Positions 1 to 48,561 of a stretch of 48,561 bases of DNA are shown piece by piece (positions within the stretch are counted from its first letter, which is position 1; the number at the start of each line of letters is the position of its first letter). The DNA is from Deltaproteobacteria bacterium. GTDB lineage: Bacteria > Desulfobacterota > Desulfobaccia > Desulfobaccales > 0-14-0-80-60-11. The stretch covers positions 1 through 48,561 of the forward strand of contig VGSQ01000010.1 of assembly GCA_016874975.1 (NCBI GenBank), written 5' to 3'. A program made the position numbers and the translations under genes. The notes below the pieces were generated by a model. The model saw only the letters and a program-made list of their open reading frames with translations. It was not told the DNA's origin and searched no databases.

Positions 1-73
1 CGGTTCGAAATTCCTCCTGAAAGACCAGGAGATTCATGTCCTCGTAAACCGGCTTGTTTAAAAGCTTTGGCAT
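1..73 (-). CDS. IS1595-family transposase, N-terminal fragment (runs off the window)
   Basis: An ATG at 73 on the minus strand opens a frame of 24 codons that runs off the left edge without a stop. It is too short for the ORF track. The residues end in MNLLVFQEEFR, which resembles the N-terminus of IS1595-family transposases, where a similar segment precedes the zinc-ribbon region. No catalytic residues are visible in so short a piece. The call rests on remembered family similarity and on the truncation of the neighbouring gene. Sequence beyond the edge should continue into a zinc ribbon and DDE domain. Confidence 0.5.
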   Translation of the reverse strand, partial: MPKLLNKPVYEDMNLLVFQEEFRT

Positions 74-112
74 TCAACATAGTTACATTATTTGCTGAGC
101 AGAGTCAATAGG
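1..112 (-). mobile_element. End of an IS1595-type insertion sequence (partial)
   Basis: The glycosyltransferase reading frame stops resembling its family at about position 115, and a new transposase-like start lies just beyond it. I place the insertion-sequence end near 110-115. The terminal inverted repeat and target duplication cannot be confirmed because the other end lies outside the window. The boundary is inferred from the loss of glycosyltransferase homology. Confidence 0.5.
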
Positions 113-1068
113 CCATTGAGAATTTTTACCGGCATACCCTTGGAGATGGGCCGGGCCACCACCCCCACGTCGGCCGCGGCCAGGTAATCCGGCAGCTCGC
201 CGAAGGGGGCCTCCGCGAAGATGACGTCTTCGATGATCCCCAGCTCCCGTGCCTGCGCCTCCAGGGAGCGGCGGTGCTCCGGCATCACCGTGCTGCCCAG
301 GAGCAGCAGGGCCGCGTCGGGGATCCGCCCCTTGACCTCCCCGAAGGCCTGGAGCAGCAATTCCAGTCCCTGGAAGAAGTCGAAGGTGCCGGTATAGATG
401 ACCACGGGACGGTCCCCCAGGTGATAGCGCCGCCGCACCCGCCCGCGGTCGCCCTGGGCGAAGAACGAGGCGTCGATGGCCGTGGGCACCGGCGTGATGC
501 GCTCCGGGGCGACCCCCTGCTTTACCAAAAAATCTTTTAATTCAAGGGTGTTGGCAATGACGTGGTCCGCCGCCCGGGGAGGGAAGCGGTCGAGCAACCG
601 GGCCAGTCCCACCGCCAGGAATTGGGGCCGGATGACCCCGTAGCTGGGCAGTTCGTCGCCCATGGTATTGATGGCGTTGTAGATGAGCGGTTTCCCGGTG
701 AACATCTTGCCCAGGATGCCCACCATCAGACCTTCGTAGTTGTGCACGTGGATGACCTGGCAACGGTAACGACGCACCACCTGGAGGAGGGTCCAGGGCA
801 GCAGCAGGTCATAGCCCACCCGCCTCAGGGAGGGCCCCACGGGAATAATGTCGCACCTGGCCGGCAGGGGGCGGTGCAGGCGCACCCGGGGATCCAGGGG
901 GATGTGGTCCTCAAAGAGGGGATAGGTGATGATGTGGATTTCGTGGCCCATCTGGACCAGGGTCTCGCAGATCTCCCGGATAGCCGCCGGCGTACCGTGG
1001 TTGGCCGGAAAAGCGCAGGCCACCACCATGGCGATGCGGAAGCGGCGTTCTTCGGGATTGGCAGTCAT
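88..1068 (-). pseudogene. GT4-type glycosyltransferase truncated by an insertion sequence
   Basis: This is a family-4 glycosyltransferase of the GT-B fold that would transfer a sugar from a nucleotide-sugar donor in envelope polysaccharide or glycolipid synthesis. The N-terminal acceptor domain, the linker and the start of the donor domain are present (PVVIYTGTFDFFQG, then LPDYLAAADVGVVARP). The frame matches the family up to GMPVKILN, where relatives continue with a conserved glycine-rich segment and about 60-80 more residues. Here it reads eight unrelated residues and stops. The start at ATG 1068 has a GAGG box five bases upstream, with a GTG at 1074 as alternative. It is the last gene of the acyltransferase-phosphatase operon. 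The missing C-terminus carries part of the donor site, so the product is probably inactive. Confidence 0.75.
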
Positions 1069-1121
1069 GAGCACCTCGGCGGCATGGTCCGGCGCCCCGG
1101 ACCGGGGTGGCGATACTGTGG

Positions 1122-2792
1122 TTACAGGTATCCCAAGGCCTTGAGCCTGGCCTTGACCTCCTCCTCGTCCTCGGGCGACAACTCCTCCGTGGCCTGGACC
1201 GGCGCCTCTTCCCCCCGGCGCAGGCCGCCCCCCAGTTCCGGGAAGACGTTGGCCAGCACCCGGCCGTCCATGGGTGGGGCCTCGTCGAGGGCCTGGAGCA
1301 GCAGCACCGTGGGGGCGATGTCCTCCAGGCCGGGCAGAGGCGTCAGGTGGGAGGACGGGGCCACCCCCTCCCCGGCGGCCACAAAAATGCCCAGGTCCCG
1401 GTGGCAGGCGCTGCGGTTCACCAGCCAGGTCTCGTCGGGGTCGACAATGGTCTCCAGGGCCGGTGAGCCGGAGGTGGAGCGCAGGAACTGGGGATGGCCC
1501 CCGGATTCGTCCGATTCCCAGGCCAGCAGGAGGTCCGGAGCCCGCTCCACCGCCGGCCCCTGGTACAGCTCTTCCTTCCGCCAGACCCGCCGGACCAGGG
1601 GCCGCCCCCCCGGGGTGCGCCAGGCCAGGAGCGCCTGCCGCACCTGTTCGGCCAGATTCTCATAATCTTCAGGAGGGATAATGCCCTCCGGGTCCCGTCC
1701 TTTCAGGTTCAGGTAAATGGCGGGGAATTGGGGCGGCTCCAGGGAGTAGGCCCGGGTCTGCCGCCAATCCAGGTGGCTGAAGCGGAATTTCCCCTCCAGG
1801 GCGGCCACCAGTCCGGTGTGCCGGAAGATGAGCCGCTTGAGGCGGGGCGGCAACAGGCGCACTCCCCAGTCCCGGGCCAGGGCCAGGGCCCGGTGAGTCG
1901 GACTCGGCGGCAGGAAATGCAAAAACCCGGCTTCGGCCAGGAAGGCGTTGAGGCGCACCCCCAGGTTGCCGGCCGGGCCCATGCCGTGGTCGGAAACCAG
2001 CATGAGCACTGCGTCCGCGGGCATTTCTTCCAGGAGTTTGCCCAGAAAAACGTCGGTGCGGCGGTAGACCTCCGCCACTACCTCCCCCAGATGCGCCTGG
2101 GCAGCCGGGAAAAAGGGGGAGGCGGGGTCGTAGAAACGCCAGAAATAGTGGCAGACCGCGTCCGTTTCCCCCACCACGCCCACGAAGCAGTCCCAGGGCT
2201 CCCGGCGGTAGGCCCACAGGAAGGCCTCCAGGCGGGCGTCCAGGACCTTGAGCAGGCGCTGGGTGAGCTGCTCGTAATCGACGCCCAGGCCCTGGAGGTT
2301 GGCGCCCAGCCAGTAATCCGGGGCGGCTTCCAGCAGCCGCGCCAGAAATTCGGGAGGATGGACCGAAGCCGCGTCCACCGCGCCGCCGCCCACGCCGGGG
2401 GCGTCGAAGCCGCAGACCATCACCCCGTTGACGGCCTCGGGCGGGTAGGTGACCGGGACGCCCAGGACGGCCACCCGCCGCCCGGCCTGGCTCAGCAGCC
2501 GCCAGAAGGCCGGGGCCCGCCGCCAACTGGCGTTGACGAAACGGATGGCGTAAGAGCCGACCATCTTTTCGGAAAAATCAAAGATGCCGTGGCGCCCGGG
2601 GTTGACCCCGGTGGCGAAGGTGGTCCAGGCGGGAAAGGTGAGCGGCGGCGTGGTGGTGCGCAGCGGCGCCCGGACGCCCCGCTCCAGCAGTCCCCGCAAA
2701 ACGGGGAGCCTGCCCCGGGCCATTTCCCGGTCCAGAATGGCGAAGTCGGCCCCATCCAGTCCGATGAGCACCACAGGCCGGCGCTTTTTCAT
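1122..2792 (-). CDS. Alkaline phosphatase superfamily protein (phosphodiesterase/nucleotide pyrophosphatase-like), copy 1
   Basis: This 556-residue protein belongs to the type I phosphodiesterase/nucleotide pyrophosphatase branch of the alkaline phosphatase superfamily, which uses two metal ions and a Thr/Ser nucleophile. The first metal-binding segment is VLIGLDGADFAIL and the nucleophile region is TFPAWTTFATGVNPGRHG. The second metal site includes SDHGMGP near residue 270. No signal peptide is visible, so a cytoplasmic location is likely. The start ATG overlaps the stop of the upstream paralogue as ATGA, so translation is probably coupled. The protein ends in LKALGYL, the same tail as its neighbour. 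The substrate is unknown; the operon context with an acyltransferase and a glycosyltransferase suggests removal or transfer of a phosphate or phospho-head group on an envelope lipid or glycan. Confidence 0.85.
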   Translation of the reverse strand: MKKRRPVVLIGLDGADFAILDREMARGRLPVLRGLLERGVRAPLRTTTPPLTFPAWTTFATGVNPGRHGIFDFSEKMVGSYAIRFVNASWRRAPAFWRLLSQAGRRVAVLGVPVTYPPEAVNGVMVCGFDAPGVGGGAVDAASVHPPEFLARLLEAAPDYWLGANLQGLGVDYEQLTQRLLKVLDARLEAFLWAYRREPWDCFVGVVGETDAVCHYFWRFYDPASPFFPAAQAHLGEVVAEVYRRTDVFLGKLLEEMPADAVLMLVSDHGMGPAGNLGVRLNAFLAEAGFLHFLPPSPTHRALALARDWGVRLLPPRLKRLIFRHTGLVAALEGKFRFSHLDWRQTRAYSLEPPQFPAIYLNLKGRDPEGIIPPEDYENLAEQVRQALLAWRTPGGRPLVRRVWRKEELYQGPAVERAPDLLLAWESDESGGHPQFLRSTSGSPALETIVDPDETWLVNRSACHRDLGIFVAAGEGVAPSSHLTPLPGLEDIAPTVLLLQALDEAPPMDGRVLANVFPELGGGLRRGEEAPVQATEELSPEDEEEVKARLKALGYL

Positions 2793-4441
2793 AAGTACCC
2801 TAATGCTTTCAACTTCTTGGCGATGCTGTCCGCCTCTTCGTCGGAATAGGTCTCTTCCGGCTCGTCGGCAGGTGTGAGGACGTCGACGGGGGCGGCCTCA
2901 GCGGGGCGGATGCCCCCGCCCTCCTTCAGGGTGTCAGCAGGCGCCCGCCCCTCAAAATGCGCCGGCGCGGGCTGGCCCAGCAGGTGAAAGGCCAGGGGCG
3001 CCAGGTCGATGAGGCTCACCCGGGCCGCACTGCGGCCGGCCTGGAACGGTTCGCCCGCAAAGATAAAGACGCCGTCCATCTGGTGGGTGCCGGTCCAGGC
3101 CGCGGTCCGGTCGTCGGCGGGGGCGTCCATCAGGACGGGGGCGTCGGCCGGGGCCGGGAAGCTGCGCTGCATGACCAGGCCGTCGCTCCACCAGTCGATG
3201 AGGATGTCCGGGGCCAGGTGCACGAAAGGCCCCTGGTAGACCTCCGAGCGGTGGAGTCCCCTGAGACGCAACTGCCGCAGGGCGTCCAGGATCTGCCTTA
3301 CCACGGCCTCATATTCCAGCGGGTCGGCCACCACCCCCTGGGGGAAGCGCTCCCGGGTGTGGATCCAGTAGCCCAGGGGAATGGCCAGCAATTCCAGGCA
3401 GAAGGCCCGGGTCCGGTCCCAGCGGAAGTCGCCCAGGGAGGCGGCCTGAAACTCCCAGCGAGCCCGCAGGCCCGGGAACAGGGCGGCCAGTTTGCCCTTG
3501 AGGCGGGGGGGCAGCAGGCGCTTCATCAGTTCGTCCAGCCGCGCCAGGCAGGCGCTGCCCTCGCCGGCCAGGTCCAGGAGACCCAGACGCCGCAGCAGCC
3601 GGTTGGGGAAAAAGCGGCGGCGCGAGGTGGCCTGGTGGCCGTGGTCGCTCATCACCAGGACCGGCGTCTCCCCGGGCGCGGACAGGGCCTGGCAGATGCG
3701 CCCCACGGCCGCGTCCACGGCGCGGTAAACGTCCGTCAGGGCCTCGGCAAAGGGATGGCCCCCCGGGCCGTGCCGGTGATGCTTCGGGTCGGCGTAATGC
3801 CAGAAAAAATGCTGAGCCGTGTCCGTGGCGGTGAAGACCACCATGGCCACGTCCACCGGATGACGCTCCAGCAGATACAGAAAGATTTCCGCCCGCCGGA
3901 CTTCAATCTCCTTGATTTCCTGCAACACCCTGGCCCGCAGGGCGTCGGTGCGCATGTAGCCCAGATGGCGGGGGTCCAGGGGCACGGACCCGAAGCGCCG
4001 GAGGATTTCCTGCTTGATCGCGGGGGGATGGGCGAAGTCGCTGGTTTCGTCGGGGGTGTCCAGACCGCTCACCAGAAAGCCTTCCACCTCCTCCGGCGGA
4101 AAGCTCATGGGCAGGTTGTAGAGGCCCACCCTCAGGCCCCGGTCGTTGAGGAGGCGCCACATGGTGGCCTGCCGCCGGGAGCGGGCGTTGGTGAAGCGCA
4201 CCCGGTATTCGGACGGGACCAGCTCGATAAAGTCCATGAGGCCGTGGCTGCCCGGCCCCACGCCGGTGGCGAAGCTGGTCCAGGCCGTGGGCGTCAGGGG
4301 TGGATAGGTGGAGCGCAGCTCACCCCAGGCGCCCGCCGCGGCCAGCCGGCCCAGATGGGGGACCTTCCCCTCCTCCAGCAGGGGCCAGAGGACCTGGGGC
4401 GTGGCCCCGTCCAGACCGATGAGGAGCAGTCGGGGCTTCAT
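2789..4441 (-). CDS. Alkaline phosphatase superfamily protein, copy 2
   Basis: This is a paralogue of the following gene, about 550 residues long. It begins with the same metal-binding segment (LLIGLDGATPQVLW) and the same nucleophile segment (TPTAWTSFATGVGPGSHG), and carries SDHGHQA as the second metal site. I chose ATG 4441 rather than the upstream start in the ORF track because it forms an ATGA overlap with the acyltransferase stop and places the conserved beta-strand at residue 3. The C-terminus again reads LKALGYL. The two proteins diverge strongly in the middle, which forms the substrate cap in this superfamily, so they probably act on different substrates. A cytoplasmic location is inferred from the lack of a signal peptide. 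The substrate is not predictable from sequence. Confidence 0.85.
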   Translation of the reverse strand: MKPRLLLIGLDGATPQVLWPLLEEGKVPHLGRLAAAGAWGELRSTYPPLTPTAWTSFATGVGPGSHGLMDFIELVPSEYRVRFTNARSRRQATMWRLLNDRGLRVGLYNLPMSFPPEEVEGFLVSGLDTPDETSDFAHPPAIKQEILRRFGSVPLDPRHLGYMRTDALRARVLQEIKEIEVRRAEIFLYLLERHPVDVAMVVFTATDTAQHFFWHYADPKHHRHGPGGHPFAEALTDVYRAVDAAVGRICQALSAPGETPVLVMSDHGHQATSRRRFFPNRLLRRLGLLDLAGEGSACLARLDELMKRLLPPRLKGKLAALFPGLRARWEFQAASLGDFRWDRTRAFCLELLAIPLGYWIHTRERFPQGVVADPLEYEAVVRQILDALRQLRLRGLHRSEVYQGPFVHLAPDILIDWWSDGLVMQRSFPAPADAPVLMDAPADDRTAAWTGTHQMDGVFIFAGEPFQAGRSAARVSLIDLAPLAFHLLGQPAPAHFEGRAPADTLKEGGGIRPAEAAPVDVLTPADEPEETYSDEEADSIAKKLKALGYL

Positions 4442-5298
4442 GACACCTGCAGGATCTTCAGGTAGCGCCAGCGCAGCCACTGGTCGGGATGCCGGGCCAC
4501 ATACCGCTCCAGCCTCGACACCGCTTCCCGGACCAGGGCGGGGACGTAGTCGGGATCGGCAAAAGACTGTTCCGGCTCCAGGGGGGTCAGGTCGAACAGC
4601 ACGCGGCCGTCAGGAAGGCGCGGGGTAAGTCCTAAAATGCACAAGGCTTGCGCCATTTTGGCCAGCCGGGCGAAGCCGGTGGGCCACCGCAACGTTCTCC
4701 CCAAAAACTGAATATTGACGGTATGCCTCAGTAAGTCCGGGGTAAACTCGTCCGCCACCAGGGAAGCCTTGCTCCCGGCCCGCAGCTGCTGCAGCAGCAA
4801 ACGCGTGTCCCTGCCCGGGATGATGATGGGGTCGGGCTGCGCCACCGGGTTGAACCATTCGGTGCGGCTCTCGGCCCGAACGGTGTAGAGGGGGGAATTT
4901 CCCAGCAGCCGATGAACCGAGGAATACCAGCTCTGATTGCCCAGGTGGAAGCCCAGGTACAGGATGGGACCTTCAGAGAGCCTGGAAACCTCCCGAGTCA
5001 GAGGGGTTACACAGGTCATCCGTCGCACCGTATCCGGGGTGAGCGAGGGGTAGAGCCAAAAGTCCAGTTGTTTGAGGGCCCGGTGATAGAAGATGCCCTT
5101 GAGGGTGCGCTCCAGGGCGGAGCCGCTCAGGCCCAGGAATTCCTGGAGCATTTCGCCCGTTTCCCGATATTCTGACCGGTAATAGTGGACGTTGAGCAGA
5201 GACAGCGTCCGGCCCAGGAAACGGAAGGCCCGCAGGGGCAGGGGCTGCATCATCCGGGAAGCGAAACGCACCAGGGAAACATAAGAGGGCAGACTCAT
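4438..5298 (-). CDS. LpxL/HtrB-like lipid acyltransferase
   Basis: This 286-residue member of the lipid A biosynthesis acyltransferase family transfers a fatty acyl chain to a glycolipid or lysophospholipid at the inner face of the cytoplasmic membrane. The family signature around the catalytic His is visible as LGFHLGNQSW near residues 115-124, followed later by a conserved RWPTGFARLAK segment. In LpxL the motif continues with an acidic residue after GNW; here it reads GNQSW, a departure that may alter the His-Glu relay. I chose ATG 5298, which begins the homologous region, over the longer frame from 5379. The gene is first in a minus-strand operon with two phosphatase-like genes and a glycosyltransferase. 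It need not make lipid A; another glycolipid is equally possible. Confidence 0.75.
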   Translation of the reverse strand: MSLPSYVSLVRFASRMMQPLPLRAFRFLGRTLSLLNVHYYRSEYRETGEMLQEFLGLSGSALERTLKGIFYHRALKQLDFWLYPSLTPDTVRRMTCVTPLTREVSRLSEGPILYLGFHLGNQSWYSSVHRLLGNSPLYTVRAESRTEWFNPVAQPDPIIIPGRDTRLLLQQLRAGSKASLVADEFTPDLLRHTVNIQFLGRTLRWPTGFARLAKMAQALCILGLTPRLPDGRVLFDLTPLEPEQSFADPDYVPALVREAVSRLERYVARHPDQWLRWRYLKILQVS

Positions 5299-5390
5299 GA
5301 CGGAGATTCGGGCGCCGATAACCAGGCCTGGCTTTTTGGGGAGGCAGGGGGTGTGTGGTCCCACCCACCCCGTAATCATTTCCCGGCTTC

Positions 5391-5419
5391 AATATAGCAA
5401 ACGGCCAGCCGGCCTGCAA
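5391..5419 (-). promoter_or_regulatory. Candidate sigma-70-type promoter for the acyltransferase operon
   Basis: On the minus strand TTGCAG is followed after 17 bases by TATATT, about 90 bases upstream of the acyltransferase start. This is the best match to a vegetative promoter in the gap. Confidence 0.4.
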
Positions 5420-5677
5420 ACGATTTGCCCGGTGCTCCGGGCGAAAACCGCTGAGGCTTCCTCCGACATCTCCGCTCCCCGGGAGCTCGACGGCGGGCCT
5501 GCACCTTCGGGGAGGCAATTCTAGGGCAACCCGATTCAGAAGCCGGGGCGGCCATGAGCTCCTGAAAACGAGGTCGAAGGAACGGGGCTGATTTGCAAGC
5601 CGCCCCCAGGCAATCATCCCGGGTTGGACGCACGATTGCTTTCTGTCCCCCGGGAAACCGGCGTGATTCGGTTCATC
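5420..5677. other. Intergenic stretch upstream of the acyltransferase promoter
   Basis: The gap between the TraB-like gene end and the acyltransferase start is about 380 bases. Apart from the promoter candidate it contains no ORF with plausible codon use, no tRNA and no terminator hairpin that I could recognise. Confidence 0.5.
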
Positions 5678-6442
5678 TTAACCAGCATCGGGTACGGCGC
5701 CCTCCCCCTTCCATGAAAAACCGTCCGCTTCATCCAGGAGGAAACGTACCGGGGCCAGGTCGCTGAGGAGGCCGGCCAGGCCCCCGCCGTCCCTGCGGGC
5801 CGCCAGGTGTTCCCAGCCGCCCAGATGGACCACCCGTTGATAGCGGCCGACCAGACGCCGCAAGCGCTTCGCCATGAGCTGCTCCCGGCGCCGGTCGTCC
5901 TTTCGGGGCGCCGGCAAGGCCGCCCGGGGGGGATGCTTCAGGAGGCGCCGGGCCCGGGCATATTCCCCGGCCACCCAGGCGGGGAAAGAGCCGTCAGGGG
6001 TGGTGAGCAAGGCCTCCAGGTTGGCCGGAGTGATCAGTTCCAGCGCATAGCGGGGCAGGTGGCGGCGGGCCGCGGCCGCGAGGTCCACCGGCTCCCAGGC
6101 TCGGGCCGCGTCCCGGCTGTAATCCCGGGCCGCCTCATACTCAAAGGGCAGGGCCAGTTGCGCCGCCACCCGTTGCAGGGCCAGGTGCTGCTCGGCCCCG
6201 GGCGGCAGTCGGGCCAGGGATTGTTGGAAGAGACGCCGCCACTGCGCCTGGCGCCGCTCCCGATAGCGCACCGAAAAGGCGCTGATTTCCACCGCGACGA
6301 CGTCCGGGGCCAGGGCCGTCAGCAGCTTCAGGGCCCGCCCGTATCCCCGGGGGTCGCCGTGCACCGTGCCCACCAGCGCCAGGCGGGGAAAGGGAAGACA
6401 AACCGTTTCCCGGATCCGGCTCAAAAATGCATCGTTCGGCAT
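5678..6442 (-). CDS. TraB/ChaN-like hypothetical protein
   Basis: This protein of about 254 residues is not one I recognise firmly. Its N-terminus reads LALVGTVHGDPRGYGRAL and then DVVAVEIS. That pattern, a strand ending in GTxH and a second strand with a conserved Glu, is typical of the TraB/PrgY, ChaN and EreA-like superfamily, which contains putative metal-dependent hydrolases. A second short strand, VVHLGGWEHLA, near residue 210 has the His expected in the same fold. There is no signal peptide or membrane segment. The start at ATG 6442 opens the homologous region, but no good Shine-Dalgarno box lies before it. The gene follows the thymidylate-synthase-like gene on the same strand with a gap of about 160 bases. 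Confidence 0.5.
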   Translation of the reverse strand: MPNDAFLSRIRETVCLPFPRLALVGTVHGDPRGYGRALKLLTALAPDVVAVEISAFSVRYRERRQAQWRRLFQQSLARLPPGAEQHLALQRVAAQLALPFEYEAARDYSRDAARAWEPVDLAAAARRHLPRYALELITPANLEALLTTPDGSFPAWVAGEYARARRLLKHPPRAALPAPRKDDRRREQLMAKRLRRLVGRYQRVVHLGGWEHLAARRDGGGLAGLLSDLAPVRFLLDEADGFSWKGEGAVPDAG

Positions 6443-6604
6443 AATCAAATAACTTACTGATATTGCGAATATATAATCAACCAACTGTAGTAATGGTGCG
6501 CACCGCGCACCATCACCCACCAACAGTTCCCTCTTTATGGGGAAATCCCCACAGGTCAAGCAAGGAAATGGGCGCGAATCCAGCCGGACCTCACCCCCGT
6601 CCCT

Positions 6605-8146
6605 TCAATCCTGCACAAATTCCTTGCCTTCCTTCAGGGCCGACTCGGCCCGGGCCAGTTGCCGGCCCAGGTACATGGCGTGATTGACATCGGAGAGGGC
6701 CAGGTCCCGGGCGATCTGGTGCTGCAGGGCCACCGCGCTCCGGCCCCGGTATTCGGCCAGGGTCACATCCTCATAGCGGTGCTCCACGAAGATTTCCCCG
6801 CCGTCCAGGGAGACCCGGAAATAGCCCATGGGGTCGAGATGCATGCGCCATTTACGCTTTCCGACCACGATGAGAGCCCGGTCCAGCTCCCGGGGGTCGA
6901 TGCTGATGGAGTGGCTGATGACGGTGATGGGCCCCTGGGGAAGGTTCACCCGGTTCGACACCCATTTTTGTATGGCCATCAGTCCGTAAAAATTTCGGAG
7001 CCAGCCGTCCAGGGCGTTATGGGTGCGAAACGTGGCGGTCATGGTTAGCTTGTCTTGAAATTTCCGAAAGAATAATGAAACAAAACACGGATTGCCGGAC
7101 CTGCTTTTCAGATCCTTGCGATTATCCCATAGGGTAAAATAAGCTTTCCGATCCTCGGGATCATTTTTCAGGCGGGTCACAAAGGTTTGCAGGCTGTCAA
7201 TCTTAAAATGTTCCCTCAGACGGTCGCCATAATTATAAGCCTCATCCGGTCTTAATTCTATTTCACTCAGAATGTCAATCTGACCTTTCAGAGATGACTT
7301 TGTTGGTCGCCGTTTTAGTTCGCGGCTGATTTTCGATCTGATAATTTCCGCTTGATATTTTCTCAACCTTTCAATGTCGAACGTAAAGTCCTTCAGTTTA
7401 TTGCTCCAGTCGCCGGTAGGTTTTTCCACTACCGCCTTTACATTTTGCAATTCAATCCGCTCACCTTTCTTCAGAGTTACTCTGCGTCCGAATCTGGTCA
7501 GCAGGAAAATTATCTCCACCCACGCTTTTAACGGAGTATCCTGAATCACTTGATGGGACCGGGGATTGCTGGGAAAATACTGTAATTCCACTTCAGGAAG
7601 GGGCATTTCCAGCCGATCTGTTCCCCGAAAAGGCGCCGGCTGATAACTTGCAAAGAAGTTATGGATGCCCTTCAGAGTGTTGTCTTCTTTGGGGTCCCCC
7701 AGGGTGATCAGTCGGGGCGGCGCCTTGAAGTCCGTCGATTGAACTAGGCTGTCGATCAAGCGGCCGGTGCCCCGGATGCGACAGGTGAAGATCTCAGCAA
7801 TTCCCGAAAGGTGCCGATAACGGGTCGGCCCCGCCTCCACCCGTTCCAAGCCCTCCCCAAAGAAAGCGGACAGTTCATTGGCCGACCCGGACCGGTCGTG
7901 CCCGCAGATGAGCAGGGTGTCGAGCTGGGGATTGTAGAGGAGATTGCGCAGCAGTTCCCGCAGGCCGTTGCCGTAGAGGGTGCCGAAGACGGCAATAGGG
8001 CTGGTGGCCGGGTCCAGGTCCACACCGGCCTCCCGGAAGCGTTCGACGACGTACTCCGGCTTGGACCACAGGGTGACGACGCCCACGGTGCCCTGGGGGT
8101 TGATGATGGTCAGACGGTCGCCGAAATGCAGGGGAATGAACTCCAT
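6605..8146 (-). CDS. Thymidylate-synthase-like protein with an N-terminal DUF4346/MtrA-like domain
   Basis: This 513-residue protein appears to be a fusion. Residues 1-110 contain AVFGTLYGNGLRELLRNLLY and LLICGHDRSGS, reminiscent of the DUF4346/MtrA-like domain attached to archaeal thymidylate synthase homologues. The C-terminal half follows the thymidylate synthase order: YNYGDRLREHF, then SGNPCFVSLFF with the candidate catalytic Cys, then FRTHNALDGWLRNFYGLMAIQ and ISHSISIDP. Classical enzymes have RSxD where this has THNALD. About 100 extra residues follow the core. A dUMP-methylating or related pyrimidine hydroxymethylating role is possible but unproven. ATG 8146 starts the homologous region; the ORF-track N-terminus reads into a repeat. 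The middle third (about 7050-7700) is noticeably AT-richer than both flanks. Confidence 0.65.
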   Translation of the reverse strand: MEFIPLHFGDRLTIINPQGTVGVVTLWSKPEYVVERFREAGVDLDPATSPIAVFGTLYGNGLRELLRNLLYNPQLDTLLICGHDRSGSANELSAFFGEGLERVEAGPTRYRHLSGIAEIFTCRIRGTGRLIDSLVQSTDFKAPPRLITLGDPKEDNTLKGIHNFFASYQPAPFRGTDRLEMPLPEVELQYFPSNPRSHQVIQDTPLKAWVEIIFLLTRFGRRVTLKKGERIELQNVKAVVEKPTGDWSNKLKDFTFDIERLRKYQAEIIRSKISRELKRRPTKSSLKGQIDILSEIELRPDEAYNYGDRLREHFKIDSLQTFVTRLKNDPEDRKAYFTLWDNRKDLKSRSGNPCFVSLFFRKFQDKLTMTATFRTHNALDGWLRNFYGLMAIQKWVSNRVNLPQGPITVISHSISIDPRELDRALIVVGKRKWRMHLDPMGYFRVSLDGGEIFVEHRYEDVTLAEYRGRSAVALQHQIARDLALSDVNHAMYLGRQLARAESALKEGKEFVQD

Positions 8147-8273
8147 ACTTCGAACCCGAGAAAAAATAATGAAAATTTTACCCGTTTTCCGGTATCGTAG
8201 GGAAAGAAAAAGCGCCGGCGAGGCCAAGATTTCCGGGGTGGGGGCGCAGGGGGCGCCTCTGACCCTCCCACTC

Positions 8274-8327
8274 GTTCCCAAGCTCCTGCTTGGGAACGCA
8301 CTTGCCCCCGAAGCTCCTGCTTCGGGG
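8274..8327. repeat. REP-like tandem hairpin repeat, copy 1
   Basis: Two perfect stem-loops lie side by side. GTTCCCAAGC and its complement flank TCCT (8274-8297), then CCCCGAAGC and its complement flank TCCT (8306-8327). The same arrangement recurs at 10607 and the first hairpin recurs inverted at 27664. It lies just upstream of the thymidylate-synthase-like gene. Confidence 0.8.
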
Positions 8328-8393
8328 AAGGGCGGTTCGGCCGTATGGCCTCGTTTTTATTCAAAGAACCTTTGGGGGCCTGACAAGACCAAC

Positions 8394-8419
8394 GGCGGGA
8401 GGCGCTTCGCTTTCCCGCC
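8394..8419. repeat. Dispersed GC-rich hairpin, copy A
   Basis: GGCGGGAGGCG and CTTTCCCGCC can pair imperfectly around a short loop. A near-identical copy (two differences in 26 bases) lies at 41859-41884, so this is a second dispersed hairpin family. Confidence 0.55.
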
Positions 8420-8504
8420 CTGCACCTAATCCGGTGGGGCGGGCCTCCGCGCCCGCCGCCATGAGGCGGCTCGGGAAGGGCCGCGCGGCCGCGCCGGGGT
8501 CGGC

Positions 8505-8792
8505 ATGAGGGTGCTCCTCCTGTATCTGGTCCACCCCTGGGACCGGCTGCCGGGCTTCTGCCTGAGGGGGCAGTGGCGTCTGCGGGGCTATGACGCGTTT
8601 GCGGAGGAATGGCGCCCGCGGCCGGGCCGATATGTGACGGCAAAGGCCGCCCGCCGGGCCGGCCTCTTGGCTTTGCGCGGGTTGGAACGGACGCAGCCTG
8701 CCGCCACCTCCGGCGGTCAAGGTCCCGACGGCATCCAGGACCGGTTTTTTGCCGGCTCCCGACGGGGCTCTACAGCGGCTGCTTCCCGCTGA
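8505..8792 (+). CDS. Possible small hypothetical protein
   Basis: This is a 95-residue frame that I do not recognise. Its first 55 residues have codon use like the neighbouring real genes (GC-rich third positions) and a Trp-rich composition, while the second half looks random. No convincing ribosome binding site precedes the ATG. It sits between two hairpin repeats and the tandem-GAF gene. It could be a remnant of a longer gene or chance. Confidence 0.25.
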   Translation: MRVLLLYLVHPWDRLPGFCLRGQWRLRGYDAFAEEWRPRPGRYVTAKAARRAGLLALRGLERTQPAATSGGQGPDGIQDRFFAGSRRGSTAAASR

Positions 8793-9008
8793 TTGAGGGC
8801 TGCCGGCGACAGGACAGGAAGGCCCTCTTTCCGGTTGCCAACCGCAGCCGTTTCCCGGATAATCGCGGCAGGCAGTTGCCCTTGCACCTCGAAGGCATTT
8901 AGGTAAAAATAGAAAGATGTTCATGAGGGGAGGGCCGGGTGGCCCCCGGCCCCGTCACCCGGGCCGCCGACTTTTGGAATAGCCGAGACACAGGGAGGGG
9001 TATTGACG

Positions 9009-10073
9009 ATGTCTTTCAAGGAACGCATGTATCTCCGCAGTTTCATGGAAATCAGCAAGGCCCTGGCCTCCACCCTGGCGGTGGACGAGGTCCTGGACCA
9101 GGTGGTCCGCCAGGTCACCGAAGCCATGAACCTCAAGGGGGCCACCATCCGCCTGGTCAATCCCAAGACCAACACCCTGGAGCTGGTGGCGGCCGTGGGG
9201 TTGACCGAGAAGTACCTGCAAAAGGGGCCGGTGGACATGGACCGGTCCATCGCCGACGCCCTGAGCGGCCGGCCCGTGGCCATCACCGACACGGCCTCCG
9301 ATCCCCGCCTGCAGTATCCCCAGGAGGCCCGGGAGGAGGGCATCGCCAGCCTGGTGGCCATCCCCATGCTCTCCAAGGGCAAGGTCATCGGCGTCATGCG
9401 CCTGGTTTCCGGGGAGCCCCGGGAATTCACCATGGACGAAGTGGATTTCGCCTGCTCCGTGGCGGAACTGGGAGCCCAGGCCATCAGCAATGCCAAGATG
9501 TATGAAGAGCGCATCCGGGAGCTCAACCTTCTCAAGGGCATGCTGGAGGTCTCCAAGGCCATCAATTCCGCCCTGGAAGTGAAGAAGGTCCTGCAACTTC
9601 TGGTGAAAACCGCGACCACCGCTCTGGATATCAAGGCCGCCGCGGTGCGCCTGCTGGATGAAAAGCGGCAGATGATGGAACTGGTGGCCTCCTACGGCTT
9701 GAGCGATCGCTACATCACCAAGGGGCCGGTGGGCCCGGATAAATCCATCACCGAAGCCATGATGGGCAAGGCCGTGTCCATTTACGACGTGGCCAGCGAC
9801 ACCCGAGCCACTTATCCCAAGGAAGCGGCCGAGGAAGGCATCAGGTCCATTCTCTCCGTGCCCATCGCCCTCAAAGGCAAGGTCATCGGCGTCATGCGCA
9901 TCTATTCCGCCGAATTGCGGGACTTTTCCGACGAGGAGATCACCTTCCTCTCCTCCCTGGCCGAACAGGCGGCCCTGGCCATGGAAAACGCCCGCCTCTA
10001 TCAGAAGCTCAAGGGGGAATACGAGGCGTTGATGAGCGACCTCTACCGCTTCACCGGCTTCACCCGCTTTTAG
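9009..10073 (+). CDS. Tandem GAF-domain protein
   Basis: This 354-residue soluble protein consists of two GAF domains, roughly residues 10-165 and 175-340, each beginning with a helix (LRSFMEISKALAS and LKGMLEVSKAINS) and ending in a helix of the SLAEQAALAMENARLY type. The two halves are clearly duplicates: RLVNPKTNTLELVAAVGL matches RLLDEKRQMMELVASYGL, and GVMRLVSGEPREF matches GVMRIYSAELRDF. No kinase, cyclase, phosphodiesterase or DNA-binding output domain follows, so it must act as a stand-alone sensor or on a partner. The start at ATG 9009 has GGAGGGG eight bases upstream; the TTG at 9003 is less likely. The ligand is unknown (cyclic nucleotide, small molecule or redox signal). The next gene, 54 bases downstream, belongs to the arsenosugar set, but a functional link is not evident. 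Confidence 0.85.
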   Translation: MSFKERMYLRSFMEISKALASTLAVDEVLDQVVRQVTEAMNLKGATIRLVNPKTNTLELVAAVGLTEKYLQKGPVDMDRSIADALSGRPVAITDTASDPRLQYPQEAREEGIASLVAIPMLSKGKVIGVMRLVSGEPREFTMDEVDFACSVAELGAQAISNAKMYEERIRELNLLKGMLEVSKAINSALEVKKVLQLLVKTATTALDIKAAAVRLLDEKRQMMELVASYGLSDRYITKGPVGPDKSITEAMMGKAVSIYDVASDTRATYPKEAAEEGIRSILSVPIALKGKVIGVMRIYSAELRDFSDEEITFLSSLAEQAALAMENARLYQKLKGEYEALMSDLYRFTGFTRF

Positions 10074-10127
10074 GCCTGAGCCCCGGCCGGGGTCCCATCC
10101 CCCGGCCGCGCCCCTCCGGGAGGAACC

Positions 10128-10460
10128 ATGTCCTCGTACTACGACGATCAGGACCTGGACCGCTTTGGCGAGATGGGGGCCCATCGCCCCGAACTCTTCG
10201 AGCTGTTCATGAAATATTACCAGCAAACCATGGCCGCCGGCGTCCTGACGGTGCGGGAAAAGGCCCTCATCGCCCTGGCCGTGGCCCACGCCCTGCAATG
10301 CCCCTACTGCATCGACGCCTACACCCGGGTGCTGCTGGAGGCGGGCTCCAATATGGAGGAAATGACCGAGGCCATCCACGTGGCCGCGGCCATCCGGGGC
10401 GGCGCCGCCCTGATCCACGGCCTCCAGGCCCGGAACACCGCGGCCAGGCTGAGCATCTGA
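10128..10460 (+). CDS. Arsenosugar-associated AhpD-like (carboxymuconolactone decarboxylase family) protein
   Basis: This 110-residue protein belongs to the AhpD/CMD family. The redox-active CxxC is visible in QCPYCIDAYT near residues 62-71, followed by the helix EAIHVAAAIRGGAALIHGLQ. This version, with EKALIALAVAHALQCPYC, closely resembles the peroxidase-like protein usually encoded beside the radical SAM enzyme ArsS in arsenosugar loci. Here arsS follows 260 bases downstream, separated by a repeat array. The ribosome binding site is GGAGG before ATG 10128. A role in thiol or peroxide chemistry during arsenolipid/arsenosugar formation is assumed from association only. It could also protect the oxygen-sensitive ArsS. 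Confidence 0.8.
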   Translation: MSSYYDDQDLDRFGEMGAHRPELFELFMKYYQQTMAAGVLTVREKALIALAVAHALQCPYCIDAYTRVLLEAGSNMEEMTEAIHVAAAIRGGAALIHGLQARNTAARLSI

Positions 10461-10469
10461 GGGGGCTTT

Positions 10470-10600
10470 GGGTTCCGGGTTCCGGGTTCTGGGTTTTGGG
10501 TTCCGGGTTCTGGGTTTTGGGTTCCGGGTTCTGGGTTTTGGGTTTTGGGTTCCGGGTTCTGGGTTTTGGGTTTTGGGTTCTGGGTTTTGGGTTTTGGGGG
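10470..10600 (+). repeat. Telomere-like GGGTTNN heptamer array (18 units)
   Basis: Eighteen consecutive heptamers of GGGTTCC, GGGTTCT or GGGTTTT run from 10470 to 10595 and end in GGGGG. The variants follow a higher-order order, mostly CC-CT-TT triplets, suggesting duplication in 21-base blocks. G-runs every seven bases on one strand could form G-quadruplexes. The translations on either strand (PKTQNPEP-like) are artefacts. Confidence 0.9.
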
Positions 10601-10606
10601 TCCCTC

Positions 10607-10658
10607 GTTCCCAAGCTCCCGCTTGGGAACGCACTTGCCCCCGAAGCTCCTGCTTCGG
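10607..10658. repeat. REP-like tandem hairpin repeat, copy 2
   Basis: This is the same two-hairpin element as at 8274. The first stem is a perfect 10-bp GTTCCCAAGC pair; the second is reduced to 7 bp by changes at its base (CCGAAGC/GCTTCGG). The conserved spacer ACGCACTTGCCCC is shared with copy 1. It directly abuts the heptamer array and lies about 60 bases before arsS. Confidence 0.8.
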
Positions 10659-10720
10659 AGAAGGGCGGTTCGGACGGATGACCTCGTTTTTAGATATTCT
10701 CAGCCTCACGGCCTGCCGCC

Positions 10721-11689
10721 ATGCCTATGCTCAACTTCGCCCGTAAACTGGAAAATCTGGGCTACGACGCCCTCCACGCCGAGGCGGTGGACACCCTCCA
10801 GGTGAACCTGGGGTGGCGCTGCAATCAGTCCTGCAAACACTGCCACTTCCAGGCCGGACCGGACCGGACCGAAGAAATGGACCGGGACACGGTGGAGGCC
10901 GTCATCGCCGCGGTGCAGCGCAGCCGCATCGGCACCGTGGACCTCACCGGCGGGGCGCCGGAGTTCAATCCCCATTTCCCCCATCTGGTGGAGAGTCTGG
11001 CCGGGTTGGGCCTGCGCCTCATCGACCGCTGCAACCTCACCATCCTGCTGGAGCCGGGCCTGGAGGGCCTGCCCCAGTTCCTGGCCCGGCACCGGGTGGA
11101 GCTGGTCTGCTCCCTCCCTTACTTCCAGGAGGACCTGGTGGACCGGCTGCGGGGGCCCGGCGTGTTTCAGAAAAGCCTGGAGGCCCTGCGCCGGCTCAAC
11201 GAAGCGGGTTACGGCCGGGAGGGGTCGGAGTTGATCCTCAACCTCATGGTCAACCCCGCCGGGGCCTATTTCCCGGGGCCCCAGGAGGAGTTGGAGCCGC
11301 GCTTCCGCCAGGAACTGGAGCGCCGCCACGGCATCCGCTTCCACCGCCTGTTGACCCTCATCAACATGCCCATCGGCCGCTTCCGGGATTTTCTGGTGCG
11401 CTCGGGCAATTACCAGCGGTATCTCGACCGCCTGGCCGGCAGCTTCAACCCGGCCACCGTGCCCGGCCTCATGTGCCGCCATCTGCTGAGCGTGGCCTGG
11501 GACGGCCGCCTCTTCGACTGCGATTTCAACCAGGCCCTGGACCTGCCCCTGCTGCCCGGTCTGCCCCAGACCATCCGGGAGTTCGACCTGGAGGCCCTGA
11601 GCCGCCGCCCCATCCACCTGGGCGACCACTGCTACGGCTGCACCGCGGGATGCGGCTCCTCCTGCGGCGGAAGTTTAGCAGAGGGATGA
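10721..11689 (+). CDS. arsS: Arsenosugar biosynthesis radical SAM protein ArsS
   Basis: This 322-residue radical SAM enzyme matches ArsS, which is thought to transfer the 5'-deoxyadenosyl group to an arsenic compound in arsenosugar synthesis. The [4Fe-4S]-SAM motif is CNQSCKHC, with the C-x3-C-x2-C spacing, followed by the LTGGAPEFNPHF segment. The C-terminal Cys motif HCYGCTAGCGSSCGG is the family hallmark; many relatives have selenocysteine at the third Cys of this motif, and here it is an ordinary Cys codon. The start at 10721 has no clear Shine-Dalgarno box; ATG 10727 is an alternative. The neighbours fit: an AhpD-like gene upstream and two glycosyltransferases downstream. No arsM methyltransferase gene is in the window, so it must lie elsewhere if the pathway is complete. 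Confidence 0.9.
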   Translation: MPMLNFARKLENLGYDALHAEAVDTLQVNLGWRCNQSCKHCHFQAGPDRTEEMDRDTVEAVIAAVQRSRIGTVDLTGGAPEFNPHFPHLVESLAGLGLRLIDRCNLTILLEPGLEGLPQFLARHRVELVCSLPYFQEDLVDRLRGPGVFQKSLEALRRLNEAGYGREGSELILNLMVNPAGAYFPGPQEELEPRFRQELERRHGIRFHRLLTLINMPIGRFRDFLVRSGNYQRYLDRLAGSFNPATVPGLMCRHLLSVAWDGRLFDCDFNQALDLPLLPGLPQTIREFDLEALSRRPIHLGDHCYGCTAGCGSSCGGSLAEG

Positions 11690-11727
11690 TAGGGAGGGGA
11701 GGGCCGGGGGAGCGTTGGCTCCTGTGG

Positions 11728-11746
11728 CACGGGCATCTTGCCCGTG
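11728..11746. repeat. Small hairpin after arsS
   Basis: CACGGGCA and TGCCCGTG form a perfect 8-bp stem around TCT. It lies 39 bases after the arsS stop, but no T-run follows, so it is a dispersed hairpin or a weak transcription barrier rather than a classical terminator. Confidence 0.5.
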
Positions 11747-11792
11747 ATTACCCTCCCTCACCCCCCTCCCAATCCCCTTTATTGGGGGCCCT

Positions 11793-11826
11793 ACCACCTC
11801 CAAGTTCAACTTGGGAACCAGGTGGT
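11793..11826. repeat. Nested hairpin between convergent arsS and glycosyltransferase genes
   Basis: An outer stem (ACCACCT/AGGTGGT) encloses the perfect inner stem CCAAGTT/AACTTGG. It lies in the convergent gap and could act as a bidirectional transcription barrier. The inner stem recalls the first hairpin of the REP-like family. Confidence 0.5.
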
Positions 11827-11828
11827 GG

Positions 11829-12584
11829 CTAAGGGGTTGGGGGAGGTTGTGTGTGGGAGGGGGCAGGGGCTGTTGGTCCCTGGCCCCCTCCCCGTCCGAT
11901 CCTCTCCAACTCCCCCCGCCGCGGCCAGCGCCGGGTGAGGGCCCGTTCGGCCAGGTGGCGGGTTAGGAAGAGCCAGTTGTTGAGGGTGGTGTTGAGATAC
12001 CCCCCTTCCAGCCAGCGGCGGCCGGAGCTGGATACGGCCGGCTCCAGCAGTCTGAGGCGCGTGTGCCGGCGCAGGCGCAGCACCAGGTCCAGGTCTTCGG
12101 GGCGGCGGTGGGCGTAGCCCCCCAGGGCGAAGAACAGGCCCCGGCGCACGCAGATGACCTGGTCCCCGTAAGGGAGGCCGAAGAGCCGGGAGCGGCGGTT
12201 GGCCCCCCAGGCGATGAATTTAAGGGCCCGCCGGGGCGGCGTGAGGGCCAGCTCAAAAGCCCCGGCCTCAAAGCGGGGGTCGGCCGCGGCCCGGCGCAGG
12301 ACGGCCAGGTGCGCCGGAGTTAGAATCGTGTCGGCGTGCAGGAAGACCAGGAGCTCCCCCCGGGAGGCCAGGGCGCCCAGGTTCATCTGCACGCCCCGGC
12401 CCCGGGGGCTGGTCAGGCAGAGCACGCCGCTCATTGAGCCCGCCACCTCCCGGGTCCCGTCGGCGCTGCCGCCGTCCACCACGATGACCTCCAGGTCCGG
12501 CGCCGGCGGCAGGCTGGCCAGAGTGGCGCCCAGGTTGCCCGCTTCGTTCAACACCGGCATAATGATGGAGAGCCGCGGCCGCAT
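11829..12584 (-). CDS. Arsenosugar-associated family 2 glycosyltransferase (TIGR04283-like)
   Basis: This protein of about 251 residues is a GT-A fold, family 2 glycosyltransferase. The N-terminal nucleotide-binding region shows IIMPVLNEAGNL and VDGGSADGT, and FLHADT is the DxD-like metal site. The compact form and a neighbour of the DUF2064 type match the TIGR04283 family associated with arsenosugar biosynthesis. I chose ATG 12584 because homology starts there and GGAGG lies about ten bases upstream; the ORF-track start at 12623 would run far into the divergent gene. The last 25 residues (GGGQGPTAPAPSHTQPPP) are low-complexity and read into the repeat-rich gap, so the native C-terminus may have been altered. 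Its start codon overlaps the divergent gene's start by two bases. Confidence 0.8.
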   Translation of the reverse strand: MRPRLSIIMPVLNEAGNLGATLASLPPAPDLEVIVVDGGSADGTREVAGSMSGVLCLTSPRGRGVQMNLGALASRGELLVFLHADTILTPAHLAVLRRAAADPRFEAGAFELALTPPRRALKFIAWGANRRSRLFGLPYGDQVICVRRGLFFALGGYAHRRPEDLDLVLRLRRHTRLRLLEPAVSSSGRRWLEGGYLNTTLNNWLFLTRHLAERALTRRWPRRGELERIGRGGGQGPTAPAPSHTQPPPTP

Positions 12585-13302
12585 GTCCGACGCACCTCCC
12601 GCCCTGCTCGTCATTTTCGCCAAGGAACCGGCTCCCGGCCGGGTGAAGACCCGGCTCTGCCCGCCCCTGACCCCCGAGCAGGCGGCAATACTCTATGAAC
12701 AGTTTCTCGCCGACGTCCTCGCCGAGATGGCACCTCTGCCCGGCCTGACCCTGGCCCTGGCCTACACCGCGGACACCGCCACCGCCTATTTTGCGCGGCT
12801 GGCCCCGATGGCGCAACTGGTCGCCCAACAGGGCCGGAACCTGGGAGAGCGTTTACAAAACGCCTTTGCCTGGGGCTTCCAGGGGGGCTTCTCTCCCATT
12901 CTCATCCGCAACAGCGACAGTCCCGACCTGCCCGGAGCCCTGGTGTCGGCCGCCCGGGAAGCGCTGGCCGCCGGCGGGGCGGACGTGGCCCTGGGTCCCT
13001 GTCCGGACGGGGGCTATTACCTGGTGGGGCTGAATCGCTTCCAACCCCACCTGTTCCAGGGGATTGCCTGGTCCACGGAGCAGGTGTTGGCCCAGACACT
13101 GGAGGGCGCCCGGCGCACCGGCCTGGCCGTGCACCTGCTGCCCCCCTGGCCCGACCTGGACACCTGGGCCGACCTCACCGCCTTCGCCCGCCGCGCCCCG
13201 GCCTGGGATGATCCGGGTGCGGCCAGCCGCCGCCTGGCCCGGAAGTTGATCGGGGACCATGGCGCAGATTTTCCGGACAGGGCGCCCCCCGACCTTACCT
13301 GA
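12583..13302 (+). CDS. Arsenosugar-associated glycosyltransferase, DUF2064 (TIGR04282-like)
   Basis: This 239-residue protein belongs to the DUF2064 group of small GT-A-fold transferases (TIGR04282), regularly found with TIGR04283 proteins and ArsS. The signature FAKEPAPGRVKTRL lies near residues 11-24, NSDSPDLP supplies the likely metal-binding acidic residues, and GPCPDGGYYLVGL is the second conserved block. The start ATG 12583 has GGAG about 12 bases upstream, inside the coding region of the divergent gene; ATG 12562 would add seven residues. In many genomes the pair is co-directional; here it is divergent. A role as nucleotidyl- or glycosyltransferase in arsenosugar assembly is inferred from association, not shown. 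Confidence 0.8.
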   Translation: MSDAPPALLVIFAKEPAPGRVKTRLCPPLTPEQAAILYEQFLADVLAEMAPLPGLTLALAYTADTATAYFARLAPMAQLVAQQGRNLGERLQNAFAWGFQGGFSPILIRNSDSPDLPGALVSAAREALAAGGADVALGPCPDGGYYLVGLNRFQPHLFQGIAWSTEQVLAQTLEGARRTGLAVHLLPPWPDLDTWADLTAFARRAPAWDDPGAASRRLARKLIGDHGADFPDRAPPDLT

Positions 13303-13363
13303 GTTGTGGCGATGCCGGAGCAGCACCTTTGCCTGATTGGCCGGAGGGTTTCATGTTCGGGGG

Positions 13364-14419
13364 TCAGTTCAGCAAATGGTGGAAAAAGACTTGCACAAAT
13401 TTGCCGGAGACCACTTCCCATAAGCTGAAATGCAGCGGAAACTCCCTGGGGAACTGGGACGTGAAGGCAAAGAACAGCTCCTGCGAGGTCTTGGATAATT
13501 TCGGCGTTAAGCCCTGGATAACCCCCTGGCGCTCCGGCCCGTGCACATCAAACAGGCGGCAGGCCAGCGGCCGGTCAGGGAACAGCAGACATTCGCCCAA
13601 TTCGCTCAAAGGGCATAAGATTTGGGCTTGCCGGTAAATCTGCGCCAAATCCTCGGCCGCGTCATTCCCCCGGTTCTGGTTGGACAGCTCCTTGAAAGCC
13701 CGCCCCGCTTCCAGGGCGCGTTGAATAACGGCCAGGCGCGTTCTCTGGTCCAAGGTGGCGTTCATCGTATGGCTGATGTAGGTCGCCTCAAGGAAGGACA
13801 GGTCCACCGGTTCCCGGCAACACTCCAGGTGCTCCCGTCCGCAGAGAGATGTTTTCCCCTGGACGGCCAGGTGGGCGTCCACTTCCTGGCGCAAGCCGAG
13901 ATAATCCCGGAAAAAGGGAAATAGATCAACCAGATGTCTGGTCTCCAGGGAGGGTTCCCGGATGGTCAAGGTCCCTTCCTTTTTGCCGTATTTCCGCAAA
14001 AACCACCATTGATCAAAATTGGTCGGCTGCGACCTCAGTCCTTTGAGTTTCTTGCCGGCCAGCTTGTGCCCCAGTCCTTTGCGGAGGAGATAGGCAGTGA
14101 CCACCGTGCCCGTCCTGCCGATGCCGTGACGGCAGTGCACCAGCACCTTTTTCCCCAGATAGAGACGCTCGTCCAGCCAATCCAGGGCCTTCTCCAGCTC
14201 TTGCAGATCCGGGGCCGCTTCGTCGGGAATGGGGAAAAAATAGACTTCAAAGCCGGCGTCTGCTTCTATCCAGTGCAAATCACAAAACTCGGCGCAGAGA
14301 TTCATCACCGCCTGGATGCCCTGTCGTCTCAGAGAATCCAGATCAGCATAAGACATGGGCGCTTGCCCCACCGCCAGATTGTCCGTCACCCAACTCAACT
14401 GATAGCGTTCCTGACCCAT
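13364..14419 (-). CDS. Dual-specificity protein phosphatase fused to a YkgJ-like Cys-rich domain
   Basis: This 351-residue protein has two parts. Residues 1-150 form a dual-specificity phosphatase: the P-loop VLVHCRHGIGRTG holds the catalytic Cys and Arg, and the general-acid Asp probably lies in the segment FFPIPDEAAPD. Residues about 190-345 resemble the YkgJ/UPF0153 Fe/Zn-binding family: Cys residues in LCGREHLECC, then CPLSELGECLLFPDRPLACR. The fusion suggests a phosphatase sensitive to metal or redox state. Ribosome binding site GGAG precedes ATG 14419. It is the last gene of the six-gene signalling set, 36 bases after the PEP-synthase-like gene, which makes that protein or the response regulator candidate substrates. 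The partner assignment is inference; it could act on an unrelated phosphoprotein. Confidence 0.8.
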   Translation of the reverse strand: MGQERYQLSWVTDNLAVGQAPMSYADLDSLRRQGIQAVMNLCAEFCDLHWIEADAGFEVYFFPIPDEAAPDLQELEKALDWLDERLYLGKKVLVHCRHGIGRTGTVVTAYLLRKGLGHKLAGKKLKGLRSQPTNFDQWWFLRKYGKKEGTLTIREPSLETRHLVDLFPFFRDYLGLRQEVDAHLAVQGKTSLCGREHLECCREPVDLSFLEATYISHTMNATLDQRTRLAVIQRALEAGRAFKELSNQNRGNDAAEDLAQIYRQAQILCPLSELGECLLFPDRPLACRLFDVHGPERQGVIQGLTPKLSKTSQELFFAFTSQFPREFPLHFSLWEVVSGKFVQVFFHHLLN

Positions 14420-14455
14420 GAACCGCGGCTCTCCGATATCAGAGGAAGCAGGTCC

Positions 14456-16972
14456 TCACTGGGGTTCCACATAGCCGGCATAACGTTCCTGAAAGTCCCT
14501 GACGAACTGGGAAACCTGCTCTTCGCCGGTCAGAGAGATATCCAGCAGGCAGGTCTGGCCCTGGAGGATCCCCAGAAGAGTGAGGCGGGGCAGGAGCAGA
14601 CCGGCCGCCTGCCGGGCCAACCGGGCATCCAGGAGATCGCCCCGGGTTTTTACGGTAAAGCCGGCCCATTCCAGCACCATCTGGATCAATTGGACCCGCC
14701 GGAGCCGTTGTGGGAAATTGCCGCCGCCTCCTTTGAAACGGAAAGCGAGATAATTGGCTTCCGGATTGTCGCTGCACAGGGTGTCCAACACCGCAAAATG
14801 GTAACCGAAGCGCAGCACCAAATGGAGGTAATCCTGGGCAAGTATGGCATAGCTGGCCAATCTGGCGCTTTTCAGGCTCATGAGGCCGGCGCTGATGCGG
14901 TCCAGTTCCTCCCAGTCCAGGTGCAGCAAACCCTGGCGCCAGACTACGTCGGGGTGGCTCAGGCCGGCCCAGCAGGCCCGCATGGGTTCGGAGGTGATGA
15001 ACTGTGGCGCAATTGTCCTGGCTTTCCGGGACTGTTGGTCCAGGCCGCCGTCCAGGTCCAGGACATACATCACCAGGGGCAACTCCGTTTCCAAACGCCG
15101 GGCCTTGGCCAGGCCGCGGCCCTGTCGTCCCACCAGGGAGAACATCTCCGCCATGCCTTTTTCGTGGGCGAAGCGCACCAGGTCATTCAGGCTGCGGCAG
15201 TTCCGGGGGGTGAACTCAGGCGACGCCGGGTCCAGCAGATGCAGGGGCGAGATGAATCGCATCAACGCTTTCAGCCGGGTGGCAAAGGGGGTTTCAGGCC
15301 TGGCCTGCTCTTGCCTGGCCTTTTGTTTCAGGCTCTCCACCTCTCCCTGATAAATCCGACCGTGGCCGGCGTCCACCGTCACCACCTGGCCGGGGGTCAG
15401 GCGCCGGGTGGCGTCCCCGGCGCCCACCAAGACCGGCAGGCCGTATTCCCGGGCCACCGCGGCAAAGTGACTGGCCCGGCTGCCCCCGTCGCTCACTACA
15501 CCACGCAGGCGTTGGATAACCGCGGCGAAGGCCGGAGGCAAGGTGGGAGCCACCAACACTGCGCCTTCGGGGACCTCTCCCAGGTCCGCCTCCTGCCGGA
15601 GCAGCCACACCGTTCCTGTTCCCACCCCGGGGCTGGCGGTCACCCCTCCTTGCAGCAGCACGGGCGGGGCAACCTCAGGGACATCCTTAACTTCCTGAAG
15701 GTCTTGGGCGTCCGCGGTTCCCGGTTTTAAAGGGCGGGCTTGCAGCAGGAACAATCTTCCCTGACGATCCTGGCACCATTCCAGATCCTGGGGGCGTCCG
15801 GTCAGCTCTTCCAGAGTCAGGCCCCAGCCGGCCAGTGAAACCGCGGTCGCCGGCGCCAGGCAAACCCCTCCCGGGACCCCGGGTCTCAACGCACATTCGG
15901 GGCCGGCAATTTCAGCCAGCAGACGGGGCGGCCTCTCCCGGCTCAGATAATGGACTTCCGGCGCCTTGCTGCCGTCCACCAGAGACGCCCCCAGACCGGG
16001 GACCGCGTAAACCGCCAGGCAGGGGGCCGGGCCCGCCGGAGACTGCGGTTCCCGGGTGTAAACCACGCCGCTCACCACCGCATCAATGATCGGCAGGACC
16101 AGAACCGCCATGGGGGTTTCCTGATCAGCCAGACCGCAGCGGAGGCGGTAAGCCACTGCCCGGGGGGTATATTTGCCGGCCAGAACTTCCTTATAAGAAG
16201 GCAAGAATTGGGGATCGGGGACCTGCAGCAGACTGCGGTACTGGCCGGCAAAGGACGCCTCTCCATCTTCAAAACAGGCGCTGCTGCGCAAGACCCAGGG
16301 GCCCGTCAAACCCTGACGCCGGCTATCGTCCAGGCGGCGGTGGATTTCGCCTTGCACCTCCAGCGGTATCTCCCCCTCCCGGACCATGTCCCGCATTTCC
16401 TTGCAAAGACCTATCAGCCGCTCCCAGTCGTCCAACTGCACCTGGGCCAGCAGCTCATCCAGGCGGTGGCGCAGGTGATTGTGCTCCAGGAAAAGGGAAA
16501 AGGCGCGACTGGTGATCACAAACCCGGGGGGAACGGGAAGCGCGGTTTCCCTGAGGATGCGGCCCAGGGTATGGGCCTTGCCCCCGGCCAGAACCGGGGC
16601 CGCTCCTGCTTCTGCCAGGGTCAACGTGTAAGGGGGCCGACAATCCATCTCCGGCAAAGAAACCGCAGCCGGCAAAGATGATTCGAGCTGTCGGAATCGT
16701 TCTTCTAAATCTTGGTAAGCCGTCGGCTGAAGGGCGGTCAAGGCGCGGAGCAGCGACTCCACTGACCAGAGCAGGGCCCGCAGCAGGCTCTCCACTCGGG
16801 CCCAATCCACCGTCGCGTTCCGGTGCAGGAGTTCTTCCAGGTCCGTGATGAGTTCCAGGCTCTTTTTGTCGTGGCGCAGGAGATCCTTGAAGGCCAGATA
16901 TTTCAGGCGCAAAAGTTTCCCCGGGGCGAAGACCTGAAGGGTCCAGTACGTGAAGAGTTGACGAAGATTCAT
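14456..16972 (-). CDS. PEP synthase/rifampin phosphotransferase-like protein (PEP/pyruvate-binding and phosphohistidine domains)
   Basis: This 838-residue protein has the ATP-grasp PEP/pyruvate-binding domain (about residues 120-400, with LAGGKAHTLGRI and VPPGFVITSRAFSLF) followed by the swivelling phosphohistidine domain (about 440-540). The active His sits in GGSRASHFAAVAREYGLPV. In pyruvate phosphate dikinase and PEP synthase a large PEP-binding barrel follows; here there are only about 290 residues of unrecognised sequence. The domain order and lack of the barrel recall rifampin phosphotransferases and other phosphotransfer variants. The N-terminal 110 residues are helical and specific to this protein. 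No good ribosome binding site precedes ATG 16972. It lies between a response regulator and a phosphatase, so a regulatory phosphotransfer role is possible. Substrate unknown. Confidence 0.8.
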   Translation of the reverse strand: MNLRQLFTYWTLQVFAPGKLLRLKYLAFKDLLRHDKKSLELITDLEELLHRNATVDWARVESLLRALLWSVESLLRALTALQPTAYQDLEERFRQLESSLPAAVSLPEMDCRPPYTLTLAEAGAAPVLAGGKAHTLGRILRETALPVPPGFVITSRAFSLFLEHNHLRHRLDELLAQVQLDDWERLIGLCKEMRDMVREGEIPLEVQGEIHRRLDDSRRQGLTGPWVLRSSACFEDGEASFAGQYRSLLQVPDPQFLPSYKEVLAGKYTPRAVAYRLRCGLADQETPMAVLVLPIIDAVVSGVVYTREPQSPAGPAPCLAVYAVPGLGASLVDGSKAPEVHYLSRERPPRLLAEIAGPECALRPGVPGGVCLAPATAVSLAGWGLTLEELTGRPQDLEWCQDRQGRLFLLQARPLKPGTADAQDLQEVKDVPEVAPPVLLQGGVTASPGVGTGTVWLLRQEADLGEVPEGAVLVAPTLPPAFAAVIQRLRGVVSDGGSRASHFAAVAREYGLPVLVGAGDATRRLTPGQVVTVDAGHGRIYQGEVESLKQKARQEQARPETPFATRLKALMRFISPLHLLDPASPEFTPRNCRSLNDLVRFAHEKGMAEMFSLVGRQGRGLAKARRLETELPLVMYVLDLDGGLDQQSRKARTIAPQFITSEPMRACWAGLSHPDVVWRQGLLHLDWEELDRISAGLMSLKSARLASYAILAQDYLHLVLRFGYHFAVLDTLCSDNPEANYLAFRFKGGGGNFPQRLRRVQLIQMVLEWAGFTVKTRGDLLDARLARQAAGLLLPRLTLLGILQGQTCLLDISLTGEEQVSQFVRDFQERYAGYVEPQ

Positions 16973-17059
16973 GGCAAATGGAGGGATGGGATTTTCAAAA
17001 GGAGGACGGCGGAGATGGACCCGCCGGCCGCCGCCGCCAAGGCGCTTCCAGGGTTTATC

Positions 17060-17437
17060 TCATTGAGCTGCAACCTTGCCCGCAGCCAGGGCGCCGGCCA
17101 CTTTCTCTTCCAGTTCTTCTTTGTCGATGGGTTTGATGCAATAATCGAAGGCCCCCAGCTCCTTGGACTGGCGCGCCGTTTCCAGGGTGGGATAGCCGGT
17201 CAGCATGATTACCTGGGTGAGGGGCGACGCCTTTTTCAATTCCTCCAGCATATCCACCCCACTCATTTTTTTAAGCCTGATGTCCAGGATCGCCACCTCC
17301 ACCGGGTGAGTCCGAACATGCTCCAGAGCTTCCAATTCGTCGGTGAACACCGTCACCTGATGGCCTTTCCGTTCCAGGATGCGCTTAATCATGATGCCGG
17401 CGTCCAGAACGTCGTCCAACACCATAATGTCACCCAT
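17060..17437 (-). CDS. Single-domain response regulator (receiver only)
   Basis: This 125-residue protein is a CheY-like receiver domain with all key residues: acidic pair Asp8/Asp9, phospho-acceptor Asp52 in AILDIRL, Thr80 in MLTGYP and Lys102 in CIKPID. There is no output domain, so it passes its signal by protein contact or phosphorelay. It starts 17 bases after the stop of the sensor kinase gene and is thus almost certainly its cognate partner. The preceding GGAGG (in CTCAGGAGGGAGT on the coding strand) is a strong ribosome binding site. Likely downstream targets in the same set are the PEP-synthase-like protein and the PAS-AAA+ regulator, but neither link is visible in the sequence. Confidence 0.92.
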   Translation of the reverse strand: MGDIMVLDDVLDAGIMIKRILERKGHQVTVFTDELEALEHVRTHPVEVAILDIRLKKMSGVDMLEELKKASPLTQVIMLTGYPTLETARQSKELGAFDYCIKPIDKEELEEKVAGALAAGKVAAQ

Positions 17438-17454
17438 ACTCCCTCCTCAGAGGC

Positions 17455-19566
17455 TTACCGGTAAGTGGTCAGCCTCAAATGCTTTTCCAAGTCTTCACAG
17501 GAGTCGGTTCCGGATTCATCGGGTGATATCGGCAATTCCACCAGAAACACCGAACCCGGCCCCGGAGGTCTTCGGCCCGGACCGGTTTCGCCCTGAAAGG
17601 CCGGCGGGGTGGGGCTCAGGGCGGAGATGGCGCCGTGATGGTCCTGGATGATGCCGAAGGAGACCGACAGCCCCAGGCCGGTGCCGGCGCCGGGGGCCTT
17701 GGTGGTGAAAAACGGCTCGAACACCCTCTTCAGGTCTTCCGGCTCGATGCCCGAACCGCTGTCGGCTATGGTTACCAGCACCCGCCGTCCCTGGGGGCAG
17801 ACACCGGTTTTCACCCAGATGGCGCCGTCCTGGCCGATGGAATCGAAGGCATTATTCAAAAGATTGATCCAGACCTGCTTGAGTTTCTCATAATCGCCGG
17901 TGATGCGCGGCAGATGGGGGTCGAATGAAGTGACAATGTCAATCCAGTTTTGTTTAAAGGTGTGCCGGACCAGGTGCAAGACCTCCTCGATGGACTGGTG
18001 GAGGTCCATTTCCTCCATTTTGCTCTCAATGTGCCGGGAAAAGCTGAGCAAATCTGCGACGATGCGGCGGCAGATCTGGGCCTGTTTTTCAATAATCCCC
18101 AAATACTCGAAACTTTCCGTGCCCGGGGGCATATCTTCCAGCAGCATTTGAGCATAACCCAGGATAATACAGAGCGGCGTGTTGATTTCGTGGGCCATGC
18201 CTCCGGCCAACTTGCCCAATTGTTCCATTTTCACCGACTGCACCAATTTCTCCTGGTATTGCTTCAACTCGGTAATATCCCGGGCCGTAAGCAGCAGACC
18301 GGCAATCCGGTCCTCATCATAAACCGGCACCTTGACTATGTGCAGCCAATGGCGGCGGTGGTTGCGCCATAAGGCGAGTTCCTTGCTCATGGGAGTGCCC
18401 GTGCTGGAGATCTGCAAATCTTCCGCCTGATAGCGTTCGGCCTCCCGGGGGAAGATCTGGGCATCCGTCCTGCCCAGGATATCCTGCTCCGCCAGGCCGA
18501 AGAACCGGCAAAAAGCCGGATTAACCGCCCGGTAAACGAGATTTTCATCCTGCAGACTTACCAGGTCCGGGGTTACGTCCAGGATGGTTTTCAGCAGTTG
18601 CTGTTGTCTGGTCAGGGTCCGTTCGGCCTCCTTGAGATTGGCGATATATTTATCCAGGTTGAGGGCCATAAAGTCGAACGCTTCGGCCAGGCTCTGGATT
18701 TCATCGCCACGCAATGCCTGGTAAACCGAGCACCCCCGGCAAGCTTCGATCTTCTGTTCGAAACCACCGGAAGCGCATTCGGGGCACATGGTGCCCACCA
18801 GATACCAGCAGCGCCGGCGGGTGTCTCCATAGGCCGGACATTGGGGCTGCCGGCAGTCTTTGATATCCCAGCAATTGCGCCTCAGCTGGGGGCCGGTCTG
18901 AAGATCCAGGTTTCCTTTGACGATATCTTCCGCGGATTGCCTTAAGATATTTAAGCGCCGGGTGACGGTGTCGGCAAACAGGGTGCCCAGCACCACTGCC
19001 ACCAGGCCGGCCCCGGCCGAGACGCTGAAAATAATCAAGAGGAGTCGTTGGACCGCAGCCTGGGCCTTGATCTGGGACAGACCAACCCGCACCGTTCCCA
19101 AACGTTCTTTGCTGATGGTGACTGGTAGGGCGAAATCGTAAATCCGCTCCTGCTTGCTGCTTTTCTTTTCCTTATCCCTGACCTCCAATAGCTGGATATG
19201 TTGCGGCGAACCCGGGGGCACCTGGTTGGCCTCCTTGAGTTGCACCGGAAAACCGAACCTGAAGGTGTGGGATAAGATCTGCCCGTATTTATCCTGAACA
19301 AAGACATAGATAATGTCATCACTGGATTCCTTTAATTCATCCACCATGTTCTTCAGGCGGAGAAAATCCAGGGCCAGCATGGGGTCGGCGCTGCGGGCCG
19401 CCAGGGAGATCCCCAGACTCAAGCCCCGCTTTTTGATTTCCCCCAGCATGGCCCGGGTGGCGATGCGGCTCACAAAAATGGCGGAGAGCAGGCCCGAAAC
19501 CAGGACTACGGCTGTGATCCCCACAATTATTTTGCTGCGAAAAGAAAACCTGGTTAAAAACTGCAT
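17455..19566 (-). CDS. Membrane sensor histidine kinase with Cys-rich insert and PAS domain
   Basis: This protein of about 703 residues has a membrane helix near residues 10-32, an extracytoplasmic sensor region to about 165, a second helix ([18 protein letters not shown]), a HAMP region, a Cys-rich stretch at about 232-278, a PAS domain from about 325, and a HisKA/HATPase core. The phospho-acceptor is about His459 in [11 protein letters not shown]; the ATPase boxes include [19 protein letters not shown] and GAGTGLGLS. The Cys-rich insert contains nine Cys (CWDIKDC, CPAYG, GTMCPEC, CRGCSVY) and could bind a metal, Fe-S cluster or act as a thiol switch. The start ATG 19566 was chosen over 19602 because the positively charged helix begins there. 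It follows the PhnD-like lipoprotein gene by 44 bases, so that protein probably presents the ligand. Confidence 0.9.
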
Positions 19567-19610
19567 CTGGCGTTCACCCTCGGCGGCTTCGCATCTTGAC
19601 ACGGCAGCAG

Positions 19611-20540
19611 TTAGCGCCGTCCTCCGGATTCGACGATCTCACCCAACCGCCGCACCTGATTGAAATCCGAATCCTGGGCCGGGATCACCGCCACAAAGCC
19701 GGCCTTTTCCAAAATGGCTTTATCTTCAGGTTTATTGAAATTCAAAGCCAACAGGGCCTGCTTGATCTTTTCCACCACCGCCGGGTCCAGCCCGCGGCGG
19801 GCGGAATACACCCAGCCAGGATACCAGGGAGAGTGGGCCAGCACCCGGATCTTGGCAAGATCAATCTTATCCCTCAGAATATGAAGGGTTCCCTCGCGGA
19901 TCAGGCCCACATCATACTTCCCCGAATACACCGCCATCACCACCTTTTCCTGTTTGCCCCCCGGCCCCGGAGCAAAGGTGATTTCGGCGAAATCCTCCTT
20001 GCGCAGGCCGTTTTCCAAAATCCAGCCCCAGGGATAGAGATAGCCCCCCGCGGAAGTGGGGTCCACGGCTATCAGGCGCTTGCCTTTCAGATCCGCCAGG
20101 GTTTTGATATGGGGGTTATCGGCGCGGCAGATAATCTGGCCGCGAAAATTTTCTTGGCCCTGGGGCTCCACAATCCGGGCAAAGGCCCGGGCCCCGTAGC
20201 GATCGGCGATTTTGACGTAAATGAAAGGATTGCTGAAGGTGAGGTCAATCAGATTGCGGCCCACCATGTGCATGTGTTCGTCAAAGGTGTCCGGAAAAAC
20301 CTGGCGGATGGTGAGGCCGGTGACCCGACTCAGGTATTCTATCACCAGGTGGTGACGTTCGTAGGAGACGGTATGAGCGTACTGGGGAAGATAAGCATAA
20401 GTGATGGCGTTTTCCGGGCGATCCACCATGACCTCCCCCCGCTCGGAGAGATCAATGGTTTTCACCGGTTCATCATCCCCGCAGCCGCCTAAAAAAAAGC
20501 CGACCACCAACAAGAGCGCCGCCATGCCCCTGCGCATCAT
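19611..20540 (-). CDS. PhnD-like periplasmic binding lipoprotein (sensor accessory)
   Basis: This is a phosphate/phosphite/phosphonate ABC-type binding protein of the PhnD family, about 309 residues. The signal sequence ends in a lipobox (FLGGC, Cys20), so the mature protein is a membrane-anchored lipoprotein. Family landmarks are IDLTFSNPFIYV, ADLKGKRLIAVDPTSAGGY and YDVGLIREGTL. No permease or ATPase gene accompanies it; a sensor kinase follows. PhnD-type proteins coupled to kinases are known in the AioX/AioS arsenite system, and PhnD-like domains are fused into the TtrS and ThsS sensors of tetrathionate and thiosulfate. With a PhsA-like reductase cluster divergent from it, a sulfur oxyanion is my favoured ligand; arsenite or a phosphonate is possible. 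Cys138 is the only Cys besides the lipobox. Start chosen at ATG 20540. Confidence 0.85.
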   Translation of the reverse strand: MMRRGMAALLLVVGFFLGGCGDDEPVKTIDLSERGEVMVDRPENAITYAYLPQYAHTVSYERHHLVIEYLSRVTGLTIRQVFPDTFDEHMHMVGRNLIDLTFSNPFIYVKIADRYGARAFARIVEPQGQENFRGQIICRADNPHIKTLADLKGKRLIAVDPTSAGGYLYPWGWILENGLRKEDFAEITFAPGPGGKQEKVVMAVYSGKYDVGLIREGTLHILRDKIDLAKIRVLAHSPWYPGWVYSARRGLDPAVVEKIKQALLALNFNKPEDKAILEKAGFVAVIPAQDSDFNQVRRLGEIVESGGRR

Positions 20541-20591
20541 TCTAACCCCCAAAGGTCTCCATCCGAATGCGGCCGCACCCCGGAGGGTGCA

Positions 20592-21971
20592 TCACAGCAC
20601 CTCTTTAACATTTATTTTATGATATTTTAACCACTTCCACAAGGTAACCCGGCTTATCCCCAAACTCTTGGCGGCCTCGTTCATTTTGCCCCCGGATTCC
20701 CTTAAAGCTCTGATCAGCGACTCTCGGTCTCGGGCCCGACTGCTATCCCGATCTTTGGCGGCCCCCCGGAAGCGGGGCTGGGTTTTTTCGATGAGATGAA
20801 CCGGCAAATGTTCCGGGAGGATATCCCCCCCCGGGCACAACATACAGGCATACTCCACGTCGTTCACCAGTTCCCGCACGTTGCCGGGCCAATCATACCT
20901 CAGCAGACGTTCCAGGGCCTCTTTGCTGAAACCGGTGACGGCCTTGCGGGTCTTGAGCCGGGTCCGCTCCAGAAAGGCCTCGGCCAGCAAGGGGATATCC
21001 TCTCGCCGCTCCCGCAAAGGAGGCACCTGAATGGGGATGACCTTGAGGCGATAAAGCAGGTCTTCCCGGAAACGGCCCTCAGCCACCAGCTGCTGCAGAT
21101 CCTGGTTCGTCGCCGTGATGATCCGCACATCAACCGCGACGGGCTTCCGGCCCCCCTCCCGTTCGATGACGTTCTCACACAAAACCCGCAGCAGCTTGGT
21201 CTGGAGATTGAGGGAGAGGTCGGCCACCTCATCCAGAAAGAGGTCGCCCCCGTGGGCGGCTTCAAAATGGCCCAGGCGGGTCGAATCCGCGCGGTTGATG
21301 CCTCCATGACCGGGGCCAAAGAGCTCGGCTTCGAGCAGCGATTCCTGCAGGGCCTTGCAGTTCACCCTGATATGAGGCCCTTGCCGACGCGGACTCAGGT
21401 TATGGATCGCTCGGGCTACCAATTCCTTGCCGGCGCCGCTCTCGCCGAAAATGAGAACCGGCGCCTCGGTCGGCGCCGCCGAGGAGATCAGGGAGAAGAG
21501 GTGCAGCATTACGGCGGACTTGCCCAGCATCCCCTGAAAACCGTCCTCCTGGGTCAGTTCCCGGCGCAACCGGCTGATGAGCCGTTCCTGAGCCGCCAAC
21601 TCGCTGATGTCCATAAACACTTCCACCCCGCCCAGAATCTGCCCGTCGTCGTCGAGGATGAGAGCGGCGCTTTTCCTGACATGCTTCAGGGTGCCGTCCT
21701 TTTTGGCCAGGACGCATTTGGCAGGGGCGACTTCCCCATGCTGGAACAGCTCGCATTGCTTCCGGGTCTCGGCTTGGTTCGCGCCGAAGCAGGCGCTGCA
21801 CCTGATCAGGGCGCAGCTCTGACCGATGAGTTCCTGACGGCTATAGCCGGTAATCTCCTCCATGGCTTGGTTGACCGTCTGGATGATCCCCTTGGGGTCC
21901 ACCACCACCACACCTTCCATCATGGCGGCGCTCAACTTTTCCCAGAGTCTCTGCCAATTCCTTTGGACCAT
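20592..21971 (-). CDS. PAS-AAA+-Fis transcriptional regulator with aberrant GAFTGA loop
   Basis: This 459-residue protein has the architecture of a bacterial enhancer-binding protein: N-terminal PAS domain (about 10-125, with a Cys-rich patch CALIRCSACFGANQ), AAA+ domain (about 145-375) and a Fis-type helix-turn-helix at the C-terminus (AAKSLGISRVTLWKWL). Walker A is GESGAGKE, Walker B is DLFLDEVADL, and the arginine-finger region is FREDLLYRL. The loop that contacts sigma-54, normally GAFTGA, reads GGINRA instead. This suggests it cannot remodel sigma-54 holoenzyme and may act as a sigma-70-type regulator, as in TyrR or HupR. ATG 21971 has GGAGGAG upstream. It is divergent from the TauE-PhsA gene set and 51 bases before the PhnD-like gene, so it probably controls both. 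Confidence 0.88.
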   Translation of the reverse strand: MVQRNWQRLWEKLSAAMMEGVVVVDPKGIIQTVNQAMEEITGYSRQELIGQSCALIRCSACFGANQAETRKQCELFQHGEVAPAKCVLAKKDGTLKHVRKSAALILDDDGQILGGVEVFMDISELAAQERLISRLRRELTQEDGFQGMLGKSAVMLHLFSLISSAAPTEAPVLIFGESGAGKELVARAIHNLSPRRQGPHIRVNCKALQESLLEAELFGPGHGGINRADSTRLGHFEAAHGGDLFLDEVADLSLNLQTKLLRVLCENVIEREGGRKPVAVDVRIITATNQDLQQLVAEGRFREDLLYRLKVIPIQVPPLRERREDIPLLAEAFLERTRLKTRKAVTGFSKEALERLLRYDWPGNVRELVNDVEYACMLCPGGDILPEHLPVHLIEKTQPRFRGAAKDRDSSRARDRESLIRALRESGGKMNEAAKSLGISRVTLWKWLKYHKINVKEVL

Positions 21972-22001
21972 GCGCCTCCTCCCGGCGGCCCGACAATCCT
22001 G

Positions 22002-22112
22002 TATGTTAACCTTGAGACGTTAACGTTAATATATATTATAAACATTATAAGCTTCAACATAAAACTAAAAAAATTATTGACAAGTGATATTCGCATGTTT
22101 TATATGTTAACC
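22002..22112. promoter_or_regulatory. Pair of TATGTTAACC direct repeats (candidate operators)
   Basis: TATGTTAACC occurs at 22002-22011 and again at 22103-22112, 101 bases apart in the divergent control region. The first copy is followed by GTTAACGTTAA, a further partial palindrome. They are candidate sites for the adjacent regulator. Confidence 0.45.
22077..22106 (+). promoter_or_regulatory. Candidate sigma-70 promoter for the TauE-PhsA gene set
   Basis: TTGACA (22077-22082) and TATATG (22101-22106) are separated by 18 bases in an AT-rich block. Transcription from here would leave a leader of about 205 bases before the TauE start. No sigma-54 -24/-12 element (GG-N10-GC) was obvious. Confidence 0.5.
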
Positions 22113-22128
22113 AGTCAACCTAAACATG
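22094..22128. promoter_or_regulatory. Inverted repeat CATGTTT-N21-AAACATG over the promoter
   Basis: The 7-bp arms lie at 22094-22100 and 22122-22128, bracketing the -10 box, the likely start site and the second TATGTTAACC copy. A repressor or activator dimer could bind here. Confidence 0.4.
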
Positions 22129-22318
22129 CTTTCGCGGGCAACGGCCCCGCCCTTTGTTAGGGAGAAACCGCTTAACAGCAGGCCTGACCAATGAACCAAG
22201 GCTGCCCGGCAACCCCGCCCAGAGCCTGCGGATGTGGGAGTCAGGTTAATCTCATCACCTCGGGATAAGCAAGCTCAAAATGAGGCAATTATTAAACATC
22301 TCACACGGAGGCCGTTTT
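22113..22318 (+). other. Long leader of the TauE gene, possibly structured RNA
   Basis: About 200 bases separate the likely start site from the TauE ATG. Segments can pair (CCTGAC with GTCAGG; GCAGGC with GCCTGC, which compete), so alternative folds are conceivable. It contains CCCGGCAACCCC, which superficially recalls the SAM-I riboswitch core, but the remaining consensus is absent. I make no riboswitch call. Confidence 0.25.
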
Positions 22319-23488
22319 ATGAAGAAGAACACCTGGATCATCGTTAGCCTGGCGGTCCTGCTGGTCGCCGGGGCCGCCTTGCTCCTGACCGAACCGGCGG
22401 AGGCCGGCAAGTTGGCCGAGGCCATTGCCAAGACTCCCACCGGCACCGGACCGGGGCAGATCAACCCTGATGCGCCCAAAGGCTTCTTGGGCATTCCCGG
22501 CGCTCCCAAACCCTTCTGGTTCTTTGGCATCTTATGGGGCATCTGGGTGGGCTGGATCTTCTCCACCGTGGGGGCCTTCGGCGGCATCATGGCGGGCGTG
22601 GGCCACATCACGGTTTTCGGTCTGGCCGATTACGGTCGCACCTTCCGGACCACCAGTCCGACGCTGAACAAGCTTTTCACCGACTCCATCCGCACCTCCA
22701 ACCAGTATTTGGTGGGCCTGTCGTCGTTAATCTCATCCGTCACCTATTACCGCATGGGGCGCCTGGTCCTGCCCCTGGGCCTTGCTCTGGCCATCGGCGG
22801 CATTGCCGGGGCCTATCTTGTTCCGGTGCTGACGGCCGGTAAAATCTCCCTCAGCGCCTATATCGGCTATTTCGGCATCATCGTCCTGGTGATCGGCTGC
22901 TTCCTGTTCTATGAAACCACCCCCCATGGCCAGGAAAAGAAAAAGGCTGCCAGGGCCGCGGCCAGGGCCTTTGAAGACTCACTCAAGAAAAAAGCTGCGG
23001 GGGAGAGCAGCGCGGCCGCCGAGGTGACCGGCGTCCGGGTAGCGGAGTGGGGCGTGAGCAGGATTCGGTTCACCTTCTTCGGGGTGGAATTCTCCTTCAA
23101 TCCCATCTGGCCCATAGTGGGCGGCTTTTTTATCGCCGCCATCTCCGCCTTCATCGGGGTGGGGGGCGGCTTCCTCTACGTGCCCTTTCTCACTTCCGTG
23201 ACCGGGCTGCCCATGTATATCGTGGCCGGCACCTCGGCCCTGGCGGTGTTCGTCAGCATGGTCACCGCCATCTTCTCCTTCATGTTCATCAAGGGCACGC
23301 CCATCGACTTTTTTTTCATCGGCGCCGAATTGATCGGCATCGCCATCGGCTCCGTCGTGGGGCCCATGACTTCCAAGTACATCCCCGACGTCTGGCTGAA
23401 GCGCCTGTTCGTCATCCTGGCGCTTTATGTGGGCATAGGCTATACCACCAAAGGCTTCCTGGGGTACTCGGTATTTCCCGGCATGTAA
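22319..23488 (+). CDS. TauE/SafE-family sulfite (sulfur-compound) exporter
   Basis: This 389-residue polytopic membrane protein belongs to the TauE/SafE family of anion permeases, whose members export sulfite, sulfoacetate or related organosulfur anions. It has an N-terminal helix, then membrane segments such as LWGIWVGWIFSTVGAFGGI and, in the second half, the family repeat AAISAFIGVGGGFLYVPFL. The two family half-repeats are separated by a charged cytoplasmic loop rich in Lys and Ala (about residues 215-260). Start ATG 22319 has GGAGG eight bases upstream, better than the ORF-track start at 22280. It is the first gene of the sulfur-redox set. Substrate specificity cannot be read from sequence; sulfite or a sulfane-sulfur anion fits the neighbours. 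Confidence 0.85.
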   Translation: MKKNTWIIVSLAVLLVAGAALLLTEPAEAGKLAEAIAKTPTGTGPGQINPDAPKGFLGIPGAPKPFWFFGILWGIWVGWIFSTVGAFGGIMAGVGHITVFGLADYGRTFRTTSPTLNKLFTDSIRTSNQYLVGLSSLISSVTYYRMGRLVLPLGLALAIGGIAGAYLVPVLTAGKISLSAYIGYFGIIVLVIGCFLFYETTPHGQEKKKAARAAARAFEDSLKKKAAGESSAAAEVTGVRVAEWGVSRIRFTFFGVEFSFNPIWPIVGGFFIAAISAFIGVGGGFLYVPFLTSVTGLPMYIVAGTSALAVFVSMVTAIFSFMFIKGTPIDFFFIGAELIGIAIGSVVGPMTSKYIPDVWLKRLFVILALYVGIGYTTKGFLGYSVFPGM

Positions 23489-23555
23489 GGCCCTTTCCAC
23501 CTTAATTTCCCGGCGGGTCCGGTGCTGTCCCGGCCCCGCCCACGTGGGGTAACCC

Positions 23556-24083
23556 ATGGATATGCAATCTTTTTATCAGTGGGCGGACCCATACCTGATC
23601 TGGTTCTACCGGCTCAGCGGCTCGGCTTGGGTGGACTTCGTCCTGGGCACTTTTGTCCTGGCGTGTCTGGCCCTCCTGGTCGGGGAGATTTCCGTTTCCC
23701 TGGCCTTGCGTTACAGCCGTAAGGGACTGGACTACCGGGCCGAGGAAGCCGCCCGCTACCAGCGTCTGGCCATAGAAGCCCTTAGAGCCGGGGATAAGGA
23801 GGCCCATGACGCGGCCAACAAACTGGCCAACGAGGCCTTCGGCCATACCTTTTTTCAGCAGGCCGCCTTGTCCGCGGCTTTCCTGTGGCCGGTCCTTTTC
23901 GCCCTGGCCTGGATGCAGACCCGCTTCCTGGAGGTGGAGTTCCCCATCCCCGGCACCTCCTGGTCCCTGGGTTTCATCGGGGTCTTCATCATCATCTATG
24001 TGGCAGCCTATCTGCTTCATAAGCGGGTCAAAAACCGACTGACCCCTCGCGTCCGGGAGTCAGTCGCACCGGACGCCGGTTAA
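23556..24083 (+). CDS. Hypothetical membrane protein in the sulfur cluster
   Basis: I do not recognise this 175-residue protein as a named family. It has an N-terminal membrane helix (FVLGTFVLACLALLVGEIS), then a hydrophilic, helical, cytoplasmic stretch of about 70 residues (EEAARYQRLAIEAL and ANKLANEAFGHTFFQQ), and two further helices near 110-125 and 140-160. The layout vaguely recalls DUF106/EMC3-type proteins, without firm support. It lies 67 bases after the TauE gene and 83 before the rhodanese, so it is probably a partner of the exporter or a membrane anchor for a neighbouring enzyme. Confidence 0.75.
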   Translation: MDMQSFYQWADPYLIWFYRLSGSAWVDFVLGTFVLACLALLVGEISVSLALRYSRKGLDYRAEEAARYQRLAIEALRAGDKEAHDAANKLANEAFGHTFFQQAALSAAFLWPVLFALAWMQTRFLEVEFPIPGTSWSLGFIGVFIIIYVAAYLLHKRVKNRLTPRVRESVAPDAG

Positions 24084-24166
24084 CCTGAATTTTTATCCCC
24101 TGACCGGGATGCTTAGGGTTGCCCCTGGGCGCCTTTATGAAGAAGGTTGAACAGGAGGATGAAAAC

Positions 24167-24841
24167 ATGTCTCGGAGAATCACCCTCTACTTATTTTGCT
24201 GTCTTCTGACCTTGACGGTCGCAGTCTCCCTTCTTGCCCAGACGCAGACCCCGGCCGCCGCCGCGCCGACCGCCTCTCCGGAAAAGAAAGCTTCGGAGGC
24301 CGCCACTCCGGAGAAAAAACCGGGGGTTCCCGAGGACCCGAAAAAACATACTTCTTTAGGCCTCTATGCCACCGCCCGAGAGGCTTATGACATGTGGCAA
24401 AAAGACAAAGACAAAATAAAAATTTTGGACTGCCGCACCCCGGAGGAATATGCCTTTGTGGGACATGCCCCCATGGCCGTAAATATTCCCAGCCAGTTCA
24501 TGACGTATCGCTGGAATCCGGAAAAAAAGGATTACGTCATGAAGGACAATGCCAAGTTTGTGGAACAGGTTAAAAAAGTCTTTAAACCCACGGATACTGT
24601 CCTCATCATGTGCCGTTCGGGACACCGCAGCGCCGCCTCCGTGGAGAGACTGGCCAAAGCCGGTTTTAAAAACCTGTATAACATCCATGACGGCTTTGAG
24701 GGCGATAAGGTCAGGGATAAAAATGATCCCAATTACGGCAAACGCATGAAAAACGGCTGGCGCTATACGGGACTGCCGTGGACTTATGATCTCGATCCGA
24801 ATCTCATGTATCTGCCCTATGGCAAGGGAAAAGGCAAATAA
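24167..24841 (+). CDS. Secreted or membrane-anchored rhodanese-like protein
   Basis: This 224-residue protein has an N-terminal signal or anchor helix (LYLFCCLLTLTVAVSLLAQ), an Ala/Pro/Lys-rich linker of about 45 residues, and a rhodanese domain (about 70-200). Family landmarks are ILDCRTPEEYAFVGHAP and the active loop VLIMCRSGHRSAASV, where the Cys would carry a persulfide. An extended insert with WNPEKKDYVM precedes the active loop. Start ATG 24167 has AGGAGG eight bases upstream. The protein should act outside the cytoplasm, moving or sensing sulfane sulfur, and sits between the exporter pair and the molybdoenzyme genes. Whether it is catalytic or a sulfur carrier cannot be told from sequence. 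Confidence 0.85.
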   Translation: MSRRITLYLFCCLLTLTVAVSLLAQTQTPAAAAPTASPEKKASEAATPEKKPGVPEDPKKHTSLGLYATAREAYDMWQKDKDKIKILDCRTPEEYAFVGHAPMAVNIPSQFMTYRWNPEKKDYVMKDNAKFVEQVKKVFKPTDTVLIMCRSGHRSAASVERLAKAGFKNLYNIHDGFEGDKVRDKNDPNYGKRMKNGWRYTGLPWTYDLDPNLMYLPYGKGKGK

Positions 24842-24921
24842 GCTGAAAGTCGGGGATTCCCAGGGGGAGGACACGGGAGAGGCGACTGCCGGCCTCCCCT
24901 CCCGCAAGCTTAAAGCCCGAT

Positions 24922-24944
24922 CCTGCCTGAGCGCAGGAGTTTTT
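24922..24944 (+). terminator. Weak terminator/attenuator-like hairpin before the PhsA-like gene
   Basis: CCTGC and GCAGG pair around a six-base loop and are followed by AGTTTTTG. The stem is short (5 bp), so partial termination or an mRNA processing signal is more likely than a full stop. It would separate exporter genes from enzyme genes. Confidence 0.3.
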
Positions 24945-24992
24945 GCACAACAACGCCTTCACGTAAATTCTTGATTAAGAAAGGGCCTGATT

Positions 24993-27083
24993 ATGTCGAC
25001 CGCCGTCTGGAGCATCTGCTTCATGTGCACCGTGCGCTGTCCCATCCGGGTGGAAGTGGAAAACGACGACGTGGTCTGGATTGAGGGCAACCCCCACGTG
25101 ACCGGCATCGAGGGGGCGCTGTGCGCCAAAGGCTCGGCCGGAGTGGCGCTGCTTCACGACACGGAGCGGCCCCAATACCCCATGCTCCGCACCGGGGCCC
25201 GGGGTGAGGGAAAATGGCGCAAAGCGGGTTGGGAGGAGGCCCTGGACTATGTGGCGGACAAACTCAAGCCCATCCTCCAGGAGCACGGAGGCCACAGCCT
25301 GGTGTTCGGGGAGCGCACCAACCTCAACACCCACATCAGCAAGGCCTTTTTAAAGGCGCTGAGCTGCCCCAACCACTTCACCCACGACGCCCTGTGCAAG
25401 GGCTCGGTGAACACCGCCTTCCGCAGCCTGACGGGCTACACCGACGGCCAGATGGCCATCGACTACGCCAATACCAAGCACATCGTGCTGTATGGCCGCA
25501 ACATCTTTGAGTCCCTGGAGATTGCGCCCATCAACAACCTCCTCAAGGCCATGAGCAAGGGGGCCAAGCTCACCTATATCGACCCCCGGGTGAGCATCAC
25601 CGCCACCAAGGCCCACCGCTACTGGATGATCCGTCCCGGCACGGACCTGGCTCTGAATTACGCCCTGATCCACACCATCCTGAAGGAAAAGCTCTACGAT
25701 AAGGATTATGTGCGCCGCTGGGTGTCCGATTTAAACGAGCTGACGGCTTTCGTGGAGCCCTATACCCCGGCGTGGGCCGAGAAGGAAACGGGCATCCCGG
25801 CGGCAGAGATCGTAACCCTGGCTAAAGAGGCGGCGGAGGTCAAGCCCGCGGTGATCTTTCATTACGGCTACCGGGGCGCGCATCACCCCAATGAAATCTA
25901 TCTCCGGCGCTCCCTCATCATCCTGAACGCCCTGATGGGCAGCATTGAGGCCCAGGGGGGCCTGGTCATCCGGAAGGGCCCCAAGGCCACGGGCCGGGGA
26001 GACATCGGCCGGTATGTGGCGGCCCAGGAGTTCCCCAAAATCACCGCGCCCCGTTTTGACGGCTCGGGTCATGAGGCCTTCCCACTCACCGACGCCAGCC
26101 ACGGCAACCCCCAGATGCTGGCCCACGCCATTTTGAATGAGGCCCCCTACCCCATCAAGGCCCTCATCGCCAACCGCTTTGAGCCGCTGCAGTCGATCCC
26201 GGACGCGGCGGCAGTGCGCCGGGCCCTGGACAAGCTGGACCTCATCGTGGCCATTGACGTCAATTTCAGCGAAATCGCCTGGTACGCCGACGTCATCCTG
26301 CCGGAATCCATGTACCTGGAGCGGGCCGACTCCATCCAGGTGGTGTCCGGGGCCCGGCCCCAGCTGCGCATCCGCCGCCAGGCCGTGTCCCCCCGCTACG
26401 ACACCAGACCGGCCTGGGAGATCCTGAAAGAACTGGCCCAGCGGCTGGACGTGGCCCAATACCTGCCCTATGAAACCATCGAGGACATCTGGAACTTTCA
26501 GTTAAAGGACCTGGGCGTGAAGCTGGAGGACTTCGACGCCAAGGGGGTGGTGGCCCTCTCTGACAAGGCCATCATGATGGATCGCCAGGACGGCCTCAAG
26601 TTTCTCACCCCCTCGGGGAAGATCGAATTGGTGAGCTCCCTTCTGGAGAAAGCCGGCTTTTCCTCGTTTCCGCCCTACGAGCCGGTGGCGCCGCCGCCGG
26701 AGGGCCAATTCCGCCTGATGGTGGGCAGGTGCGCGGCCCACACCCACGTGTCCACCCAGAACAACGTCCTGCTGAACGAGTTGGTCCCGGAGAACGAACT
26801 GTGGATCCACACCAAGTCCGCGACCCGGTTGAACGTCAAAGACGGGGCCTATGTCCAGGTGGGCTCCCCGTTGGGCACCAACGGCAAGATCAGGGCCAAG
26901 GTCACGGATTTCATTCACCCCGAGGCGGTGTTTATGCTGCACGGCTTCGGCAAGACGGTGCCGGTCCAGACCCGCTGTTACCAGAAGGGCGCCAGCGACG
27001 CCCTCTTGCAGGAAAATATCTCTGATAAAATCGGCGGCAGCCCTGCCCTGGACGACACCCTGGTGCAGGTCCGGCCGATGTAA
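24993..27083 (+). CDS. PhsA/PsrA-like molybdopterin oxidoreductase catalytic subunit (thiosulfate/polysulfide reductase type)
   Basis: This 696-residue protein belongs to the DMSO reductase superfamily. An N-terminal [4Fe-4S] site is formed by Cys9, Cys12, Cys16 and Cys44 (CFMCTVRC and LCAKG). The likely molybdenum ligand is Cys135 in THDALCKGSVN, a context typical of thiosulfate and polysulfide reductases. Later blocks bind the two pyranopterins (IALPE-type segment as ILPESMYLERAD) and the C-terminal cofactor domain (GRCAAHTHVSTQN). Unlike typical PhsA/PsrA there is no twin-arginine signal: the protein starts seven residues before the FeS motif, so it should be cytoplasmic. The PhsB-like subunit follows by 12 bases. 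The natural substrate could be thiosulfate, polysulfide, elemental sulfur, tetrathionate or another oxyanion, in either direction. Confidence 0.85.
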   Translation: MSTAVWSICFMCTVRCPIRVEVENDDVVWIEGNPHVTGIEGALCAKGSAGVALLHDTERPQYPMLRTGARGEGKWRKAGWEEALDYVADKLKPILQEHGGHSLVFGERTNLNTHISKAFLKALSCPNHFTHDALCKGSVNTAFRSLTGYTDGQMAIDYANTKHIVLYGRNIFESLEIAPINNLLKAMSKGAKLTYIDPRVSITATKAHRYWMIRPGTDLALNYALIHTILKEKLYDKDYVRRWVSDLNELTAFVEPYTPAWAEKETGIPAAEIVTLAKEAAEVKPAVIFHYGYRGAHHPNEIYLRRSLIILNALMGSIEAQGGLVIRKGPKATGRGDIGRYVAAQEFPKITAPRFDGSGHEAFPLTDASHGNPQMLAHAILNEAPYPIKALIANRFEPLQSIPDAAAVRRALDKLDLIVAIDVNFSEIAWYADVILPESMYLERADSIQVVSGARPQLRIRRQAVSPRYDTRPAWEILKELAQRLDVAQYLPYETIEDIWNFQLKDLGVKLEDFDAKGVVALSDKAIMMDRQDGLKFLTPSGKIELVSSLLEKAGFSSFPPYEPVAPPPEGQFRLMVGRCAAHTHVSTQNNVLLNELVPENELWIHTKSATRLNVKDGAYVQVGSPLGTNGKIRAKVTDFIHPEAVFMLHGFGKTVPVQTRCYQKGASDALLQENISDKIGGSPALDDTLVQVRPM

Positions 27084-27095
27084 AGAGGGTAACCC

Positions 27096-27620
27096 ATGAG
27101 CAAATACTATCTTCTCCAGGATCAGAAGAACTGCATCGGCTGCCTGAGTTGCGAGGTGCACTGCAAGAGCAACAAGGGACTACCCTTCGGGCCCCGCCTG
27201 GGACAGATCATGGCGGTGGGTCCCAAAATGGTGGCGGGACTGCCCCGGCAAGCCTTTGTCTTCATGCCCTGCTTCCATTGCGAGGATCCGTGGTGTGTGC
27301 CCGTGTGCCCCACCCACGCCATGCGCAAGCGTCCGGATGATGGCATCGTCTACGTGGAGCCGGCCCTGTGTGTGGGCTGCAAGAGCTGCATCACCGCCTG
27401 CCCCTGGGGCGCGCCCCAGTGGAACCCGGAGACCGGCAAGGTGGTGAAGTGCGATTACTGCATGGACCGGGTGGACCAGGGTTTGAAGCCGGCCTGCGTC
27501 ACCAAATGCGTCACCCACTGCCTGAGCTTCGGCCGGGTGGAGCGGATGGACCTCACCAAGCGGGAGCGCTTCGCCAAAATCGTAGCCTTTGAGCTGGAAA
27601 CCGTGGTCAGCGCCCGCTAA
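27096..27620 (+). CDS. PhsB/PsrB-like four-cluster ferredoxin subunit
   Basis: This 174-residue protein is a DMSO-reductase-type electron-transfer subunit. Cys groups for four [4Fe-4S] clusters are visible: CIGCLSCEVHC, CFHCEDPWCVPVCP, CVGCKSCITACP, and CDYCMDRV with CVTKCVTHC. It wires the molybdenum subunit to a partner. In classical PhsABC and PsrABC a membrane quinol subunit is encoded next; here none is present, and the next gene is a large soluble flavoprotein. GAGGG precedes ATG 27096. The absence of a signal peptide agrees with a cytoplasmic complex. Confidence 0.9.
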   Translation: MSKYYLLQDQKNCIGCLSCEVHCKSNKGLPFGPRLGQIMAVGPKMVAGLPRQAFVFMPCFHCEDPWCVPVCPTHAMRKRPDDGIVYVEPALCVGCKSCITACPWGAPQWNPETGKVVKCDYCMDRVDQGLKPACVTKCVTHCLSFGRVERMDLTKRERFAKIVAFELETVVSAR

Positions 27621-27663
27621 CCGCTGAACAAGGTTATGATTTATAGTTAATGATTAATTCTGG

Positions 27664-27685
27664 TTCCCAAGCAGGAGCTTGGGAA
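27664..27685. repeat. REP-like hairpin, inverted single copy
   Basis: TTCCCAAGC and its complement flank AGGA: this is the first hairpin of the 8274/10607 element in the opposite orientation, without the second hairpin. It lies inside the sulfur gene set, between the PhsB-like and fusion genes, and could tune mRNA stability there. Confidence 0.65.
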
Positions 27686-27764
27686 GGAGATTTCGGGGGC
27701 GGGGCTGACGGCCTCGCCCCTGGCCGCTTCCCTTTGCCAGGGAAATAATAGGAGATTGAATACC

Positions 27765-30700
27765 ATGCCCAATGGGCCATTGCTCCGCGTCAATATTTGC
27801 ACTTTTCCGGGGAAAAGCCTCAAGGCGGCCAAGGCCGTCCAGGAAGCCTTCCTGGCGGCCATGCAAGAGCGCCACCTGGACGATTTGGGTCCCCTGGATG
27901 TCAACCTGGTGGGCTGGCGGGGCATCGAAGGCCGGGATGTGGTGCTGGAGGTGCGGGACGCCGCGGGTTCTCACCTGTATGAGCTCGTCTCCCCGGACAT
28001 GGCGGCCCGCATCGTTCAAAGCCATATCGACGAAAAACGCCCGGTGCAGCGCTGGCTGGTGGGCAAGGATTTTCGCGACTTTGTCGAACCCCAGAAGCGA
28101 TACATTTCCGAACTGGTGGGCCAAATTGACCCGGTGTCCTGGGAGGAATACCAGGACTATGACGGTTATAAGGGCTTGCAAACCTTTCTCAGCCAGGGAT
28201 TTGACTCCTTCCTCCAGAAGGTGGTGGCCGCGGGTTTTTGCGAATTCACCCGCATTACCTCTTCTCCTCTGGGAAGGCGGTGGTGCGAACTGCGGGTGGA
28301 GAAGGAGCAGCCCATTATCGTGGTCAACGCGGCTTCCCCCACTCCCGAGGCCGGCAGTGAGATGTTCTTGCTGGAAGGGTGTCCCCACCAGGTGCTGGAA
28401 GGCATTCTCCTGGCCGCCAAAACCCTGAAGGCCGGGGCCGCCATAGTTTATGTGGCGGAGGAGGATGAGTTGGCTAAGGAGCGGCTGCAGCAGGCCATGG
28501 CTGCTTGTGTGGCCGCCCCCATCTGGCCCAAGAAGGAGCCCCTCATCGAAATCAAGGTGGTCTCCGGCCACGGCCGCTACATGATGGAGGATGAAGACCT
28601 CCTCATCCGCAGCCTCACCGGTCTTTTGCCCAAGAGCTTCTGGGACCGGTACCCCCGGCGGGTTTTCCTGACCCACAGCCTGATAACCATTGCCTCCCTG
28701 CCCTTCATCGCCCAAACGCCGGTGGCCTGGTTCCGCAAATTGGGGGTGGAATGCGCTCCGGGCACCATGATCTTCCGCCTCATGGGCTCGGTGGAACGCC
28801 CCGGTTTTGTGGAGGCGCCCCTGTCCGCCACCCTCCAGGACATCATCCACAACGAGGGCGGGGGCTTCCGCTTTGGCCGCACTCCCAAGGGCGTCCAGGT
28901 GGGCGGCCCCCTGGGGGGGATTTTCCCTTTGTCCTTGCTGAATATGAACCTGGCCCATGAAACCCTCAAAGAAATGGGCGCCACCCTGGCGGTGGGTTCT
29001 ATCCGGGTTCTGGATGAGCGGGACTGCCTGGTCTCCCTGGTGCGGGAACAGCTCGACTTCATTCTTGATCAGCCTGGGGGACAGTGTCCCGCCTGTCAGG
29101 AAGCCTTGTTAAAGATCAGGGACCTGTTGGAGCAAATCTCCGAAGGCATCGGGGGCGAGGCCACTGTGAAGGAACTGCAGAGCCGTGGTCAGGCCTTGAA
29201 GATGAAGGGCTCCTGCCAGCTCAGCCGGCATGCCGTGAACCCTCTGTTGACCGCGCTCCATTACTTTCCGGAAGAATTCCGCCTGCACCTGGAAAACAAA
29301 CATTGTCCGGCCCGGTCCTGCCCCAAGCTGCTACTGGCCCCCTGTCACCAGGCTTGTCCCACCGGCATTGACATTCCCAGCTTTATCGGGTTGATTGCCC
29401 AGGGCAACTACCAGGAAGCCTGGGAGGTGATGCGGGAGGACAACCCCTTTCCCTGGGTCTGCGGCCTGGTCTGCCCCCATCCCTGTGAACGGGCCTGCGT
29501 CCGGAGCAGCCTGGACGAGCCCATCAACATCCGGTATCTCAAGGCCTTCGCGTCTGAGTGGGTCTCCAAGCACGGGAAATTTTTCCCGCCGCAGCCGGCT
29601 CCGGCCAACGGCCATAAGGTGGCGGTGGTGGGCGCCGGCCCCGCCGGGCTGTCCTGCGCCTATTTCCTGGCTTTGCGGGGCTATGAGGTGACCGTGTTTG
29701 AAGCCCTCGAGGAACCAGGCGGCTTGTTAATGGCCGCCATTCCTGACTACCGCCTGGCCCGGACGGTGGTGGGCAAAGAGATCCGCCTCATCAAGTCCCT
29801 GGGCGTGGAAATCAGGACCGGGGTCACGGTGGGCCAGGACATCACCCTGGACGAGCTGCGGGCCCAGGGCTATGAAGCCATTTTCCTGGGCATCGGCGCG
29901 CACCTGGGGTATAAGTTGAAAATCGAGGGGGAAGCTGATTTCCCCCAGGTCTACGACGTCATCTCCTTCCTGCGCAATATCTATCTGGGGAAAAAGGAAA
30001 AGCCCGCGGACAAGGTGGTGATCATCGGCGGCGGCAACGCCGCCATGGACGCGGCCCGCACCTGCGTGCGGCTGGGCTGTTCCGAGGTGCACGTCTCCTA
30101 CCGCCGCACCCGCACCGAAATGCCGGCCCACCCCGAGGAAATCGAACAGGCCCTGGAAGAGGGTGTGCAGATTCATTACCTGACAGTGCCCATCAAGATC
30201 GGGGGAAACGGCCAGGTGGAGTACCTGGAGTGCCTCCAGGCGGAACTGGGGCGCCCCGACGCCAGCGGGCGGCGGCGGCCCATTCCCGTTCCCGAAAGCA
30301 ACTACCGCATCGAGGCGGGCGCGGTGATCACCGCCATCGGCCAGCAGCCGGATTTCTGTCCCTTCCCGGAGCCTCCCGTGGCCACCACGCCCTGGTGCAC
30401 CATCGTTACGGAAACCGGCAGCACCCGCACCAAAACAAAGGACGTCTTCTCGGGTGGCGACGCCGTAACCGGCCCGGCCACCGTCGTGGATGCCATCGCC
30501 GCAGGGAAACAGGCCGCCGCGGAGATCGACCACTACATTACCGGAGCCACCAGTCCGGCCCTGGTGATGAGCGCCCAGAAGCGTCGCAAGGTGGCATTTC
30601 AAACCATTCCGTCCCCGGAAAAAATCGCCAACCACCGCAACCCCGTTCCCATGTTGGACGTGGAACTGCGCAAAACCACCTTCATGCCCGTGGAGTTGGG

Positions 30701-31148
30701 ATATTCCGACACCCAGGCCACAAAAGAGGCCCAGCGCTGCCTGCGTTGCGATATTTGCATCCGGTGCGGCGCTTGTGAGCAGACCTGCCACCGGATGCGG
30801 GTGCATGCCTTGAAATTTTCTCAGATCACCACCACCGAACGGGTCCTCACCGACTACCCCCTGGCGGCCAACACCTGCATCGCCTGCGGCGCCTGCGCCC
30901 TGGCCTGCCCCACCCAGGCCATCGACTACCAGGAGGGGCCCGATTTTCGCGAAGTCCGGCTCTGCGGCACGGTGTTGAACCGTCTGCCCGCGCCCACCTG
31001 CGCCGAATGCGGCGCGGCCATGCCCCCTTCCCGCTATCTTACCTATGTCACCAGCCGCAGCGACGCCACCATGGGCAAGCACGTGCTGCGCCGCCTGTGC
31101 GCCGCCTGCGCCCGGGTCTCCCGGGCCCAAAGCCTGGCAGCCCTGTAA
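27765..31148 (+). CDS. NuoF-like / GltD-like / ferredoxin fusion flavoprotein
   Basis: This giant protein of about 1,127 residues joins three modules. Residues 1-470 follow NuoF (NADH- and FMN-binding subunit of complex I and related hydrogenases), for example PVQRWLVGKDFRDFVEPQ, but the glycine-rich NADH/FMN motif is changed (GHGRYMMEDEDLLI near 268) and the C-terminal four-Cys cluster site is reduced to CPACQ. Residues 510-950 are GltD-like: Cys sites CHQACPTGID and CPHPCERAC, FAD motif GAGPAGLSC (about 623), NAD(P) motif IGGGNAAMDAA (about 753), and GGDAVTGPATVV. Residues 990-1050 hold two ferredoxin-type [4Fe-4S] sites (CIRCGACEQTC, CIACGACALACP), and a Cys pair set at the C-terminus may bind zinc. 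Start ATG 27765 has GGAG upstream. It probably feeds NAD(P)H electrons to the PhsAB-like pair or takes them from it. Confidence 0.85.
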   Translation: MPNGPLLRVNICTFPGKSLKAAKAVQEAFLAAMQERHLDDLGPLDVNLVGWRGIEGRDVVLEVRDAAGSHLYELVSPDMAARIVQSHIDEKRPVQRWLVGKDFRDFVEPQKRYISELVGQIDPVSWEEYQDYDGYKGLQTFLSQGFDSFLQKVVAAGFCEFTRITSSPLGRRWCELRVEKEQPIIVVNAASPTPEAGSEMFLLEGCPHQVLEGILLAAKTLKAGAAIVYVAEEDELAKERLQQAMAACVAAPIWPKKEPLIEIKVVSGHGRYMMEDEDLLIRSLTGLLPKSFWDRYPRRVFLTHSLITIASLPFIAQTPVAWFRKLGVECAPGTMIFRLMGSVERPGFVEAPLSATLQDIIHNEGGGFRFGRTPKGVQVGGPLGGIFPLSLLNMNLAHETLKEMGATLAVGSIRVLDERDCLVSLVREQLDFILDQPGGQCPACQEALLKIRDLLEQISEGIGGEATVKELQSRGQALKMKGSCQLSRHAVNPLLTALHYFPEEFRLHLENKHCPARSCPKLLLAPCHQACPTGIDIPSFIGLIAQGNYQEAWEVMREDNPFPWVCGLVCPHPCERACVRSSLDEPINIRYLKAFASEWVSKHGKFFPPQPAPANGHKVAVVGAGPAGLSCAYFLALRGYEVTVFEALEEPGGLLMAAIPDYRLARTVVGKEIRLIKSLGVEIRTGVTVGQDITLDELRAQGYEAIFLGIGAHLGYKLKIEGEADFPQVYDVISFLRNIYLGKKEKPADKVVIIGGGNAAMDAARTCVRLGCSEVHVSYRRTRTEMPAHPEEIEQALEEGVQIHYLTVPIKIGGNGQVEYLECLQAELGRPDASGRRRPIPVPESNYRIEAGAVITAIGQQPDFCPFPEPPVATTPWCTIVTETGSTRTKTKDVFSGGDAVTGPATVVDAIAAGKQAAAEIDHYITGATSPALVMSAQKRRKVAFQTIPSPEKIANHRNPVPMLDVELRKTTFMPVELGYSDTQATKEAQRCLRCDICIRCGACEQTCHRMRVHALKFSQITTTERVLTDYPLAANTCIACGACALACPTQAIDYQEGPDFREVRLCGTVLNRLPAPTCAECGAAMPPSRYLTYVTSRSDATMGKHVLRRLCAACARVSRAQSLAAL

Positions 31149-31381
31149 TTGAGCCCCGGGAGAGGCCGGCCGGCGAAGCCCGCCCCCGCCTCTTTCGGGA
31201 CCGCCCCTTGGTCCTGCGCCTTCCCTCCCCTCAGCTTTTGCCTGGATTCTCCGCCCCTTTGCCGATACACTTAAGGGAAGCAGCGCCGCCGCCGGCCGCT
31301 CTGTCGCAGAGCCGTCGCGGCGGGTCAGAACGGGACCGCCGGCTCCGGCCCCCTCCCCTGCTTCTCTTCCTGTGAGGTGAC

Positions 31382-32092
31382 ATGGCCAAGTCCGCCGCAC
31401 CTCCCGGCCCCGCTGCCGGGAAGCCGTCTTTCCTGCGCCCGCTCATGTTCATCCTGCTCCTGGGCGCGGTCATCGTTTTGGTGCATTCCTTCGAGCTCAA
31501 CCAGTACCTGGAAAAGGAGCGTCTGCGCCGGCTGGTCGCCGCCTATGGTCTTTGGGGACCGGTAATCTTTCTGGTCATCTGGACTGTCGCCCCACCCCTC
31601 TTCATGCCGGGCCTGCCCCTCACCCTGGCCGGCGGCATCCTCTTCGGCCCTTTTTGGGGGGTGGTCTACACCACCTTCGGGGCCACCGCCGGGGCCTCCC
31701 TGGCCTTTCTGGTGGCCCGCTATTTCGCCCGGCAGTGGGTGGCGGCCAAACTGACCGGCACCCGCCTGGAGCGCCTGGACGAAAAGGTGGCTTTCCATGG
31801 CTGGAAGATTGTGGTCTTTACCCGTCTCATTCCTTTTTTTCCGTACGTCCTGTTGAACTACGCCTTCGGCATCACCCGGGTCTCGTTCCCGGGCTTCCTG
31901 CTGGCCACTCTCTTCGGCATGATTCCCGTCACCACCGCCTTTGTCTATTTTTCCGCCAACCTGCTGGACCTGTTCCAGGGCGAGATCTCCCGGGAACTGC
32001 TCCTGGGGCTGCTGCTGGTGGTGGTGGTCTGCCTGGCGCCGTTGCTCTACAAAAGAATCAAGAGGAGGAAGGCGGAGGGCGACAATTTTTGA
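31382..32092 (+). CDS. TVP38/TMEM64-family (DedA-like) membrane protein
   Basis: This 236-residue protein has five or six membrane segments. The VTT/SNARE-associated domain signatures are visible: MPGLPLTLAGGILFGPFWG followed by GASLAFLVARYFARQW, then FTRLIPFFPYVLLNYAFG. Members are lipid scramblase-like or transporter-like; DedA relatives recycle undecaprenyl phosphate. The C-terminus is a basic cytoplasmic tail (KRIKRRK). GAGGTG lies just before ATG 31382, 233 bases after the fusion flavoprotein and 57 before the next oxidoreductase, on the same strand. A role in the sulfur pathway is not evident; TVP38 genes are often found beside GltD- or mercuric-reductase-like flavoproteins. Confidence 0.85.
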   Translation: MAKSAAPPGPAAGKPSFLRPLMFILLLGAVIVLVHSFELNQYLEKERLRRLVAAYGLWGPVIFLVIWTVAPPLFMPGLPLTLAGGILFGPFWGVVYTTFGATAGASLAFLVARYFARQWVAAKLTGTRLERLDEKVAFHGWKIVVFTRLIPFFPYVLLNYAFGITRVSFPGFLLATLFGMIPVTTAFVYFSANLLDLFQGEISRELLLGLLLVVVVCLAPLLYKRIKRRKAEGDNF

Positions 32093-32149
32093 TTTCAGTC
32101 GTTGCGGCGGCCAGGGGCCGCCCCATAATTGGAGGCCTTAGTTCGACCC

Positions 32150-34681
32150 ATGGCCACGGCAACCTGGTGTGAAAAAATTCCCGCCCGATGCATCGGCGAG
32201 GAGCCGCCGCCTTGCCAGGCGGCCTGTCCCCTGGACATCCCCGTGCGGGAAAAGCTGGCCCGCCTGCAGGCCGGGGACTGGTCCGGGGCCTTGACGGCCG
32301 TCCTCAGCCGCTGCCCCTTTCCCGGAATTCTGGGCCGCATCTGCCATCGCCCCTGCGAAGCGGCCTGCACCCGGGCCCCGGTGGACGCGGCCGTCGCCAT
32401 TGCCGCGCTCAAACGCAGTCTGGCCGACCGGGAGCCTAAGGCCGCCCTCGCCGCGCCTTTCGGGACGCCCCGGCCGGAGCCGATGGCCGTGGTGGGAGGC
32501 GGCCCTGCCGGGCTCATGGCCGCCTGCGAACTCGCCCGGCTCGGTTACCCGGTCACCCTGTTCGAAGCGGCAGACGCCCTGGGAGGCGCGCTGCGTCTCT
32601 ATCTTCCTGCCTTTCGGCTGCCCCGGGAGGTGTTGGACCGGGAAGTGGGGTTATTGGCCCGGCTGGGGGTGGAAGTGCGTCTCCGCACCCGCCTGGGCCG
32701 GGACGTGCACCTGGAGGACCTGCGACGGGACTTTGCCGCGGTCTTCCTGGCGTTGGGGGCCCACAAGAGCCTGCCCCTGCGGGCGCCGGGGGCAGAACTG
32801 CCCGGAGTCATGGACGGCCTCAGTTTTCTCAAGGCCTTTAATGCCGGCCGGCCCCCGGCTGTGGTGGGAAAACGGGTGGCGGTCATCGGCGGCGGCAACG
32901 TGGCCGTGGATGCGGCCCGCGTCGCCCGGCGCGGCGGGGCTCAAGACGTCCTGCTCTTTTATCGGCGCACCCGGGAACTCATGCCCGCGCTGCCCGGTGA
33001 AGTGGAGGAGGCCCGGGCCGAAGGGGTGCGGTTTCACTTCCTCACCATGCCGGTGCGCCTCCTGGGAGAAACCTGCGTCCAGGGGCTGGCCCTCCAGAAA
33101 ACCGAGTTGGGCGAACCCGACCCCGACGGCCGTCTCTGCCCCCTGCCCTTGCCTGACTCACATTTCACGGTGGACGTGGACCTGGTCATCCCGGCCCTGG
33201 GCCAGACCGCGGATTTCAGTTGCTTCGGTGAGGTCCCGGCGGTGGAGGACGGCGCCATTTACCGTCTGGAGGCCGACCCCCTCACCCTGCAAACCAGGAT
33301 CCCCGGCGTCTTTGCCGGCGGCGACCTGGTCACCGGCCCCGGCGTTGCGGTGGAGGCCTTCGCCGCGGGTCGCCGGGCCGCTTTTGCCATCCACCATTTT
33401 CTCACCGGGGAGGGGCCCCCTTTTGCCCTCCCCCCACCCGGTCCCCGAGCCACCAGCCTGATAGTTGACACCGCCGGGTTGAGGCCCACCCCGCGCACCG
33501 CCATGCCCACCCTCGCGCCGGCGGCGCGTTTGGATAGCCCCGGGGCCGAAGTGGAACCGGGTCTCACTCCCGCTCAGGCCGCCCTCGAAGCAGGCCGGTG
33601 CCTGCTCTGCGTCTGTTCCCGGTGCGTCAGCAACTGCACCTATCTCCAGGCCGTGGTGGACGACTTCCCGGCCACGGAGCAGGGACTGGTGCGACGCCTG
33701 GCCGACCTGAGCCCGGAGGAGCCCCCCCTCCTCCCCTATCTCTGCCATCTCTGCGGCCTCTGCCAGGCCGTCTGTCCCCAGGACCTTTACGCCGGCGGGG
33801 CCTGCCTGGAGGTGCGCCAGAGCCTGGTGGACCAGGGCCGGGGGCCGCTTCCCCGGCACCGGGGCATCCGGAATTTCGTCCGCTGGGGCACCTCCCCCAC
33901 CTTTACCCTGGCCGCCCCCGACCCGGCCACCGGCACGGCCCAGCGGGTCTTTTTCCCCGGCTGCTCCCTGCCCGGCCACCACCCCCACCTGGTGCAGGCG
34001 GCCTACGGCTATCTGCGCTCCCGCCTGCCCGGCGCCGGCATCGTCCTCAATTGCTGCGGCGCCCCCAGCCACTTCCTGGGGGAGCGCCGGGTCTTCCAGC
34101 AAGTGCTGGATGGGTTGCGCCGGGAACTGGAGCATCTGGGGGCCGGGGAAATCGTCGCCGCCTGCACCCACTGCCTGCAAATCTTCCAGGAATTTCTCCC
34201 CGACCTGCCGGCCCGGTCACTTTATGAAATGCTCCTGGAGGTGGGCCCGCCCTTGCCGGGCCCCGCCGGCGGCGGCCGGGTCTTCAATGTCCACGACGCC
34301 TGCGGGGCCCGCCGGATGCCCCCGGTGCAGGAGGCCGTGCGCCGGTTGCTCCTGAACGCCGGTCACCGCCTGGAGGAGATGCCCCACCACCGGGAGCGCA
34401 CCATCTGCTGCGGCGCCGGAGGCATGGCGCCCGCGGTGGACCCCTCCCTGGCCGCTCGCATGACCGCCTTTCGCCTGTCCGAAGCCAACCACGACCTGGT
34501 CACCTATTGCGCCTCCTGCCGGGCCATGTTCGCCCGCGCCGGTCGGCGGTCGGTGCATGTGTTGGCATTGCTCTTCAACCCCCGCTGGCCTGAGGCGGCC
34601 GGAACCCGCCCCGCGGGTTCGCTCCGGCGCTGGTGGCGCCGCTGGCGCCTCAAGCGCAACCTCCAGGCCCGGAGAGGTTGA
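32150..34681 (+). CDS. GltD-like flavoprotein fused to HdrB/GlpC-like CCG domains
   Basis: This protein of about 843 residues has a GltD-type N-terminus with Cys sites (CQAACPLDIP, CHRPCEAAC), an FAD motif VVGGGPAGLMAA (about 112), an NAD(P) motif IGGGNVAVDAAR (about 244) and GGDLVTGPG (about 390). Two ferredoxin-like Cys groups follow (CLLCVCSRCVSNC and CHLCGLCQAVCP). The C-terminal third has two CCG domains like those of heterodisulfide reductase HdrB and GlpC: FFPGCSLPG, NCCGAPSHF and CTHCLQ, then HDACGARR, ICCGAGG and CASCRAMF. Such domains bind non-cubane [4Fe-4S] clusters that reduce disulfides or quinones. There is no membrane segment. Start ATG 32150 was preferred to TTG 32129. It probably transfers electrons between NAD(P)H and a thiol/disulfide carrier within the sulfur pathway. 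Confidence 0.85.
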   Translation: MATATWCEKIPARCIGEEPPPCQAACPLDIPVREKLARLQAGDWSGALTAVLSRCPFPGILGRICHRPCEAACTRAPVDAAVAIAALKRSLADREPKAALAAPFGTPRPEPMAVVGGGPAGLMAACELARLGYPVTLFEAADALGGALRLYLPAFRLPREVLDREVGLLARLGVEVRLRTRLGRDVHLEDLRRDFAAVFLALGAHKSLPLRAPGAELPGVMDGLSFLKAFNAGRPPAVVGKRVAVIGGGNVAVDAARVARRGGAQDVLLFYRRTRELMPALPGEVEEARAEGVRFHFLTMPVRLLGETCVQGLALQKTELGEPDPDGRLCPLPLPDSHFTVDVDLVIPALGQTADFSCFGEVPAVEDGAIYRLEADPLTLQTRIPGVFAGGDLVTGPGVAVEAFAAGRRAAFAIHHFLTGEGPPFALPPPGPRATSLIVDTAGLRPTPRTAMPTLAPAARLDSPGAEVEPGLTPAQAALEAGRCLLCVCSRCVSNCTYLQAVVDDFPATEQGLVRRLADLSPEEPPLLPYLCHLCGLCQAVCPQDLYAGGACLEVRQSLVDQGRGPLPRHRGIRNFVRWGTSPTFTLAAPDPATGTAQRVFFPGCSLPGHHPHLVQAAYGYLRSRLPGAGIVLNCCGAPSHFLGERRVFQQVLDGLRRELEHLGAGEIVAACTHCLQIFQEFLPDLPARSLYEMLLEVGPPLPGPAGGGRVFNVHDACGARRMPPVQEAVRRLLLNAGHRLEEMPHHRERTICCGAGGMAPAVDPSLAARMTAFRLSEANHDLVTYCASCRAMFARAGRRSVHVLALLFNPRWPEAAGTRPAGSLRRWWRRWRLKRNLQARRG

Positions 34682-34722
34682 GGGCTTGCGGCCCCTTGGG
34701 CCTTCCTTCAGAAACCCAAAGG

Positions 34723-34746
34723 CGCCTCGGGAGCCACCCCGAGGCG
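34723..34746 (+). terminator. Hairpin after the sulfur-redox gene set
   Basis: CGCCTCGGG and CCCGAGGCG form a perfect 9-bp stem with a six-base loop, 41 bases after the last stop. No T-run follows, so if it terminates transcription it is not a classical intrinsic terminator. Confidence 0.45.
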
Positions 34747-34866
34747 GATGATCGTCCGTCGGCTCAAGGAGCGGTTGACCAATCGAGCCGGTCAGGTTTC
34801 CTTTGAGGTCACAGTGAAGTATCATAAGAGCTGTAAAAGCGGTAGGCGGGAGGGCATGCACAGGCC

Positions 34867-35424
34867 ATGAAAAACGGCCCCAAGCTTTTCGGGTTGGCCC
34901 TGGGAGTGGCGCTGCTCTGCGGCCTATCCACAGCCTGGGGACAGTGGCGTCCGCCCAGGTCCAAGCCGCCCTCCCGGGCCGTCATGCGGGAATTCCTCCA
35001 ACTGAAAGAGGTGGAGCAGCTCATCTTCCGCTTCACCAATGAGGCCCGGCGGCAACACGGCCTGCCTTCCCTGGACCAGGACCGGGAACTTTCCCGGGTG
35101 GCCTGGCGGTACAGCGCCGACATGCTGCATCGCCGCTTTTTCAGCCACACCAACCCCGACGGCCTGTCGCCCAGGGACCGGGTGTTGTCGGATTATGTCC
35201 CCCGACCCCTCATGGTGGGGGAAAACCTTTGGAGCGGCAGCGGCGCCGATCCGGGGGAGACGAGGCTGCTGGCCCGCATCATCGTGGACGGCTGGATGGC
35301 CAGCCCCGGCCATCGCCGTAACCTCCTCCACCCCCGCTATACCCACCTGGGGGTGGGAGTGGCTGCCTTCGGCCGGGAGGTGCGGGCCACCCAACTCTTC
35401 GTGACCCTCCCCAGCCGGCCCTGA
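34867..35424 (+). CDS. Secreted CAP/SCP-domain protein
   Basis: This 185-residue protein carries a signal peptide (FGLALGVALLCGLSTAWG, cleavage likely just after) and a CAP (cysteine-rich secretory/SCP-PR1) domain. Landmarks are LIFRFTNEARRQHGLPSL, the first His in SHTNPDGLSPRDRV, ENLW, and the second block WMASPGHRRNLL, which together give the conserved His/Glu cavity of the YkwD family. It should be periplasmic or extracellular; functions of bacterial members are mostly unknown. It is separated from the sulfur genes by a hairpin and is likely its own transcription unit. Confidence 0.88.
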   Translation: MKNGPKLFGLALGVALLCGLSTAWGQWRPPRSKPPSRAVMREFLQLKEVEQLIFRFTNEARRQHGLPSLDQDRELSRVAWRYSADMLHRRFFSHTNPDGLSPRDRVLSDYVPRPLMVGENLWSGSGADPGETRLLARIIVDGWMASPGHRRNLLHPRYTHLGVGVAAFGREVRATQLFVTLPSRP

Positions 35425-35512
35425 AGGCCTGCCCGCACGGCCTTGTCTGATGTAGAGTTTACCGGTCTCCCCTTCCCCCAGAGAAATTATCCTGTCTGAA
35501 ACTTCTTCCATC

Positions 35513-35541
35513 TTGTCAACCGAAGAGGCAAATGCTATTAG
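35513..35541 (+). promoter_or_regulatory. Candidate sigma-70 promoter for the small membrane protein
   Basis: TTGTCA and TATTAG are separated by exactly 17 bases, 69 bases upstream of the ATG of the 49-residue membrane protein gene. Confidence 0.45.
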
Positions 35542-35609
35542 ATATTTTAAAAAGCCGTTTGTTGCCTGAGGGGACGGTTCGCCGCTGCATTCCAGGGAGG
35601 AGACCACTC

Positions 35610-35759
35610 ATGGATTATTTTTTGATGTTGGCCAACCTGGTTAAAAACGGCCTGTTGATGGGTCTGGATGCTGCCTGCGTCCACCTCTCCAACCCCATCC
35701 TGGCCATTGTGGTCATCGTACTCCTGCTCTTCGGAGGCTGGTATCTTCTGAAAGGCTGA
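35610..35759 (+). CDS. 49-residue single-span membrane protein
   Basis: The ORF track starts this frame at 35532, but ATG 35610 has GGGAGGAG eight bases upstream and gives a compact 49-residue product. It contains a strongly hydrophobic C-terminal helix (LAIVVIVLLLFGGWYLL) preceded by an amphipathic segment with a Cys (GLDAACVHLSNP). It matches no family I know. A candidate promoter lies upstream, so it seems to be a real, independently expressed small protein, perhaps a regulator or stabiliser of a membrane complex. It ends 10 bases before the stop of the convergent dehydrogenase gene. Confidence 0.55.
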   Translation: MDYFLMLANLVKNGLLMGLDAACVHLSNPILAIVVIVLLLFGGWYLLKG

Positions 35760-35769
35760 GTCCCCGCCC

Positions 35770-36810
35770 CTATTCCCCTTCTCCCGTCAGCCGCAGCACC
35801 TTGGCGCCCCGGATCTTCCGTTCCTTGAGTTCCATCAGGGCCTGGTTGGCCTCTGCCAGGGAATACTCCTGTACCTCCGGCCTGATGGGAATCTCCGCCG
35901 CCAGCTCGAGAAATTCGGCCACGTCGGCCCGGGCCACATTGGCCACGCTCTTGATCTCCTTCTCCAGCCAGAGGTGGTCGGCGTAGTCCAGGTTCAGCAG
36001 CGCCTCCTGATCCACCCGCTCCTTGCGGATGGCGTTGATCACCAGCCGCCCGCCCGGCGTCAGCCATCGCAGTCCCGCCACCACGGGCCCCCACGCCGGC
36101 GTGGTGTCGATGGCGCGGTGCAACGCCGCGGGAGGCTCCTCCTCAAAACCGCCGGCCCAGGCGGCCCCCAGCTGCAGGGCGAAGTCCCGTTCCGCCGGGG
36201 TCCGGGAAAAGGCGTAGACGCGGCAGGCCGGGAAGCGGTGGCGCACCATCTTCAAGACCAGGTGGGCCGAGGCCCCGAACCCCAGGAGCCCCAGGTTCTC
36301 CCCGTCCCTCAGACCGGTCAGCCGCAGGGAGCGGTAGCCGATGGCCCCGGCGCACAACAGGGGCGCGGCCTCCAGGTCGCTGAACACCGGGGGAATGTGG
36401 TAGGCAAAGTCCTGCGGCGCCGTGAGGTATTGCGCATAGCCGCCCGGGGCGTCCCGGCCGGTGGCGGCGAACCGGGGGCAGAGGTTTTCCCTGCCGCTCC
36501 GGCACCAGTCGCAGTCGCCGCAGGCGTGGTGAATCCAGGCGACGCCCACCCGGTCCCCTATCCCGAAGTGGGTTGCCCCGGGGCCCAGAGCTGCCACCCG
36601 GCCCACCACCTGGTGGCCCGGAATCATGGGCAGGCGGCTGGGCGGAGTGCGACCTTCGATTTCGTCCAATTCCGTATGACAGACGCCGCAGGCCGCCACC
36701 TCCACCAGCACTTCCTTCGGGCCGGGCACGGGCTCCGGCACCTCCGCCAACCTCAGGGGCGCCGGATTTTCGGCCAGCGGCGCCACCCGTTCCAAGAGCA
36801 TGGCTTTCAT
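35770..36810 (-). CDS. Zinc-dependent alcohol dehydrogenase (MDR superfamily)
   Basis: This 346-residue protein is a medium-chain dehydrogenase. The catalytic zinc site includes GVCHTELDEIEG and PGHQVVGRV; the structural zinc site has four Cys in CGDCDWCRSGRENLC. The Rossmann motif reads GLLGFGASAHLVLK, close to GxGxxG with one change (GFGASAH). It would oxidise an alcohol or reduce an aldehyde with NAD(P)H in the cytoplasm. Start ATG 36810 was chosen because homology starts there; the ORF-track extension overlaps unrelated sequence. It lies 64 bases after rtcA on the same strand, and a shared transcript is plausible although no functional link is evident. Confidence 0.88.
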   Translation of the reverse strand: MKAMLLERVAPLAENPAPLRLAEVPEPVPGPKEVLVEVAACGVCHTELDEIEGRTPPSRLPMIPGHQVVGRVAALGPGATHFGIGDRVGVAWIHHACGDCDWCRSGRENLCPRFAATGRDAPGGYAQYLTAPQDFAYHIPPVFSDLEAAPLLCAGAIGYRSLRLTGLRDGENLGLLGFGASAHLVLKMVRHRFPACRVYAFSRTPAERDFALQLGAAWAGGFEEEPPAALHRAIDTTPAWGPVVAGLRWLTPGGRLVINAIRKERVDQEALLNLDYADHLWLEKEIKSVANVARADVAEFLELAAEIPIRPEVQEYSLAEANQALMELKERKIRGAKVLRLTGEGE

Positions 36811-36874
36811 CTCGTCACTCCGGAATACCTGAGTTATGTCTTGAAAAGATTTTCGTGTGGGAGGAGGCCAGGGC

Positions 36875-37903
36875 TCATGGTCCCCTGCCCCCATGACAAA
36901 AAATCTCCCCCGGCTCCCCCGCCTTTCCCCGCACCCTGAAAGTGGGACCCCAAAACTGTTCGATGACCCAGATATTGGTGAGAAGGTGGGTGGTGACGGC
37001 CTCCACCGTTACGGTGGAGGGGCCCCGGGCCTGGGCCAGATAGAGGACCAACTGGTCGGCCAGATGCCGGTCCGCCGCGGCGGACGCCTCGATATAGCTC
37101 AGCAGGGCGTCGGCGGCTTCGTCGGCCACCTTTTCGGCGGGTTTGCCCCGGGCCCCCAGAGCCCCGAACCCGGCCCGGGGGGCCCACAGGAAGACGAAGC
37201 TGCCCGGGTCTCTGCTGTCCGCCGCGGCTTCAGCAACCGGCAAACTCTCCCCCAGTCTCTCTCTGAGCCTCCGGGCCTGCCGGGCCGAAACGTGGGCGGG
37301 CACCCCCGAGGCGGCGGAGAGGCCCTGGAACCGAGTCGCGGACATGGGCGTCGCCCATCTCACCGGTTCCAGGAGGCGGCACGGTTGGAGGGAGAGGCGG
37401 ATCTCCCCCCCGCCCCGGGGGTACCACCCCCAGCGGGTCAGAGCCATATCGGCCTGGACCCCCAATTCCTTCAAAGCGGGCAGGAAAACATGCAGCAGGT
37501 AATGGGCCGGAGGGCTCCAGGGCACGTGGGTGCCACCCCGGAGGACCAGGCTGCTGGGGCCGGCGGCGTGCAGCAGCGGCGGCAGCAGGGCCTGGGCGAT
37601 GAGGCTGACGGCGCCGGCGCTGCCCCGCTTCTCCGCCACGTCGAAGCAGTAGTGGCCCCCCTCGACCCGCTGGGGCCGGAAGGTAAGTTCCCTGCTGTCC
37701 AGAGAAGCGCCCTGCACTTCGGCCCGGCTGATGCCCGCCAGGGCATTGACCACGGTGAGGTGTTGCGGCCGCAACCCCGGCTTGGGCCGCCCCCCCCGAA
37801 TATTCGTCAGACGCACCGACCGCCCCGACAGAACGGCAAGAGAAAGGGAGGTCCGGACGATCTGCCCGCCTCCCTCCCCGAACGAGCCGTCCAGGTGCAG
37901 CAT
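36875..37903 (-). CDS. rtcA: RNA 3'-terminal phosphate cyclase
   Basis: This 342-residue protein matches RtcA, which converts RNA 3'-phosphate ends to 2',3'-cyclic phosphates with ATP through a covalent enzyme-AMP intermediate. The N-terminal signature GEGGGQIVRTSLSLA and the phosphate-binding RPKPGLRPQHL are present. The nucleotidyl-accepting His lies in the conserved segment VTTHLLTN near the C-terminus. Start ATG 37903 gives the expected N-terminus; family length is about 340. No rtcB ligase or rtcR regulator is next to it, unlike in E. coli. It is downstream of the dodecin gene and upstream of a dehydrogenase, all on the minus strand. Confidence 0.92.
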   Translation of the reverse strand: MLHLDGSFGEGGGQIVRTSLSLAVLSGRSVRLTNIRGGRPKPGLRPQHLTVVNALAGISRAEVQGASLDSRELTFRPQRVEGGHYCFDVAEKRGSAGAVSLIAQALLPPLLHAAGPSSLVLRGGTHVPWSPPAHYLLHVFLPALKELGVQADMALTRWGWYPRGGGEIRLSLQPCRLLEPVRWATPMSATRFQGLSAASGVPAHVSARQARRLRERLGESLPVAEAAADSRDPGSFVFLWAPRAGFGALGARGKPAEKVADEAADALLSYIEASAAADRHLADQLVLYLAQARGPSTVTVEAVTTHLLTNIWVIEQFWGPTFRVRGKAGEPGEIFCHGGRGP

Positions 37904-37955
37904 CCCTCCACCATCCGGCCATGGCCGCCGTGGCAAGGCCGAAGCCCTGCCAGGG

Positions 37956-38168
37956 TTATTCCAGGATGAAAATCACTTCCATTTTCACCCGGTACGTGGC
38001 AATCTTGTTGTCCTTCACGGAAACCCGCATCTCCGCAATGCGCAGACCCGTAATGCCGCGGAGGGTGGCGACGGCGCGGTTGAACCCCACCTGGATGGCG
38101 TCCTCGAAACCCTTGGGGGATTCGGCGATGATGTGCGTAATCCTGGCTACTTGCGTCCCATTCGCCAT
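37956..38168 (-). CDS. Dodecin family flavin-binding protein
   Basis: This 70-residue protein is a dodecin, a small beta-alpha-beta-beta protein that forms hollow dodecamers storing or buffering flavins. Characteristic features are the helix SPKGFEDAIQVGFNRA and the strands IAEMRVSVKDNKIATYRVKM. The usual flavin-stacking Trp of archaeal and bacterial dodecins is not evident in the second strand (IAEMRVSV). AAGGAGG precedes ATG 38168 by eight bases. A candidate promoter lies about 75 bases upstream. Confidence 0.9.
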   Translation of the reverse strand: MANGTQVARITHIIAESPKGFEDAIQVGFNRAVATLRGITGLRIAEMRVSVKDNKIATYRVKMEVIFILE

Positions 38169-38243
38169 AGCATGGTCCTCCTTGAGCTGTGATTTCAGGA
38201 GAACCCTGCGCCCCTGGGGGACCCCGGTTTCCCCTGTAACTTT

Positions 38244-38271
38244 ATCATAAGTCGGCTGTGCTTAATTGCAA
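38244..38271 (-). promoter_or_regulatory. Candidate sigma-70 promoter for the dodecin gene
   Basis: On the minus strand TTGCAA is followed after 16 bases by TATGAT, 76 bases before the dodecin start. Confidence 0.4.
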
Positions 38272-38318
38272 GGAAACAGGCGCGGACCTGCCCCAGAAAT
38301 GAACCACGGCGGCGCCGG

Positions 38319-39155
38319 TCACCGAGTCCGGAAGCGGTTCGCCAAACGGCGGGGAAATTTCCCTTGCAGCACCTCGGCCATCCCCCGGGCCACCATCTCC
38401 CGGCCCTTTTCGTTCAGATGGACGCCGTCCCGCCGATACACCTCCCCGGTGCAGCCGGTGAGAACGTTTTGCAAATTGACGAATTCTTTGAGCTCCGGCG
38501 CTTCGGCGGACAGCGGGAGGACCACCTGGTGCACCTTGTCCAGCAGTTCCCGGGTGAAGGAGGCGTAGAAAGCGGCGTTCAGGGGTTTGAGCAGACCGAA
38601 GAAGCTGCGGTGATAGCTTTCGATCAGCCCCTGCACCTGCCGGTAGCCGTGGTGCGCCCAGGGCTGCGGTGCTGGGCGAAATAGCTGGCGTCGTTGGCCC
38701 CATCGTAAAAAAATCACCAGGGCCGGGGGCGGGCGCTCGATGAGCAGTTTTTGTAAGTACTTCGTCTCCATGAGCGAATTGAAGGAAATCACCCCTAAGT
38801 TGAGGAAGACCGCCCGGGGACCGGCCGCCGTCCCGTTGAAGAGCACCGCCAGGTAGCTGGGAATAGTGCGCTCGTGGAAATCGGTGCTGCCCCGCATGGT
38901 GGACCCGCCCAGGAGCCAGACCACCGGCAGGCCCCGCTCCTGTCCAGGCGGCGGATTGTGGGCCGTGGGCCAGGTCTCCTGGGGATGCAGGAAGAGGGCG
39001 TAGGGGTCCTAGCGCACGGCGCTTCCCTCCCTGAAATGCCCATGCATCAGGTAGTTGCTGGTGGAAATCAGCAAAAAACTGAAACACTCCACCAACAGCG
39101 CCCCCACCAGCAGCCACTTGAGCAGGCGGACGCCCCACCGCCGCATCTTTGCCAT
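38319..39155 (-). pseudogene. SGNH/GDSL-type hydrolase, broken by an amber codon and paired frameshifts
   Basis: The gene starts at ATG 39155 (MRRWGVRLLKWLLVGALLVE, a membrane anchor) and continues in the same frame into a lumenal SGNH hydrolase. Block I is VVWLLGGSTMRGST with the nucleophile Ser, and the final catalytic pair lies in RRDGVHLNEKG. An in-frame TAG at 39011-39009 interrupts the linker, where relatives probably have Trp or another residue before DPYALF. A run of seven A on the plus strand (38707-38713) then shifts the frame: only the +1 frame encodes the expected FYDGANDASYF block. The frame is restored within about 50 bases, so the 201-residue ORF in the track spans the damage. 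Genuine decay is likely, but sequencing errors cannot be excluded for the homopolymer. Confidence 0.7.
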
Positions 39156-39223
39156 CTCGCTCACCCGCAGATTGAGAAGTTTTTACCACCTTTCCCAGAC
39201 CGGGGCAAGTTGCTGGCCTCACC

Positions 39224-39252
39224 TTGACAAGACCGCCTCTGCACCGTATGTT
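39224..39252 (+). promoter_or_regulatory. Strong candidate sigma-70 promoter for the RibD-like operon
   Basis: TTGACA (39224-39229) and TATGTT (39247-39252) are 17 bases apart, 57 bases before the start of the RibD-like gene. It is the closest match to the vegetative consensus in the window. Confidence 0.6.
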
Positions 39253-39308
39253 GAAAATATCTGCCGGGCCCAGGGCCCATGCAGGATTGATAAGGAAGGT
39301 GCCTGCGG

Positions 39309-40031
39309 ATGGCGGTTCTGGAACGTGTTCACTCAGTCCTTCTCAATGCTGCCGACCACCGCCGCCGTACAGGTCGTCCGCTGGTCACCCTCACCTATGC
39401 CCAGAGTCTGGACGGCAGCATCGCCGTGCGCCCCGGGCGGCCTTTGGCCCTGAGCGGCCCCCAATCCCAGACCCTGACCCACGCCTTGCGGGCCGTGCAT
39501 GACGCCATTCTGGTGGGCATCGGCACCGTCCTGGCCGACAATCCCCGCCTCACCGTGCGCCTGGTGGCGGGCGCCGACCCCCAGCCCGTGGTGTTGGACA
39601 GTCGTCTGCGCTTTCCCCTCTATGCCAATCTGCTGCAGCGCAACGGCCTGGCCCCCTGGATCGCCACCAGCCCCCAAGCCGAGGCGGAGCGCCGGGAGAC
39701 CCTGCGCCGGGCCGGCGCCCGCCTGCTGCTGCTGCCCACCGGGGCCGACGGATGGATCGATCTGGCCGCGCTCCTGAGCCGGCTGGCCGAACTGGACGTG
39801 GACAGCCTCATGGTGGAAGGCGGCGCCCAGATCATCACCAGCTTCCTGGCCTCCCGGCTGGTGGATCAGGTGGTGGTCACCATCGCCCCCCTCCTGGTGG
39901 GGGGCCTGGGAGTGGTGGACAAGTTCTCCCTGCCCCACCCCTGCACTTTCCCCCGGTTGCGCCGCCTTACCTATGAACAGGCGGGGGAAGACCTGATTCT
40001 TATGGGGGAACCGGAGTGGTCGGCGGAGTGA
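39309..40031 (+). CDS. RibD C-terminal-like reductase (DHFR-fold pyrimidine/pterin reductase)
   Basis: This 240-residue protein resembles the reductase half of RibD, with a dihydrofolate-reductase fold that uses NADPH. Motifs are TYAQSLDGSIAV, GIGTVLADNPRLTVR and VEGGAQIITSFL. No deaminase domain is attached. AAGGAAGGTG precedes ATG 39309. Its stop overlaps the GTG start of the next gene (GTGA). The neighbours are a dehydrogenase-like protein and a PTPS-like protein rather than ribA, ribE or ribH, so a pterin or deazapurine pathway is more likely than standard riboflavin synthesis. Confidence 0.85.
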   Translation: MAVLERVHSVLLNAADHRRRTGRPLVTLTYAQSLDGSIAVRPGRPLALSGPQSQTLTHALRAVHDAILVGIGTVLADNPRLTVRLVAGADPQPVVLDSRLRFPLYANLLQRNGLAPWIATSPQAEAERRETLRRAGARLLLLPTGADGWIDLAALLSRLAELDVDSLMVEGGAQIITSFLASRLVDQVVVTIAPLLVGGLGVVDKFSLPHPCTFPRLRRLTYEQAGEDLILMGEPEWSAE

Positions 40032-41053
40032 AACGCCGCTCCCTTCTCTTTACGGCTCCCCGGCAGCTCGTTCTGGCGGAAGAGAGCCTGGCGCCTCCCG
40101 GCCCCGGCCAGGTTCTGGTGGCCACCCTGGTCTCGGCCATCAGCCCCGGCACCGAACTGTTGATTTACCGGGGCCAGTTCCCCCGGGGACTCAGGGTGGA
40201 CGCCAGCATCGCCGCCCTCAGCGGTGATTTTGCCTATCCCCTGAAATACGGCTACGCCGCCGTGGGCCGGGTGGAGGCCCTGGGGCCCGGGGTGCCCCGG
40301 CCCTGGCAAGGACGGCTGGTCTTCAGCTTTCATCCCCATGAAAGCCATTTTGTAGCCGACGTTGCGGAACTCTTCCCCGTGCCGCCGGAGATCACACCCG
40401 AGGAAGCGGCCTTTCTGCCCACCCTGGAGACCGCCGCCACCCTGGTCCTGGATGGGTCTCCGCTCCTGGGAGAGCAGGTGGCGGTCTTCGGCCAGGGCGT
40501 GGTGGGGCTGCTGACCACGGCGCTGCTGGCCCTGTTTCCTCTGTCCAGCCTGGTGACTCTGGACCACCACCCCCGGCGCCGTCTGGCCTCGGAGAACCTG
40601 GGGGCGCACGCCAGCCTGGACCCGGCCGATCCCCACAGCCTGGCCCGCCTGCCCGGTCTGCTCCAGGGAGATCGCCCCCACGCCGGGGCGGACCTGACCT
40701 TTGAGCTCACCGGCAATCCCGCGGCCCTGGACCTGGCCGTCGCCGCCACCGGCTACCATGGCCGGGTGGTGGTGGGCTCCTGGTACGGGGACAAAACGGC
40801 CCCTCTGAACCTGGGCGGCCGCTTCCACCGCGGCCGCCTGCGCCTTCTCAGCAGCCAGGTGAGCACCATCGCCCCGGAACTGCGAGGTCGTTTCGTCAAA
40901 GCACGGATCCTGGCCTGGGTCTGGGAGATGCTGCCGGAGATCAGCCCGGCCCGCCTCATCACCCACCGCTTCCCCCTCAGGGAAGCGGACCGGGCTTATG
41001 CCCTGCTGGATCGGGAACCCCAGGAGGCCATCCAGGTTCTGCTGACGTATTGA
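40028..41053 (+). CDS. MDR-superfamily (zinc-binding dehydrogenase-like) protein
   Basis: This protein of about 341 residues is a medium-chain dehydrogenase/reductase relative with SAISPGTELLIYRGQFPRG and KYGYAAVGRVEALGPG near the N-terminus and a nucleotide-binding core with VAVFGQGVVGLLTTALL. It lacks the Cys-rich structural zinc loop and the usual GHE-type catalytic site of alcohol dehydrogenases (its KYGYAAVG stands at that place), so it is probably zinc-free. GTG 40028 overlaps the upstream TGA in GTGA, which implies translational coupling; GTG 40016 is an alternative. The PTPS-like gene lies 187 bases downstream. It may reduce or oxidise a side chain of a pterin-like intermediate. Confidence 0.82.
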   Translation: MKRRSLLFTAPRQLVLAEESLAPPGPGQVLVATLVSAISPGTELLIYRGQFPRGLRVDASIAALSGDFAYPLKYGYAAVGRVEALGPGVPRPWQGRLVFSFHPHESHFVADVAELFPVPPEITPEEAAFLPTLETAATLVLDGSPLLGEQVAVFGQGVVGLLTTALLALFPLSSLVTLDHHPRRRLASENLGAHASLDPADPHSLARLPGLLQGDRPHAGADLTFELTGNPAALDLAVAATGYHGRVVVGSWYGDKTAPLNLGGRFHRGRLRLLSSQVSTIAPELRGRFVKARILAWVWEMLPEISPARLITHRFPLREADRAYALLDREPQEAIQVLLTY

Positions 41054-41240
41054 AAAGACTTCCGGGGCGCTTGCGCCATTGGTTTTTTCTGTCCTCCTTC
41101 ACAATGCCGCAGAGCGCAACCGCCGGTAAATACAAGCTTCCTGCAAGGGAAAACGGCAGCAGGTTGTTGCCGCAGGGGCCTTCGGGCGGCGGTTTCCCGC
41201 CCTCTACCCATCCCCGCATCTCTTCCATGAGGAGCCCGAC

Positions 41241-41618
41241 ATGTACACCCTGGCCGTGCAACGGGATTTCGTGGCCCAGCACTTCCTGGTCGGCGGCGAC
41301 TGGGGCGACGAAAACCGCCGCCATTCACACCATTACCGGGTGGAGGTGCAGTTGGCCGGCCCCACTCTGGACCGGCACGGCTATCTAGTGGACATCGTTG
41401 AGGTGGAGGCCCGGCTGGACGAGTTGGTGGACTACTACCGGGACCGCACCCTGAACGAACTGCCGGAGTTCGCCGGCCTCAACCCCAGCATTGAGCATTT
41501 TTGCCGCATTCTGGCGGAGCAATTGCGGGAACGGCTTCCCGCTCCCCACCTGGCCTCCCTCACGGTAAAGATTTGGGAGGCGGCAATCGCCTGGGCGGCT
41601 TACCGGCTCAACTATTAG
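41241..41618 (+). CDS. 6-pyruvoyl-tetrahydropterin synthase/QueD-like protein with Glu in place of catalytic Cys
   Basis: This 125-residue protein belongs to the PTPS/QueD family, which acts on dihydroneopterin triphosphate. The zinc ligands are His14 (in VAQHF), His28 and His30 (in RRHSHHYRVEV). The catalytic Cys that usually stands four residues before the HxH motif is replaced by Glu24. Such a Cys-to-Glu exchange is known from PTPS-III-type enzymes. The C-terminal Glu is present in VKIWEAAIAW. GAGGAG lies before ATG 41241. It belongs with the RibD-like and MDR genes, which suggests a small pterin pathway of unknown product. It is not accompanied by queC, queE or queF. Confidence 0.85.
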   Translation: MYTLAVQRDFVAQHFLVGGDWGDENRRHSHHYRVEVQLAGPTLDRHGYLVDIVEVEARLDELVDYYRDRTLNELPEFAGLNPSIEHFCRILAEQLRERLPAPHLASLTVKIWEAAIAWAAYRLNY

Positions 41619-42041
41619 GCAGGTCAAGGGGCCGGAGACGGCAGGACCGCTCTCCTCTTCCCCACTGTCCTCCTTTCTCCAGACCATCCCATCCCTTTGC
41701 CGGGTTGGCTGATTCCAGCAAGAGGCCCCACCGAGCTTTGCGGGAAGAGCAAGATCCGGCCTCCGCCCGGCTTTCACCGTTTCGGCTATACGGAATCAGT
41801 CAACTTACTGCACGACCGATGACGCAGTCCGTCGTCGGCAGCAGGAATCCCGGCTACGGCGGGAGGCGCGGCGCTTTCCCGCCCCAGGTTCTGCCGGCGT
41901 TCTTGCCTATGGACCCTCCCCCCGAATATTACGCGCATAGACTGTAAGCCTGCGCGCCGATATTTATATGGTTTGATGAAAGCCGGCGGCTGATGAGGAA
42001 TTGCCTCAATCGCCGCCGACCTCACGTCGCCGGCATCTCCC
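41619..42041. other. Non-coding stretch with one dispersed hairpin
   Basis: The region between the PTPS-like gene and the convergent orphan kinase-domain gene has no ORF with convincing codon use. It contains the second copy of the GGCGGGAGGCG hairpin family at 41859-41884 and otherwise nothing I can identify. Confidence 0.5.
41859..41884. repeat. Dispersed GC-rich hairpin, copy B
   Basis: GGCGGGAGGCGC and GCGCTTTCCCGCC can pair. It differs from the copy at 8394 at two loop positions. Confidence 0.55.
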
Positions 42042-42323
42042 TTAAATGCCGGAGAATCGGCCTTTGACGGCCATCAGGTCGGTGTCGGCGTCCACCTCCT
42101 CTCCCTCCGTCAGGGAGGCAGTGCGCACGATGTCGCGGATATGGGCGATGATGTCCAGAACCCTCTCCAAGCGTTCACTGATGAGATGGAGTTCGTCCTG
42201 AAAGGCGGCATCCATCTTTTGCTCCAGGAGAAGCAGATCGAGGAGGCCGGTGACTGCCGCCAATGGTTGCGCCAGTTCGTGCAGAGAGTGCCGGATGTCC
42301 CTGATTGCGTGCCTTGCTTCCAT
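42042..42323 (-). CDS. Orphan histidine-kinase dimerisation (HisKA-like) domain protein
   Basis: This 93-residue protein looks like an isolated kinase DHp domain: an H-box-like helix (HSLHELAQPLAAVTGLLDLL) followed by a second helix (LHLISERLERVLDIIAHIRD). There is no ATP-binding domain in this or the adjacent genes. It could be a phosphotransfer or decoy domain, or bind a kinase as an inhibitor, as Sda or KipI do by other means. I preferred ATG 42323 to GTG 42332. An inverted repeat and an AT-rich promoter-like block lie upstream. The call rests on the H-box pattern alone. Confidence 0.6.
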   Translation of the reverse strand: MEARHAIRDIRHSLHELAQPLAAVTGLLDLLLLEQKMDAAFQDELHLISERLERVLDIIAHIRDIVRTASLTEGEEVDADTDLMAVKGRFSGI

Positions 42324-42382
42324 GTGCGCCACCGGGATGCCTGGAAAAGTGATGTTACCGGGGGAGAAGCAAGAACCGGGCC

Positions 42383-42423
42383 ATTATAAAAATAAATATA
42401 ATATCAGGTAGTTATCCTGATAT
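42383..42423 (-). promoter_or_regulatory. AT-rich promoter region with inverted repeat upstream of the orphan kinase-domain gene
   Basis: ATATCAGG and CCTGATAT (42401-42408 and 42416-42423) form a perfect 8-bp inverted repeat with a 7-base spacer, next to TATAAT on the minus strand (42388-42383). An operator next to a -10 box is likely; no good -35 box stands at the usual distance. Confidence 0.4.
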
Positions 42424-42452
42424 TGCCTCGCTTCAGCAGTTCAGGGGAAGGG

Positions 42453-42498
42453 AAAAACCCAAGCTTTTTCGACTGCGGCATGAAAAAACCCAAGCTTT
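42453..42498. repeat. Direct repeat of a 15-mer (AAAAACCCAAGCTTT)
   Basis: AAAAACCCAAGCTTT occurs at 42453-42467 and 42484-42498, 31 bases apart, in the gap upstream of the orphan kinase-domain gene and downstream of nadA. Function unknown; it could be paired binding sites or a small duplication. Confidence 0.6.
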
Positions 42499-42593
42499 CC
42501 GGAAAGATGCCGGAAAGAACGGCCGGGTCTGGCGGAGGGGGGCCGCTTCTTGCGTCAATTATCTGACACAAGGAAACGGTGCGAACCTGGGCG

Positions 42594-43508
42594 TCAATCC
42601 CGGGGTACGGCCAGCATTCGTTCCACCGCAAGGAGGGCCTTGAGCCGACTCTCTTCCGGGAGGCTGATACGGTAGCGCATCTCTCGCAAGGCGTTGATGA
42701 CATCCTCCAAGGTGATGCGCTTCATATCCGGGCACAAAAGGCCGGCGGCAGGGGAATAGAAGCGTTTGTCAGGATTTTCCTTGGTTAAAGTATGGATAAT
42801 GCCCATTTCCGTGCCGATAATGAATTCCCGGGCCGCATCCTCGCGGACATACTGAAGCATGCCGGTGGTGCTGCGGATGACGTCGGCCAGCTCCAGGACC
42901 TCCGGCCGGCATTCCGGATGGGCGATGAACACGGCCTGAGGATGGGCCGCCCGACAGGCTCTGACCTCCTGGGCGGTGAGAGCGTCATGGATGTCGCAGC
43001 AGCCTTCCCAATAAAGCACCTCCTTGGAGGTGCGGCGGGCGGTATAGAGGGCCAGGTTGCGATCCGGGACCATGAGGACCCGGTCGGCCGTCAAAGAATT
43101 GACAACCTTTACCGCATTGGCGGAGGTGCAGCAGATGTCGCTTTCCGCCTTCACCGCGGCGGTGGAGTTGACGTAGGTGACCACGGGCACCCCGGGGAGC
43201 TCCGCCTTGCGGGCCCGGAGGGCGGCCGCGGAGATGGTGTCGGCCATATAACAGCCCACGTCCAGACGGGGCAGGAGCACGGTCTTGTCGGGGCAGATAA
43301 TGGCGGCGGTTTCCGCCATGAAGTGCACCCCGGCAAAGACGATCACCCGGGCCCGGGTTTGGGAGGCGGTCAGGGAGAGACCCAGGGAGTCGCCGGTAAA
43401 GTCGGCCACATCCTGAATTTCCGGCGGCTGATAGTTGTGGGCCACCAGGATGGCCTGGCGCTGCTGGAGCCAGTCCCGGACCTCTTGCTGCAGGGCGGAA
43501 TACGACAT
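42594..43508 (-). CDS. nadA: Quinolinate synthase NadA
   Basis: This 304-residue protein condenses iminoaspartate with dihydroxyacetone phosphate to quinolinate in NAD synthesis, using a [4Fe-4S] cluster. Family blocks are ILVAHNYQPPEIQDVADF, GVHFMAETA, YVNSTAAVKAESDICCTSANA, FIAHPECRPEV, GTEMGIIH and GLLCPDMKR. The cluster Cys residues lie in the second, fourth to last and final blocks (CCTSANA, HPEC, LLCPDM). Start ATG 43508 has GAGGAAATCC upstream and gives the usual length. Neither nadB nor nadC is near. A perfect 16-bp palindrome lies ten bases before the start and may be an operator. Confidence 0.95.
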   Translation of the reverse strand: MSYSALQQEVRDWLQQRQAILVAHNYQPPEIQDVADFTGDSLGLSLTASQTRARVIVFAGVHFMAETAAIICPDKTVLLPRLDVGCYMADTISAAALRARKAELPGVPVVTYVNSTAAVKAESDICCTSANAVKVVNSLTADRVLMVPDRNLALYTARRTSKEVLYWEGCCDIHDALTAQEVRACRAAHPQAVFIAHPECRPEVLELADVIRSTTGMLQYVREDAAREFIIGTEMGIIHTLTKENPDKRFYSPAAGLLCPDMKRITLEDVINALREMRYRISLPEESRLKALLAVERMLAVPRD

Positions 43509-43517
43509 GGATTTCCT

Positions 43518-43533
43518 CAAAGTATATACTTTG
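43518..43533. promoter_or_regulatory. Perfect 16-bp palindrome upstream of nadA (candidate operator)
   Basis: CAAAGTATATACTTTG is self-complementary over 16 bases and ends ten bases before the nadA start codon, just before the ribosome binding site. It also contains a TATACT box, so a repressor bound here would block the promoter. The cognate regulator is unknown. Confidence 0.5.
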
Positions 43534-43613
43534 GCCGGCCACCGCCGAGGCCGGCGCAAAAGTATGGGTGTTGGCAGACCGCAGCCCGGTAAGTTAGTGC
43601 CGGCCGGGGGGAA

Positions 43614-44321
43614 TTATCGCCCCCCCTGGCCCTCCCGCACCACCTGGACTCCAGGGGGCGGCACAAAGGTGAAGAAGTCGGCGGCCACCTTGATGTTGAG
43701 CTGAATGCGGGAGAAGGTGAAGCGGGTCTCCTCCCCCAGCTCGTTGGTGAACTCCAGCCTTTCCACCTGATGGGTGGCGGGGTTGACCCCCAGAGTGAGG
43801 CGTTTGAGTTCGGCCTGGGGCTTTTGGGGGACCAGGTCCACCAGATAAGGGCCGGAACCGTGGGGGGCGCGGTGCCAGGAAATCCGGAATTCCTGTCGGA
43901 ATTGGCCCATCCCCGAAAAGAAGCGCATCACCAGATCGGAGCGCAGCACCTGCTTCAAAGGGTAGATCATCACCACCTTGTCCTGGGGGAGATACATCCA
44001 CACCTGGCGTCCGTCGGAGACCACTTCCTTTTTCTGGTCCGGAGGCCGTTCATATTGCCAGCGCATGCGCAGGGGCTTCTGAAAAGTGACCCAGCCCTCG
44101 GCCCGCTCGGCGTGGGTGGCGGTCTTCAGGCGGGATTCCTGCTGGAAATAAGCCTTAAAGCCGCCGGCCTTGTCATACAAGGCCTGGACCTTGGCCACCA
44201 CGTCCACGGCCTCCAGGGCCGGGGCCGGGGCGGGAAGGAGGAGGGCGGTGAGCAGCAGGGCAAGCAGGGGAAGGGTTAGGCGCCGGAACCGGGTGGTTCT
44301 CACCCTAAAACCATTAGTCAT
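43614..44321 (-). CDS. lolA: Outer-membrane lipoprotein carrier protein LolA-like
   Basis: This 235-residue protein has a signal peptide (LPLLALLLTALLLPAPAPALEA) and a LolA-type half-barrel domain that carries lipoproteins across the periplasm. Typical segments are GWVTFQKPLRMRWQYERP, GRQVWMYLPQDKVVMIYPL and TLGVNPATHQVERLEFTN. AGGAGA precedes ATG 44321. The gene lies downstream of a divergent histidine kinase gene and upstream of nadA on the same strand, 105 bases apart. Confidence 0.85.
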   Translation of the reverse strand: MTNGFRVRTTRFRRLTLPLLALLLTALLLPAPAPALEAVDVVAKVQALYDKAGGFKAYFQQESRLKTATHAERAEGWVTFQKPLRMRWQYERPPDQKKEVVSDGRQVWMYLPQDKVVMIYPLKQVLRSDLVMRFFSGMGQFRQEFRISWHRAPHGSGPYLVDLVPQKPQAELKRLTLGVNPATHQVERLEFTNELGEETRFTFSRIQLNIKVAADFFTFVPPPGVQVVREGQGGR

Positions 44322-44820
44322 GGAATTCTCCTGAAGGGGAAATCGTCCCGGCGGGGGGCCGGGCCGGAATATCCCGGGATTGTCCGGAACCCTGGCGGAG
44401 GGGAGGGCTTATGGTCGCCGGTCGCCGCCCTGGGCCAAGGTTTTGCAGCCATAAATTTTTAATATATCATAGTTCTACCCGAGAGACAGCAGGCACGTCC
44501 GGCAGCAACAGTTACGCGGTATCCCCCTCAGTGGTCCCGGGGCGGCCCTCAGACCCAATACCGGCGCAAAAATTTTTCGGGGACCGGAAAGAATCATTGA
44601 CGTCCAGCCGGGCCTTCCCTATGGTAAAAAAAGCTCGGAATGAACAACTTGTTTGTTTATTTGATAAAAATGCCCGCTGAGGTTTACCGGGGGCGGTTCG
44701 GAACCACCCTGAGGCGGGCCCCTGAGGAAAAGCGGGGGCCGGCCGGGTTGTTTTGATATCATAATAAAGTGGTAATTTTTACCGAACACGGCTTTGTCAT
44801 CTTGAGCGGAACCTCCTGAA
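44322..44820. other. Divergent intergenic region between lolA and a histidine kinase gene
   Basis: The 499-base gap has no convincing ORF. It holds an AT-rich block (44450-44475), the promoter candidate listed separately, and a GC-rich stretch with pairing potential (GGCCCCTGAGG). No tRNA was found. Confidence 0.5.
44597..44625 (+). promoter_or_regulatory. Candidate sigma-70 promoter upstream of the PAS histidine kinase gene
   Basis: TTGACG and TATGGT are separated by 17 bases. The kinase start is 195 bases further on, so the leader would be long, and the assignment is weak. Confidence 0.3.
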
Positions 44821-46209
44821 ATGCACCACGACGCCAAGCCCCTGCGCATCGCCATCCTGCTGGACGAGGACACGGCCGCCCGCCTGGCCGATTTCCTCTC
44901 CCTGTTTCGGGACCACCCCGACGCCATCTCTTTCCACCTTTTCGGGACGGGGGACCGCCCCCAAGTTGCCGGCCTGCCCGTCCAATCGGTGGCAGACTTC
45001 CGCCCCGAGCAATACGATCTTATCCTGGACGAAGAGAACCTGGGGGGGGAGGTCACGGCGCTGCCTGCCGAGCTGCTGAGCCGCCTCATCACCGGCCCGG
45101 CCTCCCAGGTGGTGGAGGCCCTGCTCCTGGAGTTGGCCGAACTGCTGAAGGAACGGGAGATTCACAGCGGCATCCTGGACAGCGCCACCGACGCGGTGGT
45201 CACTATCGATGAGGATCACCTCATTGTGGGCTTCAACCGGGGAGCGGAGCAGATGTTCGGCTTCACCCGGGAAGAGGCCATGGGGCAGGTCCTAAAGATC
45301 ATCATCCCCCCGCCTCACAAGGAGATGCACCGGGAATATGTGCGCCGCTACGTGTCCACCCGCCAGGCCCACGTCATCGGCAAGCACGTGCAGCTCAACG
45401 CCCAGCGCCGGGACGGCGCCGAATTTCCCATGAGCATTTCCTTTTCCGTCACCGACATCCGGGGGAACCTCTATTTCACCGGCATTGTGCGGGACATCAC
45501 CGAATACAAGGAGATGGAGGAGCGTCTGGTCCGGGCGGAGCGGCTGGCCGCGGTGGGCAACACCGTGAGCCATATCGCCCACGAAATCAAAAATCCCCTG
45601 CTCATCATCGGGGGCTTCGCCCGGCAGCTCCTGAAAGCGGAGTGCCTGGACGCCAAGGAGCGGCAGAAGCTGAACATCATCAGCGAGGAGGTTTCCCGCC
45701 TGGAGGCCATGCTGGCGGAGATGCGGGATTTCGTGCGCCGCCCCTCCCCCAGAAAGCAGCGGCACCAACTGGAGCCCCTCATCAATGAGGTGGCGGACCT
45801 CTTCGAAGACGCCCTGCGGGAGCAGCACATCACCCTGCGCCGGGAACAGTCCGGCCCCATTCCGCCCTTCAACTTCGACCGGCAGCAGTTGCACCAGGTG
45901 CTGGTGAATCTTTTCAAGAACGCCATGGAGGCCATGCCCAGCGGCGGGCAGCTCACCCTGGCCAGCCGCCTCAAGGATGACAAAGTGGAAGTGAGCCTCA
46001 CCGACACCGGCCCGGGTATGACTCCCGAGGTGCAGGCCAACATCTTCCAGCCCTACTTCACCACCAAGGAGAAGGGCACGGGCCTGGGACTGGCCATCTG
46101 CCAGAATATCCTGGCGGAGCACGGGGGCTGCATCTGCGCCGACAGCACCCCGGGGCAGGGCTCCACCTTTACCATCCAGATTCCGTTGGAGGAGGGGGAA
46201 AAAGGATAG
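44821..46209 (+). CDS. PAS-domain sensor histidine kinase (cytoplasmic)
   Basis: This 462-residue protein has no membrane segment. Residues 1-95 form a small unrecognised alpha/beta region (LRIAILLDEDTAARLADFL) resembling a degenerate receiver or Rossmann-type fold. A PAS domain follows (about 115-240, with DAVVTIDEDHLIVGFNRGAEQMFG). The HisKA domain carries the phospho-acceptor, about His254, in VSHIAHEIKNPL, and the HATPase domain shows NLFKNAMEAM, DTGPGMTP and KGTGLGLAI. No response regulator is encoded next to it. Start ATG 44821 lies five bases after ACCTCC, without a strong Shine-Dalgarno box. The PAS region is the probable signal input, perhaps redox or a metabolite; partners are unknown. 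Confidence 0.88.
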   Translation: MHHDAKPLRIAILLDEDTAARLADFLSLFRDHPDAISFHLFGTGDRPQVAGLPVQSVADFRPEQYDLILDEENLGGEVTALPAELLSRLITGPASQVVEALLLELAELLKEREIHSGILDSATDAVVTIDEDHLIVGFNRGAEQMFGFTREEAMGQVLKIIIPPPHKEMHREYVRRYVSTRQAHVIGKHVQLNAQRRDGAEFPMSISFSVTDIRGNLYFTGIVRDITEYKEMEERLVRAERLAAVGNTVSHIAHEIKNPLLIIGGFARQLLKAECLDAKERQKLNIISEEVSRLEAMLAEMRDFVRRPSPRKQRHQLEPLINEVADLFEDALREQHITLRREQSGPIPPFNFDRQQLHQVLVNLFKNAMEAMPSGGQLTLASRLKDDKVEVSLTDTGPGMTPEVQANIFQPYFTTKEKGTGLGLAICQNILAEHGGCICADSTPGQGSTFTIQIPLEEGEKG

Positions 46210-46355
46210 CACGGGCACCGTCCGGCGTTTATGGTTGCGCAAGTTTCTGGGGGGGGAGGGCTGGGGGCGCGCTGACGCCTCACCACCTCCCCCTCATCAA
46301 ACTTTCGTAACAGAGGCGCCTGGGCCTGCGGCCGACCCCTAAGCTAGGAAAAATG

Positions 46356-46404
46356 TGGCGCCGGCGCCCTCGCCGGTGCAGGAACAGCCGGGGGCGGCTG
46401 TTCC
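46356..46404. repeat. Tandem hairpins upstream of the Kelch gene
   Basis: Two hairpins stand side by side: GCGCCGGCG/CGCCGGTGC (one G-T pair) and the perfect 10-bp GGAACAGCCG/CGGCTGTTCC around GGGG. The layout recalls the REP-like elements but the sequences differ. They lie in the 248-base gap after the kinase gene. Confidence 0.6.
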
Positions 46405-46457
46405 ACAACAAACGTTTCAAGTCAGGAGTTTGGCAACCGGCAAAGGGAAAGGTGACC

Positions 46458-47684
46458 ATGGGCTCATCCGGAAGAGATGATGGCGGCTGGAGGAAGGATG
46501 GTCGAGTTCTTTCAATCCCGGTCATCCTGGCCTTGCTCTGGGTTCTGGCGTGGCCCCGAGCGGCCCCGGCCGGGGGTGCCTGGACGGAGACCGGCTCCCT
46601 CAACGCCGCCCGGCAGCTGCACACCGCCACCCTGCTGCCCGACGGCCGGGTCCTGGCCATGGGGGGCAAAGGGAATCCCGGCAACGCCACCCTGGACAGC
46701 GTCGAGCTCTATGATGCGGTCGCTGGAACTTGGCAATTTACCTCCCCGCTGCCTGGTCCCCGGGGCGAGCATACGGCTACGCTGCTGCTCAACGGCAAGG
46801 TGCTGGTGGCGGGAGGATGGGGCTATGGCTTCCTTACCAGCACTCTGCTGTATGACCCCGGTGGGGAGACCTGGGATCTGAGCGGCCCCCTGAAATATGG
46901 GCGCGTCGGCCATACCGGCACCCTGCTGGCCGGGGGCCAAGTCCTGGTTGCCGGCGGGCATGGGAATTACCTGTACAATGCCTGGGGGCAGACCGAACTT
47001 TACGATCCGGGCGCGGGGACTTGGGCCGAGGTGGGCCCGCTCAACACCGCCCGCTTCTACCACACCGCCACCCTGCTCCCAGACGGTCAGGTGCTGGTGA
47101 CCGGGGGGATGGGGGACCACCGGGAAACCGTCCTCACCAGCGCTGAACTCTATGACCCGGACACAAGGACCTGGAAATTTACCGCGCCCCTGGCAACCGC
47201 CCGCTATGCCCATACGGCCACCATGCTCACCGACGGCCGGGTGCTGGTGGCCGGTGGTATCGGGAGTCACGGCGAGCCCCTGGACCGCACCGAACTTTAC
47301 AGCCCCTCCTGCGGGACCTGGAGCGAAGCCGGTCTTCTCCCGCGTGGGCGTTATTGGCATCAGGCCGCGGGTCTGCCCAACGGTCAGGTCATGATCGTGG
47401 GCGGCGGCGGGGGGTATGACATTCCTTCCACGTGCGACCTCTTTCTCTCCACCCGGCGGGCCTGGGCTCCTGCCGGATTTCTTTGCCGGGGACGCTCCGG
47501 CGGCCACACGGCCACTCCTTTGCCCGGCGGACGGGTCCTGGTGGCCGGGGGGAGCGGTCCCCTGGATAAAGTCGAGATTTATTACCCGTCGGTTGCGCCC
47601 ACCATGTTGCCCCTCCTGTTGTTGCATCATGAGAGTGGGACCGGGCGGGCCGGAGAGGGAGCAAGCCTCCACAGGGAAAGATAG
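46458..47684 (+). CDS. Secreted seven-repeat Kelch/galactose-oxidase-type beta-propeller protein
   Basis: This 408-residue protein starts at ATG 46458 (the ORF track extends further upstream) with a signal peptide (VILALLWVLAWPRAAPA). The rest is seven repeats of about 48 residues, each ending in a GxxW-type strand: for example HTATLLPDGRVLAMGG, HTATLLLNGKVLVAGG, HTGTLLAGGQVLVAGG and HTATLLPDGQVLVTGG. This fits a seven-bladed beta-propeller. It lacks the radical-copper residues expected of galactose oxidase, as far as I can see. The final stretch (HHESGTGRAGEGASLHR) is short and low in homology. The role is probably extracellular binding or adhesion. Confidence 0.85.
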   Translation: MGSSGRDDGGWRKDGRVLSIPVILALLWVLAWPRAAPAGGAWTETGSLNAARQLHTATLLPDGRVLAMGGKGNPGNATLDSVELYDAVAGTWQFTSPLPGPRGEHTATLLLNGKVLVAGGWGYGFLTSTLLYDPGGETWDLSGPLKYGRVGHTGTLLAGGQVLVAGGHGNYLYNAWGQTELYDPGAGTWAEVGPLNTARFYHTATLLPDGQVLVTGGMGDHRETVLTSAELYDPDTRTWKFTAPLATARYAHTATMLTDGRVLVAGGIGSHGEPLDRTELYSPSCGTWSEAGLLPRGRYWHQAAGLPNGQVMIVGGGGGYDIPSTCDLFLSTRRAWAPAGFLCRGRSGGHTATPLPGGRVLVAGGSGPLDKVEIYYPSVAPTMLPLLLLHHESGTGRAGEGASLHRER

Positions 47685-47865
47685 GGAGACCGCCCCCACC
47701 CTCTGCCATCCGTGATCAGGCAGGAAAAATAATCAGTGAAAAGTGTCCGGAGAACCGAACCGTGGGCGACGCCGCGCAGAGGTCACCGCACCCGCCAGGT
47801 GAGGCTGGTGCTGAACAGATTCTCGTCGCACTCCTCCGGGATGCCGCAGGCGCCGGCAAAAAGAG

Positions 47866-48081
47866 GTGAATGAGGAGGTCCTGGCCAAGGCGGGCCGGCG
47901 CCAAATGGTGGCGCCCAACCTGGAGGTCAAGGAAGTCCGGGTGGGAGAGCGGCGTTATGTCGTCTGTCGCAATCCCTTGGAAGCCCGAACGGATGCCGCG
48001 GGGCGTGAGGCGATCTTGGAGAAGCTCAGGCAAAAGCTGGAAAAACAAGGTCTTAATAATACTAGGTTAAGTATATATTGA
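47866..48081 (+). pseudogene. Remnant of an IS1634-type transposase
   Basis: This 71-residue frame matches the segment of IS1634-family (IS4 superfamily) transposases around ERRYVVCRNPLEARTDAAG followed by a Lys/Glu-rich helix (ILEKLRQKLEKQG). A stop (TGA) lies immediately before its ATG and the homology ends after about residue 63, where unrelated sequence begins. It lacks the DDE residues. It is a decayed element, probably cut by the adjacent IS701-type insertion. Confidence 0.65.
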
Positions 48082-48084
48082 CAA

Positions 48085-48561
48085 ATGCCTTTCATGAGCG
48101 CACCATGGGTTCATGAAAGCGCAAAAACTCAAGGACTTGGAGCGTCGGTTGAGCTGCTTCCTTCAAGAACTTCTGGAGCCCATGGGTCGGAAAGAACGGC
48201 GTCATTGGGCCAGGGTCTACCTTGAGGGATTGCTGCTCGATGGTGAACGGAAATCTATTGAACCCCTGGCGGCGCGCCTGGCGGGGGCGGACGTGCAGGC
48301 CCTGCGCCAGTTCGTGGGACAGAGTCCCTGGGCCGTGGCAGAGGTGGGGCGACGTCTGGCCCTGAAGATGGTGGACCTGCTGGCCGAGGCGTAGGTGTGG
48401 ATGGTGGACGACACCTCTTTCCCCAAGGCCGGCAAGCATTCTGTGGGGGTGGCCCGGCAATATTGCGGCGCCCTGGGGAAAATCGCCAATTGCCAGGTGG
48501 CGGTGACCCTTCATTGGAGCGGTGCGGCGGCCAGTTGCCCCTTGGGGTGGAGATTGTATCT
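48085..48561 (+). mobile_element. IS701-type insertion sequence, left part
   Basis: The boundary is placed between the end of the IS1634 remnant homology (about 48055) and the transposase start (48113). The terminal repeat is not determinable within the window. Confidence 0.5.
48113..48561 (+). pseudogene. IS701-family transposase with an in-frame amber codon, right end outside the window
   Basis: The frame opens with MKAQKLKDLERRLSCFLQEL and continues as an IS701-type transposase to codon 93, where TAG (48392-48394) appears. The same frame resumes immediately with [19 protein letters not shown] and [18 protein letters not shown], the family's first catalytic-Asp block (DDT). The sequence runs off the right edge without another stop. 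The ORF track lists only the first part. The amber probably replaces a Glu, Gln or Trp codon, so this copy is inactive or needs suppression. The element's left end lies near 48085 but no inverted repeat could be verified. Confidence 0.8.

Follow-up and report, generated by a model that had tools for sequence, protein, structure and literature searches.

A three-domain fusion protein predicted to serve as the thymidylate synthase of a Desulfobacterota class

Introduction

Synthesis of dTMP is essential (and a drug target), and the textbooks know two solutions to it, ThyA and ThyX. The window analysed here (a stretch of 48,561 nucleotides from a Deltaproteobacteria bacterium assigned to the class Desulfobaccia) carries a gene in which a thymidylate-synthase-type (TS) core with altered active-site residues is fused to two further domains, and the question raised by this locus is whether such a protein makes dTMP, and with which cofactor chemistry. 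We predict, with a probability of roughly 0.8, that in this bacterium and class-wide the fusion serves as the housekeeping dTMP-forming TS. The basis for this role consists of the TS-type core, the nucleophile, the phosphate and uracil residues, the near-exclusive occurrence of the gene and its context elsewhere; the replacement of D169, H207 and Y209 (E. coli numbering) in all fusions speaks against it, as do the incompleteness of the window genome (94% complete) and a weak DHFR match in five fusion genomes of a phylum in which DHFR is rare in any case.

Architecture of the fusion protein

The gene is an open reading frame of 513 aa on the reverse strand (6605-8146; ATG at 8146, stop at 6605-6607), whose start (MEFIPL) and length are common to its homologs (Table 1). 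An earlier reading of the sequence alone (the sequence-only reading) had described a TS-type core joined to an MtrA/DUF4346-like N-terminus and followed by a C-terminal extension. The core was confirmed by PF00303 (29.2 bits, gathering cut-off 24.3; residues 306-472), the best NCBIfam match being the archaeal-type TS TIGR03283 (95.4 bits, below its curated cut-off of 174.55). The C-terminal extension is likewise present and is itself the DUF4346 domain (PF14251, PterinBD-DUF4346: 74.1 bits, cut-off 29.6; residues 437-513), so that of the proposed N-terminus the MtrA-like part stood, on weak profile evidence, while DUF4346 had to be moved to residues 431-513. The N-terminal part appears MtrA-like on weak or indirect evidence: NF002126 matched the window protein weakly (E=0.0087), the first 135 residues aligned with MtrA-DUF4346 proteins of the same class across 38 columns (hhalign E=3.4e-6), and a homolog (L069) approached PF04208 (MtrA; E=2.3e-4, 21.3 bits, cut-off 25), a profile that gave no match in the window protein.

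Table 1. Positions of the fusion gene, its domains and motifs, and its neighbours within the window.
Feature	Position	Strand	Basis or remark
Three-domain TS fusion gene	6605..8146	-	513 aa + stop; homologs agree in start and length
MtrA-like N-terminal Rossmann domain, residues 1-135	7742..8146	-	without MtrA's cobalt-ligating His84 and Glu54
Variable linker, residues 136-204	7535..7741	-	lowest conservation of the protein; AT-rich block begins here
ThyA-fold TS domain, residues 205-430	6857..7534	-	PF00303; TIGR03283, 95 bits; Foldseek on a family member
25-aa insertion, residues 273-297	7256..7330	-	unique to the window copy among aligned copies
Cys354 = catalytic C146 of E. coli TS	7085..7087	-	alignment
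R374-T-H-N377: R166 retained, D169 to N	7016..7027	-	N in 40/40 fusions
S415-I-D417 replacing H207-x-Y209 (ribose 3'-OH site)	6896..6904	-	alignment
C-terminal DUF4346/PterinBD, residues 431-513	6608..6856	-	PF14251, E 1.6e-20; hhalign 1.5e-15 to the same domain of same-class MtrA-DUF4346 proteins
AT-rich core stretch	7041..7690		44.2% GC, lowest 650 bp across 48.5 kb
TraB-like gene, downstream	5681..6442	-	neighbour conserved in the window genome's own family
Divergent double-GAF gene, upstream	9003..10073	+	conserved across the class, mostly 73-88% identity

The MtrA-DUF4346 proteins (L030, L093-L100; NF002128) share the MtrA-like domain and the C-terminal DUF4346 with the fusion (in L030 both PF04208 and PF14251 were matched by Pfam), and differ from it by lacking a TS core, by carrying GH where MtrA has its His84, and by an extra Cys-rich N-terminus. 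The order MtrA-like/TS/DUF4346 is as if a TS core had been inserted between both domains of an L030-type protein. Proteins of this type with the Cys-rich N-terminus are encoded in related genomes (L030:670-1842, L093-L100), and a search of the window genome for one found none. In MtrA, His84 and Glu54 ligate or support cobalt (PMC4915002). By eye, the window protein has no counterpart of either, while L030 keeps the GH motif; the His84 place in the fusions is taken by the invariant S86/S88 (mapped by hand on the alignment to L030). Corrinoid binding by the MtrA-like domain is unlikely given the loss of both equivalents. A decayed pseudogene was rejected, as the frame is open, the catalytic residues are intact and the family is strongly conserved. 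The literature searched yielded no paper mentioning DUF4346.

Active site and predicted fold

We aligned 40 fusions with L069 and six short TS, E. coli positions being assigned through profile alignments to solved TS. C146, R126, R166 and N177 are retained in every fusion, and D169 is replaced by N in all 40 (an invariant change and no peculiarity of the window copy), H207 by S, G or T in all 40, and Y209 by D in 39 and by N in one. The sequence-only reading was right both in finding the catalytic Cys in place (Cys354) and in noting THNALD instead of RSxD: the window motif F-R-T-H-N keeps R166 and has S167 changed to T and D169 to N. L069 and five of the six short TS retain D169 and H207, and Y209 is present in L069 and in all six. 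In E. coli TS, D169 contacts the pterin, H207 and Y209 bind the ribose 3'-OH, and N177 is the uracil-selecting residue; the three replaced residues (D169, H207 and Y209) have important roles in canonical TS. As judged from the alignment, the residue change is a family property that would affect the pterin and ribose 3'-OH contacts and spare the nucleophile and the uracil contact, and the altered residues suggest a modified site for cofactor and ribose rather than a substrate other than dUMP. No paper on Asp221 mutants of TS was found in the literature searched.

Compared with ThyA (PF00303, E. coli TS), the fusion is alike in core fold, Cys146, Arg126, Arg166 and Asn177, but carries D169N, H207S/G/T, Y209D/N, Q165F and H147L/F, has two extra domains and leaves the ThyA N-terminal part unmatched (PF00303 positions 94-260 only). 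The archaeal-type short TS is its strongest TS profile match and has a similarly compact core, yet the fusion stays under the cut-off and its D/H/Y residues are gone. The short TS of the phylum, unlike the fusion, are stand-alone and mostly show RSWD and HxY, and the L069-type fusion (G191), identical in domain order, differs in keeping RSQD and HVY and in having ThyX in the same genome.

A first AlphaFold model (26 sequences) had a poor TS core, with most of residues 271-353 at pLDDT <50, and for this reason the family member of Desulfobacca acetoxidans was modelled with 47 sequences (pLDDT 89.8, pTM 0.77). This model matches TS-fold enzymes; its best PDB match in Foldseek was AfhB, a phage dCMP hydroxylase (9iqu; TM-score 0.81 of target, rmsd 2.7 Å), against about 0.49-0.65 for the stand-alone canonical TS in the list. 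AfhB, the structure nearest in fold to the TS domain, differs by its low identity (19%), its substrate (dCMP) and its stand-alone form. A related entry (9iqc) is titled 'Monooxygenase dependent on riboflavin with dCMP and FAD', and we take the modelled fold match as a lead that may point to flavin. The literature searched held no paper treating dCMP hydroxylase together with TS.

Occurrence of thymidylate synthases

In the window genome (94% complete) the PF00303 and TIGR03283 searches matched this gene alone, and PF02511 (ThyX) matched nothing, this gene included. The check for a second thyA or thyX, named by the sequence-only reading, thus returned none, leaving the fusion as the sole TS found. 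Across the class, the query protein was matched in 24 of 26 genomes and ThyX in 0 of 26; TIGR03283 detected a ThyA-type core in 27 of 29 class genomes (usually one each), its cut-off of 174.55 being exceeded in no class genome. In G009 and G010 the fusion is accompanied by a short TS. G014 (84% complete) gave a DUF4346-only match to the query and has a short TS instead of a fusion; in this short TS (L091:530-1519) both D169 and H207 are replaced by N, and no fusion was found in that genome. In Desulfobacca acetoxidans, a member of the class, the TS present is of the fusion type only, and this species can grow on acetate as its only source of carbon (PMC3156406).

In the phylum sample, fusions with the FR[TS]HN motif occur in 33 of 394 genomes, and ThyX was found in 1 of these 33 versus 260 of the 361 others (Fisher p 1.2e-15, related genomes being treated as independent). 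ThyX serves the same pathway step as the fusion and differs in having an unrelated fold and in being nearly exclusive with it in genomes. A 34th phylum match is the RSQD relative L069 (G191), whose genome has ThyX. Within the sample, 25 of the 394 genomes (all at least 90% complete, G024 among them) gave no ThyX, PF00303 or fusion match; possible reasons are gaps in the assemblies, profiles of low sensitivity, salvage or an unrecognised type of TS. A plasmid search gave no match to the fusion.

Gene context in bacteria and phage

The neighbours of the fusion gene in the window's class differ from those in families f35, f68, f76 and f86. The TraB-like neighbour is kept in 17 related loci (some overlapping), and a Pfam search of its protein gave no match. 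In the four families, by comparison, a dCMP-deaminase-type gene (PF00383) precedes the fusion gene; it was identified by Pfam in one locus each of f35, f68 and f76 and elsewhere by similarity searches, which recovered it in every locus read in f35, f68 and f86 and in three of four in f76 (L088 lacks it; L086 and L087 are cut at the locus end). HAD-type and alpha/beta-hydrolase genes lie 3' of the fusion in f35, f68 and f86. Examples of the upstream gene are L103:4950-5855, L104:7188-7772 and L106:4151-4759, with the HAD and alpha/beta hydrolase genes following the fusion in L103 and L104. Elsewhere in the window, a short repeat run (PKTRNPK or GFWVLGS, by direction) lies at 10468-10620, between the CMD and radical-SAM genes.

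A three-domain protein with FRTHN (L114:8001-9437) is also encoded on an 81-kb phage contig (L112/L114; IMG/VR UViG_3300035670_000127), where it adjoins ribonucleotide reductase, cobalamin (cob(I)alamin) adenosyltransferase and sliding clamp genes, with terminase, head protease and major head protein close by. A search of phage records returned distant TS only (24-32% identity). Another viral contig carries a short RSWD-type TS near a ribonucleotide-reductase-like gene (L113:2509-3300). The dCMP-deaminase-type and phage neighbours support a role in making DNA precursors.

These observations bear on the supposition of a substrate other than dUMP, under which the fusion would modify another nucleotide (a ribonucleotide, dCMP or other) and dTMP would be supplied by salvage or by an undetected enzyme. 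The loss of the 3'-OH-binding H207 and Y209, the match to AfhB and the existence of G024 (99% complete, lacking every TS type searched) agree with such a role; it is nonetheless opposed by the invariance of N177 in 40/40 fusions, the dCMP-deaminase-type gene adjoining the relatives, the ribonucleotide reductase adjoining the phage copy, the near-exclusivity of fusion and ThyX, and the growth of Desulfobacca acetoxidans on acetate alone, and we regard it as highly improbable. The supposition thus found no support, since the fusion is the sole TS-like gene found in its genome and nearly so class-wide, which is the finding that the sequence-only reading had itself named as telling against its proposal.

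Mosaic origin

The sequence-only reading had singled out bases 7050-7700 as AT-rich and suggestive of a mosaic origin. Their GC content is indeed 44.9% (63.4% for the whole window), and they overlap the 650-bp stretch that is poorest in GC (Table 1). At codon position 3 the window copy has a GC content of 0.9 on both sides of the core and of 0.35-0.5 within it. Phylogeny by domain revealed a significant conflict within the family between the trees of the ends (MtrA-like and DUF4346) and that of the TS core, in line with the proposed mosaic: L008 groups with L016 by its ends and with L010 by its core, and enforcing the alternative placement is worse by 130.5 and 62.8 log units (p-AU 4.7e-8 and 1.2e-4). 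For L008, L003 and L010 the log-likelihood gaps are 63-143, the groups tested having been chosen after the trees were seen. Furthermore, the DNA of L003 and L004 is 85-89% identical near both ends, compared with 43-72% over most of the core. At the family level these data support mosaicism, with cores apparently swapped between lineages.

The core of the window copy joins a group with support 95/88, several members of which also have lower codon-position-3 GC there. A foreign import of this particular core is likely rather than shown, because the ends tree leaves the placement of the window copy open. Relaxed selection or local codon usage with no import, an explanation we hold to be rather unlikely, would sit well with this open placement and with the position of the core among related cores of the same class; it is at odds with the core/ends conflict in the family (for groups chosen post hoc), with the uneven identity of L003 and L004, and with the codon-position-3 dip and recovery in the window copy itself.

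Cofactor chemistry

In the predicted reaction of the fusion, Cys354 would attack dUMP, a one-carbon unit would be taken from a reduced pterin and dTMP would be released. The usual Asp169 would presumably play no part in gripping the pterin, which DUF4346 may bind or present together with the MtrA-like domain; this would account for the retention of both extra domains even in the phage copy. DUF4346 is accordingly named here as a candidate pterin-binding module, Pfam's domain name being its only link to pterin. Binding or use of the cofactor probably departs from the classical mode.

A search with PF00186 (DHFR) gave no match in 26 class genomes. DHFR is rare in the phylum generally (38 of 394 genomes), is present in all four genomes with canonical ThyA, and has a weak DHFR_1 match in five fusion genomes, all of f68. 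H2folate reductases other than DHFR exist, and ThyX also spares DHFR. The absence of DHFR agrees with a TS forming no H2folate but, given those other reductases, is no proof of one; it leans towards H4folate being retained as in ThyX, or towards an undiscovered H2folate reductase.

Two chemistries may be considered for a TS of this kind. The fusion could run the plain ThyA reaction, in which CH2-H4folate gives both the one-carbon unit and the hydride and H2folate is formed, the residue changes being neutral drift and the reductase a non-DHFR one; this account shares the TS role with our preferred explanation and differs in cofactor chemistry. The PF00303 score above cut-off, the retained residues of the core chemistry and the weak DHFR-like gene of the five f68 genomes are in keeping with it, but all three changes co-occur in 40/40 fusions, H207 and Y209 are likewise retained in those relatives that have D169 (L069 and five of the six short TS), and the class has no DHFR. 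We consider it a serious contender at somewhat less than even odds. The other chemistry, which we put forward as speculative and unlikely, would leave H4folate unoxidised, with the pterin on DUF4346 and an outside reductant (flavin or an AfhB-like carrier), so that DHFR would be unneeded. If true, it would constitute a third chemical route to dTMP, present in a phage too.

Implications

Taken together, the class (a cultured species included) seems to depend on a ThyA-fold variant without the cofactor Asp, the ribose pair and DHFR, the two extra domains of which are related to methyltransferase and pterin proteins. Moreover, the exchange of an essential enzyme's core between lineages, as the family trees suggest, is unusual. 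The predicted housekeeping role of the fusion raises a testable question, namely which one-carbon donor and which reductant this TS would use.
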